In this document: piece after piece, positions 1-64,000 of the stretch
Position numbering within the stretch: position 1 is the stretch's first letter
How the letters are laid out: every line of letters begins with the position of its first letter
Assembly: GCF_016612505.1 (NCBI RefSeq)
Contig: NZ_JAENRR010000007.1
Coordinates: 1-64,000 of the forward strand
Direction: 5' to 3'
DNA length: 64,000 bases
Origin: Carboxylicivirga marina
GTDB taxonomy: Bacteria; Bacteroidota; Bacteroidia; Bacteroidales; Marinilabiliaceae
Notes under the pieces: generated by a model
The model's input: only the letters and a program-made list of their open reading frames with translations
What the model was told of the DNA's origin: nothing
Database searches by the model: none
Position numbers and translations under genes: made by a program

Positions 1-1
1 T

Positions 2-49
2 CTACACCTTAATGCAGCTAATAATAATGAAGCTGTTTGCTTAATCTAG
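2..49 (+). CDS. Possible 3' end of an upstream gene
   Basis: The frame beginning at base 2 is open for 15 codons and ends in TAG at 47-49, reading LHLNAANNNEAVCLI. It could be the C-terminus of a gene that begins before the window. It is too short to identify, and chance cannot be excluded. Confidence 0.2.
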   Translation, partial: LHLNAANNNEAVCLI

Positions 50-69
50 AAGAATACAATAGTACGTGA

Positions 70-1446
70 GTAGTTACACTTTCGATTCTTGTATGTTGCT
101 TCTTCTATCAGGCAAGTGCACAAAAAGTAATTACTAAAATAGCTGATGATGTTTGCAAAAATTTCGAAACTGAAATAAAACAAGGCGCCAACGAGTCCGC
201 CGAGCAAATACTTCAACGCTTGATGGTTAGTTCCATGGTTAAGTATGAAAAAGATATTAATAAAGCATTTGGTATTGATATCTTTAATGACTCAAACACA
301 GAAGCTGGTCGTGAGCTGGGAGTTAAAATTGGGAAACTACTTGCCACTGATTGTTCAACATTTTTGGAGTACATCACCAAGCAAAATGACGGTCAAGTCA
401 ACAAAGCCGAGAACCTGTATGACAAAGCTGAAGCTTTAAGCCAAAAAGGACAATACAACCAGGCCATAGAGTTGTACAATCAGGCCATCTTAATCAATCC
501 GGCTTATCCTAAATATTATAACTCCCGAGGTATTGCTTATTACAGATTACAAAATTATTATCGTGCAATTGGCGACTTTTATTTGTCGACTGATTTAGAT
601 TCGACCAATCACCTACCTTATTATAATATTGCCTATTCATTATACCATTTAGGCGATTATAAAACCAGTTTACAGATGGTAGAAAAAACCATCGAAACCA
701 ACCACTATTACTGTGTAGCACACAATTTAAAAGGTCTTCTTTTAGATGATGACAATTTAGAAGAAGCATTGAGTTGCTATCGCAAAGCTTTTAATTGTGA
801 TACCACCAACTTAGTTCATTCATTTAATGTTGGTTATGCTCTCTATCGTCAATATAACTACACTGAGGCTATAGGTTTTCTTCTTAAATACTATGAGGAG
901 AACCATGAAAATCAGGATTTACTAAGCTATATCGGCGTTTGTTATAACAATTTAGGTGAGTACAATAAGGCTTTAAGCTTTCATGATAAGGTTATTAATA
1001 TGACCAATTCAAAACAGTGGATACCTTTTTATAACAGAGGCATGGTTTATTATGATAGTGGTGATTATGTTGCTGCTCTTAAAGATTTTAAACAAGCCCG
1101 AAGCATTGACTCAAGCGATTTAGACATAGACATTTATATAATCAGAACTTTAATAAAAGCCGGCCAATACAATGACGCTATTCAGGTAGCCAATAAATGC
1201 ATCGAACTTCATGACGATGTAGCAGGATTCTACGATGTCAGAGCTCAAGCTTATAAAGAATTAAATAAGTTTCAATTAGCTATAAATGATTATTACACCT
1301 CATTGGATTTATATCCAAACGATTGCGAGGTTCACTTTTATATTGGTCAGCTTTATGATTTGCTGAATCAAAAAAACAAAGCACATCTGGCTTATCAAAA
1401 AGCCAAAGAAATGGGTTGTGATCAACCTGAGTTAAATTCCTTATAA
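70..1446 (+). CDS. Secreted TPR-repeat protein, start codon unresolved
   Basis: About 450 residues built mostly of tetratricopeptide repeats (34-residue helix pairs with YNxAIxxYNQAI, AxAYYRLGNY-like and YxNRGxxYYxxGDY patterns), so a protein-protein interaction scaffold. The frame is open from base 70. Bases 73-120 encode a convincing signal peptide ending in QASA before QKVITK, so the mature protein is probably exported. No ATG, GTG or TTG exists between the stop at 67-69 and a TTG at 220 (ATG at 223), and starting there would discard the signal peptide and about 35 plausible residues. Either a rare start codon is used or one or two bases were lost near 66-70. No enzymatic domain is visible. 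The TPR assignment is firm; the function is unknown. Confidence 0.75.
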   Translation, partial: VVTLSILVCCFFYQASAQKVITKIADDVCKNFETEIKQGANESAEQILQRLMVSSMVKYEKDINKAFGIDIFNDSNTEAGRELGVKIGKLLATDCSTFLEYITKQNDGQVNKAENLYDKAEALSQKGQYNQAIELYNQAILINPAYPKYYNSRGIAYYRLQNYYRAIGDFYLSTDLDSTNHLPYYNIAYSLYHLGDYKTSLQMVEKTIETNHYYCVAHNLKGLLLDDDNLEEALSCYRKAFNCDTTNLVHSFNVGYALYRQYNYTEAIGFLLKYYEENHENQDLLSYIGVCYNNLGEYNKALSFHDKVINMTNSKQWIPFYNRGMVYYDSGDYVAALKDFKQARSIDSSDLDIDIYIIRTLIKAGQYNDAIQVANKCIELHDDVAGFYDVRAQAYKELNKFQLAINDYYTSLDLYPNDCEVHFYIGQLYDLLNQKNKAHLAYQKAKEMGCDQPELNSL

Positions 1447-1449
1447 ATA

Positions 1450-1486
1450 GCATAATGTCTGGTCAAAAAATGGCCAGGCATTATGC
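1450..1486. terminator. Hairpin after the TPR gene, between convergent genes
   Basis: GCATAATGTCTGG (1450-1462) pairs with CCAGGCATTATGC (1474-1486), a 13-bp stem with one G-T wobble. It lies directly after the TPR stop codon and before the 3' end of the opposing chemoreceptor gene, so it could stop both transcripts. The T-tract is weak. Confidence 0.55.
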
Positions 1487-1514
1487 TCTATTCTCTACAG
1501 TATGTTATTTTTTC

Positions 1515-3329
1515 TTATTCCTCGACCTTAAAAAAATCAATAGCATCATTCAGCTTCTTTATTTCTTCATAGAAGGACTCTGTTAATTCTGATATTTTAT
1601 CAGCAGCAACGGCATTACCCTGCGACACATTGTCCAGTTCCAAAATAGCTTTATTCACTTGTTTAGATCCTTCATTCTGCTCCAAAGATGCTGCCGAAAT
1701 ATCAGCCACCAAATTATATGCTTTTTGAATATCAGGCACAAGACTTTCAAATATCTCCCCGGCTTTTATTGCCACAGCAACACCACCGCTTGCATTTTCA
1801 CTAATTTCATTGGCCGATAAACGACTTCGTTCGGCTAATTTCCTTACCTCTGTTGCCACCACAGCAAAACCTCTCCCCTCCTCACCTGCACGTGCTGCTT
1901 CAACAGCTGCATTAAGTGATAAAATGTTTGTCTGCATGGCAATCTCTTCAATCAACTGCACTTTATCAGCAATTAGTTTAATACCATCAACGGCCTTCTT
2001 CATAATTTCGCCACCGTTGGTTGTATCCTTAAAAGCCTGAGACATTAACTGCTCTGTTTGTTTTGAGTTGTCGGCATTCTGGCTAATATTAGCCCCCATC
2101 TCTTCCATCGACGCAGATACTTCTTCAGTCGAAGTTGCTTGCTGCATCGAGCGGCCTGATAACTCATTGGCAGAATCAGTCAGTTTTGCACCTCCTTCAG
2201 AAATCAATTGTGCCGTTTGTTTGGCTTGTATAATAACTTCTGAAATTTTATCGGTCATCTTATCAAAAGTGTTGGCTAACTGTCCTATCTCATCTTGCCT
2301 AGCGATTAATGAACCACTAATATTTGCCGTTAAGTCACCATTTGATAAGAAGGTAGCTACATTGTTAAGCTGTAAAATTGGACGTGCCAACGAACGGGAT
2401 ATAAAATACGCTAAAACAAGCGATAGAATTAGGAAGATAAGTCCGATTACAAGCGTAATATTTTGAATTGGCCTAAGCATCGCCACTAGTTCATGTGTTG
2501 GAACAGACAGAATAATTTTGTGATTGGTATTCCCGATGTCCATATAAACAACTTCATGATCAATGTCTTCTATAACATATTCGCTTAATAAGCCTTTATC
2601 TTTTGCCTTTAGGATAGCTTCCGATGCTTCGCCTATTATATTGTTTAGTGGTTGATTAATATCATCACTATTTTGCGAAAGCTTAACTTCGCCGCTTGCA
2701 TCAACGACCCACATTTGGCTGTTCTCACTAAACTTCTTTTTGCTCAAGTCATTAACCATTTGGTCAATATTTAACCCAACACCTGCTATTCCGTATGCTG
2801 ATTCTACATCGCCCATTAGAACATTAATAAATAGTGCTGTTTTATTAAGCTCACGGTTAAAGTCAATATTAGTCACGATGTGCTTTTGTGCTTTAATAGC
2901 GCCAAAAAACCAGGCATCATCTTCATCTTCTTCAGAAATAACATCGAGTAAATTATGATTGTGCGACCAGAAGTTGCGTGTACTATTATTAACCGCAAAG
3001 GCTGTTAAGTAACCATAGTCCTCAGCTGTTAATGCAATTTTATCAAGACATAACTGTTTAAATGTATCATTCACCTCACCATTCACAAACCACTCGTTAA
3101 GTGTTGGATCATTTGCTAATGATAATGAGGTCTCAATAGCTCTCTCAAACTTTGTTTGCAGATCGCTCTGCGAAGCTTCAATAAAGGTGTGCAGCTGTTT
3201 GGTTCTGATATCCTTTGTTAAGGTGTTGCTAATGGTATAAAAAAAGGTAAGACTAACAGCCACAATTACCATAAATACGACCAACCCGAAAGACAATAGT
3301 ATTTTGGATCGAATGCTACTAAGTTGCAT
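1515..3329 (-). CDS. Methyl-accepting chemotaxis protein with periplasmic Cache-type sensor
   Basis: A 604-residue transmembrane chemoreceptor that would signal to CheA/CheW. TM1 lies near residues 10-32 and a periplasmic sensor of about 240 residues at 38-285 resembles a double-Cache fold. TM2 is near 288-312, followed by a HAMP domain and the cytoplasmic signalling coiled coil. The conserved hairpin tip is present ([19 protein letters not shown], then [18 protein letters not shown]). Length and order are normal for the family. No chemotaxis genes adjoin it; a second receptor lies at 13.2-14.8 kb. The ligand cannot be read from sequence. The ATG at 3327-3329 precedes a typical basic-hydrophobic N-terminus. 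Confidence 0.92.
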   Translation of the reverse strand: MQLSSIRSKILLSFGLVVFMVIVAVSLTFFYTISNTLTKDIRTKQLHTFIEASQSDLQTKFERAIETSLSLANDPTLNEWFVNGEVNDTFKQLCLDKIALTAEDYGYLTAFAVNNSTRNFWSHNHNLLDVISEEDEDDAWFFGAIKAQKHIVTNIDFNRELNKTALFINVLMGDVESAYGIAGVGLNIDQMVNDLSKKKFSENSQMWVVDASGEVKLSQNSDDINQPLNNIIGEASEAILKAKDKGLLSEYVIEDIDHEVVYMDIGNTNHKIILSVPTHELVAMLRPIQNITLVIGLIFLILSLVLAYFISRSLARPILQLNNVATFLSNGDLTANISGSLIARQDEIGQLANTFDKMTDKISEVIIQAKQTAQLISEGGAKLTDSANELSGRSMQQATSTEEVSASMEEMGANISQNADNSKQTEQLMSQAFKDTTNGGEIMKKAVDGIKLIADKVQLIEEIAMQTNILSLNAAVEAARAGEEGRGFAVVATEVRKLAERSRLSANEISENASGGVAVAIKAGEIFESLVPDIQKAYNLVADISAASLEQNEGSKQVNKAILELDNVSQGNAVAADKISELTESFYEEIKKLNDAIDFFKVEE

Positions 3330-3560
3330 ACTATAATCATTTTAGTCTGGAAAATCCAGAACAAATTAAACACATATTCATTTCCCCTATTCAAACAAGA
3401 ACACAGATTGCTTTAATCCTGACAGTCACATATCTTGCATCGAAAGATTACAATACGTTACTTCTTGAAAATAGTTATGAATTTTAAGTTTTTAACACAC
3501 AAACAATCCTTATCCCAATGATAACCTGACCATTAGAAAACAATGACTTATCAAATTGAC

Positions 3561-3589
3561 AAAAAAAGGCTGCCTGATGAGGCAGCCTT
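3561..3589 (-). terminator. Rho-independent terminator of rfbB
   Basis: AAGGCTGCCT (3566-3575) and AGGCAGCCTT (3580-3589) form a 10-bp stem with a 4-base loop. On the minus strand it is followed by a run of seven T, just downstream of the rfbB stop codon. Confidence 0.88.
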
Positions 3590-3613
3590 CAACTCTTATA
3601 TTTTAATTAGTGT

Positions 3614-4666
3614 CTATCGTTCGTTATACTGTTCTTTGTAATAATTCTCGTAATCACCCGAGATAATATTATTTAGCCATTCTTCATTGGCCAAATACCA
3701 ATCTACCGTTTTTTCAATTCCTTCTTCAAATTGTAACGATGGGTGCCATTTCAGCTCATTGTATAGCTTGGAGGCATCAATGGCATAGCGCATATCGTGC
3801 CCGGCCCTGTCTTTTACAAAAGTGATAAGCTTGGCCGATTCTCCAGTTTCACGTCCGAGCTTTTTATCCATTACCTCACACAATTTATGGATAAGGTCAA
3901 TGTTAGTCCATTCATTTATGCCACCTATATTATAGGTTTCACCATTTTTACCCTGGTGGTAAATATCATCAATGGCGCGGGCATGATCTAGTACATATAG
4001 CCAGTCGCGTATATTTTCACCTTTCCCATAGATTGGTATTGGCTTGTTGTTTTTAATATTGTTAATCGATAGTGGAATCAGCTTCTCAGGAAACTGATTT
4101 GGTCCGTAGTTATTAGAGCAATTACTGATAACCACCTGCATGCCATAAGTATGATGATAAGCTCGTACCAAATGATCGGAACTGGCTTTTGATGACGAAT
4201 AAGGGCTTCTTGGATCGTATGCCGTGGTCTCAGTAAATAAACCTTCCGAACCGAGCGAACCATATACCTCATCGGTTGAAATATGGTAAAACAGCTTCTC
4301 ACTCATGCAGTCCTTCCAGGTTTCTTTGGCCGCATTCAACAGATTAACCGTACCAAGTATGTTGGTTTTTATAAAAGCCAAAGGATCAGATATCGAACGG
4401 TCGACATGCGACTCAGCCGCTAAATGAATAACACCATCGAAGCTATACTCAGCAAACAAAGCATTCATTTTATCAGCATCGGTAATATCAGCTTTAATGA
4501 AACTGTAATTATCTTTGGCTTCAATATCTTTCAAATTCTCAAGGTTACCAGCATACGTTAAGGTATCCAGATTGTAAATATGATAGTCTGGATATTTCTC
4601 TACAAATAAACGAACAACGTGTGAGCCAATAAAACCAGCTCCTCCAGTAATTAATATCTTCTTCAT
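3614..4666 (-). CDS. rfbB: dTDP-glucose 4,6-dehydratase
   Basis: A 350-residue NAD-dependent short-chain (extended SDR) enzyme that converts dTDP-glucose to dTDP-4-keto-6-deoxyglucose, the second step of the dTDP-rhamnose/deoxysugar pathway. It shows the Rossmann motif GGAGFIGSHV at residues 8-17, the family stretch HLAAESHVDRSI, the catalytic region STDEVYG and the YSSSK active-site Tyr/Lys. Length is typical. It stands alone here: rfbA, rfbC and rfbD are not adjacent, and the nearest glycosyltransferases are 30 kb away. A strong terminator follows the gene. Confidence 0.95.
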   Translation of the reverse strand: MKKILITGGAGFIGSHVVRLFVEKYPDYHIYNLDTLTYAGNLENLKDIEAKDNYSFIKADITDADKMNALFAEYSFDGVIHLAAESHVDRSISDPLAFIKTNILGTVNLLNAAKETWKDCMSEKLFYHISTDEVYGSLGSEGLFTETTAYDPRSPYSSSKASSDHLVRAYHHTYGMQVVISNCSNNYGPNQFPEKLIPLSINNIKNNKPIPIYGKGENIRDWLYVLDHARAIDDIYHQGKNGETYNIGGINEWTNIDLIHKLCEVMDKKLGRETGESAKLITFVKDRAGHDMRYAIDASKLYNELKWHPSLQFEEGIEKTVDWYLANEEWLNNIISGDYENYYKEQYNER

Positions 4667-4819
4667 ACTTCTTTATATCAATACGATTGTTTTCCTGTGA
4701 CAGTCATTTGCAAAGTAACTAAAAACCAAGCGTCTCAATGTTATTTATCGATAGTTTTTTTGTTTTCATAACCACTCATTTTTTGTAACTTGTCTAAATA
4801 CATTTAAAATTAATCATCT

Positions 4820-5635
4820 ATGGTACGATTATTTGTCCCTATAAATTTCTCCGATTATTCGATCAATGCACTTAAGTATGCAATTAATCTGGGACAAAAA
4901 ATGCCTTCTACCATTACCCTTTTAAGTTGCGAGGACCCAATAAGCAAAGCAGATGACATTGCAATAAGTAATTTATCAAAACTGGAAGAACTAAAACAGT
5001 CAACCGAATCTGGCTTTAATGAATCGCAAAAAAAGAATATCAATATTATCATTAAAACTGAAACAGGATACCCTGAAGATATACTGGTTGAAATTAGTTC
5101 ACGCGAAGAACCCGATGCTATCATAATGGGTACACGTAGTAAGGGAGAAACCATCAAGGAGCTTTTAGGCAGTGTTACCAGCGATGTCGTTAAAAATGCG
5201 AAAGTACCTGTTTTGGCAGTTCCGGCTTCGTCTTCGATTGATACCAACCGCATTAATCATGTATTATTCGTCACCGACTTTAGTGATAGTGACTATCGTT
5301 CAATTCATAAATTGATTCGTTTAATCACACCTTTTCAAACAAAAATTGAAGCTGTACATTTTAAAGCTTCCCAACCTGATAAATGGGATAAAAAACGTTT
5401 GGAAGAAATGCGTCTCTATTGCCAACAAACCTACCGGAATTACAATATTGATTTTAGTTTTATTATGGCCGATGATTTTATAAGTGATTTGGATGCATTC
5501 ATTGTGAAAAATCAAATTGATTTAATCGCTATGACACGCCACAAGCGCAACATGATTTCAAAAATATTACACCCTAGCATTACACGCAAAATATTATTTC
5601 ACACCAACATACCGTTATTGGTGTTTCATGAGTAA
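4820..5635 (+). CDS. Universal stress protein, two tandem Usp domains
   Basis: A 271-residue cytoplasmic protein with two Usp folds, residues about 1-140 and 147-271. Domain 1 opens with LFVPINFSDYSINALKYA and contains the nucleotide-binding-type signature IMGTRSKGETIKELLGSV followed by a late S/T-rich turn, suggesting ATP binding. Domain 2 has diverged (VLFVTDFSDSD at its start, IAMTRHKR later) and lacks the clean glycine loop, as often seen in Bacteroidota double-Usp proteins. The role is inferred as stress or survival signalling. It is monocistronic, between rfbB (divergent) and a phosphofructokinase gene. Confidence 0.9.
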   Translation: MVRLFVPINFSDYSINALKYAINLGQKMPSTITLLSCEDPISKADDIAISNLSKLEELKQSTESGFNESQKKNINIIIKTETGYPEDILVEISSREEPDAIIMGTRSKGETIKELLGSVTSDVVKNAKVPVLAVPASSSIDTNRINHVLFVTDFSDSDYRSIHKLIRLITPFQTKIEAVHFKASQPDKWDKKRLEEMRLYCQQTYRNYNIDFSFIMADDFISDLDAFIVKNQIDLIAMTRHKRNMISKILHPSITRKILFHTNIPLLVFHE

Positions 5636-5761
5636 GTCGAACAATGAAGCTTAAAGCGTTGTTTTTATATAGAAAAGCAGTAATTTACGAACTTGCTAAG
5701 TAAAATATGAGAATCAAACTTGCCTTGTTCAACAGTGATGAACAAGTAAAAAAGATAAACT

Positions 5762-6784
5762 ATGGGAACTGGTAAAAAAAGGATTGGGATATTATCTGCC
5801 GGAGGTGATTGTCCTGGTATTAATGCTGCAATCAGGGGAGTTGGCAAAACCGCCATTGTAGAGTACGGGATGGAAGTTTTTGGCATAGCCAATGGGTTTA
5901 GTGGCTTAATGAATATGGAAGCCACTCACATGGAAGAGAAAGATCTTTCGGGTATTATTACCGTTGGCGGAACGATACTGGGCACTTCACGTTTTAAACC
6001 TTTTAAAGTTGAAGAAGGCGAAACAGAAAACAAGCCAAAAATCATTAAAGAAAACTACGATAAACTAGGACTTGATGCTTTGGTATGCATTGGCGGTAAC
6101 GGCACACAAAAAACAGCTAATTTACTATCTCAGGAAGGTCTAAATGTGATTGGCATCCCAAAAACCATTGACAACGATGTATGGGGTACGGATGTAACGT
6201 TTGGTTTTGACTCGGCCGTTGATATTGCCACCGAAGCTATTGACCGGCTTCACACCACGGCCAACTCACACAAACGGGTGATGGTGATAGAATTGATGGG
6301 ACACCATGCAGGTTGGATCACCTTGCACTCAGGCATAGCTGGTGGTGGTGATGTTATATTACTTCCCGAATTGGAATTTGATTTAGACAACGTCTGTAAT
6401 TGCCTGATGGAACGAAGCAAAGTTGGCAAACCATACTCGATTGTTGTAGTGGCTGAAGGCATTGAAAAACCCAAGAAAAAATCAGCTGCCAGTTACATTG
6501 GTAAGAAAATACAAAAGATGACAGGAATGGAAACACGAGAAACCATTCTGGGTTACATACAGCGCGGCGGAAGCCCTAGTCCGCAGGATAGAATACTGGC
6601 CACCCGTTATGGCGCACATGCTGCCGAATTAATATCACGTGGTGAATATGGAACAATGGTATCGCTTAAAAATGATGTTATTACATCTGTTCCTTTATCA
6701 GACGTAGGTGGAAAACTTCGACTTGTTAATCCCGATCATTATTTAATCAAACAAGGCCGTAGCATGGGCGTTTGCTTTGGTTAA
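5762..6784 (+). CDS. pfkA: 6-phosphofructokinase, group III type (ATP or PPi donor unclear)
   Basis: A 340-residue PfkA-family enzyme phosphorylating fructose 6-phosphate in glycolysis. Visible motifs are SAGGDCPGINAAIRG near the N-terminus, GGTILGTSRF, the catalytic TIDND at 135-139 and MGHHAGWI in the substrate-binding region. Two donor-specificity positions are informative. The classical GGDGS loop reads GGNGT (111-115), and the residue equivalent to E. coli Gly124 is Lys in PKTIDND. Gly104-like plus Lys124-like is the pattern of group III PFKs, in which both ATP- and PPi-dependent enzymes are known. The usual Mg-binding Asp of GGDG is Asn here. Donor identity therefore cannot be assigned from sequence. 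Confidence 0.92.
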   Translation: MGTGKKRIGILSAGGDCPGINAAIRGVGKTAIVEYGMEVFGIANGFSGLMNMEATHMEEKDLSGIITVGGTILGTSRFKPFKVEEGETENKPKIIKENYDKLGLDALVCIGGNGTQKTANLLSQEGLNVIGIPKTIDNDVWGTDVTFGFDSAVDIATEAIDRLHTTANSHKRVMVIELMGHHAGWITLHSGIAGGGDVILLPELEFDLDNVCNCLMERSKVGKPYSIVVVAEGIEKPKKKSAASYIGKKIQKMTGMETRETILGYIQRGGSPSPQDRILATRYGAHAAELISRGEYGTMVSLKNDVITSVPLSDVGGKLRLVNPDHYLIKQGRSMGVCFG

Positions 6785-6903
6785 ATGAGTCTTCAACTTA
6801 TAAATACCGGCCAATTATAACTAGTGAGGTTATGGTTGGCCGTTGCTTTTTATCGAACGAGCCAACACGTCCTTTTACCGACTATTCAAACTATTATAAT
6901 TAT

Positions 6904-6911
6904 TATATTTG
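6904..6911 (+). promoter_or_regulatory. -7 promoter box for cysH
   Basis: TATATTTG matches the Bacteroidota -7 consensus TAnnTTTG and ends 16 bases before the cysH ATG, implying a very short leader. No clear -33 TTTG is seen at ideal spacing. Confidence 0.5.
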
Positions 6912-6927
6912 CGCAAAACATTGGATT

Positions 6928-7632
6928 ATGCAAGCAGAAGAAATTAAGCAGTTGAATGAGCATTTCGCCAGTTCAACACCGCAAGAAATACTTAGCTATT
7001 TTATTGAACGCTATGGCGACAAAATTGGCTTAGCATCAAGCCTGGGTGCCGAAGATCAGGTACTCACAGAAATGGTCATAAATATTAATCCGGATACAAC
7101 AATTTTCACACTGGATACGGGGCGCTTGTTTCCGGAGACCTATGATTTAATTGATCGTACATCACGCAAATACAAAAAGAACCTGCAAATATTTTTTCCT
7201 AAAAAGAAAAAGGTTCAGAAAATGGTTAATACCAAAGGAATCAATTTATTCTTCGAAAGCGTAGAAAACCGTAAAGAGTGTTGTTTTACCAGAAAAATCG
7301 AACCTCTACAGCGTGCATTCAAAGGATTAGATGTTTGGATTTGTGGCTTAAGAGCTGAGCAATCAGTTACCAGAACAGACATCAATAAAGTTGAATGGGA
7401 TGCCAACAATAACTTAGTTAAAATTAACCCTTTGGCTGATTGGAGTGAAACACAAACATGGGATTACATCAAAGAAAAAGGTATTCCTTATAACATCCTG
7501 CACGATAAAGATTTCCCAAGCATTGGCTGCCAGCCATGTACTCGTGCAATTATGGAAGGTGAAGACGTAAGAGCCGGTCGTTGGTGGTGGGAAAATCCTG
7601 ACACCAAAGAGTGTGGCCTGCACAAAAGGTAA
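6928..7632 (+). CDS. cysH: Adenylyl-sulfate (APS) reductase, iron-sulfur type
   Basis: A 234-residue assimilatory sulfate reduction enzyme that reduces activated sulfate to sulfite with thiol electrons. It has the nucleotide-binding stretch SSLGAEDQVL near residue 37 and TLDTGRLFPET. The four cluster cysteines of APS-type enzymes are present (C118-C119 and C201-x2-C204), with the catalytic C-terminal cysteine in ECGLH (C229). The CC...CxxC set distinguishes [4Fe-4S] APS reductases from PAPS reductases, which lack it. The ATG at 6928 is preferred because upstream in-frame sequence overlaps pfkA and is not family-like. No cysDN, cysN or sulfite reductase gene is adjacent. A long terminator hairpin follows. 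Confidence 0.93.
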   Translation: MQAEEIKQLNEHFASSTPQEILSYFIERYGDKIGLASSLGAEDQVLTEMVININPDTTIFTLDTGRLFPETYDLIDRTSRKYKKNLQIFFPKKKKVQKMVNTKGINLFFESVENRKECCFTRKIEPLQRAFKGLDVWICGLRAEQSVTRTDINKVEWDANNNLVKINPLADWSETQTWDYIKEKGIPYNILHDKDFPSIGCQPCTRAIMEGEDVRAGRWWWENPDTKECGLHKR

Positions 7633-7653
7633 ATCTCAAAACAAAGAATTATT

Positions 7654-7700
7654 AAAAAAGAAGCGTTCTTAATAATTAAATTAGGAACGCTTCTTTTTTT
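7654..7700. terminator. Bidirectional terminator between cysH and the facing OMP gene
   Basis: AAAAAAGAAGCGTTC (7654-7668) pairs perfectly over 15 bp with GAACGCTTCTTTTTT (7685-7699). A-runs and T-runs flank it, so it can terminate transcripts from both convergent genes. Confidence 0.92.
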
Positions 7701-7712
7701 ATAATCAATCGG

Positions 7713-8417
7713 TTAAAACCTGAAAATCAATCCGCCAGAAAAATCACCTTGCACCGCTAATACGCCAGTACTAATACTAACTCCTCCGCTAGGTCCACCC
7801 GACCCAATACCTAAAAACAATCCACCACCAGAAAAATACATCGGTAATAAAAGGCGTCCTTGCATACGAATACCAATTCTGTCACTGAAGAAAAACTTAA
7901 GTCCTCCACCTAATGCAGCTGAGAATGAAACATGATCAGATTCGTCTTTCATATTAAACCAGGTAGCACCTAATGACACCATCCCAAATGGAACAACTGG
8001 TCCCTTTTTTAATTCCTTTACACCACCCAACTGAAAATAATCAATTGACATATCGTAATAGTTACTTTCTCCTGCCACAAAATCCTCAAATCTGGCAGTG
8101 GTATTAGAACGGGTGTATGAAAATTCGCCAAGTACCCCAGGCATTACCTCAACCGAAAGAATACCTCCATAATGCTCAGCATTCTCCATTTTAAAATTAG
8201 CCCGGTATAAATTGACACTTCCATTTAAAGAGTAGCCATAAACAGGTGTCAATTCAATACGTCGACCTACGGGTGTTGTTTTTTTCTTTGTCTGTTCATC
8301 CAGCTTATATGTTTGCTGAACCGTACCAGTAGAACTTGTTGGGTTTTGTGCCGATAGCATTACAGGTAAAACCATTACAAATGCCATTACAGATACTTTT
8401 AGGTTAGATAGTTTCAT
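7713..8417 (-). CDS. Outer-membrane beta-barrel-like protein, function unknown
   Basis: A 234-residue secreted protein with a signal peptide ending in LSA before QNPTSS. The remainder has the alternating short amphipathic strands, aromatic girdles and glycine turns of a small beta barrel, and the chain ends in Phe-Arg-Phe (GLIFRF), a typical outer-membrane insertion signal. Segments such as RIELTPVYGYSLNG and FGMVSLGATWFN resemble Bacteroidota porin-like/OmpA-like barrels. There is no catalytic motif. It is monocistronic between two terminator regions. Confidence 0.72.
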   Translation of the reverse strand: MKLSNLKVSVMAFVMVLPVMLSAQNPTSSTGTVQQTYKLDEQTKKKTTPVGRRIELTPVYGYSLNGSVNLYRANFKMENAEHYGGILSVEVMPGVLGEFSYTRSNTTARFEDFVAGESNYYDMSIDYFQLGGVKELKKGPVVPFGMVSLGATWFNMKDESDHVSFSAALGGGLKFFFSDRIGIRMQGRLLLPMYFSGGGLFLGIGSGGPSGGVSISTGVLAVQGDFSGGLIFRF

Positions 8418-8490
8418 AGTTTTATCAATTTTATTTTTTTCTCATTAAGTACAACAAACAACTATGCATTTTGATTAGAATCAATGGATT

Positions 8491-10077
8491 TTATATAATA
8501 CCAAGCAGCTGAACACAAATAACTAACAACACCATAGCCACCGGGTAAACGGTGGCATATGCAATAGCTGCAGCATTACTATCTGTCATGCTGTCAACAG
8601 CCGCCAAACCAGGTGTACTTGTCATTGAACCTGTAATCGTTCCCAATAGTGTTAATACATTAAGTGATTTCATAAAGTAAGCAGCCACCACGGCCATTAA
8701 CATCGGAAAAAGCGTTAAAATACCACCAACCACAAATAATTGTACACCATAGTTATTATAAGTATCAACCAATGTAGCTCCTGCTTTTGTACCTACCGAG
8801 GCTAAAAACAGCATTAAACCCATTTGTCGTAAGAGTTGGTTGGCTGCGCCCGACATACTCCAAATAACAGGCCCTGTCCGTCCAATGCGTGCCAATATCA
8901 TCGACACAGCCAATACACCGCCGGTTAATCCCAAACTAAATGAGAATGAACCACCAAATGAGAGTGACATTTTACCAAAAAGGACACCTAATACAATACC
9001 TGCTGCAACAGGAAAAAAGTCGGTATCTGAAAGCTTCTTATCATTATTCCCAAAGATTCGAATCACTTGTTTCATGTTCTCTCGACTACATGCCACCATG
9101 ACTTTATCTCCCATCTGTAACTTAATTGAGGGCGTTGGTGTAATATCAATTCCACTACGTCGAATTCGGGTTACTGTTGCCTGATAGTTTGTCCACAAGT
9201 TAAATACACTTAGTGCTTTATTTACAGCTTCGGTATTGGTTACTAGTATCGATTGCACCTCATAACCAGCATCAAGAGGTATTTTCTCCTGCGTTTCAGA
9301 ACCAATTAATAAGGTTATTTTCTCGAGTGCATCCTTAGTTCCAACAGCCCGAACCAAATCCCCTTTACTTAGTACTGTATTATTTTTAGGTGTTGTGCTG
9401 AAGCCTTCATGCATCACACGCGAAATGACGGCTTGAGTCATGGAACGTACACGCAATTGACCAATGGTTTTTCCAAATACATTGTCATTCTCTACAACGA
9501 GGTTCTGATGCATTATCTCCGGGAATCCAGCTTCAGCATTTTTTTCATAGTCTTCTTCAGCCTGTTTGATATCGGCTTTTATAATTTTTGGATAAAACTT
9601 TGCAAAAAGAATGACACCTATTACACCAAATGGATAAGCAACACCATATCCGATAGATACTAATGGAGAATTAGTCGTTTCTATGGCCGCTGCCAATCCC
9701 GGAGTTGATGTAAGTGCACCCGTAAGCAGACCTGTGACTATTGGCATATCCAAACCAAAGGCATGATACAATATAAAGGCCATTGCCGATGCTGAAACAA
9801 TCACAATGGTAGCCAATAAAGCAAGGTTTCGTCCATTTTTCTGAAATGAATCAAAGAAACCAGGACCTGCCTGAACACCAATCGTATAAATAAATAATAT
9901 TAAGCCTATTTTTTCGAGGATGCCAGGCATAACAATTCCAAAATGACCAAATACCAAGGCTACAAATATTATGGCAGAGATATCAAGAGACACACCCTTA
10001 ACCTTCACATTACCAATAATAAATCCCAAGCAAATAATAACAAAAAGAGCAAAATAACTGGTTTGAATTAATTCCAT
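8491..10077 (-). CDS. AspT/YidE/YbjL-type transporter with two TrkA-C domains
   Basis: A putative inner-membrane antiporter of 528 residues. Two homologous membrane halves, each with about five TM segments, flank a central cytoplasmic region holding two RCK_C (TrkA-C) domains at roughly residues 180-350. The duplicated signature GxLTGALTSTPGLAAA / GTITGSMTSTPGLAAV appears once in each half, diagnostic of the AspT/YidE/YbjL duplication family. Substrates in the family include aspartate/alanine exchange, but most members are uncharacterised. I start at ATG 10077; upstream in-frame codons begin only with TTG and are not family-like. A -7 box lies upstream at 10159-10166. Confidence 0.9.
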   Translation of the reverse strand: MELIQTSYFALFVIICLGFIIGNVKVKGVSLDISAIIFVALVFGHFGIVMPGILEKIGLILFIYTIGVQAGPGFFDSFQKNGRNLALLATIVIVSASAMAFILYHAFGLDMPIVTGLLTGALTSTPGLAAAIETTNSPLVSIGYGVAYPFGVIGVILFAKFYPKIIKADIKQAEEDYEKNAEAGFPEIMHQNLVVENDNVFGKTIGQLRVRSMTQAVISRVMHEGFSTTPKNNTVLSKGDLVRAVGTKDALEKITLLIGSETQEKIPLDAGYEVQSILVTNTEAVNKALSVFNLWTNYQATVTRIRRSGIDITPTPSIKLQMGDKVMVACSRENMKQVIRIFGNNDKKLSDTDFFPVAAGIVLGVLFGKMSLSFGGSFSFSLGLTGGVLAVSMILARIGRTGPVIWSMSGAANQLLRQMGLMLFLASVGTKAGATLVDTYNNYGVQLFVVGGILTLFPMLMAVVAAYFMKSLNVLTLLGTITGSMTSTPGLAAVDSMTDSNAAAIAYATVYPVAMVLLVICVQLLGII

Positions 10078-10158
10078 CTGTATTAAAAATTGGTTAAGAA
10101 AATACGCCAAAAACAGGCGCCATTAGGAAGTTTCATTTGCTGATTAAAAAATATTTGG

Positions 10159-10166
10159 CAAAGATA
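10159..10166 (-). promoter_or_regulatory. -7 promoter box for the AspT/YidE-like gene
   Basis: On the minus strand this reads TATCTTTG, an exact TAnnTTTG match, about 80 bases before the chosen ATG at 10077. Confidence 0.5.
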
Positions 10167-10319
10167 CACTTTCCATCTCAACGATAGTTTCATAATTTTA
10201 GGAATTAGACAAAAGACAATAAGGAATTAAGACTTAAGCTTGACTTACAATTCTTAGTTGGTTCACTAAATATTGCCTGGTATTTTTCGATTGTTGTGTC
10301 TAAATCTTAAAATGAAGCT

Positions 10320-10592
10320 ATGAAAAGAGTAAGGATAATTGTTGATGGGCGTGTGCAAGGAGTTGGATTTAGATATTTTGTAGCTAATGGTGCAAGAGAA
10401 CACAATATTAATGGCTATGTACAAAATTTACCCGATGGGAAGATCGAAATTGATGCCGAGGGAGAATGCGAAAACATTCATCATTTCTTAAGCCAATGTC
10501 GTACTGGCCCGCATTTATCAAGGATTGATACTTTTATGGTAAGCGACATACCAGCTTTTGGCTATTCGCATTTCAAAATAAAACAACGGTAA
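10320..10592 (+). CDS. Acylphosphatase
   Basis: A 90-residue cytoplasmic enzyme hydrolysing acyl phosphates such as carbamoyl or 1,3-bisphosphoglycerate. The full signature is present: GRVQGVGFRYF with the catalytic Arg, and GYVQNLPDGKIEI with the catalytic Asn. Length and fold order (beta-alpha-beta-beta-alpha-beta) match the family. It stands alone upstream of the ECF sigma gene, 84 bases away. Confidence 0.95.
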   Translation: MKRVRIIVDGRVQGVGFRYFVANGAREHNINGYVQNLPDGKIEIDAEGECENIHHFLSQCRTGPHLSRIDTFMVSDIPAFGYSHFKIKQR

Positions 10593-10676
10593 GAAGATTA
10601 ATTTAAAAAAAATCACATTAAGCTTGTAACATCTATAGCTATCAGCGCGTCCTATTTATGTCTTTAGACAATAAGC

Positions 10677-11162
10677 ATGACTGTAGAAGAATTTAACCAA
10701 GCCGTAAATCAGTATTCTGATAATGTATACCGCTTTGTTCTTAAGAACATTAGGGACGAAGACAAGACCAAGGACATTATCCAGGATACCTATGAGAAAC
10801 TGTGGAAGAAACATGCGGAGGTTAATTATTTAAAAGTTAAGAGTTATTTATTTTCGGCAGCTTATCATACACTAATTGACCTTACCCGACGTGAAAAAAA
10901 GCAAGCTCAATGGGACGAAGTGGATTTTAGAAATCACTCGCACTCGGAAGGTTACAGTGACCTGAACGAAATATTGCACAAAGCAGTTAAACGTTTACCA
11001 GAAACTCAGCGCATGGTGGTAATGATGCGTGACTATGAAGGTTATTCATACAAAGAAATTGGTGAAATAACCGGACTAACAGAACCACAAGTAAAGGTTT
11101 ACATCTTTAGAGCACGAAAATTTTTGAAAGAATATATTGGTAAAATTGAAGTTTTAGTCTGA
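10677..11162 (+). CDS. ECF RNA polymerase sigma factor (sigma-70 family)
   Basis: A 161-residue sigma factor with region 2 (YSDNVYRFVLKNIRDEDKTKDIIQDTYEKLW) and region 4 (LPETQRMVVMMRDYEGYSYKEIGEITGLTEPQVKVYIFRARKFL), and no region 1 or 3. This is the short ECF architecture typical of Bacteroidota. Its TGA overlaps the ATG of the next gene by one base (TGATG), so the two are translationally coupled. The next protein is a single-TM, anti-sigma-like protein, suggesting the usual membrane sequestration control. Confidence 0.93.
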   Translation: MTVEEFNQAVNQYSDNVYRFVLKNIRDEDKTKDIIQDTYEKLWKKHAEVNYLKVKSYLFSAAYHTLIDLTRREKKQAQWDEVDFRNHSHSEGYSDLNEILHKAVKRLPETQRMVVMMRDYEGYSYKEIGEITGLTEPQVKVYIFRARKFLKEYIGKIEVLV

Positions 11163-12202
11163 TGAGTATTAATATAAACAATTACGAAGCCTTTGTGCTG
11201 GATTATCTTGAGGGAAGTATTTCTGCTCATGATAAAGAAGCTTTGTTGCAGTTTATGGAGCTTCATCCTGAACTTAAAGCCGATTTAGATACGGATGTTA
11301 GCCTTGGTTTAAACGACGATTCCACAAGGCCAATATTTAGCTTTAAAAATGAATTATTAAAGCATGAAGCAAATGCTTATGATATGCCTTTATTGGATTA
11401 TCATATAATTAAAAAGCAAGAAGAAGGATTAACAAAAAACGAAGAAGCCGAATTATTATTAGTAGAGCCAGATGCTCAAAAGAGAGAGCAATCATCAAAG
11501 CATTATGCACAAACCATCCTTAAATCAGATATTGAAGTTATCTATAGCGAAAAAGCCAAAATTCGCCGCTTTAAATTACTTCCGTTTGTAAAACAACAAA
11601 GCTTTAATCGTGTAGCATCAATTGCCGCTATTGTGGCTGCTTGTGCCAGTATTTGGTTAATGTTTGACATGCCAGATCAAACTACACCAAAGATTGCCAA
11701 CAATACAACCAGCAATGCAGTTAATACATCAACATTAGCGGAAGCTAAAATATTAGAAAAAACTTTACCGGGTGACACACAGCCATCGAAAGACAGTTTA
11801 CTGAATTTGGCCAAAGACCCATTGCAGTTAAAAAAGAAACCTGTGGTAGCTAAAAAAACTACGGAAAAGAAAAATGCTGAGTACCTCGCCAGTATCCATC
11901 ACATCGATCGTTTTAGCATTGCCAGTATTAATGCCTATGAACACGGCTTAAATGTTATGATGCCTCAATACATGACCAATAACTTACTTCGGGAAGAACT
12001 GGCCACCATCTATCGCAAAATTGAAGATGAACAAACAACACCTTCCCTCACCCTGGCCGTGCTTGAGAGTGGCGTTAAAGTGATGAACTTCTTGTCAAAA
12101 GAATCGGTTAAAATGCAAAAGTATTATAACGACAATGGCGAAGTTGTGGCCTATAAATTACAAGGAGACAACTTAGAAGTCAATCGGAAAATCAAACAGT
12201 AA
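11162..12202 (+). CDS. Single-TM anti-sigma-like protein
   Basis: A 346-residue protein of unknown family. The N-terminus (residues 1-50, YEAFVLDYLEGSISAHDKEALLQFMELHPELKADL) resembles the helical N-terminal segment of anti-sigma factors. One TM helix lies near residues 152-170 (ASIAAIVAACASIWLMF). The C-terminal half is presumably periplasmic, first a Thr/Lys-rich linker and then a folded region including MKYY-like and YKLQGDNLEVNRK. There is no FecR domain, so it is not a classical TonB-linked anti-sigma. The role is inferred from translational coupling to the ECF sigma gene. Confidence 0.7.
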   Translation: MSININNYEAFVLDYLEGSISAHDKEALLQFMELHPELKADLDTDVSLGLNDDSTRPIFSFKNELLKHEANAYDMPLLDYHIIKKQEEGLTKNEEAELLLVEPDAQKREQSSKHYAQTILKSDIEVIYSEKAKIRRFKLLPFVKQQSFNRVASIAAIVAACASIWLMFDMPDQTTPKIANNTTSNAVNTSTLAEAKILEKTLPGDTQPSKDSLLNLAKDPLQLKKKPVVAKKTTEKKNAEYLASIHHIDRFSIASINAYEHGLNVMMPQYMTNNLLREELATIYRKIEDEQTTPSLTLAVLESGVKVMNFLSKESVKMQKYYNDNGEVVAYKLQGDNLEVNRKIKQ

Positions 12203-12205
12203 AAA

Positions 12206-13150
12206 TTAGGCACTTATTTTTTCAATGGGCATTGAGAAATAAAAACTCGCACCTTTACCCGATTCGGACTCCAGCCACATTTTTCCACCTAATAGTTTAA
12301 GAATCTCTTTACAAATAGACAAGCCTAATCCAGTTCCTCCTGTACGGTTAGCAAGTTCTATTTCAGCTTGTTTAAAACGCTCAAAGATAGTATGCTGCAA
12401 TTCTGAACGAATGCCTACACCTGTGTCTTTTACAAAAAATACGATGTCTTGTTTTTCTATTTGGTAACCAAATTCAATCCGTCCAATGTGCGTAAATTTA
12501 ATGGCATTATTAACCAAATTATGAAACACACGGGTTAACTTTTCTTTGTCGGTATAAATAGCCACATCCGAACCTTCAGTTTTTAACTTAAGCTGCACAT
12601 TATCTTTCATTAATGGTGAAAAATAGGCATGGACATTATCCATTAACAAGCCAAGTTCAACTTGCTCATTGTTCACGTAACTATTCCCAGATTCAAGCAA
12701 GGAAGTGTCCATTACATCATTAACAATAGATAAAAGCTGCTTCGAACTATTTAAAATGATACCTAAATATTGCTTGATTTCTTCCTGGCTTGCACCCTCA
12801 GTCTGAGCTATTTCGGTGAATCCAACAATGGCATTCATAGGCGTGCGCAACTCGTGCGATATGTTTTCAATAAACGCCGTTTTTAACTTTTCATTTTCAC
12901 GAGCAATGCTCTCGGCTTTACGAAACCGATTAAGGTGTAATTTGCTAAAAAAGTACAATGATACAGCAGTTGCCAAAACATAAAACCATCCTTTGTAGGT
13001 CTGAATAACTGTAAGCATGGCCTGGTTTTCAGATAAATTGGCGGCTACTTTATCCGAGAATAATATCCACAACGCTCCAATAATCAAATAAATAACTGAC
13101 AGTCGGTATTCAAAAGGTATTTTCTTGTATTGCCCAATGATCAAAGCCAT
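12206..13150 (-). CDS. Membrane sensor histidine kinase
   Basis: A 314-residue kinase with two TM helices (about residues 17-32 and 52-70) separated by a short loop, then a coiled linker, a HisKA domain with the phospho-accepting box FIENISHELRTPMNAIVGF, and a HATPase_c domain with the N-box NLVNNAIKFT, the G1 box FFVKDTGVGI and the G2 box GTGLGLSICKEI. The periplasmic loop is too short for a ligand domain, so it may sense through the membrane or a partner. It follows the DUF3365 chemoreceptor by 47 bases on the same strand. No response regulator is adjacent. Confidence 0.92.
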   Translation of the reverse strand: MALIIGQYKKIPFEYRLSVIYLIIGALWILFSDKVAANLSENQAMLTVIQTYKGWFYVLATAVSLYFFSKLHLNRFRKAESIARENEKLKTAFIENISHELRTPMNAIVGFTEIAQTEGASQEEIKQYLGIILNSSKQLLSIVNDVMDTSLLESGNSYVNNEQVELGLLMDNVHAYFSPLMKDNVQLKLKTEGSDVAIYTDKEKLTRVFHNLVNNAIKFTHIGRIEFGYQIEKQDIVFFVKDTGVGIRSELQHTIFERFKQAEIELANRTGGTGLGLSICKEILKLLGGKMWLESESGKGASFYFSMPIEKISA

Positions 13151-13197
13151 GCTTTAAAACTATGTGTTGATTATAACCTAATTACAATAATACTACT

Positions 13198-14817
13198 TTA
13201 TTTCTCAAATGTAAAAAATGATATTCTCTGCTGTAACTCATCAGAATATGCACTCAGTTCAACTGCTCGTTCTGACATATTTTCAGCTATTTGAGCATTG
13301 TTTTGGGTTGAATTATTGAGTCCCTGTATAGCATTATTTATTTCTGTTACAGCTGTTCGCTGCTCTTGACTTGACGATACAATCTCAGCAATCAAATCAG
13401 ATGTTTTACTAATTTCCGGCACCAATTCACTTAACTTGTCTGCTGTATGGTTAACAACAATCATTCCCTCAGAAAAACGCTTATTGATAGATGTCGCTGA
13501 ATCTTTACTTCTTTCAGCCAGTTTACGAACCTCTGAGGCTACAACAGCAAATCCACTTCCATACTCTCCAGCTCTGGCTGCCTCAACAGATGCATTTAAA
13601 GACAAGATATTGGTTTGTTGCGCTATTTCCTCAATGGCCGTTAGTTCCTCACGAATTGAGTTCATCGACTGTATAGCCTGATGGGACGAATCATTACCCG
13701 ACTTTATTTCCATCGCTGATGTTTTAGCAATTGATTCGGTAGAACTGGCGTGTTGACCATTTGTATCAATAGTAGCTGTCATTTCCTCCATTGATACTGA
13801 AATCTCTTCAACGGAAGCGGCCTGTGTATTTGACGAATCAGCCAATTGCTTGGAAATTAAGCTTGTTTTTTTGCTTTCTCCATTAAGCACCTGTGCCGTT
13901 TCATTAACTGAGGTGACTACACCCTTAATAGAATCAATCATCTGGTTTAAGTTTTGACCAATTTGAGAAAACTCATCACTCCCACTGACTTCTAATTTGT
14001 TGGTTAAATCGCCGTTTGCTACCTGATTATTAACCTTAATGATATCACGAATTTTGAAACTTGTATTTCGTATAAAGTAAATACTAATCATTGTAACCAG
14101 TAACAACACAAAAAGCATGATTAATACAATCTTATAGATAGCGGCCTGGATATTGGCTTGAACATCGCTTGAATTGGCATCAAGGCTTGATTTGATGATA
14201 AATAAACCAACAATATCACCATCTTTATAATCTTCCATGTCATAACCCAATATATCTTTACCATTCATCCAAGGACTTGTTTCCGGCGCCCCATGGCAAT
14301 GTAAGCAACCCTGTTTTTCTGATAGCCTAACAGGTCGCATAACCCATAATTCATTCGTTTTAGAATGCGTATATGTTAAACTCGTAAGTGTAGGTTCAGA
14401 TTCAAAACGTTTAATAAAATCGGCCTCGAGCTCATCAGCTAGATTTTTACTGTTTCTTGCACTCAAAGAAGCAACACGAAAGATATAGTTATCGTCATCA
14501 ACATCATTTTCACCAACAGCCATTGAAGCAAAAATCGGCACTTTTTTAAGCATACCTGTTTTTTCATCAGCACTGATATTCCCATGCGGATTCTTCTCTT
14601 TTAATGCATTGATCTCAGTCTCCATATCGAACTGCGTTGCAACATAAGATCGCACTGCCTCCATCCTGCTTAAAATTGCTTTTGTTTTTCACTCAAGCGT
14701 TTCAACACCTTGTTTTTTCAACATTGAAGAAGAGACATAAACTGCGATAGCAGTTGCCATGAATATTGGCACAAACACAATTAGAATTAGTTTTACCCTA
14801 AAACTTAACTTACTCAT
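13198..14817 (-). pseudogene. DUF3365 chemoreceptor interrupted by an in-frame TGA
   Basis: The reading frame from ATG at 14815-14817 would encode a 539-residue chemoreceptor. It would comprise TM1 (RVKLILIVFVPIFMATAIAVYV), a periplasmic Tll0287-like DUF3365 domain with a haem-binding CxxCH ([10 protein letters not shown]), TM2 near [24 protein letters not shown], and the signalling hairpin ([19 protein letters not shown]). Codon 43 is TGA (14689-14691), between GVETLE and [15 protein letters not shown], and both flanks continue the family pattern in the same frame. Translation from the internal ATG at 14664 would drop TM1 and leave the CxxCH sensor on the wrong side of the membrane. The gene is therefore either a very recent pseudogene or a sequence error. 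Confidence 0.78.
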
Positions 14818-15041
14818 TTCCCCGATTTTTTTTGTTTCCCGATAATGCATCTTTATGTGATTTTAAGATGCTTTTGTCTTTATTTACAACGCACTTAAGA
14901 TAGAGTTACGAGAGATTAATTCTTTAGCCCGCAAAAGCTGCTACTCTCCTGTGCATCTTTTATTTAAAATAATGAAAAAATTCCTTAAATAAACAAATAA
15001 GATACTTAAATGCTTCCCAATCACTAACTGTATCGTGTTAA

Positions 15042-15257
15042 TTTTCAGACCACAACATTAAGAATCACCAACAATTACAGGATGTAAGGAATATCGCCCT
15101 TAAAATCATAAGGGCCTCAGGAAAATATATAACGACATTGTACAGATACACTGGTTTCATTCACAGTCACTTTTATAACAAAAGCGCACTACACCTCAAG
15201 GATGCAGTCCGCTTTATCAAGGATCATCTACCTAAAATAGAAAAGTGGGATGATTGA
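15042..15257 (+). other. Start-less open frame, possible gene remnant
   Basis: Between TAA (15039-15041) and TGA (15255-15257) lies an open frame reading protein-like sequence (for example QQLQDVRNIALKIIRASGKY and LHLKDAVRFIKDHLPKIEKW). There is no ATG or GTG; only a TTG at 15138 could start a 39-residue product. Its charged, amphipathic composition looks coding. Its last codons overlap the left arm of a terminator. It could be a decayed gene or chance. Confidence 0.25.
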
Positions 15258-15275
15258 GACAACCACCCCACTTTT
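15241..15275 (-). terminator. Terminator of the beta-solenoid gene
   Basis: AAAAGTGGG (15241-15249) pairs with CCCACTTTT (15267-15275). On the minus strand the stem follows the stop codon at 15297 by about 20 bases and leads into a T-rich tract. Confidence 0.75.
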
Positions 15276-15296
15276 AAATGTTTATACTTTTTCAAC

Positions 15297-16640
15297 TTAG
15301 TTTTGGATGCTAATATCCATTTCGTACCCTTCAATATTTATTATGGATGATGATTCTTTCACCGTCCCAAATTCATATAAAAACTCCAAATGGTTGTCAT
15401 CGCCAATCTTTCTGCGGATTTCATAGTCACTTTCTTTAATATCAATACCCGGATATTGAATTTTTCCAGCTAATACATATGGTGGCGGATTTATAAAAAC
15501 TAGTCCTGCTTCAATATATTTTCCTGATAATTCAATCTTTAGGAAGTCAGAAGCAATGTTCTCAATTTCAATCTCATCCTCATATCCCGAATGAATTAAT
15601 GCTTGACCTAGGCTGCCAATTGAAAACTCATTATACTTTCCATTTCGAGATACAAGTCTTTTTACTTTTTCTATCGAGATTTCATTTTCATAACCTTCAT
15701 TCATTCTGAAGTCTTCAACATGCCCTAGTGAAACCTCAAGGTACTTTGCTGATAATGTTAGCTCCTGCATCTTGCCAACTTCAAGTCCGCCTTCGTAGGC
15801 ATCCAATTTGAGTTCGGCAAGCTCATTGATATTTATTGAAGCATATTTATTCTTTATTTGCGCCTTTTCTGCCCTAATACCCGATAAACCACCTTCATAA
15901 ATATCCAATATAAGCCTTTGTGTTTCGCCAACTTTAATTGTTGAATATTTTGCATCCAGGTTGCAAGTAGTTGTATTTCCGACTGACACTTCGCATTCGT
16001 AAATATCCAAATCAATATCACTAAAGCTACCTCCCTTAATTTGTGAGTACTTTGCATCTCCTTTTAAATAGCCGGTAACATCTTTTAGTTGCAATTGGCC
16101 ATCATACAAATCCAATTCAAAATTTCCTTTTAGAACATCATCGAAACGCAGCTGCGAGTATTTTGCATCCAAAGAAACATTGGCGGTTGATGGTAACCAT
16201 ATTTCACATCGCATAATTTTAAAATTCTTCAACTTAATCGTTTCTTTTTTATCGGAATTAAAAGTGACTTTACTCCACCTTTTGCCCATTATCTCCAAAT
16301 CAAAATTTTTCTGAAATGTTAGTTCCACTGTGGCATCAGAACTTCCTGAAGCACCTTTTAAAATAGACGATGCCATGAGTGCTTTAAGACGCTTCACCTC
16401 CTCCTCTTTGCCAGTCGCAATATAATCCAGTTCAATCCGTATCTCATTTTTTGACGAAGGCATAACAACGGCCTTTAAATCATATAAATTCAATTCAACA
16501 TTAGCCGAACTACCTAATTTAACGGCTTTGTTTAAGGTTATTGTTTCACCATCTTGTGCCAGGACATTCACAGATGCAGCTATTACTATTAAACCAAGTA
16601 TTAGCCCTTTAAATCCTGATCTGTTTTGATTTATTTTCAT
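15297..16640 (-). CDS. Secreted beta-solenoid protein with alternating KY / YE repeats
   Basis: A 447-residue exported protein whose signal peptide (GLILGLIVIAASVNVLA) is followed by QDGET. The body from about residue 140 consists of short beta repeats in which two motifs alternate: x-AKY-S/L and x-YE/D-G-x-L (LDLYDGQL, GDAKYSQI, LDIYECEV, LDAKYSTI, LDIYEGGL, and so on). The spacing is 16-18 residues from KY to YE and 18-19 from YE to KY. This predicts a right-handed beta-solenoid related to DUF4097/DUF2807 adhesin-like folds. I chose the ATG at 16640, which gives a normal signal peptide; an in-frame ATG at 16664 also exists. The start overlaps the upstream anti-sigma gene by about 32 bases, so the three genes form one operon. 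Confidence 0.75.
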   Translation of the reverse strand: MKINQNRSGFKGLILGLIVIAASVNVLAQDGETITLNKAVKLGSSANVELNLYDLKAVVMPSSKNEIRIELDYIATGKEEEVKRLKALMASSILKGASGSSDATVELTFQKNFDLEIMGKRWSKVTFNSDKKETIKLKNFKIMRCEIWLPSTANVSLDAKYSQLRFDDVLKGNFELDLYDGQLQLKDVTGYLKGDAKYSQIKGGSFSDIDLDIYECEVSVGNTTTCNLDAKYSTIKVGETQRLILDIYEGGLSGIRAEKAQIKNKYASININELAELKLDAYEGGLEVGKMQELTLSAKYLEVSLGHVEDFRMNEGYENEISIEKVKRLVSRNGKYNEFSIGSLGQALIHSGYEDEIEIENIASDFLKIELSGKYIEAGLVFINPPPYVLAGKIQYPGIDIKESDYEIRRKIGDDNHLEFLYEFGTVKESSSIINIEGYEMDISIQN

Positions 16641-17145
16641 CTCTTTGTGTTTTTCGTTTTTCACTGATTAGGCGCTCAATAATCCGAAGGCGCTTTTCAT
16701 AAGTATCCAGCATTATTAACACGGCGCGTTCGTTATAACCATGCTGTTTAATATCACGTAGCCCTCTGTTGTATATCGTGTCGAGCAACTCCAATTCTTC
16801 CAATAATAATCTGTCCAGCTCTACATCTTCTGATGGTAATGATTTAAACTCATCCCATTTTAGATTAACCAATTTGATATAGCTACTTTCCTTTTGTGCC
16901 AATTCTTCGTTGATAGAAGCAAGACTATCAATTTGTGCCTGCATCATCAGTTCATGTCGAACCAAAAGACCCATTGATAACATAACACCTGCAAAAACAG
17001 CCACTTTTATCAATGTCCTCTTCCATCGGATAGAAGGTTGTTTTAAACCCTTATCGATATTCTGCCACATCCTTTGAACATCGGGCTCATAATTATCTTG
17101 TTCTGCCCTATTCTTCCGAAAATACTCTTCCCAATTCTCAGGCAT
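16609..17145 (-). CDS. Single-TM anti-sigma factor-like protein
   Basis: A 178-residue protein with a cytoplasmic N-terminal segment (residues 1-40), one TM helix near 43-65 (TLIKVAVFAGVMLSMGLLV) and a helical, charged coiled-coil-like periplasmic part (DSLASINEELAQKES, LLLEELELLDTIYNRG). It overlaps the sigma gene by 8 bases upstream and the beta-solenoid gene downstream. The placement strongly suggests an anti-sigma factor, although no named anti-sigma domain is recognisable. Confidence 0.7.
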   Translation of the reverse strand: MPENWEEYFRKNRAEQDNYEPDVQRMWQNIDKGLKQPSIRWKRTLIKVAVFAGVMLSMGLLVRHELMMQAQIDSLASINEELAQKESSYIKLVNLKWDEFKSLPSEDVELDRLLLEELELLDTIYNRGLRDIKQHGYNERAVLIMLDTYEKRLRIIERLISEKRKTQRDENKSKQIRI

Positions 17146-17683
17146 ACAATATGGTTTTTAGTTTACTACTCAATATTTTTCTGGCTCGATGATACTGCAC
17201 TTTGCAATTATTTACTGTTTGCCCTGTCAACTCAGATACTTCATTAAAACGATAGCCCTCAATTGCTCTTAGTGTAAAAACGATACGAGCCCCATGAGGT
17301 AGCTCCTGAATCTTCTTCATCACCTTTTCAATGGGAATATCATCACTCACCTCTTTAACCTCAACATCTGTAATCTGCTCAATATCTTCAGCAAGCAGAT
17401 GCATCTTTTTTGTTTTTCGAATGAGACTGATGGCTTCATTAACCACTATCTGTTTCAACCACGAAGCGAATGCTCTATTATCCTTTAACGAACCAATCTT
17501 TTTAAATGCTTTAATGAAAGCATCCTGAACTACATCTTCGGCATCGAACTGATTAGCCACAATTCGATAAGCCACATTATACATCGGCTTCACAAATTGC
17601 TGATAAAGTTCATATCTGGCCCGTTCATCACCATGGATACAACTTTGAACTAATTGCTCTGTCAGATCAAATGTTTTATTCAA
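17138..17683 (-). CDS. ECF RNA polymerase sigma factor
   Basis: A 181-residue sigma-70 family factor. Region 2 (FVKPMYNVAYRIVANQFDAEDVVQDAFIKAFKKIGSL, then FASWLKQIVVNEAI) and region 4 (ELPHGARIVFTLRAIEGYRFNEVSELTGQTVNNCKVQYHRARKIL) are both clear. It is first in a three-gene operon with an anti-sigma-like protein and a secreted beta-solenoid protein, the likely regulated envelope output. Its 3' end overlaps the next gene by 8 bases. Confidence 0.93.
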   Translation of the reverse strand: MNKTFDLTEQLVQSCIHGDERARYELYQQFVKPMYNVAYRIVANQFDAEDVVQDAFIKAFKKIGSLKDNRAFASWLKQIVVNEAISLIRKTKKMHLLAEDIEQITDVEVKEVSDDIPIEKVMKKIQELPHGARIVFTLRAIEGYRFNEVSELTGQTVNNCKVQYHRARKILSSKLKTILYA

Positions 17684-17750
17684 AATTCAGGTTCTTTATT
17701 TTAAGGATGCATGAAAAGCGAAAAGGTTAAAAAACACGTGTAGAAAATTA

Positions 17751-18260
17751 TTATTCAGAAAGTAATTGTGCATATATCTGATGGTTTTCATCATCGAAAC
17801 AAACAAATATAACTTTGCTAAGTGACTTACTTTTAAAACTCTTAACTGCATTAACAGCCACTTCGGCAGCCTCCGATTTTGGATACCCATAAACTCCGGT
17901 GCTAATATTGGGGAAAGCAATTGTACTCAGCTGATGTTCTTCAGCCAATTTTAAGGAATTGAGGTAACATGACTGAAGCTTAGTCTTTTCGTCATTATTT
18001 CCACCTTTCCAAATTGGACCAACCGTGTGTATCAGGTTTTTAGCAGGAAGCAAACCGCTGGTCGTTAAAACGGCTTCTCCTGTTGGGCATCCCCCTTGTC
18101 TTTCTCTAATTAAACGACATTCAGCCATAATCTCCGGACCTCCTGCTTTATGTATTGCTCCATCAACACCACCGCCACCCATCAAGCCAGAGTTGGCAGC
18201 ATTCACAATCGCATCAACATGTATTTGGGTAATATCACCTTTCATAAGTTCCAGTTCCAT
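17751..18260 (-). CDS. Macrodomain protein, O-acetyl-ADP-ribose deacetylase type
   Basis: A 169-residue stand-alone macrodomain. It has the ADP-ribose-binding signatures [26 protein letters not shown] and [23 protein letters not shown], as in YmdB/MacroD-type enzymes that hydrolyse O-acetyl-ADP-ribose or remove mono-ADP-ribose. It starts 6 bases after the YdeI-like gene, so the two are probably co-transcribed. No DarT-like ADP-ribosyltransferase is adjacent, so a DarTG-type toxin system is not supported. Confidence 0.92.
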
Positions 18261-18266
18261 ACCAAT

Positions 18267-18743
18267 CTATTTTAGATGTTTATCTTTTAAATAATCCATC
18301 ATCTTAATGATGCGTTTCACTTTTGTTTCTTCCTTTTTAGCTTCATAAATCCAGCTAATGAATTCTTGCTGCTGATTTGTAGTCTCCTTTTTCAGTGCTT
18401 CCAAAAGACGATTGTCTTCCAATTCAAAACATTCAATGATTTCCTGGGGGATATCAACTGGTAAATTATCAGGAAATAATTTTATTCGTACAATATCACC
18501 TTCCTGCTTACCAATTGCTTTTCGTATTGCAGCTTTAACGGGTAACATCATATTCCCATTACCCAAAGGCATCAAGCGAGCATGTTTCAGTTCATAATCA
18601 TCAATAAACCCATGTACCTTTATCCAGTTAAACCACGCATGTTTATCTGGTTTTACCTCTGTGATTTCGGCATATGTCCAGCCACCTTTACCGGGAAATT
18701 TCTGTAGTGTGTATGGCTTATCAACCAAGATTGAATTATTCAT
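18267..18743 (-). CDS. DUF1905 / YdeI-like (OmpD-associated) protein
   Basis: A 158-residue cytoplasmic protein. The N-terminal half (residues about 8-90) matches DUF1905 (GGWTYAEI, KVHGFIDDYELKHARLMPLGNGNMMLPVKAAIRKAIGKQEGD). The C-terminal half is a helical YdeI-like segment (PQEIIECFE, FISWIYEAKKEETKVKRI). Family members are described as bacteriocin-protection or OmpD-associated proteins with no settled biochemistry. It is co-directional with the macrodomain gene, 6 bases upstream of it. Confidence 0.85.
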   Translation of the reverse strand: MNNSILVDKPYTLQKFPGKGGWTYAEITEVKPDKHAWFNWIKVHGFIDDYELKHARLMPLGNGNMMLPVKAAIRKAIGKQEGDIVRIKLFPDNLPVDIPQEIIECFELEDNRLLEALKKETTNQQQEFISWIYEAKKEETKVKRIIKMMDYLKDKHLK

Positions 18744-18762
18744 CGCCTTAATTTATACAAGC

Positions 18763-18789
18763 AAAAAGAGAAGGACAAAAGGCCTTCTC
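18763..18789 (-). terminator. Terminator of the glsA-porin operon
   Basis: GAGAAGG (18768-18774) pairs with CCTTCTC (18783-18789). On the minus strand the stem is followed by TTTTTGC, just after the porin stop codon. Confidence 0.75.
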
Positions 18790-18814
18790 GGTTTGATAAT
18801 GCTTATTGTGATTT

Positions 18815-19993
18815 TTATTTGCTTGAGAAACTATATTTAAACGAAAACTGTACTTTAACGATGTCAGAAGTAAAACCATCGGAAAAGTTTTTTCGCTTTC
18901 CATATTGCAATTCAACACCAGCCATCACATTTTTAACTGGATAATACAAAAGGTTAGCTAATGCGTATTGGCCTTGGGCATAAGAGTCGGGAGCCTGTGC
19001 ATTTGCATGATCGATATCAAGCATTGAAAAGCCTGCCGAACTACTAAATTGTTCGTTCCAACGATGATCAATAAAAGCGACTATTCCAAGGACAGGTTGC
19101 GCTGCACCTTTAATGGGCATTGATGGGTCATCTGGATTATTTTCAATTCCAATATCGATTCCTCCATCATTCATATAATTTTGAACAGCCTCACCATACA
19201 TCACTTGAAATCGTCCGACAGTTGACTTTGTAAAATGCACGTTAGAACTCAGATTTAATCCCCAGCCCATTGCACTATCTGTTAAATCAATATTGTCATT
19301 ATCATTTAAATCGTCCCACTCGATGTACCGTAACATCGTTGCCAGCTCAAGGTAGCCCCAATTAAAAGCCTGACGATATTCAGCTGAGAAATCAGGAAGT
19401 GGAAAACGGCCATGCACCTCATCCCAATAGCCATTTTGTTGATAAACACCACCATCGGCACTTGCTCCCGGACGTTCGAGGGCAAAAGTTAATCGTGTAT
19501 CTCCTTTTATTGGCATCCACCTAAATTGGATATTTCGAAAGAAAACCATGCCTGTAGGCCCCCAATATTCAATGGTGTTCGGAAACACATCGATATCCAT
19601 GAATGGGCTCCAATACTGCCCGGCTCCAAACTGCCCCAACTCACCATAAGCATGTCGTAATCGAAAGGTTGTTTGACCGGCATCTACCCCTGTACCGAAT
19701 AATTCAAATTCAAAAATAATTTTTAAATCACCTAAATCATTCGGAACAATACTCTCCACTCCTAAGCGTGTTTGTCTCACTCCGTAAAAAACATTTCCAT
19801 CAGGGTTATATTGGCCGTCGTAGCTTGGTAGTTGTGATGGCCTTACCACATCAGTCCAATCCGGATGAATCTGGTTAAAATTATACCCCATATCCGCCAT
19901 AGCATGTCCGTATATTCTAAAACTAGCATTCTGCTCTTGGGCATTAAGAGAAAAATTAAGCAATAAGATTGTCAATGAAATTAGTGCTTTCAT
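18815..19993 (-). CDS. Outer-membrane porin, DcaP-like
   Basis: A 392-residue exported beta barrel with signal peptide MKALISLTILLLNFSLNA and QEQNASFRIYGHAMADMGY at the mature start. It has many amphipathic strands (FRIYGHAM, VRQTRLGVES, LKIIFEFELFG) and a C-terminal strand ending in FSFKYSFSSK. The repeated pattern of conserved acid/aromatic strands fits DcaP-type or general porins. I use ATG 19993, which gives a clean signal peptide; the longer frame to 20050 overlaps glsA. It follows periplasmic glutaminase by 28 bases, so it may supply glutamine or small solutes to the periplasm. Confidence 0.8.
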   Translation of the reverse strand: MKALISLTILLLNFSLNAQEQNASFRIYGHAMADMGYNFNQIHPDWTDVVRPSQLPSYDGQYNPDGNVFYGVRQTRLGVESIVPNDLGDLKIIFEFELFGTGVDAGQTTFRLRHAYGELGQFGAGQYWSPFMDIDVFPNTIEYWGPTGMVFFRNIQFRWMPIKGDTRLTFALERPGASADGGVYQQNGYWDEVHGRFPLPDFSAEYRQAFNWGYLELATMLRYIEWDDLNDNDNIDLTDSAMGWGLNLSSNVHFTKSTVGRFQVMYGEAVQNYMNDGGIDIGIENNPDDPSMPIKGAAQPVLGIVAFIDHRWNEQFSSSAGFSMLDIDHANAQAPDSYAQGQYALANLLYYPVKNVMAGVELQYGKRKNFSDGFTSDIVKVQFSFKYSFSSK

Positions 19994-20021
19994 ATTGAAT
20001 ATTAGTCTCATAATATGCGAT

Positions 20022-21068
20022 TTACTCAACTCCCACTGATTGAGGATCAAAAATATTTATTTGTAACTGCTTAGATATATACGCTATAGCCTTTTGAGCT
20101 CTAACACTATTTCCGGCAGCATCAACACGGGGCGAAAAAGCAGCAATCGCACCTTTTCCTGGCACAATTGCGACAATACCTCCGCCTACTCCACTTTTGG
20201 CAGGTAATCCGGTAATGTAAGACCATGTACCTGAATAATCGTACATACCACATGATAACATGATTGATAATATATGTGGTACATTATCCGGACTTATAAC
20301 ATTTTCACCCGTAAAAGGATTGGTTCCATCAGCCGCAAGTGTTGCTCCCATAGCTGCCAGCTGTTCGGTATTTGCTCCTACTGAACACTGTTTGGTATAC
20401 AAATCAACAGCTTCTTCCGGATCATTGTACATCACTCCGTAAGCCTGAAGTAGCCGTGCGATGGCTTGGTTTCTTCCATTAGTTGCAGCTTCTGACTCGT
20501 AAACATCATTTAGAATCGTTAACTCATTACCCGCACAAGCACTATAAAAAGCCAGAATTTCTTCCCATTTCTCTTTCTCAGATTCTCCATCGAGCAAACT
20601 TGTTGTGGCAATGGCGCCAGCATTTACCAATGGATTACCAACACGAGTTGGTTGCTGCTCAATTGCAGTCACCGAATTAAAGGGCAAGCCTGTTGGTTCT
20701 GCACCTAATTTGTCTAAAATTGCTTGTTGTCCCATTTGATCCATTATCATAGCCAAGGTATATACCTTTGAGATGGATTGAATTGAAAATGTATGATTCA
20801 CATCACCTACTGAAAATACTTTTCCATCAACTGTTACTACACATATTCCAAATAATTCAGGATCAACTTTCGCAAGTTCAGGAATATAATCTGCAGGTGA
20901 ACCAGATTTATCAGCGGCAAATTTCTGATGGGCATCTTTTAGAATTTGTTCTAATCGCTCATAGTCAGGCGCTACAGGACTTTTTGCTTTTTGTGCTAAA
21001 ACAGTATTACTGAATACAATACTTATAAGCAATACTATAAACGGGATAGGTTTCGCATTTTTTTTCAT
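20022..21068 (-). CDS. glsA: Periplasmic glutaminase A
   Basis: A 348-residue glutaminase hydrolysing L-glutamine to glutamate and ammonia. The first 25 residues form a signal peptide (IPFIVLLISIVFSNTVLA, then QKAK), so it is exported, unlike the cytoplasmic E. coli enzymes. It shows the serine-dependent active-site box FSIQSISKV (Ser98-x-x-Lys101), plus the family blocks NPLVNAGAI, SGVGGGI and FSPRVD. Length is near the usual 310 plus a signal peptide. It is first in an operon with the porin gene. Confidence 0.93.
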   Translation of the reverse strand: MKKNAKPIPFIVLLISIVFSNTVLAQKAKSPVAPDYERLEQILKDAHQKFAADKSGSPADYIPELAKVDPELFGICVVTVDGKVFSVGDVNHTFSIQSISKVYTLAMIMDQMGQQAILDKLGAEPTGLPFNSVTAIEQQPTRVGNPLVNAGAIATTSLLDGESEKEKWEEILAFYSACAGNELTILNDVYESEAATNGRNQAIARLLQAYGVMYNDPEEAVDLYTKQCSVGANTEQLAAMGATLAADGTNPFTGENVISPDNVPHILSIMLSCGMYDYSGTWSYITGLPAKSGVGGGIVAIVPGKGAIAAFSPRVDAAGNSVRAQKAIAYISKQLQINIFDPQSVGVE

Positions 21069-21214
21069 CGTTATTTTATTATTTAAGAAAATTCTATTCT
21101 GTGAAACAACACTAACTCATCATTAATCATGTAAAAGTTATTGAAAGCACTTCAGCAAGTCAATATTGAGGCAATATTTGAAGTATAATTAACCAATGAA
21201 TTCTCCCGAGCAAC

Positions 21215-21222
21215 TATCTTTG
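21215..21222 (+). promoter_or_regulatory. -7 promoter box immediately before ttcA
   Basis: TATCTTTG matches TAnnTTTG and ends only four bases before the ttcA ATG at 21227. If it is the real promoter, the transcript would be leaderless or nearly so. Confidence 0.5.
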
Positions 21223-21226
21223 CACC

Positions 21227-21967
21227 ATGCAAAAGAGGTATACAAAACAAGAACAGGCTTTTATTCAGAAGGTACGCCAAACAGCTGGTAAAGCTATCAA
21301 CCAATACAATATGATCTCAGCTGATGACACCGTTATGGTAGCGGTTTCAGGAGGAAAAGACAGCTTGGCTCTTTTGGAGATTTTATCATCCAGAAGAAAA
21401 GGCATGCCAATACATTATAACATTCATGCTGCTCACATTATTACCGAGGATGTGCCATACCAAATCGATACAGTGTGGTTGCAGCAATTTTGTGAAGATT
21501 TAAATGTGACATTACATCTGGTAACAACAAAGGCCAACCTTGCAACGGCCGGTAAGAAAAAGCCTTGTTTTGCGTGTTCACGTAATCGTCGAAAAGAACT
21601 TTTTCAACTCACTCATTCATTAGGCATCAAAAAATTAGCTTTCGGCCACCATCTGGATGATGCAGTAGAAACTTTAGTGATGAATATGGCACAACATGCT
21701 AATATTTCATCTATACCAGCTCAACTTCAAATGTTTGAAAATAAACTTGAAGTAATACGTCCTTTAATACTTTTAACCAATGCTGAAATGAAGGAATATG
21801 CGAGATTGTTGAATTTTCAATCCTTAAAAAAGGAATGCCCTTATGAGGACCATACTATTCGACAAAAAGCTCGTGACATTGTAGAACAGATGACGTCCAT
21901 AAATCCGAAAGCACGCATTAACTTATATAATTCAATGAAAAAAATTGATTTTGAGTATTTACCTTAA
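21227..21967 (+). CDS. ttcA: tRNA 2-thiocytidine biosynthesis protein TtcA-like
   Basis: A 246-residue PP-loop ATPase that thiolates cytidine 32 in tRNAs. The PP-loop VAVSGGKDSLALLEIL lies near residue 42, CxxC (CFACSRNRRKEL) near residue 111 and the further family stretch FGHHLDDAVETLVMNMA follows. CxxC plus SGGKDS is the TtcA/TtuA arrangement that carries an iron-sulfur cluster. It is monocistronic and convergent with cbiA, overlapping its end by 4 bases. Confidence 0.9.
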   Translation: MQKRYTKQEQAFIQKVRQTAGKAINQYNMISADDTVMVAVSGGKDSLALLEILSSRRKGMPIHYNIHAAHIITEDVPYQIDTVWLQQFCEDLNVTLHLVTTKANLATAGKKKPCFACSRNRRKELFQLTHSLGIKKLAFGHHLDDAVETLVMNMAQHANISSIPAQLQMFENKLEVIRPLILLTNAEMKEYARLLNFQSLKKECPYEDHTIRQKARDIVEQMTSINPKARINLYNSMKKIDFEYLP

Positions 21968-23274
21968 CTCATTATTAATTCAATAAAATTCTTCATTTTT
22001 TGGGGCTGGCCAAGGTAAATATGAAAATACGAGGACCAGGCATTAGCTGTTCGATAGATTGGCATCATTACCTTTGTACCACGAGCCGATAGAGCATTTA
22101 TATCAGCCTTTTTAGCACTACTCTCTGAAACAACTGAATAATGAAACTCATGCCCCTTATACTCCTCTCCATCAACATATACTGAGCGATACCCCAATTT
22201 TAACTTCATATTCTTCAGTGAAGTTTTATAATCAAATATACCTATCATTTGATGGGTTGAATCATCCTGCAATTCAACTGACGTTCCCAAATACATCATG
22301 CCACCACATTCGGCAATCAACTTTCCTCCTCCCTTTTCAAACTTTCGAATCGATTCAATCATTGATATATTCTCACTTAATTGCTTGGCAAATAACTCCG
22401 GATATCCACCAGGGAACCACAATACATCACAACGAGGTATTTTACTATCATTAAGCGGACTAAAATATATTACTTCACCTATTTGTTTTAATGCATCAAC
22501 ATTGGCCGGGTACATAAAATTAAAGGCCTCATCATTGGCAATCCCAAACCTTAGTCGTGGTAAATCCGATGCGCTTATGCTTTTTTTAGTTGGCTCAATA
22601 TTTTTAAATGATATTCGCAATAAGCTATCTAGATCAACATTTTCCTGTATTAACTCACACGCTGCATCAACAGCGTTCAGAATACTAGCATCATCGGTTA
22701 ATGAAAGTCCTAAATGACGAGATTCCATCGTTAACCTTTCATCTTTTCGAACATAACCCAATGTAGTAACACCAGCATCTTCAGCAGCTTCCTTTAAAAA
22801 CTGATAATGAGAATCACCCGAAACTTTATTAAAAATAACTCCCTGAACCTTTACCTTGGGATTAAAATTCTTAACCCCATAAAGCAAAGGCGCCACCGAA
22901 TAGGCAGTAGCAGCAGCATTTACAATCAAAACAACTGGTAAATCAAGAACCTGGGCTATTTCTGCAGAACTTCCTTTGTCGCGCCTGGCCCCATCAAACA
23001 AACCCATTACGCCTTCCACTACTCCAACATCAGCATTACACATCTTCGATTGAAAAACATCTCTCACATGATCTTCATCTGACATCCATAGATCGAGATT
23101 ATATGAAGCGCGCCCGGCTATTTTCGCATGATGGATAGGATCAATATAATCAGGCCCGCATTTAAATGGCTGAACCTCCAGACCATTTGCTTTCAGAGCC
23201 TTTATCAAACCAAGCGTTACAATGGTTTTGCCCGAATTACTTGAGGGTGCAGCAATTAAAAAACTATTCTTCAT
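21964..23274 (-). CDS. cbiA: Cobyrinate a,c-diamide synthase
   Basis: A 436-residue two-domain enzyme that amidates cobyrinate side chains a and c with glutamine and ATP in cobalamin synthesis. The N-terminal dethiobiotin-synthetase-like domain has the P-loop APSSNSGKT (residues 9-17) and CGPDYIDP. The C-terminal class I glutamine amidotransferase domain has the nucleophile loop AECGGMMYLG and a late His (EYKGHEFHYS). I start at ATG 23272-23274, directly before the conserved KNSFLIAAP; the longer frame is not family-like. No cobalamin riboswitch or other cob/cbi gene is nearby. A -7 box is at 23309-23316. Confidence 0.93.
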   Translation of the reverse strand: MKNSFLIAAPSSNSGKTIVTLGLIKALKANGLEVQPFKCGPDYIDPIHHAKIAGRASYNLDLWMSDEDHVRDVFQSKMCNADVGVVEGVMGLFDGARRDKGSSAEIAQVLDLPVVLIVNAAATAYSVAPLLYGVKNFNPKVKVQGVIFNKVSGDSHYQFLKEAAEDAGVTTLGYVRKDERLTMESRHLGLSLTDDASILNAVDAACELIQENVDLDSLLRISFKNIEPTKKSISASDLPRLRFGIANDEAFNFMYPANVDALKQIGEVIYFSPLNDSKIPRCDVLWFPGGYPELFAKQLSENISMIESIRKFEKGGGKLIAECGGMMYLGTSVELQDDSTHQMIGIFDYKTSLKNMKLKLGYRSVYVDGEEYKGHEFHYSVVSESSAKKADINALSARGTKVMMPIYRTANAWSSYFHIYLGQPQKMKNFIELIMS

Positions 23275-23308
23275 CAGTTCAAGTATTGGTATTAAATAGG
23301 TTGTGACG

Positions 23309-23316
23309 CAAAGATA
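23309..23316 (-). promoter_or_regulatory. -7 promoter box for cbiA
   Basis: On the minus strand this reads TATCTTTG, 34 bases before the cbiA ATG. Confidence 0.5.
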
Positions 23317-23397
23317 ATTAATTGGTGATGGATCTTTATTTAAAACCAATTTGTCTTTTTTAATACCCACATAATGCTGTAAACCAAAAAATAGCAG

Positions 23398-23405
23398 TAC
23401 CTTTG
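23398..23405 (+). promoter_or_regulatory. -7 promoter box for typA/bipA
   Basis: TACCTTTG, an exact TAnnTTTG match, ends 21 bases before the ATG at 23427. It forms a divergent promoter pair with the cbiA box. Confidence 0.55.
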
Positions 23406-23426
23406 CGGCTCATTTGGATTTTAGCT

Positions 23427-25223
23427 ATGCAAGAGATTAGAAACGTAGCCATTATTGCGCACGTTGACCACGGCAAAACAACCCTGGTTGACAAGATGTT
23501 AATGGCGGGAAAGCTGTTTAAAGACCACCAGGATGTTGGTGAACTAATTATGGACAGCAACGACTTGGAACGTGAACGCGGTATCACCATCCTGTCGAAA
23601 AACGTATCGGTAATGTGGAAAGGTGTTAAAATTAACATTATTGACACACCGGGTCACTCCGATTTTGGAGGTGAAGTTGAACGAGTATTAAACATGGCCG
23701 ATGGCGTATTGCTATTAGTTGATGCCTTTGAAGGGCCGATGCCTCAAACACGTTTCGTACTTCAAAAAGCCATTTCTCTTGGACTAAAACCAATTGTGGT
23801 CATCAACAAAGTTGATAAGCCAAACTGTCGTCCTGAAGAGGTTCATGAAGATGTTTTTGACCTTATGTTCTCATTGGATGCAACCGAAAATCAATTAGAT
23901 TTTCCATCGGTTTACGGTTCAGCCAAAGAAAACTGGATGAGCACTGACTGGAAAAAGAAGACCGATAATATTGAGGCTGTTTTTGATGCTATCTTAGAGC
24001 ACATTCCTTCACCGGAATACAACAAAGGAACACCACAATTACAAATTACATCCTTAGACCACAGTAAATACCTGGGCCGAATTGCCATTGGACGTTTGCA
24101 CCGTGGTGAGCTAAAAGTAAATCAGGACGTAAGCCTTGTGAAGCGTGATGGCAGCATTGCCCGCACACGCATCAAAGAACTTAACGTTTTTGATGGACTG
24201 GGTCGTTCAAAGGTTGAGCAGGTTTCATGCGGCGAACTATGTGCTTTAATTGGTATTGAAAATTTCGATATTGGCGATACCATTGCTGATTTTGAAAATC
24301 CTGAGCCACTAGAGCCAATCGCTATTGACGAACCAACCATGAGTATGTTATTTACCATTAACAACTCACCATTTTTTGGTAAAGATGGAAAGTACGTGAC
24401 ATCGCGTCACATAAAAGAGCGTCTGGACAAAGAACTAGAGAAAAACTTAGCCTTACGTGTTGAGGAGACTGATTCTGCAGATGCATGGAACGTTTATGGA
24501 CGTGGTGTTCTTCATTTATCTGTTTTGATTGAAACAATGCGTCGTGAAGGCTATGAATTACAGGTTGGCCAGCCACGCGTTATCATTAAAGAAGAGCTTG
24601 GTGAAAAATTAGAACCGGTTGAAGATTTAACCATTGACCTACCTGAAGAACATTCGGGCAAAGCCATTGAAATGGTGACACAGCGCAAAGGTGAGTTGAC
24701 TTCGATGGAGAAGAAAGGCGAACGCGTACATTTAGAGTTCAATATTCCATCACGTGGTATAATTGGCTTACGTAGCAATATGCTGACAGCTACTCAAGGA
24801 GAAGCCATTATGGCTCACCGTTTTATTGAGTTCCAACCTTGGAAAGGTGATATTGAAAAGCGTATCAATGGTTCATTAATTGTAATTGAATCTGGTACTT
24901 CTATTGCTTACGGAATGGACAAGCTTCAGGACAGAGGTAAATTCTTTATTGCTCCACAGGAAGACGTATACATGGGTCAGGTAATTGGCGAAAACAATCG
25001 CGAAGGTGACTTGACTATCAATGTTACAAAAGCTAAGAAAATGAGCAACATGCGTTCTTCTGGTGCTGATGATAAAGTAAAACTAGCTCCTCCAATTCGC
25101 TTTAGCCTTGAAGAAGCTTTGGAATACATTCAAGGCGATGAATATGTTGAAGTAACACCTTCTAGCATTCGTCTAAGAAAAATATTACTTTTAGAGCACG
25201 AACGTAAACGCGCTACTAAATAA
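23427..25223 (+). CDS. typA: Ribosome-binding GTPase TypA/BipA
   Basis: A 598-residue translational GTPase that assists 50S assembly and cold/stress growth. The G domain has G1 AHVDHGKTT near residues 10-18, G3 DTPGHSDFG and G4 NKVDK. It is followed by domain II, two EF-G-like domains and the BipA-specific C-terminal domain (IPSRGIIGLRSNMLTATQGEAIM). Length is typical (about 600). I start at ATG 23427, after which the conserved IRNVAIIAHVDHGKTT follows; the earlier in-frame codon is TTG. A strong terminator follows at 25263-25296. Confidence 0.97.
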   Translation: MQEIRNVAIIAHVDHGKTTLVDKMLMAGKLFKDHQDVGELIMDSNDLERERGITILSKNVSVMWKGVKINIIDTPGHSDFGGEVERVLNMADGVLLLVDAFEGPMPQTRFVLQKAISLGLKPIVVINKVDKPNCRPEEVHEDVFDLMFSLDATENQLDFPSVYGSAKENWMSTDWKKKTDNIEAVFDAILEHIPSPEYNKGTPQLQITSLDHSKYLGRIAIGRLHRGELKVNQDVSLVKRDGSIARTRIKELNVFDGLGRSKVEQVSCGELCALIGIENFDIGDTIADFENPEPLEPIAIDEPTMSMLFTINNSPFFGKDGKYVTSRHIKERLDKELEKNLALRVEETDSADAWNVYGRGVLHLSVLIETMRREGYELQVGQPRVIIKEELGEKLEPVEDLTIDLPEEHSGKAIEMVTQRKGELTSMEKKGERVHLEFNIPSRGIIGLRSNMLTATQGEAIMAHRFIEFQPWKGDIEKRINGSLIVIESGTSIAYGMDKLQDRGKFFIAPQEDVYMGQVIGENNREGDLTINVTKAKKMSNMRSSGADDKVKLAPPIRFSLEEALEYIQGDEYVEVTPSSIRLRKILLLEHERKRATK

Positions 25224-25262
25224 TATAACCGGTAATTTTTGAATTATCGGGTTAGCAACCCT

Positions 25263-25296
25263 AAGGAGATGGCTATTTAGTCATCTCCTTTTTTTT
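25263..25296 (+). terminator. Terminator of typA, overlapping the end of the facing gene
   Basis: AAGGAGATG (25263-25271) pairs with CATCTCCTT (25282-25290), followed by a T-run to 25296. The right arm doubles as the last codons and stop of the opposing small membrane protein gene. Confidence 0.9.
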
Positions 25297-25636
25297 GATC
25301 AATCCATTTTCGATATCGCTCATCGGAGTAGTACACTATAAAATTCGCAACAAGCCCAGATACATAAAGCAATGCAGTAAAAACCACAAGTCCAATGACA
25401 ATGGACAAGTTCTCATATTCCTTGAGGTATTCGATTTCTCTTATAAACTCTCTTACGTAAGCAATTAAGAATCCTGCAATTATTAACGAAGGCAATAGGC
25501 TATAAAGACCGAAATATTGATTCTTCTTATGAAAACCAATGACCTCTGAAGGGCAAAATAAAAACTGAATTCTCTTCCTGCCTATCCAGGCCGGAATCAG
25601 GCACAATGCCATTAAAATTAAACCAATTACATCCAT
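25277..25636 (-). CDS. Small membrane protein, function unknown
   Basis: A 119-residue protein with three likely TM helices (residues about 3-18, 43-62 and 76-100), a basic loop after the first (RKRIQ) and a charged tail (DERYRKWIDQKKGDD). I do not recognise the family. It begins 4 bases after the amidase-side stop region and follows the amidase gene on the same strand, so it is probably co-transcribed with it. Its final codons lie inside the typA terminator. Confidence 0.65.
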   Translation of the reverse strand: MDVIGLILMALCLIPAWIGRKRIQFLFCPSEVIGFHKKNQYFGLYSLLPSLIIAGFLIAYVREFIREIEYLKEYENLSIVIGLVVFTALLYVSGLVANFIVYYSDERYRKWIDQKKGDD

Positions 25637-25640
25637 TAAA

Positions 25641-27245
25641 TCACTGTATCAAACTATTGACAAAATCCGGCTTCAACCTCTTCTGACTAACTTTCTCATA
25701 CAAATGTGCAATTTGTATTAAGCGACTCTCGGTCCAGGGCTTACCAAAGAATGAAACACCAATTGGTAAACCTTTTATATTTCCCGCTGGAACAGTAATA
25801 CTCGGATAGCCTGAAATAGCAGCTAACTGTGAACTTCCGCCTCCGAAATTGTCACCATTGACATAATCAATACTCCACGCCGGACCATTCGTTGGAGCCA
25901 TTAGTGCATCCAGCTTATGCTCATCAATCAACTTATCAATCCCTTGCTTACGCGATAGCTCTATACACTTCGCTTTAGCCTCTTTATATTTTTCATCATT
26001 TAAAGCATCAGTTTCATTAGCAGCTTCAAATATCTCTTGTTCAAACCATGGCATTATCTTTTCAGTATTCTTTTTATTGAATTCAATTAATTCAGCAAGG
26101 GTATTAAATCCACACTCAGGATGCGACTGAAGATACTTTTCCAAACCATCTTTAAACTCACAAATCAACACCGTCCATTCGTATTTCCACAAGCCTTTCG
26201 TTTCATCTGAAACAGCTACTTCGACAACATCAGCTCCTTTTTTCTTCAAGACATCAACCACCTCATCAACAATAAGTGAAACACGTTTATCAAAAGCTGA
26301 ACTTTCACTCAAATAACCAATGCAAGCTCCTTCCAAAACCGTATCATCAAAATTTAAATACACTGCTGGTTCTGATGGTTGATGTTTCGTTTTATCATCA
26401 GCTGCATCAATACCAGTTAGAGCCGTTAGTAACAGCGCAGCATCAGTCACTGTTCGAGCCATTGGACCTGCTGTATCCTGACTTTCAGAAATTGGGATAA
26501 TTCCTGAGCGAGATAAGAGGCCAACTGTTGGCTTAATTCCAACCACTCCATTAATTCCTGACGGGCAAACGATTGAACCATCTGTTTCAGTACCAATAGC
26601 CAAAGGCGTCAGGTTAGCTGAAACAGCAACAGCAGAACCTGATGATGAACCACAAGGTGTGCGATCAAGCACATAGGGGTTTCGTGTTTGACCACCCCTG
26701 CTACTCCAGCCACTACTTGAATTGCTTGAACGAAAATTAGCCCACTCGCTCAGATTAGTTTTTGCCAGAATTATCGCCCCGGCTTCACGCAATTTAGTAA
26801 CAATAAAAGCATCTTTCTTAGCCCGATGATTGGTCAAAGCCAAAGAACCGGCTGAAGTCACCATGGCATCAGCTGTGTCAATATTATCTTTAATAACAAC
26901 AGGAATCCCATGCAATGGGCCTCTTACTTTGCCAGATTTCCGTTCATCATCGAGCACTTTAGCAATTAATAAAGCCTCTTTGTTTACTTCAATAATAGAA
27001 TTAACCTTAGGTCCTGATTTATCAATCGCTTCTATTCGTTTCAAATACAATTGAACAATCTGTTGCGACGATAACTCACCTGATTTCAATTTTTGCTGTA
27101 GCTCAGCAACAGTTATCTCAGAGAGTTCAAAGTCATCAATAAAAGGTGGGTTTTCAGAACCCGTTTTATTGGCATTATTGCAGGCTGTTACACTTAGTCC
27201 CAGCCCCACTAACACAGAACTTTGAAGGAAATCACGACGTTTCAT
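25641..27245 (-). CDS. Amidase-signature enzyme, Tat-exported lipoprotein
   Basis: A 534-residue amidase family protein hydrolysing an unidentified amide. The N-terminus has a twin-arginine motif (KRRDFLQ) and a lipobox (LSVTAC, Cys22), so it is folded in the cytoplasm, exported by Tat and lipid anchored. The catalytic triad is visible: Lys119 in GIPVVIKDN, cis-Ser200 in CGSSSGSA and nucleophile Ser224 in TDGSIVCPSG. Related periplasmic amidases act on fatty amides or amide-containing substrates; the target is not deducible here. A small membrane protein gene follows, 4 bases away. Confidence 0.9.
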   Translation of the reverse strand: MKRRDFLQSSVLVGLGLSVTACNNANKTGSENPPFIDDFELSEITVAELQQKLKSGELSSQQIVQLYLKRIEAIDKSGPKVNSIIEVNKEALLIAKVLDDERKSGKVRGPLHGIPVVIKDNIDTADAMVTSAGSLALTNHRAKKDAFIVTKLREAGAIILAKTNLSEWANFRSSNSSSGWSSRGGQTRNPYVLDRTPCGSSSGSAVAVSANLTPLAIGTETDGSIVCPSGINGVVGIKPTVGLLSRSGIIPISESQDTAGPMARTVTDAALLLTALTGIDAADDKTKHQPSEPAVYLNFDDTVLEGACIGYLSESSAFDKRVSLIVDEVVDVLKKKGADVVEVAVSDETKGLWKYEWTVLICEFKDGLEKYLQSHPECGFNTLAELIEFNKKNTEKIMPWFEQEIFEAANETDALNDEKYKEAKAKCIELSRKQGIDKLIDEHKLDALMAPTNGPAWSIDYVNGDNFGGGSSQLAAISGYPSITVPAGNIKGLPIGVSFFGKPWTESRLIQIAHLYEKVSQKRLKPDFVNSLIQ

Positions 27246-27408
27246 ATTGAGTAGATTTTTTTTAAAATATTGCTTTAAAGTAACAATTAGTTCCTAACGA
27301 ACAAAGCAGCCCCTACGATTCATTATATAAAATCAAACGCTGATCACAATAGACTCATTCTCAACTAAAAAAATTCATCATAACATTTGGAATTCTAAAA
27401 AAACCATT

Positions 27409-27434
27409 TACATTTGTAGTGTACTATTTCACTA
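27409..27434 (+). promoter_or_regulatory. Promoter and candidate GntR operator of the ABC operon
   Basis: TACATTTG at 27409-27416 is an exact -7 box. Directly after it, TAGTGTACTATTTCACTA (27417-27434) is an inverted repeat with TAGTG/CACTA arms, spanning the predicted transcription start. A repressor here would block initiation, and a YtrA-type GntR gene lies in the same operon, so autoregulation is the simplest reading. Confidence 0.55.
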
Positions 27435-27454
27435 TAACAGTAAAACAACTCGTA

Positions 27455-28285
27455 ATGATAACAATCAATAACCTTAGTTTTGCTTATAAAAAACAAAAGC
27501 CACTCTTTAACGAACTCTCCCTAAATGAGAGAACCGGACAAATCATTGGTTTATTAGGTAAAAACGGTGCTGGCAAAACCACTTTACTTCAACTTATAAG
27601 CGGACTATTAACACCAAAATCTGGCCAGATTGATATAAACGGACTAAATCCGATTAATCATGCGCCCGTATTACTTGAGCAGATATACTTTGTGCCCGAA
27701 GAATTTATTATGCCTTCGGTAAAAATGCACAGCTATGTCAATGGTTATGCTTCTTTTTATCCTCGCTTCGACAAAGCCTTGTTTAACGAATTAATTAAGC
27801 AATTTGAGTTAGATGAGAATAAAAACCTGTCAAAAATGAGCCATGGCCAAAAGAAGAAATTCAGAATTGCCTTTGCCTTGGCCTCCAAATGCCAACTAAT
27901 AGTTCTCGACGAACCAACAAATGGCCTAGACATTCCTTCAAAAGCCATATTCCGCCAAATGGTAGCTGGCGCGCTAGAGGATGACCAAACTGTTATAATA
28001 TCAACTCACCAGGTAAAAGATGTTGAAACGCTTATTGACAAAATTTTATTGATTGACAATGGACAGATAATCTTTGATGAATCCATCATCAACCTGTCTG
28101 AGAGATACAACTTTAAAATAGTCAGTCATCTTCCGGAACATACATTATACAGCGAACTTAATCCAATGGGATACAAAGTACTTACCCCAAGTGATGGTGA
28201 AACATCCGAGGTAGATATCGAGCTATTATTTAATGCCATTAATGATGGTGTGAAGTTTAACAATGAAAAACCTAATCATGAATAA
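27455..28285 (+). CDS. ABC transporter ATP-binding protein
   Basis: A 276-residue ABC ATPase with Walker A GLLGKNGAGKTTLL, a signature region LSKMSHGQKKKFRIAFALA (MSHGQ in place of LSGGQ), Walker B LIVLDEPTNGLD and the H-loop ISTHQ. The first gene of a four-gene overlapping operon, it pairs with the ABC-2-like permease next to it. Start ATG 27455 (MITINNLSFAYK) is preferred to an upstream GTG at 27419 that falls inside the operator. YtrB-type exporters of this kind often respond to envelope or antimicrobial-peptide stress in other bacteria. Confidence 0.92.
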   Translation: MITINNLSFAYKKQKPLFNELSLNERTGQIIGLLGKNGAGKTTLLQLISGLLTPKSGQIDINGLNPINHAPVLLEQIYFVPEEFIMPSVKMHSYVNGYASFYPRFDKALFNELIKQFELDENKNLSKMSHGQKKKFRIAFALASKCQLIVLDEPTNGLDIPSKAIFRQMVAGALEDDQTVIISTHQVKDVETLIDKILLIDNGQIIFDESIINLSERYNFKIVSHLPEHTLYSELNPMGYKVLTPSDGETSEVDIELLFNAINDGVKFNNEKPNHE

Positions 28286-29054
28286 CATATTTAACATCAA
28301 TAGATTCGGAAAGCTGATTAAACAACAATACCAATTATCAGGTAAGAATTTAGTCTTAGCTTTGTCTTCAATTTTTATTGTTTACACCGCAATTTTGCTA
28401 TTATTTACATTTAACAATAGCTCTATCGAAACCCTTGAATGGCTCCCGTTTTTTATCATCCTTAATACGGTCATTGCACTACCCTTTGCAGCTTATGCTT
28501 TCCCGGCATTCAGAACCAAGGAAAAGACCTTTGACTACCTTCTTTTACCATGTTCAGTGGCTGAAAAGTTCACTTTGAATATAATTATCAGAATATTAGC
28601 CCCATGGATAGTTTTGCCAACTATTTTTTACATCAGCTCCCATTTAGCAAGCGAATTAGCCCAATGGCATAACCCGGCACTTAAAATTGAATCATTTAGC
28701 CTATCAACAATTTTAGGCCAAATAAATCATGATGATTTAAGGATCGCAATTCCAAGTATTATACTATCAGCACTTATACACCAATCTGTATTATTCGCTG
28801 GTGCAACAGTATTTAAAAAGCAACCTCTAATCAAAACACTTGTTGCTATTGGTATTGTTGCAAGTGTTATAATCTTTTATTTCTACATCATAATTGAATG
28901 GGCTGATATATATCAGAACGGAAAAATGCCTTGGTTTGCAATAATTGAAAACAAGGAATCAGCCATACACTGCCTACTAGGACTTGAAATAGTATTATTA
29001 ACCACCACTTGGGCCTATGCCTTTTTTAAAGTGAAAGAAAAAGAGATAGCATGA
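28263..29054 (+). CDS. ABC transporter permease
   Basis: A 263-residue integral membrane protein with about six TM helices (for example LVLALSSIFIVYTAILLLF, WLPFFIILNTVIALPFAAYAFP, LVAIGIVASVIIFYFYIII) and a cytoplasmic N-terminal helix. Its start overlaps the ATPase gene by 23 bases and its stop overlaps the GntR gene by 4 bases, so it is certainly in the operon. No substrate can be assigned. Confidence 0.85.
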   Translation: MKNLIMNNIFNINRFGKLIKQQYQLSGKNLVLALSSIFIVYTAILLLFTFNNSSIETLEWLPFFIILNTVIALPFAAYAFPAFRTKEKTFDYLLLPCSVAEKFTLNIIIRILAPWIVLPTIFYISSHLASELAQWHNPALKIESFSLSTILGQINHDDLRIAIPSIILSALIHQSVLFAGATVFKKQPLIKTLVAIGIVASVIIFYFYIIIEWADIYQNGKMPWFAIIENKESAIHCLLGLEIVLLTTTWAYAFFKVKEKEIA

Positions 29055-29431
29055 TGGAGTTTAAAAGCAACAAAGGCATCTTTCAACAGATAGCTGACAG
29101 CATATGTGAGCGCATTCTATTAGGAGAACTTGCACCAGAAGATAAAGTGCAATCAGTAAGACAACTAGCCTCTCAACTAGGCGTTAACCAAAATACAATT
29201 ATGAGAACTTTTTTAGAATTACAACATAGCAACATAGTAGAAAATCGAAGAGGCATAGGCTACTTTGTAACCAAGGATGCTCCTGATACAATTCGTGAGA
29301 TGCGCAAAGAGGAGTTTACCAAAGATATACTTCCTGGTTTCTTACAACAAGTTAAATTATTGCGCATTACAAAAACTGAACTGGAGCCATTATTTAACCA
29401 ATTAAAAGAGAATGAAGATGAAAACAAGTAA
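29051..29431 (+). CDS. GntR-family regulator, YtrA type
   Basis: A 126-residue transcription factor with an N-terminal winged helix-turn-helix (IFQQIADSICERILLGELAPEDKVQSVRQLASQLGVNQNTIMRTFLELQ) and only a short C-terminal helical extension, the YtrA subfamily layout. These dimers usually repress adjacent ABC exporter genes until induced. The gene is third in the operon (ATGA overlap with the permease stop) and the likely operator is at 27417-27434. Confidence 0.93.
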   Translation: MMEFKSNKGIFQQIADSICERILLGELAPEDKVQSVRQLASQLGVNQNTIMRTFLELQHSNIVENRRGIGYFVTKDAPDTIREMRKEEFTKDILPGFLQQVKLLRITKTELEPLFNQLKENEDENK

Positions 29432-30080
29432 AATTATTTTAATAGCTTTTCTATCGGTTATTTGTCTTGGGTTACTCTCTTTTTTAATAACAATTAATAA
29501 TAAAAAGTACAAAGGGAACTCTATCCAGAGCAAAACAAAAACAGAAAAACTGCCTGATTTTAGCATTGTTAAAGTTATAAATGGAGCAAGCGTTCGCATA
29601 CAATCTAGTAACACAAACAAAGTAAAATATTCATACAGTGCAGACTCACTGAACAATCCAATCTTTCATATAAAAGGTGACACGCTCATAGTAGAACCTT
29701 CACAATTGGATAAACACAACATTGAATGCACTTTTGAAACAAACAATATTACTGAGATCATTAACAAAGGCGGAACAATTACGCTTGATTTAACGCAAGA
29801 TAGTATCAAGATCTGCAATCAAAATAATGGACGCTGTTTTTTAAATCGAAAAAGCTCAGTAAAAAACATCCAGCTTAAATCAATTGAAAAATCAAGCACC
29901 ACTATTTCAGCCGATAACATCTACCAACTCATCATGGACGTTAACAATTCGAATGTGATAGTCAATAAAGACATCCAAAGCATTACACTTAGTGCCAACA
30001 ACAACTCCAGAGTAACGCTACAGTCTGTGAAATCGTTGGTGGTAGAATGTGACACTACATCAAAATTTAATGTATATTGA
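29412..30080 (+). CDS. Membrane-anchored beta-solenoid (DUF2807-like) protein
   Basis: A 222-residue protein with one N-terminal TM/signal anchor (KIILIAFLSVICLGLLSFLI) and an extracytoplasmic region of short hydrophobic-polar strands (FSIVKVINGASVRIQ, IQSITLSANNNSRVTL), resembling the head GIN/DUF2807 fold. It overlaps the end of the GntR gene by 20 bases and belongs to the ABC/GntR operon. The family assignment is tentative. Confidence 0.65.
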   Translation: MKMKTSKIILIAFLSVICLGLLSFLITINNKKYKGNSIQSKTKTEKLPDFSIVKVINGASVRIQSSNTNKVKYSYSADSLNNPIFHIKGDTLIVEPSQLDKHNIECTFETNNITEIINKGGTITLDLTQDSIKICNQNNGRCFLNRKSSVKNIQLKSIEKSSTTISADNIYQLIMDVNNSNVIVNKDIQSITLSANNNSRVTLQSVKSLVVECDTTSKFNVY

Positions 30081-30113
30081 TACTTTGGTTGCTTAAAAAG
30101 CCTCGGTCTATTA

Positions 30114-30767
30114 ATGTACATTAATTTACATACTCATCATCCCAGCGAAAGCATGCATGTTAAAGAGATAATTAACATGCATGCTTCGTTATATCCTGAA
30201 AGTACCAATCTAAATCAATTTCACTCAATCGGAATTCACCCCTGGGATATTAAGGATGACCATTCGATTCATGTACTTGAAAAATGGGCTCAACACCCAA
30301 AAGTATTAGCCATTGGCGAGTGCGGATTAGATAAGTCCAAAGGACCGGATTTAACTATTCAGCAAGAGGTTTTCATACAACACATAAAGCTATCGGAGAA
30401 ACTAAAACTTCCAATTATCATACATTGTGTCAAAGCCTACTCCGAAATTATTAAACTACGCAAAGACCTACGCCCGAAACAAGCATGGATATTTCATGGA
30501 TTTAATGCCTCCAGGGAAACCATGGAACAAGCTCTAAGGCAAGGTTTTTACTTCTCATTAGGCAAAGCATTATTAAAAAGCAATTCAAAAGCCAGCCAAT
30601 CCTTACTATTTATTCCTCATAATAGACTATTTTTGGAAACCGATGATGATCCTCAGCTAAGCATCATCTCCATTTATGAAAAAGCATCAGAATTATTAAA
30701 GCTTGAAACACCTCAATTAAAGAAGGTTATTCAAGATAATTTTAAGCGCTTATTCAATGTCAATTGA
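30114..30767 (+). CDS. TatD-family metal-dependent hydrolase
   Basis: A 217-residue TIM-barrel hydrolase. Metal ligands follow the TatD pattern: HTHHP near the N-terminus (HxH), GECGLDK (Glu), HCVKAY and HGFNA (His), and ETDDDP (Asp). TatD relatives are DNases or exonucleases, but no activity can be inferred for this protein. It ends 11 bases into the TSUP gene, so the two are coupled. Nothing nearby supports a Qat or other anti-phage role. Confidence 0.88.
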   Translation: MYINLHTHHPSESMHVKEIINMHASLYPESTNLNQFHSIGIHPWDIKDDHSIHVLEKWAQHPKVLAIGECGLDKSKGPDLTIQQEVFIQHIKLSEKLKLPIIIHCVKAYSEIIKLRKDLRPKQAWIFHGFNASRETMEQALRQGFYFSLGKALLKSNSKASQSLLFIPHNRLFLETDDDPQLSIISIYEKASELLKLETPQLKKVIQDNFKRLFNVN

Positions 30768-31521
30768 AAACTTTATCAATCCTCTAAATACCGACTGGAC
30801 AACATGGACCATCACCGTTGTTTGCGCCTTTTGCGTTGGCGTTTCTAAAAGCGGATTAAAAGGCATGGCCATGTTTGTCATTCCTCTTTTAGCTCATTTA
30901 TATGGAGGAAAGGCATCCGTTGGAATTCTGCTTCCTTTTCTATTAATGGGCGATTTAATGGCTGTACGATTTTATTATAAAAGCGGGAAAATTAAACTTA
31001 TAATAAAGCTTCTTCCATGGGCTTTTATTGGCATTATTATAGCTGTTTTTGTTGGTAAAAACATAAATGATGCACAGTTTAAACAAACGATGGGCATTGC
31101 CATTCTTATTTGCCTTGCCTTATTGCTATACAACGAACTTAAAAGCAAACGAAATGTTTCAGATTCAAAGTTTTTTAGCAGCTCTCTTGGTGTTATGGGT
31201 GGCTTTGCAACAATGATTGGTAATGCGGCAGGCCCTATTTTCAACCTATATTTGTTATCAATACGCTTGCCTAAAGAAACCTATATTGGAACAGGGGCGT
31301 GGTTTTATTTGATTTTAAATTCGAGCAAAATACCTTTACACATAATTAGCTGGCAAACTATCAACTGGCAAACCATTCATCTTAATCTGCTTTTATTTCC
31401 GGTACTTGTATCCGGTGCCTTTGTTGGTAAAAAAATAGTAAGTTATATTCCTGAGAAACCTTATCGTTATCTCATCTTCACTATCATATTGTTATCAGCT
31501 ATCCTGCTGTTTATCAAATAG
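30757..31521 (+). CDS. TSUP (TauE/SafE) family transporter
   Basis: A 254-residue membrane protein with about eight TM helices. The TSUP signature is split between the two halves (GVSKSGLKGMAMFVIPLLAH, GNAAGPIFNLYLLSIRLPK). Family members export sulfite, sulfonates or sulfolactate, or have unknown substrates. Coupled to the TatD-like gene by an 11-base overlap, an arrangement that gives no substrate hint. The next gene, ilvE, is 110 bases away and probably separate. Confidence 0.88.
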   Translation: MSIENFINPLNTDWTTWTITVVCAFCVGVSKSGLKGMAMFVIPLLAHLYGGKASVGILLPFLLMGDLMAVRFYYKSGKIKLIIKLLPWAFIGIIIAVFVGKNINDAQFKQTMGIAILICLALLLYNELKSKRNVSDSKFFSSSLGVMGGFATMIGNAAGPIFNLYLLSIRLPKETYIGTGAWFYLILNSSKIPLHIISWQTINWQTIHLNLLLFPVLVSGAFVGKKIVSYIPEKPYRYLIFTIILLSAILLFIK

Positions 31522-31631
31522 CCAGCTGCAAAATACCTTAACGAGATGCTTTTTGTCATTTAAATTATAAGTTGATTATTGTACCTTTACCACCAGATAT
31601 AGAAAAATTACACTAGTTAAATCATATTGAA

Positions 31632-32651
31632 ATGAACGATATCAATTGGAGCGATTTGTCTTTCAGCTACATGAAGACAGACTACAACGTTAGATGTTAT
31701 TACCGCGATGGCAAATGGGGTGAGCTTGAAGTTCATTCGTCTGATCAGGTAAGTATCCACATGGCTGCTACAGGTTTACACTATGGTCAGGAAGCTTTTG
31801 AAGGATTAAAGGCATTCAAAGGTCAGGATGGAAAAACACGCCTTTTCCGCATTGAAGAAAATGCAAAACGCATGTACAATTCCGCTGTTGGTACTATGAT
31901 GGCTGAAATCCCTGAAGACATCTTCGTTAATGCTGTTTTAAAAGCTGTTGAGTTAAACAAACGTTTTGTTCCTCCATATGAATCAGGTGCCTCTTTATAC
32001 ATTCGCCCACTGTTAGTTGGTACTGGTGCAAAAATAGGAGTTGCTCCTACCGATGAGTATTTATTCATGGTATTTGTAATGCCTGTTGGACCGTATTTCA
32101 AAGAAGGATTCAAACCAACCAACATGATGATTTCTCGTAAATATGACCGTGCCGCTCCATTAGGAACCGGAAACATCAAAGTAGGTGGAAACTATGCTGC
32201 CAGCTTACGTGCAGGCTACGAAGCTCACGAAAAAGGTTATTCAGCAGTACTATTTCTTGATAGTAAAGAAAAGAAATACATCGATGAGTGCGGACCTGCC
32301 AATTTCTTTGGTATTAAAGATAATACTTACGTTACTCCAAAGTCAGATTCGATTCTACCATCCATTACCAATATGAGCCTTTGCCAATTGGCCGAAGACA
32401 TGGGCATGACTGTTGAACGTCGCCCAATACCATATGACGAACTAAGCACATTTGCTGAAGCCGGAGCTTGCGGAACAGCTGCAGTTATCAGCCCTATTGG
32501 TCAGATTGATGATGTTGAAGATAGTAACTCATTTGTATTTAGCAAAGACGGCAAACCAGGTGAGGTTTCAGAAAAGCTATACAATAAACTTAGAGCCATT
32601 CAATATGGTGATGAGCCTGATACTCATGGTTGGGTAACTATAGTTGAGTAA
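31632..32651 (+). CDS. ilvE: Branched-chain amino acid aminotransferase
   Basis: A 339-residue fold-type IV PLP enzyme converting branched-chain 2-keto acids and glutamate to valine, leucine and isoleucine. It has HYGQEAFEGLKAF near residue 50, the PLP-lysine region GTGNIKVGGNYAAS (Lys near 180) and DECGPANFFGI. Length is normal for the Bacteroidota BCAT II form. A terminator follows at 32670-32702. A -7-like box TACCTTTA is visible near 31576, one base off the consensus. Confidence 0.95.
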   Translation: MNDINWSDLSFSYMKTDYNVRCYYRDGKWGELEVHSSDQVSIHMAATGLHYGQEAFEGLKAFKGQDGKTRLFRIEENAKRMYNSAVGTMMAEIPEDIFVNAVLKAVELNKRFVPPYESGASLYIRPLLVGTGAKIGVAPTDEYLFMVFVMPVGPYFKEGFKPTNMMISRKYDRAAPLGTGNIKVGGNYAASLRAGYEAHEKGYSAVLFLDSKEKKYIDECGPANFFGIKDNTYVTPKSDSILPSITNMSLCQLAEDMGMTVERRPIPYDELSTFAEAGACGTAAVISPIGQIDDVEDSNSFVFSKDGKPGEVSEKLYNKLRAIQYGDEPDTHGWVTIVE

Positions 32652-32669
32652 TTTTAACTATCACGATAT

Positions 32670-32702
32670 AAAACCGCAGCTCGATAGTTGCGGTTTTTTT
32701 TT
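32670..32702 (+). terminator. Terminator of ilvE
   Basis: AAAACCGCA (32670-32678) and TGCGGTTTT (32689-32697) form a 9-bp stem followed by a run of T. Confidence 0.92.
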
Positions 32703-32740
32703 GTGCTCGATTTCTAAACACAAACTTCAGATAATCTGTT

Positions 32741-32748
32741 TACCTTTG
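32741..32748 (+). promoter_or_regulatory. -7 promoter box for the DAHP synthase gene
   Basis: TACCTTTG, an exact TAnnTTTG match, ends 17 bases before the ATG at 32766. Confidence 0.55.
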
Positions 32749-32765
32749 AGCAACATTATACAACC

Positions 32766-33815
32766 ATGACAGACTTAAGAATAGAAAACCTCAATATAAT
32801 TGCTGAAGAGACAATTATCACACCTGATGAATTAAAAAAGCAATTCCCATTATCAGATGTCGCCACTAAAACTGTTTTAGATGGCCAAAACGCTGTTAAA
32901 CGGATTCTCCATAAAAAAGACAAACGCTTACTGGTTGTGGTCGGACCATGCTCTATCCATGATATTGATGCTGCCAAAGCTTATGCCCAAAAGTTAAAGA
33001 AATTGGCCAACGAAGTAAGCGATACAATTTATTTAGTCATGCGTGTGTATTTTGAAAAGCCACGAACAACTGTTGGCTGGCAAGGCTTAATCAATGATCC
33101 ATACTTAGATGATTCCTGCAAAGTCGAAGACGGTCTAAAATTGGCTCGCGAGTTATTGCTGCACGTGGCCGAATTAGGATTACCTGCTGCCGGCGAGGCT
33201 TTAGACATTGTGACACCCCAATACATTCAGGATTTATTTTCCTGGACAGCAATCGGCGCCCGAACAACCGAATCGCAAAGCCACCGCAACATGGCCAGTG
33301 GATTATCTTCCGTTGTTGGCTTTAAAAACGGCACAAAAGGAAGCATCGATATTGCAATCAATGCGCGTGCTTCTGTTGCTGCTCCTCATAACTTCGTTAG
33401 CATTAATCCTGAAGGAAAAGTAGCCGTTGTTAAAACCAAAGGAAACCCAAATTCACACATTATTCTTCGGGGAGGAAAAGAGCCTAATTACTCATCAAAA
33501 CATATTGCTGAATACGAGGCAGATCTACGAAAATCGGGCCTTGAACCAAGAATCATGATCGATTGCAGCCACGCCAACAGCGCTAAAAAAGCAGCCAATC
33601 AATCTCTTGTTTTAGATGATTTGGCCCAACAAATTTCAGAAGGAAACGAATCGATTATGGGCGTGATGATTGAAAGCAATTTAGAATTTGGCTGTCAGAA
33701 ACTTACAAGCGACACTTCAAGTCTTAAATATGGCGTTTCTATTACCGATGAATGCATTGGCTGGGATGAGACAGAAAAACTATTGAGAGAACTTCGAGAG
33801 AAATTAAAAGCCTAA
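32766..33815 (+). CDS. 3-deoxy-7-phosphoheptulonate (DAHP) synthase, class I
   Basis: A 349-residue enzyme joining erythrose 4-phosphate and phosphoenolpyruvate at the start of the shikimate pathway. It belongs to the AroF/G/H type: VVGPCSIHDIDAA, RVYFEKPRTTVGWQGLINDP, GARTTESQSHRNMASGLS and the metal region MIDCSHANSAK are all present. Which effector (Tyr, Phe or Trp) regulates it cannot be read, so no paralogue symbol is given. It is convergent with a glycosyltransferase gene and overlaps it by 4 bases. Confidence 0.95.
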   Translation: MTDLRIENLNIIAEETIITPDELKKQFPLSDVATKTVLDGQNAVKRILHKKDKRLLVVVGPCSIHDIDAAKAYAQKLKKLANEVSDTIYLVMRVYFEKPRTTVGWQGLINDPYLDDSCKVEDGLKLARELLLHVAELGLPAAGEALDIVTPQYIQDLFSWTAIGARTTESQSHRNMASGLSSVVGFKNGTKGSIDIAINARASVAAPHNFVSINPEGKVAVVKTKGNPNSHIILRGGKEPNYSSKHIAEYEADLRKSGLEPRIMIDCSHANSAKKAANQSLVLDDLAQQISEGNESIMGVMIESNLEFGCQKLTSDTSSLKYGVSITDECIGWDETEKLLRELREKLKA

Positions 33816-34564
33816 AATCGTTTATTTTTTAGCACATAAGACACAAATCGCAATCCAATTGGCACATGCTTTATTATTGTAGGAAATAAGCCAAAATAAC
33901 GACGCATTATATCAAATCGCTCCCTTAGCCCCGGAATGATGTTTTGCTTGGTTAATCCACCATCTAAAAAGCGTGAAAGCGTTTGATTCGTATTGTGAAT
34001 CAATTGAGCTTCCATTAGAGCTTGCAAACACCATTCAAAATCTGCCGAGAAACGGTATTTCGTATTATATAGCTTCGCTATTTTTGTTGACACCAATATC
34101 GATTGATGACTAACTAACATACCGTTTTTAAAATCCTTCCAGCTTAGGTCTTTCGGTGGTTGCAGGCGCCTGCCTCCTATTTCATGACCTTCAGAGTCAA
34201 TCATCACAGTATCGCCATATATTACATCAGGCCAATTATCGTTAAAGCCATTCACCATGTGCTCAATACTCATCCGGTTGTAAATCTCATCACCCGAATT
34301 TATAAACCACACATAATCGCCACTTGCCATTTTAAGCCCCTTATTCATGGCATCATACAAACCATTATCAGGTTCGCTAATCCACTTTGATACTGAAGCT
34401 TCATTATCTTTAATTAAATTAATGGTTCCATCACTTGAAGCACCATCAATAATAATATATTCAATAGCAGAGTAGGATTGATTTGCTATACTATCAATTG
34501 TTTTTTGAAGAGTTTCAATACCATTATAAACAATTGTAACAATGGACATAACAGGCATCTTCAT
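33812..34564 (-). CDS. Family 2 glycosyltransferase
   Basis: A 250-residue GT-A fold glycosyltransferase. The N-terminal nucleotide-sugar domain has SIVTIVYNG and EYIIIDGASSDGT, the donor-binding DxD-like GDEIYN region (VWFINSGDE) and the acceptor side EPDNGLYDAMNKGL. It resembles WcaA-type transferases of surface polysaccharide synthesis. It follows the GT4 gene by 6 bases on the same strand, so the two form a short operon. No flippase, polymerase or sugar-nucleotide genes are adjacent. Confidence 0.92.
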   Translation of the reverse strand: MKMPVMSIVTIVYNGIETLQKTIDSIANQSYSAIEYIIIDGASSDGTINLIKDNEASVSKWISEPDNGLYDAMNKGLKMASGDYVWFINSGDEIYNRMSIEHMVNGFNDNWPDVIYGDTVMIDSEGHEIGGRRLQPPKDLSWKDFKNGMLVSHQSILVSTKIAKLYNTKYRFSADFEWCLQALMEAQLIHNTNQTLSRFLDGGLTKQNIIPGLRERFDIMRRYFGLFPTIIKHVPIGLRFVSYVLKNKRF

Positions 34565-34570
34565 AAATTA

Positions 34571-35833
34571 CTACTTTAAAAGTGATTCATAAACAGCTTT
34601 GTACTGATTAGCCACCACTTCTTCAGAGTAACAATCAATAGCTTTTTGACGCGCATTTTTACTCAATTGCTCCAGATTACTTACAAATAAAGTTTCATAA
34701 ATACCTGTGGCCAAACTCAATGAATTCTTGACTTCCGCAAGGTAACCTGATTCTTTGTGAGTTATCATTTCCGGCACACCGCCAATACTAAACCCAACGA
34801 TAGGTGTACCACAAGCCAATGACTCCATAACGGTATTGGGTAAATTATCCTGCAGCGATGGTAACACATAATTATCTGCTGCACTGTATAAATCCACTAA
34901 CACATCAGGATCGGAAACAAACTTAAATGAATTGGTTTTAAACGGAAACAGCTTCTGTGTTTCTGCATTCATCTTACCAAAAACCACCAACTCGGTATTA
35001 TCTTTAACAACAGGGAAATTCTCAGCTAAAATATTTAATGCCTCAATAAAATAACGCATTCCTTTTCGCGGATCATTGACATTAGCCGCACCAAATAATA
35101 CCAAGCGCTTATCCTCAGGCAAGCCCAAGCGTTTTCGAGCTTCTTGCTTATTACGAGGTTCGTAAAAACCGGTATCTATTGGATTTGGAATATTATAAAA
35201 ATCTTTCCGTCGCAATAATTTACTTTCCTGAGATAGTGTACGTAACCACTTACTACATGCAACGATACTTAAAGGTGATTCGTTATATATTTTTCGCTTT
35301 TGAGCAAATATCCTGGCCGATAAATCCTTCTTGCCAGATTTACGTAAAAATGGGCAATACGAACAAAACTCCAAAAACTCTAAACAAGTACCTGCATAAT
35401 GGCAACCGCCTGTAAAACTCCACATATCATGTTGAGTCCAAACAATGGGCTTGCCGCATTTTAAGAGTTTACCTAAGGTTTCAATTGACAAAAAACCCTG
35501 ATTTATCCAGTGCAAGTGAATAATATCGGCCTCTAGTACCAACGGATGTTGTGTAATATCAATACCTGTATTAGCTGGTGAAAAGGCAAAGCGAACTGAA
35601 GCATTTCGCTCATAAGGTAAGAATGTAAGACGTTCCCATGCAAAGCGAGCGAATGCTTTTTTTCGAAACAAATAACTGTTATCCACAGGATAAACACCTT
35701 CCTCATTGCTATGTAAATCCTGTACCAGAAGCTTTGATTCAACACCATTACGGCGCAATGCCCTGTTTAATCGGTTTGCCGCCACTGCAGCACCACCGCC
35801 TGCATCAGTTTTATTGATCTGTAGGATTTTCAA
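34571..35833 (-). CDS. Family 4 glycosyltransferase
   Basis: A 420-residue GT-B fold glycosyltransferase. It has the N-terminal GGGAAVAANRL, the C-terminal donor domain around VLFGAANVNDPRKGMRYFIEAL and the signature EX7E region SLACGTPIVGFSIGGVPEMI. A cysteine-rich insert (CHYAGTCLEF...CSYCPFLRKSGKKD) is typical of a Bacteroidota GT4 subgroup. It is first in a two-gene operon with the GT2 gene and presumably acts on a cell-surface glycan. Confidence 0.92.
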   Translation of the reverse strand: MKILQINKTDAGGGAAVAANRLNRALRRNGVESKLLVQDLHSNEEGVYPVDNSYLFRKKAFARFAWERLTFLPYERNASVRFAFSPANTGIDITQHPLVLEADIIHLHWINQGFLSIETLGKLLKCGKPIVWTQHDMWSFTGGCHYAGTCLEFLEFCSYCPFLRKSGKKDLSARIFAQKRKIYNESPLSIVACSKWLRTLSQESKLLRRKDFYNIPNPIDTGFYEPRNKQEARKRLGLPEDKRLVLFGAANVNDPRKGMRYFIEALNILAENFPVVKDNTELVVFGKMNAETQKLFPFKTNSFKFVSDPDVLVDLYSAADNYVLPSLQDNLPNTVMESLACGTPIVGFSIGGVPEMITHKESGYLAEVKNSLSLATGIYETLFVSNLEQLSKNARQKAIDCYSEEVVANQYKAVYESLLK

Positions 35834-35896
35834 TTTAGCTTCGAGATTTGTCCAGCTATAAAAGTAATCATTCTGTTAAAATTGCCAAGGCATTGA

Positions 35897-37468
35897 TTAA
35901 TCTTCCAACTTATGAGGAAAATCAATATTAAAATGTAATCCACGGCTTTCTTTACGCTTTCGTGCCATCTTAATTATCAGATAACCAACATTTATTTTAT
36001 TACGCAAATGACAAATCTTCTCTGATACTTTTGAATCCTGATACAATGCTTCTGTTTCACGATATATTACTTCGAGTCGATCATAAGCGCGATTGAGACG
36101 GATTTTAGAACGAACAATACCAACATATTTGCTCATTATCTGCTGCACTTCCTTGTTGGATTGTGTTATCAAGATCATTTCCTCAGGGTGCGATGTTCCT
36201 TCGTCATTCCAATCAGGTATCCGATGGTTATATACCGTATTGTTTATTTTTTCTACCGCATCAATTGCCGCTGCATTTGAAAACACTAAAGCCTCTATCA
36301 ATGAATTACTTGCCAACCTATTAGCACCATGTAACCCGGTTGACGCACATTCGCCAGCAGCATAAAGGTTGGAAATTGAGCTACGCCCGTTTAAATCCAC
36401 CTTAATACCGCCACACAAATAATGAGCGGCAGGTACCACCGGAATCATATCTGTTGTAATATCAATGCCCAACGAAAGGCATTTTTTGTAAATGTTTGGG
36501 AAATGCTGTTTGGTTTCTTTAGCGTCCTTATGGGTCACATCTAAATACACAAACTCTTCACCCCTGTTTTTAAGTTCATTATCAATGGCGCGGGCCACGA
36601 TATCACGAGGTGCCAAACAACCGCGCTCATCATATTTTTGCATAAACTCTTCGCCATTTTGACGACGCAAGATTCCGCCATATCCTCGCATGGCTTCTGT
36701 AATCAGAAACGACGGTCGCTCCGACAAATTATACAAAGCCGTTGGATGAAACTGGACAAATTCCATATTCTCAATAATGCCTTTAGCTCTAAACACCATG
36801 GCTACACCATCGCCTGTAGCTATTAGGGGGTTTGTAGTGGTTTGATACACACTTCCAATTCCACCGGTAGCCATCATTGTTGTTTTGGCCAGGTAGGTTT
36901 CAATCTTTCCATTATCCTTGTTGAGTATATAAGCCCCATAACACTCAATATCGCGCATCCAAGGCTCAGTCACCTTTCCCAGATGATGCTGCGTGATAAT
37001 ATCTACCGCAAAATGATTTTCAAAAACCGAAATGGATGAATGATTCTTTACCTCATCGATTAAAGCTCGTTGAATTTCAGCTCCGGTGTTATCTTTATGA
37101 TGTAATATACGGTACTCTGAATGACCACCTTCGCGATGCAAATCGAATTTACCATCGTCATTCTTATCAAAGTTTGTCCCCCAATTAAGCAATTGCTGAA
37201 TCTGCTCTGGTGCTTCCTCAACAACCTTTTTAACAGCCTCAATGTCACATAAACCATCACCCGCAATTAAAGTATCATTTACATGCTTCTCGAAAGAATC
37301 AGGTGCATATGTTACGGAAGAAATACCTCCCTGTGCGTAAGCTGTATTAGTTTCTTTTAACTCTGTTTTACTAACTACAGCTACCGAACCATATTTGGCT
37401 ACTTTTAGTGCATAACTCAATCCGGCAATACCAGAGCCAATCACTAAAAAATCAAATTCTCTTCTCAT
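35897..37468 (-). CDS. nadB: L-aspartate oxidase
   Basis: A 523-residue FAD enzyme that oxidises L-aspartate to iminoaspartate, the first step of de novo NAD synthesis. It shows the FAD-binding FLVIGSGIAGLSYALKVAKYG at the N-terminus, GGHSEYRILHHKDNTG near the substrate site, TMMATGGIGSVYQTTTNP and the late LYAAGECASTGLHGANRLASNSLIEALVF. The ATG at 37468 gives the family start (MRREFDFLVIG); the longer frame begins with TTG inside a palindrome. nadA and nadC are not adjacent. An inverted repeat at 37479-37496 overlaps the promoter. Confidence 0.95.
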   Translation of the reverse strand: MRREFDFLVIGSGIAGLSYALKVAKYGSVAVVSKTELKETNTAYAQGGISSVTYAPDSFEKHVNDTLIAGDGLCDIEAVKKVVEEAPEQIQQLLNWGTNFDKNDDGKFDLHREGGHSEYRILHHKDNTGAEIQRALIDEVKNHSSISVFENHFAVDIITQHHLGKVTEPWMRDIECYGAYILNKDNGKIETYLAKTTMMATGGIGSVYQTTTNPLIATGDGVAMVFRAKGIIENMEFVQFHPTALYNLSERPSFLITEAMRGYGGILRRQNGEEFMQKYDERGCLAPRDIVARAIDNELKNRGEEFVYLDVTHKDAKETKQHFPNIYKKCLSLGIDITTDMIPVVPAAHYLCGGIKVDLNGRSSISNLYAAGECASTGLHGANRLASNSLIEALVFSNAAAIDAVEKINNTVYNHRIPDWNDEGTSHPEEMILITQSNKEVQQIMSKYVGIVRSKIRLNRAYDRLEVIYRETEALYQDSKVSEKICHLRNKINVGYLIIKMARKRKESRGLHFNIDFPHKLED

Positions 37469-37478
37469 TGGAAAAATC

Positions 37479-37500
37479 TTTGTACAAGTGTACAAATGTA
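37479..37500 (-). promoter_or_regulatory. nadB promoter and candidate operator
   Basis: TTTGTACAAGTGTACAAA (37479-37496) is a palindrome with perfect 8-bp arms (TTTGTACA/TGTACAAA) and a 2-base spacer, ending 10 bases from the nadB ATG. On the minus strand TACATTTG (37493-37500) is a -7 box, so a bound protein would cover the transcription start. An NAD-responsive repressor is the natural guess, but the regulator is not encoded nearby. Confidence 0.6.
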
Positions 37501-37536
37501 GAAAGAATTAGAGATCTTTTGATACGAATTTAAGTG

Positions 37537-39192
37537 CTATTCGACTACAAAGCTTTTTGTCATAACTTCTTTTTTCCCCATTTCATTAATTCCCGTTACG
37601 ACTACCACGTATTCACCGGCATCGTCACCCGTGTAAAACTCAATACTTTCCTGGCCCTCATTTTTATTCTTTTCAAATGAACCAAAGAACAATACATTAC
37701 GGTAATCAGCTAAACGTGAATGAAGCAGTTCTTCATTTGAATAATCAGGGCTGATGAATGTATGGTTCAGCAGGTAGCCTTGATGCACTTGTCGGAAGAT
37801 TCGCTTATCAAAGTCCATATTTCCCATATCGCCATTCCATGTATAAAACATGACTAAGCGCCCTAAATTCTCATCCTTGTAATAATAATTCAAATTAATG
37901 ACTTCGATTTTTTCCATGTATTCAGGGGAAATATTAAGAATCCGATCTACATCATTAATGGGTACGCCATCTACAAAAGTCATAACTTTACCATCTCTTG
38001 GGTATAATGACTTCTCTTCATAAACCTTTACACTATATTCACCCTTTGTTTTTCTTAAACTAACAAAAGGCACAATCTCGCGAATGACTTCTTCCATCGT
38101 AGCCAACTCAATATACTTATCAATAACTATCTGGTTCTCCGGAATTCCATAGAAAGATTCTATATTTTCTATCGAGTCAGCCTTTACACTCTCTGGTAAG
38201 TGCGATGAGTAAATGGTGTTAATTTGCATATTAATTATCGCCCTGTTTATTTCCTTAACACTCAATGAATCAAGCAACAAATCAGGAATTTCGGAATGTC
38301 GTAAATCGGAAGAATACTTTTCTTCTAAATTTATCTTATAGTTAAGTTTAGTTGTATCAGTCGAATAGGGCTGGATAACCATTTCCTGTTGTCCAAATCG
38401 ATTCACTTCAAATGCGAATTGTCCTAAAGAATCGGTCAATGAAAAATCAATTATTGGGTTAGGCCCAACAAAACTTATCATCATTTTCTCATCAACAACA
38501 GGTTCTCCCGAATCAAAACTTGTTATCGTTCCTGTTATTAATTCTCCTTTATGTTCGGGCATTTTTGTATGCTCCAAGCTTAATTTAGAGTTTACTATAT
38601 TAGCATCATTATTGTTTTCTGGCTTGTAAAGACATGATTTCACTACAGACACCGAATAATGATTCCAGTTTAAATCCTCGAAACACAATGCCATTGTCAC
38701 CCTTTGCCTTTTTTCATAAGCACTTTGAAGACCTTTCAAATCAAGCTTTAATGATTCATTATCTGATTGCTTGACAACCTTCTTCTCAGCAATATTGGGT
38801 AATGAATTACCTGCAAAGGGATTGATAACTGATATAATATCTTGTGCATAATTATGTGCAGAGGCATTGGTCATCCATTGTGTGTATGCCCTTAGCATGT
38901 AGTTATCTGTTGATATGGTATCTGGTATTAATATTTGAGTGGAGGCCACACCATTGTTAAAGTAAACTTTTTCTTGAATTACTGGTTCATTATTCCTGTT
39001 TAACAGCTCAATATAAGCAAGCTTGCTAACTGGTGAAATTTGATTAGTTGATGTTGTAATATTGGTGATTTTTAACCACATGCTTTCGCCTCCAATATAG
39101 ATATCACGGTCGGTTGTTAGCACCACTGTTTCTTGCCCTCTTATTGAAGATATCAATAAAAAGCAAGTGAATAAAGCAAGTAATTTTTTCAT
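37537..39192 (-). CDS. Secreted MG2/plug-like outer-membrane-associated protein
   Basis: A 551-residue exported protein (signal peptide KLLALFTCFLLISSIRG, then QETVVL). The N-terminal region (TTDRDIYIGGESMWLKITN, VASTQILIPDTISTDNYMLRAYTQWM) resembles the macroglobulin MG2-like domain of Bacteroidota TonB-linked proteins. A later stretch (VMTFVDGVPINDVDRILNISPEYMEKIEVINLNYYY) reads like a TonB plug. It is second in an operon with the DUF4249 lipoprotein, 10 bases downstream. A role at the surface with the adjacent TonB receptor is inferred only from context. Confidence 0.72.
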   Translation of the reverse strand: MKKLLALFTCFLLISSIRGQETVVLTTDRDIYIGGESMWLKITNITTSTNQISPVSKLAYIELLNRNNEPVIQEKVYFNNGVASTQILIPDTISTDNYMLRAYTQWMTNASAHNYAQDIISVINPFAGNSLPNIAEKKVVKQSDNESLKLDLKGLQSAYEKRQRVTMALCFEDLNWNHYSVSVVKSCLYKPENNNDANIVNSKLSLEHTKMPEHKGELITGTITSFDSGEPVVDEKMMISFVGPNPIIDFSLTDSLGQFAFEVNRFGQQEMVIQPYSTDTTKLNYKINLEEKYSSDLRHSEIPDLLLDSLSVKEINRAIINMQINTIYSSHLPESVKADSIENIESFYGIPENQIVIDKYIELATMEEVIREIVPFVSLRKTKGEYSVKVYEEKSLYPRDGKVMTFVDGVPINDVDRILNISPEYMEKIEVINLNYYYKDENLGRLVMFYTWNGDMGNMDFDKRIFRQVHQGYLLNHTFISPDYSNEELLHSRLADYRNVLFFGSFEKNKNEGQESIEFYTGDDAGEYVVVVTGINEMGKKEVMTKSFVVE

Positions 39193-39202
39193 AAAAGTTT
39201 AG

Positions 39203-40405
39203 TTAATCTTCCCAAAAATCAGGTTTTTCAGATGTTCCGGTTAAAGTACAGTCTGAACAAATTGGTCGAGCAAGCAGGAAACCCACCATGGCTCCGGTAT
39301 CTTCATCGTATATTGCATCATTAAGGTTATACACTCCAGACAGAACAAATTTATTGTATATTTCAAGCGGTGTCTGGTCTGGGAAATCTTCATATTTAAA
39401 TGAATCAACACTACAATTGTAATACCTTGAAAACACTGGCAAACCTAAATTAGTTACATCCGACCGATCAATATAGATTCGTTCACTATCCACACTGCCG
39501 GTTTGAAAATAACCAAGAACAGGTTCTTTATCGTCATTTATATTTTTAATATTTCCTACGATAGAAAATGGCTGAACACCAAACACATCGCCAACATCAT
39601 CAGTGGTAACTTTTAGTTTATTCCAGAATTCATATTCTTCTTTAGAAATACATAATTGCTTAACCAAAATACTATATCTGACCGTTAACTTATCCGTCTC
39701 TTTTGAAGGCACAAAACACACTTTCTTATCCTTTATAGTTGCTGCATTTTGGTTTGCAAATGAATGTATAACCACCGAATTTGCTGCATCTTCCTTCCAG
39801 CAGGTATGATTTATAGGTGTTATATAAACCCAATCATCAATTTCAAAATCGTAGGCCATACGTGTTGGAAATGGCGTTTTAAATTGCCAGTCTTCTTCAT
39901 ACAACCATCGTAAATAATTGCCTTCACTTGCCACACCATCCACTAATATATTAAGCCCTTGTAACTCCATTGTTTCATCACTATTCCATTCCTTACCAGC
40001 CTTAAAACTGACATTATCTATATCAATTTTAGGCAACAAAGTACAAGGAGTTGACTGATAAACGATGCCTCGAGAAGTTCTAATTGTTAATGTATAGGTG
40101 CCTCCTATTATGGGAACGAACTGTTCCTTATCTGTTTCGTAAACACCTGGTTCAATTTCCGTTAATACCTCCTCCTCATTATTTTGATCGGTAATAATTA
40201 CCAAAGCATTTGATTCTCGCTGTGGTATTTCATCCAAATTGGGAATAGAACGAGAAAGGTATACACGATGATTTATTTGCTCGTCAGTTATGAGTGCATC
40301 AACAACTAATAAATCTTCGTAATCAGTAATGTTAACATCATAAGGTTCGAGACATGACGTAAAGCAAATTAGCACAAGGAAAAAGGATGTTATTTTTCCA
40401 TTCAT
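39203..40405 (-). CDS. DUF4249 lipoprotein
   Basis: A 400-residue lipoprotein: signal peptide, then a lipobox (ICFTSC, Cys18) before LEPYDVNITDYEDLLVVDALITDE, a recognisable DUF4249 start. The family is found next to SusC-like TonB receptors and is thought to be a surface partner, though its biochemistry is unknown. Here it is first in a minus-strand pair and is divergent from the TonB receptor locus at 40.5-44.1 kb, whereas most such genes are co-directional. Confidence 0.87.
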   Translation of the reverse strand: MNGKITSFFLVLICFTSCLEPYDVNITDYEDLLVVDALITDEQINHRVYLSRSIPNLDEIPQRESNALVIITDQNNEEEVLTEIEPGVYETDKEQFVPIIGGTYTLTIRTSRGIVYQSTPCTLLPKIDIDNVSFKAGKEWNSDETMELQGLNILVDGVASEGNYLRWLYEEDWQFKTPFPTRMAYDFEIDDWVYITPINHTCWKEDAANSVVIHSFANQNAATIKDKKVCFVPSKETDKLTVRYSILVKQLCISKEEYEFWNKLKVTTDDVGDVFGVQPFSIVGNIKNINDDKEPVLGYFQTGSVDSERIYIDRSDVTNLGLPVFSRYYNCSVDSFKYEDFPDQTPLEIYNKFVLSGVYNLNDAIYDEDTGAMVGFLLARPICSDCTLTGTSEKPDFWED

Positions 40406-40571
40406 GAGGGAGTAGGATTAAGTTGTGGTTATTTAAACTATATTCAAAACTGCAAAAAAAATATCAAATTCTAACAATTAAGAAATGAAATGATTGATTT
40501 TTAACGATAAAAGTTCAACAATTGAAGGCTTTTTATATTTTTGTTGTCATACAACTTTAATCTACCCCTTT

Positions 40572-41306
40572 ATGAAAGCCCTTCTCCTATTTTTACCTTT
40601 TGGTATTTTTTGCTGTTTTAGTACCCAATCGGCAATTGCACAAAGTATCAAATCTACTCCTTTTTCATCTGATACACTTTCGGCAATTGATATACATAAC
40701 AATACTTTTAGCAATGAGTTGGACTACATTAACGGCCGAGAATATAAACCCTATCACCATCCTGATAACGAAAATCCATATCTAAACTCAAGCCAGGGTA
40801 GCGGTAGTATTTTTATTGATGGCAGAGAGTTTACTGATAAAAGAATAATATACGATATCAATAAGGATGAACTCATTGTTAATCCAAACTTTTTTAAGTT
40901 TGCAGGAGGGTATATTCAGTTAAAAAAATCGGCCATAGATTCTTTCACAATTCATTTCGAGGAAGAAAGTTATACGCTCACTAATTTCAAAGAACAATAT
41001 GAAAAACTTGGTCTGTCATCTGGCTTTTATCAACAAATTCATCAATCCGATAATAGCTCACTACTTATAAGGCACTTTGTAACAACAGGTATAAACAATT
41101 CTGTTAAAACCTACACCTATCAAACCAAGCGACTCTTATTTATCAATCATTATTTTCATAACATCAGTGCCAAAAGACGTTTATTGGCTTTGTTTCCAGA
41201 TGATAAGAAAAAAATAAGGCGTAAAATCAAATCCATTAACTACTCATACAAAAAGATGAATAACAAGCAACTCAAAAACCTTATCAAATACATCGACACC
41301 CTCTAA
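40572..41306 (+). CDS. Secreted protein of unknown function, upstream of the TonB receptor
   Basis: A 244-residue exported protein with signal peptide LLLFLPFGIFCCFSTQSAIA before QSIKST. The rest is beta-rich and Asp/Asn-rich (GSIFIDGREFTDKRIIYDINKDELIVNPNFFK). The ATG at 40572 is chosen over an upstream in-frame ATG at 40494 because it yields a proper signal peptide; a -7-like box TATTTTTG lies at 40536-40543. It ends 9 bases before the TonB receptor start, so it is probably in one operon with it. I do not recognise the family. Confidence 0.72.
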   Translation: MKALLLFLPFGIFCCFSTQSAIAQSIKSTPFSSDTLSAIDIHNNTFSNELDYINGREYKPYHHPDNENPYLNSSQGSGSIFIDGREFTDKRIIYDINKDELIVNPNFFKFAGGYIQLKKSAIDSFTIHFEEESYTLTNFKEQYEKLGLSSGFYQQIHQSDNSSLLIRHFVTTGINNSVKTYTYQTKRLLFINHYFHNISAKRRLLALFPDDKKKIRRKIKSINYSYKKMNNKQLKNLIKYIDTL

Positions 41307-41315
41307 CCCGCTCCC

Positions 41316-44093
41316 ATGAAACGTTTGATTGTAGCAGTTCTACTTATGCCTGTTTTTATAAGCGCATTAAGTCAAAATATCATTAACCATAACGATTCGC
41401 TATCTTTTAATGATATCATTTTAGATATTGAAAGTCGTTCTGATTACCAATTTTATTATTCACCTAACTGGACAGACACACTAATTTTAAAAAGTGATTA
41501 CAAACAATTGCCAATTCTAAAGGCCATTGATTGGTTATCGAAAATGAGCCAACTGGAATACACCATTATTGACAACACCAATGTGGTATTTACCAAAGCT
41601 TATAAAGTGAAAACCAACTATGCTGAATTGTTTTCCAGTTATATCAATGACAAAAAAGCCATAAAAGTTGATTCAGTTATTTACGAAGCACCTAAAAAAG
41701 AGTCATTAGAGACAAATACTATTAGTAAAGAATACATGGTCTTTACCATTGGTAATCAAGCTAAAAACCCTAATACACAAACGGCTACCTTAAGTGGAAA
41801 AGTGATTGATGTGGAAAATGGAGAGCCTTTAGTTGGTACAGTTATTTATATTGACGATTTAAAAAATGGAACTGTTACTAATCTTTATGGACACTATTCT
41901 TTTTCAATACCTAAAGGTCGTTACAAAATAGAATACCGCTCGGTGGGCATGAAAACAACTTATCGAAATGTAGTTATCCACTCTGATGGTTCGCTAGATG
42001 TTGACCTCAAAAGCAAACCAACTTCATTAAAGGAAGTGACCATTACGGCCAAGTCAGAAGATCCTGTTCGTAACCTGAGAATGGGAATGGATCAAATTTC
42101 AATGAAAACGTTAAAGCAATTACCCTTAGGAATGGGTGAAGCTGATGTGATTAAAACAACGCTCTTATTGCCCGGTGTTCAAAGTGTTGGGGAAGCCTCC
42201 AATGGTTTTAACGTGCGCGGTGGAAGTACCGACCAAAACCTTATATTATTAAATGATGCACCAATCATTAATACGTCACATTTCTTTGGTTTCTTCTCAG
42301 GCTTTAACGCCGACATTATAAAAGATATTAAGCTGTACAAAAGTGGCATCCCAGCTAAATACGGCGGTAGAGTGTCGTCAGTGATGGATTTAACGGTTAA
42401 AGAAGGTAATCGCAAACAAACTAAACTAAATGGTGGTATCAGTCCGGTATCAGGACGCTTAACGATTGAATCGCCAATTAAAAAGGACAAGAGCTCATTT
42501 ATTTTGGCAGCACGAACCACCTACTCCGATTGGGTATTAAAACTTCTTGATGATCCTAAACTTAAAAACAGTTCTGCCAATTTTCATGATTTGCAAGGAA
42601 GTTTTTCCTGGGATATCGACGAAAAAAACAGCTTATATCTTTCAGGATATTACAGTCATGATGATTTTGATTATTACACCGAAGATGCTTTTGAATACAA
42701 CACATTAGCATCCACCGTTAAATGGAAACACATATTTAGCCCCAAATTGTTTTCAACCTTCTCGGGCATTGTTAGTAATTACGATTACACCAACGAATCA
42801 CGAACTGACTCCAGCCTGTTGCACAAGATTGATTACCAGCTCAATCAATACAGTTTCAAATCCGATTTCTCATATATATCAGGCACCAACCATAAAATTG
42901 ACTTTGGTTTAAATGCCACCTGGTACGATTTATCACCAGGCAAACAAACACCTTCATCCACCGAATCACTTATTGCTTACAAAGAATTAGAAAAAGAGCA
43001 GGCCCTCGAAGCTGCTTTATACATCAGTGATGAATTCGAACTAAGCCATTTTATGTCGTTATCAGCCGGATTACGCTATTCGATGTATAGTAACTTTGGT
43101 CCTAAAACACAATATAATTATCAAAGTGGCTTACCCCGATCGGTCGATAACATAGTTGACACAACGCATCACGGAAATGGTGGTATCTCGTTTTATTCAG
43201 GGCCAGAGTTTCGCCTTTCGTCCAATATTCGCTTGAGCGGAACCAGCTCTCTTAAATTAGGATATAACCGCATGTATCAGTACATACAGATGATATCCAA
43301 TACAGCAGCAATGGCGCCTACCGACATTTGGAAACTAAGTGACAAATACCTGAAACCTCAACATGGCGATCAGTACTCTATCGGATTCTACAAAAAAATG
43401 CGCAACAATAGCATAGAAGCATCCATCGAAACATATTACAAAAAGCTGGACAATATTATTGATTACAAAGGTGGTGCTAAATTGGTGATGAACGAGCACC
43501 TTGAAACAGATGTGCTAAATGGTAAAGGTAAAGCTTATGGTGTTGAACTGATGGTGCAGAAAAAACGTGGTAAATTAACAGGTTGGGTCAACTATACCTA
43601 TTCGCGTATTCTTCATAAAATTGATAGCGAGTTTGACGAAGAACAAATCAATAATGGTGATTACTTTCCGGCTAATTACGACAAACCACACGATTTTAAG
43701 TTTGTTGCCAATTATAAATTCAGCCGTCGGATGAATATCTCATCTAACTTCTTTTACAGCACTGGCCGACCGTTTACAGCACCAGTTGCGTATTACAATT
43801 TTGGTGGAACTGATAAAGTCTACTATTCCGAACGTAATTCAATGCGTATGCCAGATTACATCCGTTTGGATGTGGCAACAACCATCAATGGCAATTTGGT
43901 GGCTAAAAAACTAAATCATAGTTCATGGACATTTGCTGTTTACAATGTGCTCGGACGTCAAAATGCCTACAACATTTTCTTCAGGACTGAAGGCGAGAAA
44001 GTACAGGGCTATAAGATGTCGATATTTGGCCAGCCAATATTTACCGTCACCTATAATTTTAAATTCTTAGGCAATGCCAAGGATGATTTCTAA
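41316..44093 (+). CDS. TonB-dependent receptor with N-terminal STN domain
   Basis: A 925-residue outer-membrane transporter energised by TonB. After a signal peptide there is a secretin-like STN domain (residues about 20-95), then a carboxypeptidase-regulatory-like beta sandwich (ATLSGKVIDVENGEPLVGTVIYIDD) and a plug (QLPLGMGEADVIKTTLLLPGVQSVGEASNGFNVRGGSTDQNLILLNDAP). A 22-strand barrel ends in FTVTYNFKFLGNAKDDF. The STN domain is the usual contact for FecR-type anti-sigma signalling, but none is nearby. The substrate is unknown. A terminator follows at 44121-44163. Confidence 0.93.
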   Translation: MKRLIVAVLLMPVFISALSQNIINHNDSLSFNDIILDIESRSDYQFYYSPNWTDTLILKSDYKQLPILKAIDWLSKMSQLEYTIIDNTNVVFTKAYKVKTNYAELFSSYINDKKAIKVDSVIYEAPKKESLETNTISKEYMVFTIGNQAKNPNTQTATLSGKVIDVENGEPLVGTVIYIDDLKNGTVTNLYGHYSFSIPKGRYKIEYRSVGMKTTYRNVVIHSDGSLDVDLKSKPTSLKEVTITAKSEDPVRNLRMGMDQISMKTLKQLPLGMGEADVIKTTLLLPGVQSVGEASNGFNVRGGSTDQNLILLNDAPIINTSHFFGFFSGFNADIIKDIKLYKSGIPAKYGGRVSSVMDLTVKEGNRKQTKLNGGISPVSGRLTIESPIKKDKSSFILAARTTYSDWVLKLLDDPKLKNSSANFHDLQGSFSWDIDEKNSLYLSGYYSHDDFDYYTEDAFEYNTLASTVKWKHIFSPKLFSTFSGIVSNYDYTNESRTDSSLLHKIDYQLNQYSFKSDFSYISGTNHKIDFGLNATWYDLSPGKQTPSSTESLIAYKELEKEQALEAALYISDEFELSHFMSLSAGLRYSMYSNFGPKTQYNYQSGLPRSVDNIVDTTHHGNGGISFYSGPEFRLSSNIRLSGTSSLKLGYNRMYQYIQMISNTAAMAPTDIWKLSDKYLKPQHGDQYSIGFYKKMRNNSIEASIETYYKKLDNIIDYKGGAKLVMNEHLETDVLNGKGKAYGVELMVQKKRGKLTGWVNYTYSRILHKIDSEFDEEQINNGDYFPANYDKPHDFKFVANYKFSRRMNISSNFFYSTGRPFTAPVAYYNFGGTDKVYYSERNSMRMPDYIRLDVATTINGNLVAKKLNHSSWTFAVYNVLGRQNAYNIFFRTEGEKVQGYKMSIFGQPIFTVTYNFKFLGNAKDDF

Positions 44094-44120
44094 ACGATCA
44101 TCATTCGATTAAAACAATAC

Positions 44121-44163
44121 GGATGTGCCCTTGTTATTACCACAAAGCACATCCATTTTTTTT
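44121..44163 (+). terminator. Terminator of the TonB receptor gene
   Basis: GGATGTGC (44121-44128) pairs with GCACATCC (44147-44154), followed by A and an 8-base T-run. Confidence 0.9.
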
Positions 44164-44690
44164 GAAAAACAGTCTCATCATATTGTTGTCGCTAGCCAGT
44201 ATCGTCGCCTCCCTGAGTGATTCGTATACGCTATTGGTTTTTAAGCTTAACCAACAGTATATTGCTGAGAATCTTTGTGTACAAAAAGAGGTAGAAGATA
44301 ATTCGTGCCAGGGTTGTTGCCAGCTTAAAAAGCAGATGGAGCAACAAAATAAGCAAGACAAATTAAAATCAAATTCCACCAATGGATTTTCGATATTTAC
44401 TAAGCGGGCATTACCTCAATGGCAAACTCCGCCCCGAATTAAACTTGCGCCACGTGTTAATGCAAGATCGAATTGCCGAAAGTTTCGGTGAAACAGCAAC
44501 ACCAGCCTTTTCTCTTGTGGATGTTTCGCTCAACTATGCATTTAATAGGCACCTTGAACTAAATTTCGCTGCTAATAATTTATTAGACGAAACTTATTAT
44601 GAACACTTAACTCGTTCGGTAAAAGGAACAAGTGATGCCATTAATGCACCAGGAAGAAATATAATTTTTACACTGGTGGCAAAATTGTAA
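44162..44690 (+). pseudogene. Deletion remnant: Cys-rich small protein joined to a TonB receptor C-terminus
   Basis: The first part reads (M)KNSLIILL... from TTG 44162 and carries NLCVQKEVEDNSCQGCCQLKKQ, like the small Cys-rich secreted proteins that precede metal-related TonB receptors in Bacteroidota. From about 44385 another frame encodes the last ~100 residues of a receptor barrel (RPELNLRHVL, then LNFAANNLLDETYYEH and APGRNIIFTLVAKL to the stop at 44690). The frames differ and most of the receptor is missing, so an internal deletion probably fused the ends. The junction is not resolved, and some product may still be made. Confidence 0.72.
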
Positions 44691-44695
44691 ACTTT

Positions 44696-44732
44696 AAACC
44701 TGTCAGGCTTGCTAAACCTGACAGGTTTTATA
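44696..44732 (+). terminator. Terminator after the receptor remnant
   Basis: AAACCTGTCAGG (44696-44707) and CCTGACAGGTTT (44717-44728) form a perfect 12-bp stem followed by TTATAATTTT. It lies immediately before pbpC. Confidence 0.85.
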
Positions 44733-44744
44733 ATTTTGATAGCC

Positions 44745-47099
44745 ATGAAAATGGCTCATCTGCGTGGCAAAAAGAAGATGTTTTGGATAATTCTGATAGT
44801 ATTGTTCATCGCATACTATTTCTGCCTGCCCAGTCAACTATTCGATACGCCTTACTCTTCTAAACTTCAATCGCGCAATGGTGAACTCCTTTCAGCTCAT
44901 ATTGCTGATGATGGTCAGTGGCACTTTGAGGCCATAGACTCGGTGCCGCATAAATTTGAACAAGCCATCATCCATTTCGAAGATGAGTATTTTCGATACC
45001 ACCCGGGTTTTAATCCAATTTCATTGGTAAGAGCCAGCTATCAAAACGTATCATCAGGAAAGATAAAAAGCGGTGGCAGCACCCTTTCGATGCAAGTGAT
45101 ACGCCTCGCTTTTAAACGGCAACGAACCATTTGGAACAAACTCGTTGAAACCATCCAGGCCAGTCGTTTAGAATGGCGATACTCAAAGGATGAGATTTTG
45201 TTAATCTACTCGACCCATGCACCTTTTGGCGGTAATGTGGTAGGTATTGAAGCAGCTGCGTGGCGTTACTTTGGCCGTTCAGCCTATGAATTATCATGGA
45301 GCGAATCAGCATTACTGGCTGTATTACCCAATGCTCCGGCACTGATTCATCCTGGTCGCAATCGTGATGCTTTGTTGCAAAAGCGAAACTTTTTGCTGAA
45401 TAAACTTCTGAATAAAAGTATTATTGATTCAACTGAACACTACCTGGGCTGTGCCGAACCATTACCCGATAATCCATTGCCACTGCCCAATATCGCCCCT
45501 CACCTGCTCAACACTTTAAACCAAAACAATTCACACAATTCTCATCATTCAACGCTTAGTAAACCATTGCAGGAAAGAAGCAATCAGATTGTTGAGAATT
45601 TCTACAGTATATATCGTCATAATGAAATCCATAACCTGGCAGCCATCATCATTAATAACCACTCCGGGGATGTTCTTGCCTACACTGGTAATTCATCTTT
45701 TAACACCCATGGGCATGGACACGATGTTGATATTATCCAGGCACAAAGAAGTACCGGCAGTACACTCAAGCCATTTTTGTATGCATCAGCTATCGACAAT
45801 GGATTAATACTTCCTGAAATGCTATTGGCCGATATACCAACCTACTACAGTGATTTTTCACCCAAAAATTATACGAAACAATTTGATGGTGCTGTACCGG
45901 CCCACATGGCACTTTCGCGCTCACTCAATGTGCCTTTTGTACGTTTGCAAGACGATTATGGTACAGATAAATTTCATGCATTACTTCGAAAACTGGGCAT
46001 AACCAGCATTAACAAACCCGCCTCTCACTACGGGTTATCTTTGATTCTGGGTGGTGCCGAGACCAGTTTATATGAGTTGTCATCGGTTTATTCATCCATG
46101 GCTCGTTGCCTCACGACTTATACGAAACAATCGGCTCAATACAATGCTACTGATATTCGTAGTGCACAACTGACTCAGTCAGGTAATAAACATCGAGATA
46201 AGCTTAGCTTCCAGCCATCAGTTTTAAGCGCAGCATCTGTTTACCACACTTTTGAAGCCTTAACCAATGTACAACGTCCCGAAGAAGAAACCGGCTGGAA
46301 AAACTTCTCTTCAGGGAGGAATATTGCTTGGAAAACGGGCACCAGTTTTGGCTTTAGAGATGCCTGGGCCATAGGTGTCACACCCGAATATACTGTAGGT
46401 GTTTGGGTGGGTAATGCCAGCGGCGAAGGACGACCAGGAATTATTGGCGGCAGTGCAGCGGCACCAGTCATGTTCGAGTTGTACCGTACTTTACCCGCAA
46501 CAACATGGTTTGAAACACCCTACGACGACATGCAAACCACCGCTATTTGCAGACAAAGTGGACATAAATCATCACAAAATTGCCTTGATATTGATACCGT
46601 TTATATAGCAAATGTCGAACATGACAGGCCAGTGTGTCCTTATCATCAACTGGTGCATTTAAGCGCTGATAAACAATACCGGGTTAATGCCGATTGCTAC
46701 CCACAGCATCAAATGAACCATACCAGCTGGCTTGTTCTTCCTCCAGTAATGGCTTGGTATTATCAGGCACGAAATCCTTTGTATAAGCCACTTCCACCAT
46801 TTATGGAAGGTTGTCATGAGCAGCAGCACGCTATCGACATCATCTACCCACAAGCCAACGCTCAGCTTTTTGTTCCCCGTGAAATAGATGGACAGCTTGG
46901 CCGTATTATCTGCAAAGTAACGCACAGGAAGGCTTCTGCTCGTTTATTTTGGCATCTAAACAATGTTTATTTAGGCGAAACAAGCTTTCAGCATCAAATG
47001 GAAATTATACCTGATATTGGCTGGCACACACTAATAATTACTGATGAAGATGGTAATTCGGTAAGCCGACGCTTTGAAAGACTTGGTAAAGGTCACTAA
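44745..47099 (+). CDS. pbpC: Penicillin-binding protein 1C
   Basis: A 784-residue bifunctional peptidoglycan synthase. It has one N-terminal TM helix, then a GT51 transglycosylase domain with the catalytic Glu in HFEDEYFRYHPG (E79), a transpeptidase domain with SxxK (GSTLKP), the SLN motif and KTGTS, and a C-terminal BiPBP_C beta domain. I start at ATG 44745; the longer frame starts with TTG inside the terminator. The alpha-2-macroglobulin gene often paired with pbpC is not adjacent. Confidence 0.94.
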   Translation: MKMAHLRGKKKMFWIILIVLFIAYYFCLPSQLFDTPYSSKLQSRNGELLSAHIADDGQWHFEAIDSVPHKFEQAIIHFEDEYFRYHPGFNPISLVRASYQNVSSGKIKSGGSTLSMQVIRLAFKRQRTIWNKLVETIQASRLEWRYSKDEILLIYSTHAPFGGNVVGIEAAAWRYFGRSAYELSWSESALLAVLPNAPALIHPGRNRDALLQKRNFLLNKLLNKSIIDSTEHYLGCAEPLPDNPLPLPNIAPHLLNTLNQNNSHNSHHSTLSKPLQERSNQIVENFYSIYRHNEIHNLAAIIINNHSGDVLAYTGNSSFNTHGHGHDVDIIQAQRSTGSTLKPFLYASAIDNGLILPEMLLADIPTYYSDFSPKNYTKQFDGAVPAHMALSRSLNVPFVRLQDDYGTDKFHALLRKLGITSINKPASHYGLSLILGGAETSLYELSSVYSSMARCLTTYTKQSAQYNATDIRSAQLTQSGNKHRDKLSFQPSVLSAASVYHTFEALTNVQRPEEETGWKNFSSGRNIAWKTGTSFGFRDAWAIGVTPEYTVGVWVGNASGEGRPGIIGGSAAAPVMFELYRTLPATTWFETPYDDMQTTAICRQSGHKSSQNCLDIDTVYIANVEHDRPVCPYHQLVHLSADKQYRVNADCYPQHQMNHTSWLVLPPVMAWYYQARNPLYKPLPPFMEGCHEQQHAIDIIYPQANAQLFVPREIDGQLGRIICKVTHRKASARLFWHLNNVYLGETSFQHQMEIIPDIGWHTLIITDEDGNSVSRRFERLGKGH

Positions 47100-47205
47100 T
47101 CATTGTTGTATAATTTAGGGCTATTGTTATGAAAATGAACTTTAAGGCATCATATTTGGTTAATAATAAGTTAAAGTCATGTTAGTCATCGAGCTAACAA
47201 CTTGA

Positions 47206-47213
47206 TACTTTTG
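47206..47213 (+). promoter_or_regulatory. -7 promoter box for ctpA
   Basis: TACTTTTG, an exact TAnnTTTG match, lies about 100 bases before the ctpA ATG, implying a leader of that length. No RNA structure was obvious in it. Confidence 0.45.
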
Positions 47214-47316
47214 TATGAAATATTAACTTTGTCAACCACACTTTTTATTGGGCCTTTGCTGAAAGCAGTTTTTCTAAAGCGCCCGCGAACTCAGGTAAAA
47301 ATAATAAATACAGAAT

Positions 47317-49038
47317 ATGAACAACTTTTTGAGAACCCGCCGAGTAAGATGGATAGCAGGCATATCGCTTGTAATGGTGATGACCCTGGGACTATACAGT
47401 TTCAACGATGATAAACGAAACTTTGAAGTCGTTAAAAACCTCGATATTTTTTATACCCTTTTTCGCGAAGTCAACAGTTATTATGTGGATGAAACCAATC
47501 CGGAAAAGCTAATTACAGATGGCATCAACAACATGCTGGAGTCATTAGACCCATACACCACTTATATTCCTGAGTCGGATATGGAAGATTTCCGTTTTAT
47601 GACTACCGGTGAATATGCAGGCATTGGCTCACTCATTTCAAAGCGTGGCGAACATGTGGTTATTGCCGAACCTTATGAGAATTTTCCGGCGGCAGAAGCA
47701 GGACTAAAAGCTGGTGATAAAATACTTGAGATTGATGGAAAAAATATGGTTGGGAAAAACACGCCCGACGTCAGTGATATGCTTAAAGGTTCTGCCAATA
47801 CAAGCCTAAAAATTAAAGTTGAGCGCCCAGGTGAGAAAAAGCCCATTAACATTGAACTTGAACGTAAAAAAATCTCCATCAACCCGGTGCCTTATTATGG
47901 CATGGTGAATGATGAAACCGGTATCATCCAGTTAAATAACTTCACGCAGGATTGTTCTCGTGAAATTGAAAAAGCATTTCTTGATTTACGTGATAAGCAA
48001 GGTGCCAAAAGCATTGTATTAGATTTACGCGCTAACCCGGGTGGCTTATTAGACGAAGCCGTAAAGATTGTTAACCTTTTTGTTCCATCTGGCTCTGAAG
48101 TAGTGAGTACTCGCGGAAAGGTGAAGCAATGGGATAAAACTTACAAAGCCATGCGTCAGCCAATTGATACAGTAATGCCTTTAGCGGTATTAATCAGTCG
48201 TGGTTCGGCTTCGGCATCAGAGATTGTATCAGGTGCTTTGCAAGACCTGGACCGTGCCGTAGTTCTTGGACAACGCTCGTTTGGTAAAGGCCTTGTACAA
48301 ACAACCCGAAACCTGTCTTACAATGCCAAGCTAAAAGTAACCACAGCTAAATATTACATTCCTTCGGGTCGATGTATACAGGCCTTGGATTATACACACC
48401 GCGATGAAGACGGTGCCGTTGGTTTAGTTGCCGATTCGTTAATATCAGAATACAAAACATTGAATGGCCGTTCGGTATTTGATGGTGGTGGCATATCTCC
48501 TGATATTAAAATAAAATCGCCAAAGTATGCCAACGTTACCTTTGCCCTGGTGGTTCAAAGCATGATCTTTGATTATGCCACTGAATTTGTATTAAAAAAT
48601 AAAACCATTGCTGCACCCGAAGATTTCGTTATCGCTGAGGGCGACTACAACGAATTTATCGAGTTTGTAAAGGCTAAAGAAGATTTCCGTTACGAGTCAC
48701 TTTCACAAGAAAAACTGAAGGAATTGGTTAAAACAGCCAAGCGTGAAGGTTATTATGAAAAAGCAGAAGAAGACTTCACGGCTATGGAAGAAATATTAAA
48801 GCTGGATGTCGAAAAGGATATGCGCCAGTTTGAGGACGAAATTAAGGAGTTAATGGTAATGGAGATAGCCAAGCGTTACTATTACCAAAAAGGCGCTATT
48901 AAAGCCAGCTTACAAAACGATATTGAGTTGGAAGAAGCCAAAAAGCTACTTAAAGATATGGGCCAGTATGATGGCTTGCTTGACGGAACTGTTGCCAGCC
49001 ATGCAGGCGATCGCCCTTCAAGGGACAAGAAGAGCTAA
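47317..49038 (+). CDS. ctpA: C-terminal processing peptidase (S41)
   Basis: A 573-residue periplasmic serine protease with an N-terminal signal anchor (WIAGISLVMVMTLGLYSF). A PDZ domain (around GYAGIGSLISKRGEHVVIAEP and AGLKAGDKILEIDG) precedes the S41 core with LDLRANPGGLLDEAV, the catalytic Ser in SRGSASASEIVSGAL and the Lys in GQRSFGKGLVQ. A C-terminal helical extension of about 110 residues is longer than E. coli Prc-like cores but common in Bacteroidota CtpA. It is followed by a terminator and is probably monocistronic. Confidence 0.94.
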   Translation: MNNFLRTRRVRWIAGISLVMVMTLGLYSFNDDKRNFEVVKNLDIFYTLFREVNSYYVDETNPEKLITDGINNMLESLDPYTTYIPESDMEDFRFMTTGEYAGIGSLISKRGEHVVIAEPYENFPAAEAGLKAGDKILEIDGKNMVGKNTPDVSDMLKGSANTSLKIKVERPGEKKPINIELERKKISINPVPYYGMVNDETGIIQLNNFTQDCSREIEKAFLDLRDKQGAKSIVLDLRANPGGLLDEAVKIVNLFVPSGSEVVSTRGKVKQWDKTYKAMRQPIDTVMPLAVLISRGSASASEIVSGALQDLDRAVVLGQRSFGKGLVQTTRNLSYNAKLKVTTAKYYIPSGRCIQALDYTHRDEDGAVGLVADSLISEYKTLNGRSVFDGGGISPDIKIKSPKYANVTFALVVQSMIFDYATEFVLKNKTIAAPEDFVIAEGDYNEFIEFVKAKEDFRYESLSQEKLKELVKTAKREGYYEKAEEDFTAMEEILKLDVEKDMRQFEDEIKELMVMEIAKRYYYQKGAIKASLQNDIELEEAKKLLKDMGQYDGLLDGTVASHAGDRPSRDKKS

Positions 49039-49059
49039 TTGAAAAATTGTACACTATAG

Positions 49060-49093
49060 AAAAGCGCTTGCCGATTGGTAAGCGCTTTTTTTT
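49060..49093 (+). terminator. Terminator of ctpA
   Basis: AAAAGCGCTT (49060-49069) and AAGCGCTTTT (49080-49089) form a 10-bp stem followed by T-run to 49093. Confidence 0.92.
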
Positions 49094-49221
49094 GATTGTT
49101 TTATTGCATATAGTTGACTTTTGATAGGCATGTTTTTACATTACAGTATTAATAACCACTACTTCAATTACAATAATTGTATTTCAAATTTTAAAAGATA
49201 GTAATCAAACTCACATCAAAC

Positions 49222-49839
49222 ATGCTCACTATGAAAAGTAAAATCAGTGTTATTATGGCCTCTTTGATGATTGCCATATTTATTGTTTCAGTGCCAACAA
49301 CCTTTGCCCAGGAAAAGGACGCCAAGAAAGAAAAGAAAATTCAAAAGCAGCGTAAGAAATTTGAACACAACAAGACAAAGGCTGTGAAGGAAATGTACAA
49401 AGCCTACCCCACTTCAAAAGCAGAAATGGGTAAATCCTACGGTTATGCCGCATTTGCGAATACTGGTGTTAACTTATTTGTTTTGGCCTCAGGCAACGGA
49501 GGTGGCAAGGCACATAATAATGTAACCGGTGAAGAAGTATATGTAAAAATGATATCATTGGGAGCTGGCATTGGCATTGGATTCAAAAAATACTATGCAG
49601 TATTTCTTTTTAGCAACCAATCAGCCTATGATAACTTCCTGATAAACGGGTGGTCTGCCGACACACAAGCCGATGCCACAGCCGATACAGGCAAAGAAGG
49701 TGAAGGCGGCTCTGTGGCAGTTGGAATGACAGTTTCCGAAGGCGTTACCTTGTATCAGATTGCCGATAAAGGTTTGGCAGTGCAGGCAACAGTTCAGGGC
49801 ACCAAGTTTGTTGTTTCTGAAGAACTGAATGCTAAGTAA
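49222..49839 (+). CDS. Secreted SYLF (YSC84-like) domain protein
   Basis: A 205-residue exported protein with signal peptide MIAIFIVSVPTTFA, then QEKDAKKEKK, a highly basic linker, and a SYLF-type domain from about residue 75: YGYAAFANTGVNLFVLASGNGGGKAH, then LGAGIGIGFKKYYAVFLF. SYLF domains bind lipids, and bacterial members are usually exported. A hairpin (49860-49903) follows. An alternative upstream start (MLTMKSK) gives the same signal peptide. Confidence 0.83.
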   Translation: MLTMKSKISVIMASLMIAIFIVSVPTTFAQEKDAKKEKKIQKQRKKFEHNKTKAVKEMYKAYPTSKAEMGKSYGYAAFANTGVNLFVLASGNGGGKAHNNVTGEEVYVKMISLGAGIGIGFKKYYAVFLFSNQSAYDNFLINGWSADTQADATADTGKEGEGGSVAVGMTVSEGVTLYQIADKGLAVQATVQGTKFVVSEELNAK

Positions 49840-49859
49840 TAACATACAGTAAAAATATC

Positions 49860-49903
49860 AAGCCATGCGAACGCTTACTATCCATAAAGCGCAGCATGGC
49901 TTT
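49860..49903 (+). terminator. Hairpin after the SYLF gene
   Basis: AAGCCATGC (49860-49868) pairs with GCATGGCTT (49894-49902) around a 25-base loop, followed by TTGTTAT. The large loop and weak T-run make it a modest terminator candidate. Confidence 0.5.
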
Positions 49904-49960
49904 GTTATATCAAGCACCCGCAATAAACAGCCACGTTCTTAACGCTTAAGAAACCCTATT

Positions 49961-51031
49961 ATGAAGAAACTACTCCTCTCCTTACTAATCATACCGACTT
50001 TGGTTTTTAGCCAATCTGACACCACTAAAACTGAAAAAGCATTTAGAATTGTTCCCTTAATTACCAGCACACCATTAATGGGCTGGGGATTTGGCGTCTC
50101 TTCATCCTTTCTTTACGATGGTGATGAAAGCTCGGCATCCAAATCGCAACTTCTGGTTGAAGGGCAATATACTACCACTAAAAGTTACAATGCTCTGGCC
50201 AGAAACAACTTGTGGTTAAAAGACAATAGTTTCTTATCCTCCACCCAAGTTGTTTTTTCAAGTATCAATAATGAGTTTAGCGACAAAACATATGGTGATG
50301 TAGAATACAATATCAACACGGTTATAGTAACCGAGTTATTAATGTTCAGGGTAGCAAATCAAATATACCTTGGAACACCATTAAGTTATAAGCGATTAGA
50401 ATACAAACCCAATAACCAGAGTGGCGAAGACTTCATTACCGGTAATGGCATCACTGATGAAAACTCAGCTGGTATTGGCGTGGCTGTAAGCTACGATACG
50501 CGCAAAAACAAATATTTTCCTTCAAAAGCAGCATGGATTACCGCTCGCGTAAATACAAATCCTAACTGGCTGGGTGCCGATAATTCTTATGGTGCGCTTA
50601 TTGTTGATGCCCGTTATTATGCCAAAGGATTTAAAGATAATGATGTTTGGGCATCACAATTTTACGGCCATTACAGTTCCGATAAAGCACCAGATAACGG
50701 ACTACCTACCCTATCGGGTAAAACACAGTTAAGAGGCTATCCGGCCGGACAGTTTAAAGCCAAATACCAAACAGGTGCACAAACCGAATACCGGTACACC
50801 ATCAACAACACGCGCTTCAGAGCTGTGGCCTTCTTTGGACTCGCCAACCTATCAGGTGGCTCCTACGGTTTTGAAGGTAACTCACGAGATGACGATGGCT
50901 GGTACACTTGCGAAGGCCTGGGTGTACGCTATATGTTACAACAGGTAACAGGTGTTGATCTTCGTCTTGATTTTGTGCACACCAGCAAAGGTGATATTTC
51001 TTTTTACTTAAAAGTCAATCAGGCATTTTAA
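49961..51031 (+). CDS. Omp85-type outer-membrane protein (surface antigen D15 domain)
   Basis: A 356-residue secreted barrel with signal peptide LLSLLIIPTLVFS, then QSDTTK. From about residue 30 it matches the BamA/TamA-like barrel domain: GWGFGVSSSFLYD, GIGVAVSYDTRKNKYFPSKAAWITAR, LRGYPAGQFK (VRGF/Y-like motif) and a C-terminal strand FYLKVNQAF. No POTRA domains precede the barrel, so it is a short single-domain member rather than BamA. It is unlinked to adjacent genes. Confidence 0.87.
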   Translation: MKKLLLSLLIIPTLVFSQSDTTKTEKAFRIVPLITSTPLMGWGFGVSSSFLYDGDESSASKSQLLVEGQYTTTKSYNALARNNLWLKDNSFLSSTQVVFSSINNEFSDKTYGDVEYNINTVIVTELLMFRVANQIYLGTPLSYKRLEYKPNNQSGEDFITGNGITDENSAGIGVAVSYDTRKNKYFPSKAAWITARVNTNPNWLGADNSYGALIVDARYYAKGFKDNDVWASQFYGHYSSDKAPDNGLPTLSGKTQLRGYPAGQFKAKYQTGAQTEYRYTINNTRFRAVAFFGLANLSGGSYGFEGNSRDDDGWYTCEGLGVRYMLQQVTGVDLRLDFVHTSKGDISFYLKVNQAF

Positions 51032-51052
51032 TAATATGCCTTTGCAATAAAC

Positions 51053-51721
51053 TTACATGATCAATCTTAAGGCTTCTCTTTTACTGAGGGTATTCAGTAC
51101 CGTTTGATCAACAAAATCAATAACCCACTGCGGGTTTGTACGGCTATATTCTCTTAATATCCAGCCAATGGCTTTATTGATAAAGAACTCCTTAGAGCCG
51201 AGTAAAGAATTAATCGCTGTGGTTAATAGTTCAGTGTCCAGTTCCTCTTTGTATTTTAACTGAAACAACAAGGCAGATCGTTGTAACCATAGATTGTTTG
51301 AAGCGAGCCACTTATCAAGGTACAACTGTCGTTCTTCAGGAAATGAAACGAAATACGCTCCCATCAGTTTATAGGCGATATAATCCACGGTGTCCCACCA
51401 TGATTTATGAACCACCATGTATTCCAGTAAAGCAATATCTCCTTTCTCAAATTGCTTGCAGTATTTAAACACCAGCTCCTGAGCAAACAACTGGAAATCA
51501 CGTTGTGGCTTTTGCCACAGTGCTTTTACCAAGGTATGCAAATCACTTTTAGCCGGAAGGTATTTAGCCACCAGGAAAGGCTTTTGAATGGCACGTCTTT
51601 CGGTGGCTTTTAAACCGTAAAAGTCAAACTGGTGACGCATATAGGCCTTTTGTTCCAAGGCAATTGTCGGATTTTGATGTTTCTCATACTCCTGTTCTAA
51701 AGTCCTGATAAACTCATGCAT
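51053..51721 (-). CDS. DNA alkylation repair protein, AlkD-like
   Basis: A 222-residue HEAT-like helical protein. The AlkD family blocks are visible: QFDFYGLKATERRAIQK, the binding-pocket WWDTVDYIAYKLMG and the late IGWILREYSRTNPQWVIDFV. Relatives excise or bind alkylated bases. It begins 2 bases after the double-GNAT gene, so the two are co-transcribed. Confidence 0.9.
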   Translation of the reverse strand: MHEFIRTLEQEYEKHQNPTIALEQKAYMRHQFDFYGLKATERRAIQKPFLVAKYLPAKSDLHTLVKALWQKPQRDFQLFAQELVFKYCKQFEKGDIALLEYMVVHKSWWDTVDYIAYKLMGAYFVSFPEERQLYLDKWLASNNLWLQRSALLFQLKYKEELDTELLTTAINSLLGSKEFFINKAIGWILREYSRTNPQWVIDFVDQTVLNTLSKREALRLIM

Positions 51722-51723
51722 TA

Positions 51724-52575
51724 TTATAGAGTTTTAATCATTTCAAACTGCTTACCACTCACTGGTATATTAAAGGAATTTAGAAAGGCAGTAATAGACT
51801 GGCAATGAACATCTGTATTAATCACTTTTACAGAACTGAATTCATTGCGTTCAATAGCCGCCTTCAAAAGTGTTGTCCCTACCCCTTGCCTGCGACATTC
51901 TCGTTTAACCAACAATTGGGTAATATCGCCAGAACAGGATTCAAGAATGCAATAAGCAACTAGGTTGCCTTGATAAAAAGCCCCAAAGACAATAAACTTA
52001 TCCTTTTGACGCTGTATGGCTGCAAAACTATTCTGCCACGATGGATGAAAATCCATGTGATTTTGCAAAGACATGCACGCCTCTATCCCAATCTCTTGAA
52101 TACTTACAGACGCGTTTTTATTACCCTGTGGAATACTCAGTTCTTTTGCGTCCCTTACAAAATAGTTAAACTCACGACTCACTTCAAAGCCTATGTTCCG
52201 ATAGATATTAACGGCTTTAGTATTGTGCTGCAATACTTCCAGCAGATACTGTTGCACCCCTGCTTCTTTAAGGTATGGAATGGAGTACTCAAATATTTTG
52301 GTAGCCAAACCTTGCCCCCGAAAGTCAGGAATAGTACCAGTTCCGGTATCATAAGCTGTTTTGCGGCCATTAAAATCACCAATCCCATTCAGTGTAAACG
52401 AAACGATGGCCTCACCTTCCATAGCGGCAAAAGACAATTCAGGTACAAAGCCTCGGCGCTGCAGCATGTTTTTTAATTCCTGCTTATTAAGTTGAATTTC
52501 ATAATCGGCAAAAGCAGTGCTGAAAGCATCATGTATTTGCTCAAAACTGCTGTCTTTAAGGGAATGAATGTGCAT
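51724..52575 (-). CDS. Double-domain GNAT N-acetyltransferase
   Basis: A 283-residue protein with two GNAT folds. The first (residues about 1-145) has the acetyl-CoA loop GTIPDFRGQGLATKIFEYS; the second (about 150-283) has LLVKRECRRQGVGTTLL. Both retain a Q/R-x-x-G-x-G/A pyrophosphate loop. The substrate is not deducible. It is first in a two-gene operon with an AlkD-like protein. Confidence 0.88.
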   Translation of the reverse strand: MHIHSLKDSSFEQIHDAFSTAFADYEIQLNKQELKNMLQRRGFVPELSFAAMEGEAIVSFTLNGIGDFNGRKTAYDTGTGTIPDFRGQGLATKIFEYSIPYLKEAGVQQYLLEVLQHNTKAVNIYRNIGFEVSREFNYFVRDAKELSIPQGNKNASVSIQEIGIEACMSLQNHMDFHPSWQNSFAAIQRQKDKFIVFGAFYQGNLVAYCILESCSGDITQLLVKRECRRQGVGTTLLKAAIERNEFSSVKVINTDVHCQSITAFLNSFNIPVSGKQFEMIKTL

Positions 52576-53013
52576 GTGTAGTGATTATCTGAATGATTAA
52601 CGTTATGACAAGATACTAATTGTAGTTAAAACTCAGGTTTGCTAACATTCTTCACTATGGCAATCTCAACTAAGAAATAGTTTTACAACTCAAGCCGTTG
52701 AGGCTTCCCTTAAGACAACTCTTCGGAAAAAATTACTGCTAGATTATTGCTTCATTCAGCATTATTCTAACAAGTTTGATACTGAATTCATTTATCGCAA
52801 TAATTTAAAGATTAACAGCTTGGTGTCAAATTTTTCTTCCCTCTGTTTATGTCAATGGGTCCCAAACTACGTTGCTTATGTCGGTATTATGCAATACAAA
52901 AATAAAAATCATATTAAATGCGGTTGCCATACATTCTTAACCAGAGTAAATAGCATTAAAATAATATACGCTCTGCCTGTCAACACAACGTCACTTAGTT
53001 AAGCGTTAATTAT

Positions 53014-53050
53014 TCCCCCACAACCCTACGGGTAGCTCCCCAAGTGGAGC
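53014..53050 (-). repeat. REP-like element A
   Basis: Read on the minus strand it begins GCTCC...GGGAGC (stem 1), then ACCCgtaGGGT (stem 2), then a G-rich tail. Its order of parts matches element B, though the two are in opposite orientation about 52 bases apart. Confidence 0.5.
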
Positions 53051-53102
53051 ATTTATGTACAGCTTGCATTTTTGGAATATATGCCCAACTGCCAATCAAA
53101 TC

Positions 53103-53136
53103 TTCCCCTTGGGGAAGTGCCGCAGGCGATGGGGGA
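53103..53136 (+). repeat. REP-like element B
   Basis: TTCCC/GGGAA stem (53104-53116), then GCCgcaGGC (53119-53127), then a G-run GGGGG. It has the same layout as element A with different stem bases, which looks like conserved structure. Confidence 0.55.
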
Positions 53137-53200
53137 AAAAAATCTAGACTGTGTAATGTTCACTCAAGAGTATATAATTCCTTAACTAAACGACATTGGT

Positions 53201-53252
53201 CTGCCGCACCTCTCCTATTTTTTTAAAGGAGTACCACGAAGTGGGCAGATGG
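53201..53252 (+). repeat. REP-like element C
   Basis: Outer stem CTGCC/GGCAG, inner CTCCT/AGGAG around an A/T loop, then CCACgaaGTGG. It has the same two-stem plan as A and B with changed bases. Confidence 0.5.
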
Positions 53253-53281
53253 TTATGAAAGTTAAATTCAATTGATGCGAC

Positions 53282-55525
53282 TTACAATCCTGTATTGTAT
53301 TGCCCATTGCTACTTGGATAAATACACTTCTTTAAATCCTGCTCTGCTTGTTTATCACCCTGTAAGTGCTGCTTAAAAAGTGTCACTAGATGCTTCTTAT
53401 TCGAGCTTAGTTTAGTAGTGCTTGAGATATTTCTTAAATCAATAAAAAAGCTGGTGAAGGTATTCGGTATATCCTTGTTGATAGTGGTATTTAAACAGTG
53501 AGTCTGATGATAAATATGATTGTATTCCCCTTTGTTTTTATCAATGGTAAAAGTCGTGTTTTTCAGATTACTCAATGTAGCCGACTTATCGCACGATATC
53601 AGGCAATCCTCGTCCATTCGTTCTTTTTCGCAACCGATGGTTTGATGAAACAAACACTGGCGACTACTCATCAGCACAATAGGATGAAAAATACTGTAAT
53701 ACAATTGAAAATCATCGGGCCTGGTAATATTTCTGATTTGTTGGCGGTTAATCTCATTGGAGATGAAAGCACCCGCACAATTGAAATTCTCTTGCAGCGT
53801 TAGTAAAGCATACGAATTAACAATATTGAGTTGAGGACCAGCCACCCAATCCACACCCATTTGATTGGCTTCATAGGCAATTCCGGTATTGTCGGTCACC
53901 AGTCGCTGTGGTTGTAGTTGCTGCAGAAAAGCAATGGCATCCCCATAGTCATCGCCAATCAGCACTGTTGGAAACCAGGGAATGAGGCATTTGTGCTTGC
54001 CAAATAAGTCCAATAGTTCGTTTGCTTGATGAGCGATGTGATTGGGTAACTTATAATAGAGATCAACATTGCTATTCTTTAATAACTCTACATCTTCTTC
54101 GGCATCAATTATTACCGAAAGCGTTGGTTCAATTTCCTGAGGCTTTGTTTTGTTGAGTGCTGGCTTAGGCACCGCCACATATGTTTTACGAGAATCATTG
54201 ATAATGTAAAGTAAACGATTCTTTAAGGCCGTTAATTCCTTAAAAGGCAGAAAGGCATTGGACTGTATATCTTTTAAATCGATACTTTCAATAAAATATT
54301 CGGTATCATTTATGGCTTTAAAACGAGTCATCAATTGTTTTTCATCCAATGCTTTAATGCCATGGCTCATCAATCTCACTTCTGAAATTAACTCAAAATG
54401 ATGCTCTGGTGTTTTAACTTCTATTTTTAAGGCACTGCCAACCTGCCCAGATAAAACTAATGCTAAAGGTGCTTTATTGACACTTAAAGCATCTATCTCA
54501 CGCTTAATTCCCTGCCTTAAAAGGCCTTTTTCGCTGTAAAGCGCCTCTTCTGCCCGTGCAATGCCTTCAGTTGAAAAATCATCCTTTAATTTAGCCAAAT
54601 GGGTCGATGAGTAATCACGTGGATTCTCAATAAACATTTGCTGATGAATATCGCCCCTGAGAAAGCCGTTGGTAAAATCGCGGTTAAATACTTTGTAAAG
54701 CATGCCATCTGATGATTCCAATGCTTCATTATTATACCAACGCTTCAGTTGCTTTTGATAGGCCTCAACCACCAGGTACACATAATGGTATTTTTTAATG
54801 CGCCCCTCAATTTTTAGGGAGTCTACTCCCGCCCTTGCCAGCTCAGCGATATCAGCAAAGGCCGAGTTATCTTTCAGGTTTAGCGGAAACTCAATGCCTT
54901 GTGAAGTTGTTTGGTATTGATCGCGACACGGCTGGCTGCAACGACCCCGATTGGCCGAATTACCACCATGCAAAGAACTCATGTAACACAAGCCCGAAAA
55001 TGAAATACAATAAGAGCCGTGCACAAATACTTCGGTGAGCATATTGTGCTGATGGGCCGCGTGTGTTAATTCTGTTATTTCATTGATATTCAATTCACGC
55101 GACAGATTTACACGCGTTGCCTTTAATTGATTCAGAAATTTGATTTGCCCCTCATTATGCGTTGTCATCTGCGTAGAAGCATGTATCATTAAGCTGCTGT
55201 AATACTTATTCAGGATATAGAATAAGCCCAGGTCCTGAATAATGATACCATCGATACTGGTGTTAACCAACTTATTGAGCAAACGGATGAGATCGGGTAT
55301 TTCACTTTCAACAATAATGATATTAAGGGTAATAAACACCTGACACTGGTGCTGATGAGCCAAACGTAAGAGGCCATTTAAATCGTCGAAAGTAATGTTG
55401 GCTGCCCTGTTACGCGCATTAAACTTGTTAAGTCCGCAGTACACAGCATTGGCTCCTGAAGCAATGGCTGCTTTTATCGCATCTATGTCGCCACCAGGGG
55501 CTAATAATTCAATTTTTTGTGCCAT
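53282..55525 (-). CDS. U32 peptidase-family protein (RlhA/TrhP-like)
   Basis: A 747-residue protein starting with the U32 signature ELLAPGGDIDAIKAAIASGANAVYCGLNKFNARNRA and the radical-iron-like cysteine region SFSGLCYMSSLHGG...GRCSQPCRDQY, then DUF3656-type middle sequence. Relatives (RlhA, TrhP) hydroxylate RNA using prephenate-dependent chemistry, so a tRNA or rRNA modification role is more likely than proteolysis. The C-terminal ~150 residues carry extra cysteines (RQCLFHQTIGCEKERMDEDCLISC) and are unusually divergent. Confidence 0.88.
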   Translation of the reverse strand: MAQKIELLAPGGDIDAIKAAIASGANAVYCGLNKFNARNRAANITFDDLNGLLRLAHQHQCQVFITLNIIIVESEIPDLIRLLNKLVNTSIDGIIIQDLGLFYILNKYYSSLMIHASTQMTTHNEGQIKFLNQLKATRVNLSRELNINEITELTHAAHQHNMLTEVFVHGSYCISFSGLCYMSSLHGGNSANRGRCSQPCRDQYQTTSQGIEFPLNLKDNSAFADIAELARAGVDSLKIEGRIKKYHYVYLVVEAYQKQLKRWYNNEALESSDGMLYKVFNRDFTNGFLRGDIHQQMFIENPRDYSSTHLAKLKDDFSTEGIARAEEALYSEKGLLRQGIKREIDALSVNKAPLALVLSGQVGSALKIEVKTPEHHFELISEVRLMSHGIKALDEKQLMTRFKAINDTEYFIESIDLKDIQSNAFLPFKELTALKNRLLYIINDSRKTYVAVPKPALNKTKPQEIEPTLSVIIDAEEDVELLKNSNVDLYYKLPNHIAHQANELLDLFGKHKCLIPWFPTVLIGDDYGDAIAFLQQLQPQRLVTDNTGIAYEANQMGVDWVAGPQLNIVNSYALLTLQENFNCAGAFISNEINRQQIRNITRPDDFQLYYSIFHPIVLMSSRQCLFHQTIGCEKERMDEDCLISCDKSATLSNLKNTTFTIDKNKGEYNHIYHQTHCLNTTINKDIPNTFTSFFIDLRNISSTTKLSSNKKHLVTLFKQHLQGDKQAEQDLKKCIYPSSNGQYNTGL

Positions 55526-55884
55526 CTATTTTTTTGAAAATCAATTAAGATGCGAAGCTAACAAAAAGTTATTCAGGACGGGACGATAATTGGTAAACGA
55601 TATTATATACAATCACCCCCCATCAACTGTGGTATTTAATTCCCATGTAAGTTAGTCATCTCGACTATTTGGTATGCATTACTATCCCAAATAGAGTAAA
55701 CTACGACTTTGCATTTATATTTACTTATGCACCTAACGGGTAGTCGTGGATATTAAAAAAAACGTTTTGTAACAAAAAATGCTTTATTAAAAATTAATTG
55801 AAAGGTATATTTGTAAGCAAGTAGGCATACGAAATATGTATTTAGACTAAAAATAGTGAAATAAATCAATTTAAATTACATCAT
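55526..55884. other. Intergenic region before the hexosaminidase gene
   Basis: This 359-base gap contains no gene. It holds a hairpin (CTATTTGG 55665-55672 with CCAAATAG 55687-55694) and, at 55806-55813, TATATTTG, a -7 promoter box about 70 bases before the hexosaminidase ATG. No riboswitch pattern was recognised. Confidence 0.6.
55806..55813 (+). promoter_or_regulatory. -7 promoter box for the GH20 gene
   Basis: TATATTTG, an exact TAnnTTTG match, about 70 bases before the ATG at 55885. Confidence 0.5.
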
Positions 55885-58191
55885 ATGACTAAGAATTTGT
55901 TACCCATCATTAGCTTGATGGTGCTACTTTTTGCAAGCTGTACTAAGCCAGTAAATGAGTACAATCTAGTACCCTATCCTTCAAGCCTCGAAGAAAAGGA
56001 AGGAACATTTGAAATAAATAACACGACGAAGGTATTGTTCAATGGAAGTGAAAACACACAATTCGTTGCTCAGTTCTTTGCTGATTTTATTTCTCCGGCA
56101 TCTGTCTACAAGCTTGAAGTGGAAAAAACAGAAAGCACTGAATTAACGAAAGGTGCCATTACCTTTATAGAAGATAAACAAATAAAGGGTGCTGAAGGAA
56201 GCTACCAGTTATCCATTACTCCTAATGGTGTTCTAGTCAAAGCCAATAACCCTGTTGGCTTGTTTTACGGCTTTCAAACGATTCGTCAGTTATTACCTGC
56301 TTCAATTGAAAGTAAAGAGCTTAGTAAGGTTAGCTGGCTTCTTCCTGCAACCGAAATCAATGATACACCTCGTTTTTCATACCGCGGCTTACACCTCGAT
56401 GTCGGTCGCCATTTCTATCCGGTTGATTTTATAAAGAAATTTATTGACTTGTTGGCACTTCATAAGATGAATGTATTCCACTGGCATTTGACTGAAGACC
56501 AGGGTTGGCGACTTGAAATTAAAAAATATCCCAAACTAACCGAAGTAGCAGCGTATCGTGATGAAACGCGTGTGGGACATGGCGGCAGTCGCCCTGAAGA
56601 ATATGACGGTAAACGATATGGTGGTTTTTATACTCAGGAAGAAGCTCGTGAAGTTGTAAAATACGCCGCCGAACGACACATTACAGTCATCCCTGAGATT
56701 GAATTACCAGGCCATGCACAGGCTGCCTTGGCCGCCTATCCAGAATTAGGTTGCACAGGCGGACCATATGAAGTAGCTAAAACATGGGGTGTATTTAAGG
56801 AAGTGTATTGTGCAGGAAACGAAAAAACATTTGAATTCCTCGAGAATGTACTGCTTGAAGTGATGGACATATTCCCTTCTGAATATATCCACATTGGTGG
56901 TGATGAGTGCCCTAAAGCACGCTGGAACGAATGTCCGAAATGTAAAGCACGTATGAAAAAAGAGCATTGCGAAGACTCGCATGAGCTGCAAAGCTATTTT
57001 ATAAGTCGAGCAGAGAAGTTTCTGAATAGTCACGGTCGACAAATCATTGGCTGGGACGAAATATTAGAAGGTGGATTGGCTCCAAATGCCACGGTGATGT
57101 CGTGGAGAGGCATCAAAGGCGGTGTGGAAGCAGCTCGCCAAAAGCACAATGTGATTATGACTCCTAACTCGCATGTTTACCTTGATTATTACCAGAATAC
57201 ACCGGCCAGCGAACCACTAGCTATTGGTGGATTTTTACCAATCAGCAAGGTGTACTCTTACAATCCGATACCAGAATCTCTGTCAGCAGAAGAAGCAAAT
57301 TACATTATTGGTGTTCAAGGAAATATATGGACTGAGTATATGCCAACCAGCGAACATGTTGAATACATGGCTTATCCGAGAGCCTGCGCCATTGCTGAAA
57401 TGGGATGGCTGGATTACAGTCAACGTAATTTTGATCAATTCTCCAATCGATTACAAAAACATTTTGAGCGTCTGGATGCATTGAATGTGAATTACTTTAA
57501 CAAGGTCTTATCACCTATTGCATCGGTTGATAAAGTAGAGTTTGTAGAACCAACAACACTTGAACTTCAGAACATTGCAATTGGCACTGAAATCTACTAT
57601 ACCATTGATGGTTCAAAGCCTAACCAAAACTCTAGTGTTTATGTAGGGCCTATCACCTTGTCAGAAGAAGGCATAGTAAAGGCTGTTACCATCAATGAAA
57701 CAGGTGAAACCAGTGAAGTGCTTGAAATTCCGGTTGTTCGTCTTCAATACATTGAGGGGAAAGCTGCCAAAGGCGACAACAAAGGTTTGTCATGTAAAAT
57801 GGCCACAGGCAAATTTAAATCGTGCGCCGATGTCCTTAAAGCCGATGGAAAAAACCTTACTGTAGCGGATGTTCTTATTCCTGAAGAAGCGCCATTCGAT
57901 CACTTTGGCTTGGTATTGGAAGGCATGGTAACCATTACTGAAGAAGGCTTATACCAATTTAGTTTAGGTTCTGATGATGGTTCTCAATTCTATATGAATA
58001 ATGAATTGGTGATTGATAACGATGGTTTCCACGGTATGGCCTACAAGAAAGCCAACCTGGCTCTTAAAACAGGCACATACCCTGTTAAAATTGTTTATTT
58101 TGAAGCAACTGGTGGTGAGAACCTTAAACTACATGTTATAACTCCAGACGGCGAAAAAGTAAGCAGTTTTACTGAATATTTAAGTCACTAG
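55885..58191 (+). CDS. Beta-N-acetylhexosaminidase (GH20) lipoprotein
   Basis: A 768-residue exported enzyme removing terminal N-acetylglucosamine or N-acetylgalactosamine, as in chitin or mucin degradation. Lipobox LLFASC (Cys19) anchors it. It has a GH20b-like N-terminal domain (to about 155), then the catalytic TIM barrel with HIGGDE (residues 336-341, Asp340/Glu341) and WHLTEDQGWRLEIKKYP. It ends in a chitobiase-like C-domain (YTIDGSKPNQNSSVYVGP) and a PA14-like module (FSLGSDDGSQFYMNNELVIDN). A terminator follows. Confidence 0.95.
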   Translation: MTKNLLPIISLMVLLFASCTKPVNEYNLVPYPSSLEEKEGTFEINNTTKVLFNGSENTQFVAQFFADFISPASVYKLEVEKTESTELTKGAITFIEDKQIKGAEGSYQLSITPNGVLVKANNPVGLFYGFQTIRQLLPASIESKELSKVSWLLPATEINDTPRFSYRGLHLDVGRHFYPVDFIKKFIDLLALHKMNVFHWHLTEDQGWRLEIKKYPKLTEVAAYRDETRVGHGGSRPEEYDGKRYGGFYTQEEAREVVKYAAERHITVIPEIELPGHAQAALAAYPELGCTGGPYEVAKTWGVFKEVYCAGNEKTFEFLENVLLEVMDIFPSEYIHIGGDECPKARWNECPKCKARMKKEHCEDSHELQSYFISRAEKFLNSHGRQIIGWDEILEGGLAPNATVMSWRGIKGGVEAARQKHNVIMTPNSHVYLDYYQNTPASEPLAIGGFLPISKVYSYNPIPESLSAEEANYIIGVQGNIWTEYMPTSEHVEYMAYPRACAIAEMGWLDYSQRNFDQFSNRLQKHFERLDALNVNYFNKVLSPIASVDKVEFVEPTTLELQNIAIGTEIYYTIDGSKPNQNSSVYVGPITLSEEGIVKAVTINETGETSEVLEIPVVRLQYIEGKAAKGDNKGLSCKMATGKFKSCADVLKADGKNLTVADVLIPEEAPFDHFGLVLEGMVTITEEGLYQFSLGSDDGSQFYMNNELVIDNDGFHGMAYKKANLALKTGTYPVKIVYFEATGGENLKLHVITPDGEKVSSFTEYLSH

Positions 58192-58214
58192 AAAATTTGT
58201 ATTGAAACAAATAG

Positions 58215-58246
58215 AAAAGCACTTACCAAATGGCAAGTGCTTTTTT
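58215..58246 (+). terminator. Terminator of the GH20 gene
   Basis: AAAAGCACTT (58215-58224) and AAGTGCTTTT (58235-58244) form a 10-bp stem followed by T. Confidence 0.9.
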
Positions 58247-58439
58247 AATAATATAATTCGCGCATTACAGAAATAAGGGTGCACAAAACAATCCCGTCAA
58301 ATAATACCAATTGTTATTCAAATTGAGCCTTAAGCGAAATTTGTATTTACAATGGTAAATGTCGTAGAATCAATAAAGAGCATTGTTGAAGCGCAGTTGA
58401 AAATAAAGCTCATTTTATTGACTAAACGGCATCACTTTC

Positions 58440-59063
58440 CTATTCATTAAATAAAATCGATTTCAACAACAGTTCCTCGCATGCAATAAGGCCTAAATCG
58501 GTTCTTTCGTGGAATTGAACACAAACCGACCGATTGTCTTCTAATTCAATATCAAAATCATTGAGATTAACAGGTTCCAATGTAAGTCCATTCGAAAGCT
58601 CAATTACCCATCCGCATCCATCAAAATTTGTCAAATCTCTTAACACACCTGCATGTGCCTCATCACAATCAGACATAACCAGATTATATCGAACACTACC
58701 ATTATCTTTTTCACTCCATAAGTTTAAATTGTAACCATCAAAACGATAACGATAGTCACCAGATGGAACATATGATGGGCCATAATTAGCAGGAACAATT
58801 AAAAACAAAGTATCAATAAAACTAATGGTTTTATGGTTCACTTCTAAGGTGCCTGCCCCACGGCCGTATGGTAAATTGGTCCACGCTCGGTAAGAACCAT
58901 TTTCAATTGTAAAAGCTACTGTTCCTGAGGTATTATCAGAATTAACCGTATGTAATGTTCCACTAAAAGATGATGTTTTAGTTATATCAAGCAGAAAATG
59001 GGAGTCATCCTTATCGCATGCTATTATCAAGCAGGTGATAAGTATTAGGTAAATCTTTTGCAT
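58440..59063 (-). CDS. Lipoprotein of unknown function
   Basis: A 207-residue protein with a lipobox (CLIIAC, Cys16) after MQKIYLILIT. The rest is beta-rich (GTLHTVNSDNTSGTVAFTIENGSYRAW, LEPVNLNDFDIELED). I start at ATG 59063; the longer frame has no signal peptide. The family is not recognised. It lies 110 bases from the XRE gene on the same strand. Confidence 0.68.
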   Translation of the reverse strand: MQKIYLILITCLIIACDKDDSHFLLDITKTSSFSGTLHTVNSDNTSGTVAFTIENGSYRAWTNLPYGRGAGTLEVNHKTISFIDTLFLIVPANYGPSYVPSGDYRYRFDGYNLNLWSEKDNGSVRYNLVMSDCDEAHAGVLRDLTNFDGCGWVIELSNGLTLEPVNLNDFDIELEDNRSVCVQFHERTDLGLIACEELLLKSILFNE

Positions 59064-59173
59064 ACACAATTTTGATAAAGTACTAATATGAAGACGACTA
59101 TTACATTGGATGGTTGCGTTGTATTGCTGTTGTTCACACAACGACAACATTCAGATGCTAAGTTTGCAAAGGG

Positions 59174-59530
59174 CTAGCCATCACTCTTCTCAATTTCCGA
59201 TTTAATCAGTTGGTTAATACGACTCAAATGCTCAAGTGGAATAGAATTTATCGTTTTGAGCATATCTACCTGCACATCTGATTTCCGAATTTTATGGAGC
59301 GGATGGTCATCAACATGTGCAGAATCTGTAGGCGTCCAAACCATTAGATCATTGGGCGTACATTTAAACAAGAGGCATAATTTTTCAAGCTGTTCTGTGG
59401 TGAGCCGTAAGACACGATTATTCTTAATTTTTGAGGCAAAATTTGCTGAGAAACCAGCTTGTCGAAGAAACTTGAAAGGTTTATCAATACCGCGAGCTTT
59501 CATCACGCGTGTAAAATCATATTCTAACAT
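59174..59530 (-). CDS. XRE-family helix-turn-helix regulator
   Basis: A 118-residue DNA-binding protein with a Cro/C1-type HTH near residues 5-62 (QAGFSANFASKIKNNRVLRLTTEQLEKLCLLFKCTPNDL) and a short helical tail. It could regulate the lipoprotein gene downstream or itself. No toxin gene is paired with it, so an antitoxin role is not supported. An 11-bp-arm palindrome lies about 165 bases upstream of its start. Confidence 0.85.
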   Translation of the reverse strand: MLEYDFTRVMKARGIDKPFKFLRQAGFSANFASKIKNNRVLRLTTEQLEKLCLLFKCTPNDLMVWTPTDSAHVDDHPLHKIRKSDVQVDMLKTINSIPLEHLSRINQLIKSEIEKSDG

Positions 59531-60040
59531 CTTAAGGATAAATTGGTTATTATTATTTTAAAAATAAGTATTTATTTCGGTGATTAAAATATCTGTCTGG
59601 AAAATAATATCTTTCATTCTTTCAATAATATTAATCATTGCGCGATGATGATTTCTTATTCAGTCAACGTATTTCATTAACCGGTAAGTCATATTATCTA
59701 TTATATCAATTATAATAGATATTAAAGAACTGTTAATTCGCATTGAAGAAAGTAGAGTTCTCTATAACGCAAACTTATATGGCAAAAGAAGTAATTATAG
59801 GATGCCCTCTTAATCTGCGATATAAATTAACGTGAGTTCGATGAAAATAATTAGCCTAATTGGCTGAATGCCAAATTTAAGTCAGCCTAATGCAACGCAT
59901 TCGGTTTGACACACTTTGCAATCCTTCGCCTTGAAAAGGCCGCTTAATAATAAGCTGGGCTTACAGCCCTATTTATAAACCTTATAACCTTGCATTGGGC
60001 ATGCATAAACCGACCTTTCAGTGTGAGAAATACGTCGTAA
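59531..60040. other. 510-base intergenic region with palindrome
   Basis: No gene is credible. It contains a perfect palindrome (59695-59721), a shorter AAATAA/TTATTT repeat near 59562-59577 close to the XRE start, and a slightly GC-richer tail (about 59870-60010) with a repeat of AGCCTAAT (59853 and 59884) and GGGCT/AGCCC hairpin near 59957. The tail may be a degenerate intergenic repeat. Confidence 0.5.
59695..59721. repeat. Perfect AT-only-arm palindrome
   Basis: TATCTATTATA (59695-59705) is exactly complementary to TATAATAGATA (59711-59721) around loop TCAAT, an 11-bp stem. It is a candidate operator for the XRE regulator 165 bases away, but AT-rich background makes chance possible. Confidence 0.45.
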
Positions 60041-60682
60041 TCAAGTTTTAGCATCACTGGCAATAACACTTCTTTGTCCACTAAAATTGATATTAATGCT
60101 CAGGTGCAGCAGGTAATTCGTATGCCGGTGTTGAAAATCGTGTCCTATACCTGTACCAAGCACAGGACTAAACAATTGGTTTGAAAACAAAGCCTGATTA
60201 ATGGAAGCTCCAAGATATGGTAACACATCTGAAGCGCTTTGTCCAAAACCAAAATCATCTTTATTTTTGAAACTGATATAATGAAAACCAAAAGCACCAT
60301 TAAGTGAAGTAGGCAATTGACTGGTGGCATTAAAAATGTAGGATAAACCGCAAGATCCGGAAAATATATTTGCTTTTGAATTAGCAGTGTAAGCCAGTTG
60401 CATGTTGGTGCGCATATATGCTTTATCTGGTTTATAGGGTGATTGATAACCAATGTATAATTGTGGCTTTACTTCTTCACCAATTTGCTGACTGGCCACG
60501 CCCATGGCAAAGCCGCCTGGAAAGACAAAACCCAAACCAACCGAATTAAAACGACCCACTTCATTACTATTGGCATGACCATAGGTTATGGATAACCCAC
60601 CATTTTCCCGGTAAAACTCTTGCTGAGCACTCAACTTAAAAACAAGTAATAACAAGAAGCTTCCTAAAGCAATACTCTTCAT
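60041..60682 (-). CDS. Outer-membrane beta-barrel-like protein
   Basis: A 213-residue exported protein (signal peptide SIALGSFLLLLVFKLSA, then QQEFYRENGG). The sequence has amphipathic strands and glycine turns (GLSITYGHANS, GLGFVFPGGFAMGV, FNGAFGFHYISF) typical of porin-like barrels. I start at ATG 60682; the longer frame adds an unlikely second hydrophobic stretch. The family is not firmly recognised. Confidence 0.68.
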   Translation of the reverse strand: MKSIALGSFLLLLVFKLSAQQEFYRENGGLSITYGHANSNEVGRFNSVGLGFVFPGGFAMGVASQQIGEEVKPQLYIGYQSPYKPDKAYMRTNMQLAYTANSKANIFSGSCGLSYIFNATSQLPTSLNGAFGFHYISFKNKDDFGFGQSASDVLPYLGASINQALFSNQLFSPVLGTGIGHDFQHRHTNYLLHLSININFSGQRSVIASDAKT

Positions 60683-60927
60683 ATTATTCGGGATATAATG
60701 ACAAATAAAAAGGGCGATAATACCAACTGTAAAACCACCCATCATTCAAAAATATATCTTTTATGGCTAAGTACAAGCACATATACTGCATCTTATTTAC
60801 CATTTTAAGCAAGCGTATTATTGAATTCTACAAATTATAGTAAGGCATAACGAAAGGTTAACCGCCTCTTTACAATTCTTGGCTTCTGCCTTAACTTATA
60901 GTATTGTCAAATTAAGAATTATACAAC

Positions 60928-62790
60928 ATGGTTGATAACCATTTCATTTCCAAAGTGACCGATATAATTCTCAACAACATACAAAACGAATTATTCGGCG
61001 TAAACGAATTAGCTCAACAACTACAATTAAGCCGTTCTCAATTATTTCGTAAGGTTAAATCCCAAACAGGTGAGTCGGCTAATTTTCTAATACGTAAAAT
61101 CAGACTCACCGAATCGCTTCGTTTACTAAAAGAACAAGAACTGTCTATTTCCGAAATTGCCTATCAGGTAGGATTTTGCAATCCTTCTTATTTTAATAAA
61201 TGCTTTCATAAGCACTTTGGAATCACACCCGGTGACTTCAAAAAGGACCCAGAAGCCTTAACTGAGCCTACTCAGCATATTGCAAGCAAAAAAAACTATA
61301 GAATAATTACCCTTCTATCCATCATCATTATCTTAGTACTTATATTGCTTACACAACCATTTTTGAATAGAAAATCAGACTCAGAAGAATCTGGCTTACC
61401 GCAATTCACCTCGATAGCTGTACTTCCTCTTTTGGATTTATCCGAATCCCATAGCAAAGAATATTTAGTCTTAGGATTAACCGATGCCATTACTCTTGAA
61501 CTATCAAAATTAAAGGGTTTAAGAGTTATTTCGCGCGGTTCGTCAATGTTATTTCAGGATTCTATTAAGCTATATGCCGACATTGCCAAAAAACTAAACG
61601 TTGAATTACTTTTGGAGGGCTCTGTCATATACGGAAAGGACGGATTACGAGTCACTGTACAACTCATTGAACCATTTCCACATGAAAAACATATTTGGGG
61701 TAATAAATACGATTTTCAGTCTTCTGATATAATTCAATTAGCCGAGAGCATTTCCACTCAAATAGCTGAAGAAATACATGTGGCTATTCATCCTCAACAA
61801 CACGTCAAACGACAAAGTAAAATCAATTCTGAAGCCTATGATTACTACTGTCGAGGAAAATATCTCTGGCAAAAACAAAATCCCAAATCAGTAAAAAAAG
61901 CGATTGAATACCTTAGCAAATCAATAAGTATCGACTCTACCTTTGCTCCTGCCTATATCACCCTTGCAGAATGCTACATTATTATGAACAAACTGATACC
62001 TAATCAGGAGGATAAATTAAGCAACCGAGCCGAAAGCCATATAGCTATTACCCATGCAATCGCTAAAGCATTGTCACTGGATGAATCGTTAGCGGAGGCA
62101 TACATCACAAAAGGGAATATTCTGGGCAAATATGATTGGGATTGGGAAGGAATGAAGTCCATGGCAGAAAAAGGTTTGTTGCTTAACCCAAATAATCCAT
62201 ACGGCCATATTTTATTAACCAAGTATTGGACAACAAAGGGGGATTATAAAAAAGCACTTGAAGAAGCATTGGTAGCTGAAAGACTTGATCCGCTGAACCC
62301 TCATATAAGTTGCCTCTTAGCTGAACGCTATGAATTTACAGGCCAGTATGACTTAGCCATTAAAAAATACAAACAGGTACTCGAGCTCTACCCTGATTAC
62401 GGTTTTGCCTGGAACGGAATTGGTTTTAGCTATTACCTGAAAGGAGAGAGAGAAAAAGCAAAAGAAGCATGGGCAGAACTACACACTATAATGGGCAACC
62501 ATGCTATGGCAGAATATTTCAACGGTCACGACTTTAATACTTCAATTAATTACTGGCTAACACAGGCTACTGGTGGTTCAAAATTATATTGTTCCAATCC
62601 ATCAATAATTGCCATGGCCCATACATTGGTTGATTTGGACGATGGCGTTATTGAATATTTAGATTTGGCACTAAAATTTAAGAATGAAGATTTGCCTATG
62701 CTAATACAAAGTCCTGTTTTTAAACCCTATTACAACCACACACAATTTACAAAAATAGTGGCTGAGCTAGACATTATTATTGAGCGATAA
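60928..62790 (+). CDS. Membrane-bound AraC-type regulator with TolB-like and TPR domains
   Basis: A 620-residue one-component regulator. Residues about 7-105 form an AraC HTH pair (ELAQQLQLSRSQLFRKVKSQTGES, then ISEIAYQVGFCNPSYFNKCFHKHFGITPGDF). A TM helix spans 126-145 (IITLLSIIIILVLILL), placing the DNA-binding part in the cytoplasm. Beyond it lie a TolB/FlgO-like segment (158-290, IAVLPLLDLSESHSKEYLVLGLTDAITLELSKL) and TPR repeats to about 560, presumably periplasmic. CadC-like sensors share this layout but with a different DNA-binding domain. The following gene carries repeats at AraC-like spacing. Confidence 0.9.
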   Translation: MVDNHFISKVTDIILNNIQNELFGVNELAQQLQLSRSQLFRKVKSQTGESANFLIRKIRLTESLRLLKEQELSISEIAYQVGFCNPSYFNKCFHKHFGITPGDFKKDPEALTEPTQHIASKKNYRIITLLSIIIILVLILLTQPFLNRKSDSEESGLPQFTSIAVLPLLDLSESHSKEYLVLGLTDAITLELSKLKGLRVISRGSSMLFQDSIKLYADIAKKLNVELLLEGSVIYGKDGLRVTVQLIEPFPHEKHIWGNKYDFQSSDIIQLAESISTQIAEEIHVAIHPQQHVKRQSKINSEAYDYYCRGKYLWQKQNPKSVKKAIEYLSKSISIDSTFAPAYITLAECYIIMNKLIPNQEDKLSNRAESHIAITHAIAKALSLDESLAEAYITKGNILGKYDWDWEGMKSMAEKGLLLNPNNPYGHILLTKYWTTKGDYKKALEEALVAERLDPLNPHISCLLAERYEFTGQYDLAIKKYKQVLELYPDYGFAWNGIGFSYYLKGEREKAKEAWAELHTIMGNHAMAEYFNGHDFNTSINYWLTQATGGSKLYCSNPSIIAMAHTLVDLDDGVIEYLDLALKFKNEDLPMLIQSPVFKPYYNHTQFTKIVAELDIIIER

Positions 62791-62799
62791 ACAAGCAAT

Positions 62800-62852
62800 A
62801 TGCGCCATAATTGTAACAAATGCGTCATAAATACATCAATATTGCGCTTCAT
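62800..62852 (+). promoter_or_regulatory. Three tandem TGCG repeats before the lipoprotein gene
   Basis: TGCGCCATAA (62801), TGCGTCATAA (62821) and TGCGCTTCAT (62843) are spaced 20 and 22 bases, about two helical turns, the spacing typical of AraC-family half-sites. They sit just upstream of the lipoprotein promoter region and directly after the AraC-type gene. The first two share 9 of 10 bases. Confidence 0.5.
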
Positions 62853-62920
62853 TTGATATGTTATAATCAATCGTCTGAAAGATATTTGTACAAAATATTA
62901 ACCACTTAAAATCAGTACAA

Positions 62921-63601
62921 ATGAAAAGATTCAGATTATCTATCGGATTGGTTTCTATCGGTTTATTATTGACCACTTGTACACAAGATGCCGAAATAGA
63001 ACCAGAAACAACAACCGACACAAATACAATACTAAAATCAGTGTCGGTTGGTTTTGATGAATGGGGTTTCAATTATAGGGCTCATCTTTTTGAAGGCTAT
63101 TTAATAAATGCCATGTTTGCCGACCCTGTATTTAAATACATGCCTCATTATAAAAAGATGAATTATAATGGACAGGAAGATCAGTTCTGGAATGAAGTAA
63201 TGGAGAAATACCCTTATTTTAGCCATATTATGCCAGGCGAACTAATTGATTGTAAATTAATGATGAAATGGAATGAAGATTTACTCTCCAAAGAAGGACA
63301 ATATCCTGATACCTGGGTAGATTCAGATGCATGGATAGTATTCAAATATAAATTACATACCATGTCAGAACAATGGACCCATGTCAGACGATTAGTTGCC
63401 AGAAAAGGCAGCGATTATCTGGATGGCGGTTATTGGTATAATCAGGAAGGTGAAGAAATTGGCAAAGAGTCGTACTACTGGCCCGATTTGATTATTACTC
63501 AAGTGGTAAATAATGGTAATAATCCTTTTATTCCGGCCATAATGCCTGATGATTATTTAAGCCCCAACGGTGTTGGTCAAGGCAAATACAAGGTGAAGTA
63601 G
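62921..63601 (+). CDS. Lipoprotein of unknown function
   Basis: A 226-residue lipoprotein (SIGLLLTTC, lipobox Cys20) with an acidic stretch (QDAEIEPETTTDT) and a folded, Tyr/Trp-rich body (YLINAMFADPVFKYMPHYKKM, GSDYLDGGYWYNQEGEEIGKE, YYWPDLIITQVVNNGNNPFIPAIMPDDYLS). I do not recognise the family. It follows the AraC-type regulator by 130 bases, with the TGCG repeats between them, and may be its target. TTTGTACAAA (62885-62894) also lies upstream. Confidence 0.75.
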   Translation: MKRFRLSIGLVSIGLLLTTCTQDAEIEPETTTDTNTILKSVSVGFDEWGFNYRAHLFEGYLINAMFADPVFKYMPHYKKMNYNGQEDQFWNEVMEKYPYFSHIMPGELIDCKLMMKWNEDLLSKEGQYPDTWVDSDAWIVFKYKLHTMSEQWTHVRRLVARKGSDYLDGGYWYNQEGEEIGKESYYWPDLIITQVVNNGNNPFIPAIMPDDYLSPNGVGQGKYKVK

Positions 63602-63673
63602 ATTATATCTAAAGCAAATCTCACTATCACGGCAATTGCTTTTAAGCATTTTAAGCTCTTCCCTATTTCGTGA

Positions 63674-63750
63674 TTCTCCTCTTTTTTTTAGAGGAGAACG
63701 AAAAAAGATGTCCCCTCCTGAATTCCGGGAGGGGTGCCTATAGGTGGAGT
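63674..63750. repeat. REP-like elements D and E
   Basis: E is TTCTCCTC (63674-63681) with GAGGAGAA (63691-63698) around a T-rich loop. D is CCCCTCC (63712-63718) with GGAGGGG (63728-63734), followed by CCTATAGG. Their plan (T-loop stem, then short stem) resembles element C at 53.2 kb. E also follows the lipoprotein gene and could act as its terminator. Confidence 0.5.
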
Positions 63751-63812
63751 AGTATATTTATTTTTAAAAGCAATTTTACTGCTCTCACTATTTGAAATGC
63801 GCTATGAGTAAT

Positions 63813-64000
63813 CTATGTCATTTCATAAAAATTCTCGCCGTTTTTAATGCAGTTCTCAATGGCTTTTAGCTCGGCATCAGCCAGTTCTTCTGATTCATAC
63901 TTACCTAAATCAACACCCGCACTTAAACTTGCCTGACAGATGCCTTGAAGACTATAGCTTTTTCTTGTCTTATATTTTTTTACCTGTATCACCTTTACCA
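63813..64000 (-). CDS. 3' end of a gene continuing past the window
   Basis: The minus-strand frame is open from the window edge to TAG at 63813-63815, giving 61 complete residues ending in AELKAIENCIKNGENFYEMT. It is protein-like with a helical, acidic tail (LGKYESEELADAELKAIENC). No start is in the window and I do not recognise the family. Confidence 0.6.
   Translation of the reverse strand, partial: VKVIQVKKYKTRKSYSLQGICQASLSAGVDLGKYESEELADAELKAIENCIKNGENFYEMT

Follow-up and report, generated by a model that had tools for sequence, protein, structure and literature searches.

The inverted hairpin pairs of the window (the whole 64-kb stretch analysed, C184:1-64000, from a draft genome of 5.65 Mb in 206 contigs) are very probably the cargo of two non-autonomous MITE families, one carrying heads A and B and the other heads D and E, which an IS4-family DDE transposase would move in trans. 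The terminal inverted repeats (TIRs), the 10-bp duplications and the ends shared with an IS4-like element indicate that the window copies are MITEs, most likely moved by a transposase of the IS4 type. The TIRs, the 10-bp duplications in related copies and the occurrence of the AB ends on a longer multicopy element can be read directly from the sequence; from these we infer that this multicopy element is an insertion sequence of the IS4 family, similar to the 1439-bp element L192 of a congener, and that its DDE transposase acts on the MITEs in trans, by a cut-and-paste mechanism.

The stem-2 hairpins of A, B and C lie exactly where an earlier note on this DNA had placed them. Head A (53012-53057, minus strand) has a stem 1 of the CTCC/GGAG type followed by the hairpin ACCCTACGGGT (53023-53033; ACCC-gta-GGGT), head B (53095-53138, plus strand) has the stem 1 CTTCCCC/GGGGAAG, the hairpin GCCGCAGGC (53119-53127; GCC-gca-GGC) and the tail GATGGGGG, and the stem-2 hairpin of C is CCACGAAGTGG (53234-53244). 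Folded singly as DNA, A, B and C gave minimum-free-energy z values of only -1.1 to -1.3, and a simple two-stem scan found one site in the window versus 0-5 in 12 Markov sequences, so one head copy alone could be due to chance. The reality of the hairpin heads is settled by their genome copies, not by single-copy folding. In a transcript or a single strand, the inverted pair of heads could form two double hairpins closed by CCCCCA/TGGGGG.

To describe the family, we built separate covariance models for A-type heads (R1, 16 sequences) and B-type heads (R2, 15 sequences), with no sequence taken from the window. One joint A+B model was abandoned because MAFFT misregistered the stem-2 arms (alignment A3), and the structure of R2 was supplied by hand because RNAalifold returned a wrong one for the first B alignment (A4), in which long-loop copies were misaligned. 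R1 recovered A with 68.8 bits and B with 31.7 bits, R2 recovered B with 72.6 bits and A with 32 bits, and neither model gave a further credible match in the window. A and B are therefore an inverted pair of one dispersed repeat, whereas C, D and E, which the earlier note had placed in the same set, were found by neither model and form a second family. The genome-wide search that the note had proposed returned 94 heads (R2, E<=0.01), and the B core pattern matched the genome 27 times versus 0 for a reversed-pattern control. More than half of the heads (52/94) formed 26 divergent (inverted) pairs within 150 bp, as expected of dispersed short palindromes of the REP/REPIN kind; outside the array on contig C165, neighbours within 150 bp were divergent in 20 cases, convergent in one and on the same strand in none. 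The pair spacers, measured between model bounds, clustered at 1-8, 26-28, 37 and 70 bases, and spacers of -3, 15, 25 and 117 bases also occurred. The C165 array itself (L066, C165:21669-23293) consists of A/B pairs in tandem with a period of ~183 bases. At five loci (L038, L120, L132, L133 and L037), other palindromes (CCTGCCTGCTGCAGGCAGG, AGCCTGTCCCGA..TCGGGA and a 50-base hairpin) have been inserted into heads, either next to stem 1 or within it. The repeats on contig C119, considered as gene cassettes, turned out to be ordinary heads near short ORFs.

The proposal that paired bases change between copies while complementarity is kept held for the A-type heads, the stem 2 of which occurs as ACCC/GGGT, GTCC/GGAC or GGCC/GGCC, and in which the foot of stem 1 is G-C or T-A. 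Across the 16 A-type heads, 95.1% of the cells were paired by the structure (85.0 when shuffled) and 16 cells were double-changed versus 4.7 in shuffled controls, a count equalled by none of the 500 shuffles; these heads take in close relatives (the C165 array), and this shuffle figure is therefore not a probability. Slid structures scored much lower than the true one, and further pair types showed no excess (6 versus 6.3 shuffled). The stem 2 of the B-type heads, on the other hand, is nearly invariant, with a free loop. Given the compensatory changes in the A-type heads, the structural claim stands, mainly on that type.

Heads A and B are carried by a 213-bp element (52986-53198), the ends of which are the arms of an 18-nt inverted repeat, CAACGTCACTTAGTTAAG on the left (52986-53003, plus strand) and CAATGTCGTTTAGTTAAG on the right (53181-53198, minus strand); the BLAST copies of 52900-53310 share this stretch and end at this repeat. 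The right repeat matched the genome 20 times at <=2 mismatches and 0 times in the control. Flanks were compared in the ten own-genome copies that had both ends (4 AB and 6 CE, the D/E-type element described below), with the one-ended copies L034, L035, L037, L040, L050, L131, L135 and L137 and the poor-ended L134 and L136 excluded. Of the 10 flanking bases, 3, 2, 10 and 9 were identical at the AB copies and 10, 4, 10, 9, 10 and 9 at the CE copies, versus at most 7 among 90 mismatched pairings. No target duplication was found at the AB copy of the window, with 3/10 identical, or at L039 and L129, the latter with 4/10 when its flank was taken one base longer and 2/10 in a second comparison.

D and E are carried by a second, 154-bp element (63628-63781, plus strand), recognized by the terminal repeats at both ends and by its BLAST copies. 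It is flanked by ATCTCACTAT (63618-63627, plus strand) and CTCTCACTAT (63782-63791, plus strand), a target duplication with 9/10 bases identical. According to the BLAST copies, a second inverted pair has a C-type head at one end and an E-type head at the other. D+E is an almost complete copy of it, in which the C-type head, D, has decayed and shows no clear stem 2, and C is a half standing by itself. E (approximately 63709-63751, plus strand) has the stem 1 CCCCTCC/GGAGGGG followed by the stem-2 region GCCTATAGGT. The CE element has multiplied in the congener G007, where 12 of 15 complete copies had flanks identical at >=9/10 bases (16 stretches taken, with L279 broken; the CAGGG-ended of two right ends was used for L283 and the shorter of two for L282). 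Two of these copies, L284 and L286, are identical in sequence and have different duplications, and so represent separate insertions. Another, L283 (124-264), lacks the stem 2 of the E head and yet has a 10/10 target duplication, which suggests that transposition does not need this hairpin. L031, L063, L079, L195, L220 and L231 have pairs of TIRs but no CE heads and were not counted as CE copies. At L291 (C146:19563-19594), two CE terminal repeats stand almost back to back as a 32-base palindrome, which is a minimal element or an excision remnant.

C adjoins the AB MITE on its right (53199-53275, plus strand, end approximate) and comprises a C head and an outer end, that is, half of a decayed CE-type MITE. 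Judging from the sequence on the two sides, the AB MITE was probably inserted into an older CE element and left C as its half. The right flank gave best local scores of 53-68 with five of the six CE reference copies, against maxima of 27-30 when the joined flanks of the AB MITE were shuffled, and 36-39 with the sixth, D/E itself (shuffle maximum 32). On the left side the support is weak: a possible second half with the E-side outer end lies at 52942-52985 (minus strand), and the score of this flank was equalled by 2 to 39 of 500 shuffles, depending on the reference copy.

The AB ends lead to a probable transposase partner. Ten of the 20 own-genome matches of CAATGTCGTTTAGTTAAG lie within ~130 bp of a contig end, and next to each of the ten stands either of two conserved inner sequences, giving five ends of a left type and five of a right type; this is the pattern that an unassembled multicopy element produces. 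Among the 25 possible pairings of left and right flanks, three were exact over 10 bases (C144 with C165, C180 with C132 and C182 with C172), and none of the remaining pairings exceeded 7/10. The body of this element is absent from the assembly, and 0 of the nine own-genome DDE_Tnp_1 loci found carry AB ends. The congener G004 contains a complete 1439-bp IS4-family insertion sequence (L192, 1501-2939) with the TIRs CAATGTCATTAAGTTAAG and CATTGTCATTAAGTTAAG, which show 2 or 3 mismatches to the own AB ends over 18 positions, and with the flanks GTCCGGCTAAA and GTCCGGCTTAA, identical by reading at 10/11 positions. Its transposase of 417 aa scores 170.4 bits with NF033592 (IS4; cut-off 115) and has the YREK motif (Y..R...E......K at residue 290). 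L192 thus has the transposase profile, the motif and the ~10-bp duplication of the IS4 family. In the congener G008, an A/B pair adjoins the same type of end as the AB terminal repeat, and MITEs of congeners that have matching TIRs and other cargo show 10-11-bp target duplications. MITEs with L192-type ends in G011 and G009 carry different palindromic cargo, and elements with other cargo are known for both kinds of end, AB and CE.

The available portion of the report on the IS4 family describes a subgroup of 1400-1650 bp with -AATR--------WTW ends and 10-13 bp duplications (PMC2266710), features that the A/B element and L192 fit: the end consensus, the ~10-bp duplication and, for the A/B element, the size of the partner are alike, and a congener carries an IS4-family insertion sequence with near-identical ends. 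In contrast to the IS4-family elements and the MITEs derived from them, the elements here carry as cargo an inverted pair of double-hairpin heads, which is also present in free form in the genome. For the CE ends the fit is limited to the three-letter IS4Sa consensus, and no autonomous partner for them was found; the 1.2-kb pairs of CE ends in L250, L256 and L264, considered as such partners, were chance matches in genes. Both window elements are short and non-coding with TIRs at both ends, and a duplication of fixed length (10 bp) is present at D/E (9/10) and at most related copies, the AB copy having 3/10; the AB ends recur on the own contig-end element, the body of which was not seen, and on L192. 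An autonomous IS4-family element with AB-type ends, multicopy in the same genome, would supply the DDE transposase, which would act in trans on the MITE ends by cut and paste. Each insertion would duplicate a 10-bp target at the flanks, the inverted pair of double-hairpin heads would travel as cargo, and one AB MITE would have landed in an older CE element, leaving C as a half.

The earlier note pointed out that such repeats are often moved by a RAYT transposase. On that account the copies are REPINs, in which it is the inverted pair of heads that moves, a Y1 transposase recognizes the hairpins and the outer repeats are merely conserved flank. A gene of this type is indeed present (C44; NF047646, 102.6-102.8 bits, cut-off 80), the one RAYT over the NCBIfam cut-off beside two full-length matches below it, and the REP-like character of the heads was upheld in their genome-wide spread, inverted pairing and compensatory change. 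Inverted head pairs with variable spacers and tandem clusters also occur in REPINs, as far as described in the available part of PMC3116915, and the available part of PMC6006769 mentions RAYT genes of Bacteroidetes with atypical structures at their flanks. That a RAYT moved the window copies is nevertheless improbable, as these copies lie inside elements with terminal repeats, D/E having a 10-bp target duplication. TIRs together with a 10-bp target duplication are the signature of a DDE transposase, and to our knowledge no such duplication is expected when a RAYT transposes. Furthermore, R1 and R2 found A/B heads in 0/36 RAYT-bearing stretches of the own and related genomes (part of the RAYT matches listed), and inspection of alignments A5 and A7 showed no GTAG- or CGTC-type unpaired tag. 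Heads occurred in 11/13 congeners and 1/26 other relatives (G022, with 7% contamination), RAYT matches in 34/40 genomes; the congeners G001 and G006 have RAYT genes and no head, and in G013 we found 23 heads and, of RAYTs, a single weak fragment. Across these incomplete drafts, the occurrence of heads thus does not follow that of RAYTs. The three own RAYT-like genes (L003 1210-1824, L004 1459-2043 and L005 1474-2073) are each bordered, by reading of the flanks, by a different palindrome (AGGCCAGAGGCCTT, AAGGAACGGTTCCTT and AACAGGTTTT-AAAACCTGTT), none of the A/B type, and offer a ready set for studying RAYT specificity in Bacteroidota.

It is less probable still that the repeats are now immobile, being structured intergenic RNAs or terminators under selection (bidirectional terminators or stabilizers of mRNA 3' ends), with the likeness of the flanks due to old duplication. 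The compensatory changes in stem 2 would suit such a role, as would the start of D/E at 63628, just past the stop of the reading frame 62921-63601. However, transposition is required to explain near-identical full copies that sit at unrelated sites and are flanked by target duplications, the copy L283 has its duplication without the stem 2 of E, and no Rfam family was found (best 14.7 bits versus a gathering threshold of 55). A secondary role as RNA or terminator is compatible with the MITE reading.

Most A/B heads sit outside MITEs, as free pairs or as singles with unrelated loops, so the MITE alone does not account for the family. We examined 11 free pairs, comprising ten from among the 20 divergent pairs that lie outside C165 and the pair at C123, in which the partner head is above the E cut; of the remaining ten divergent pairs, five are in MITEs (C184, C132, C162, C125 and C33), and the pairs at C119, C145 and C111:146042 were left out of the sample. 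The free pairs showed no target duplication (mean flank score 2.6 versus 2.1 for mismatched flanks), as would be expected under RAYT movement, and so must either be of great age or owe their movement to another agent. In this they resemble a REPIN-type repeat with a structure conserved across subfamilies, and a RAYT or another single-strand mechanism is possible for the movement of free A/B heads without terminal repeats. A wider proposal, that the head is a mobile or strongly selected REPIN-type unit in its own right, without a RAYT partner, and that two or more separate families of IS4-like MITEs captured it as cargo, is plausible but doubtful.

REPIN-like head pairs as MITE cargo are a new combination of kinds that were each already known. 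REPINs and BIMEs, in the portion of PMC3116915 available, share the inverted pairs of short palindromic heads, the variable spacer, the singles and the tandem clusters; the heads described here differ in having two hairpins each, in that the window copies lie inside TIR elements with target duplication and in that no cognate RAYT was identified. The REP dimers GTAG-15 of A. variabilis and CGTC-1 of H. neapolitanus likewise lie regularly within another palindrome, but their heads are tagged (GTAG or CGTC) and the available part of PMC3733652 reports no duplication or IS partner. BrickBuilt of Porphyromonas gingivalis, from what is available of PMC4596501, is also a Bacteroidota MITE with repeat cargo of predicted stem-loop structure and ends like those of a resident IS, but it has IS5-type ends, tandem 23-nt repeats as cargo and short irregular duplications. 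Among the literature matches listed, searches for REPIN, MITE and target site duplication gave none on such elements and a search for the head core gave only unrelated titles; a search for Carboxylicivirga with repeat and transposase found nothing. REPIN-like structured pairs and IS-driven MITEs, usually treated apart, are linked here. Should it be routine for structured REP pairs to travel as the cargo of MITEs, the number of REPs in a genome is no measure of RAYT activity, and a different explanation is required for the free pairs. Natural tests are available within the genus in G007, with its fresh CE burst, and in other species with A/B heads and almost no RAYT.

Most of the named genomes in which the head core occurs belong to Carboxylicivirga and Saccharicrinis (Bacteroidota). 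The core, exact over its 24 specified bases, was also found in Chloroflexi (SAR202) MAGs and in Zunongwangia, and R2 gave 33.7-38.4 bits for these copies. If the head is indeed a unit of its own, this identical core would make the head type far older or imply that it moves between phyla. The exact-core loci are L215, L216, L221, L232, L234 and L236 and, as a second group, L219, L227 and L230 (SAR202/Chloroflexi MAGs and Zunongwangia pacifica); at L227, from Z. pacifica, the core lies in frame within a gene of 519 aa that, by reading, adjoins a tyrosine-recombinase-like gene.
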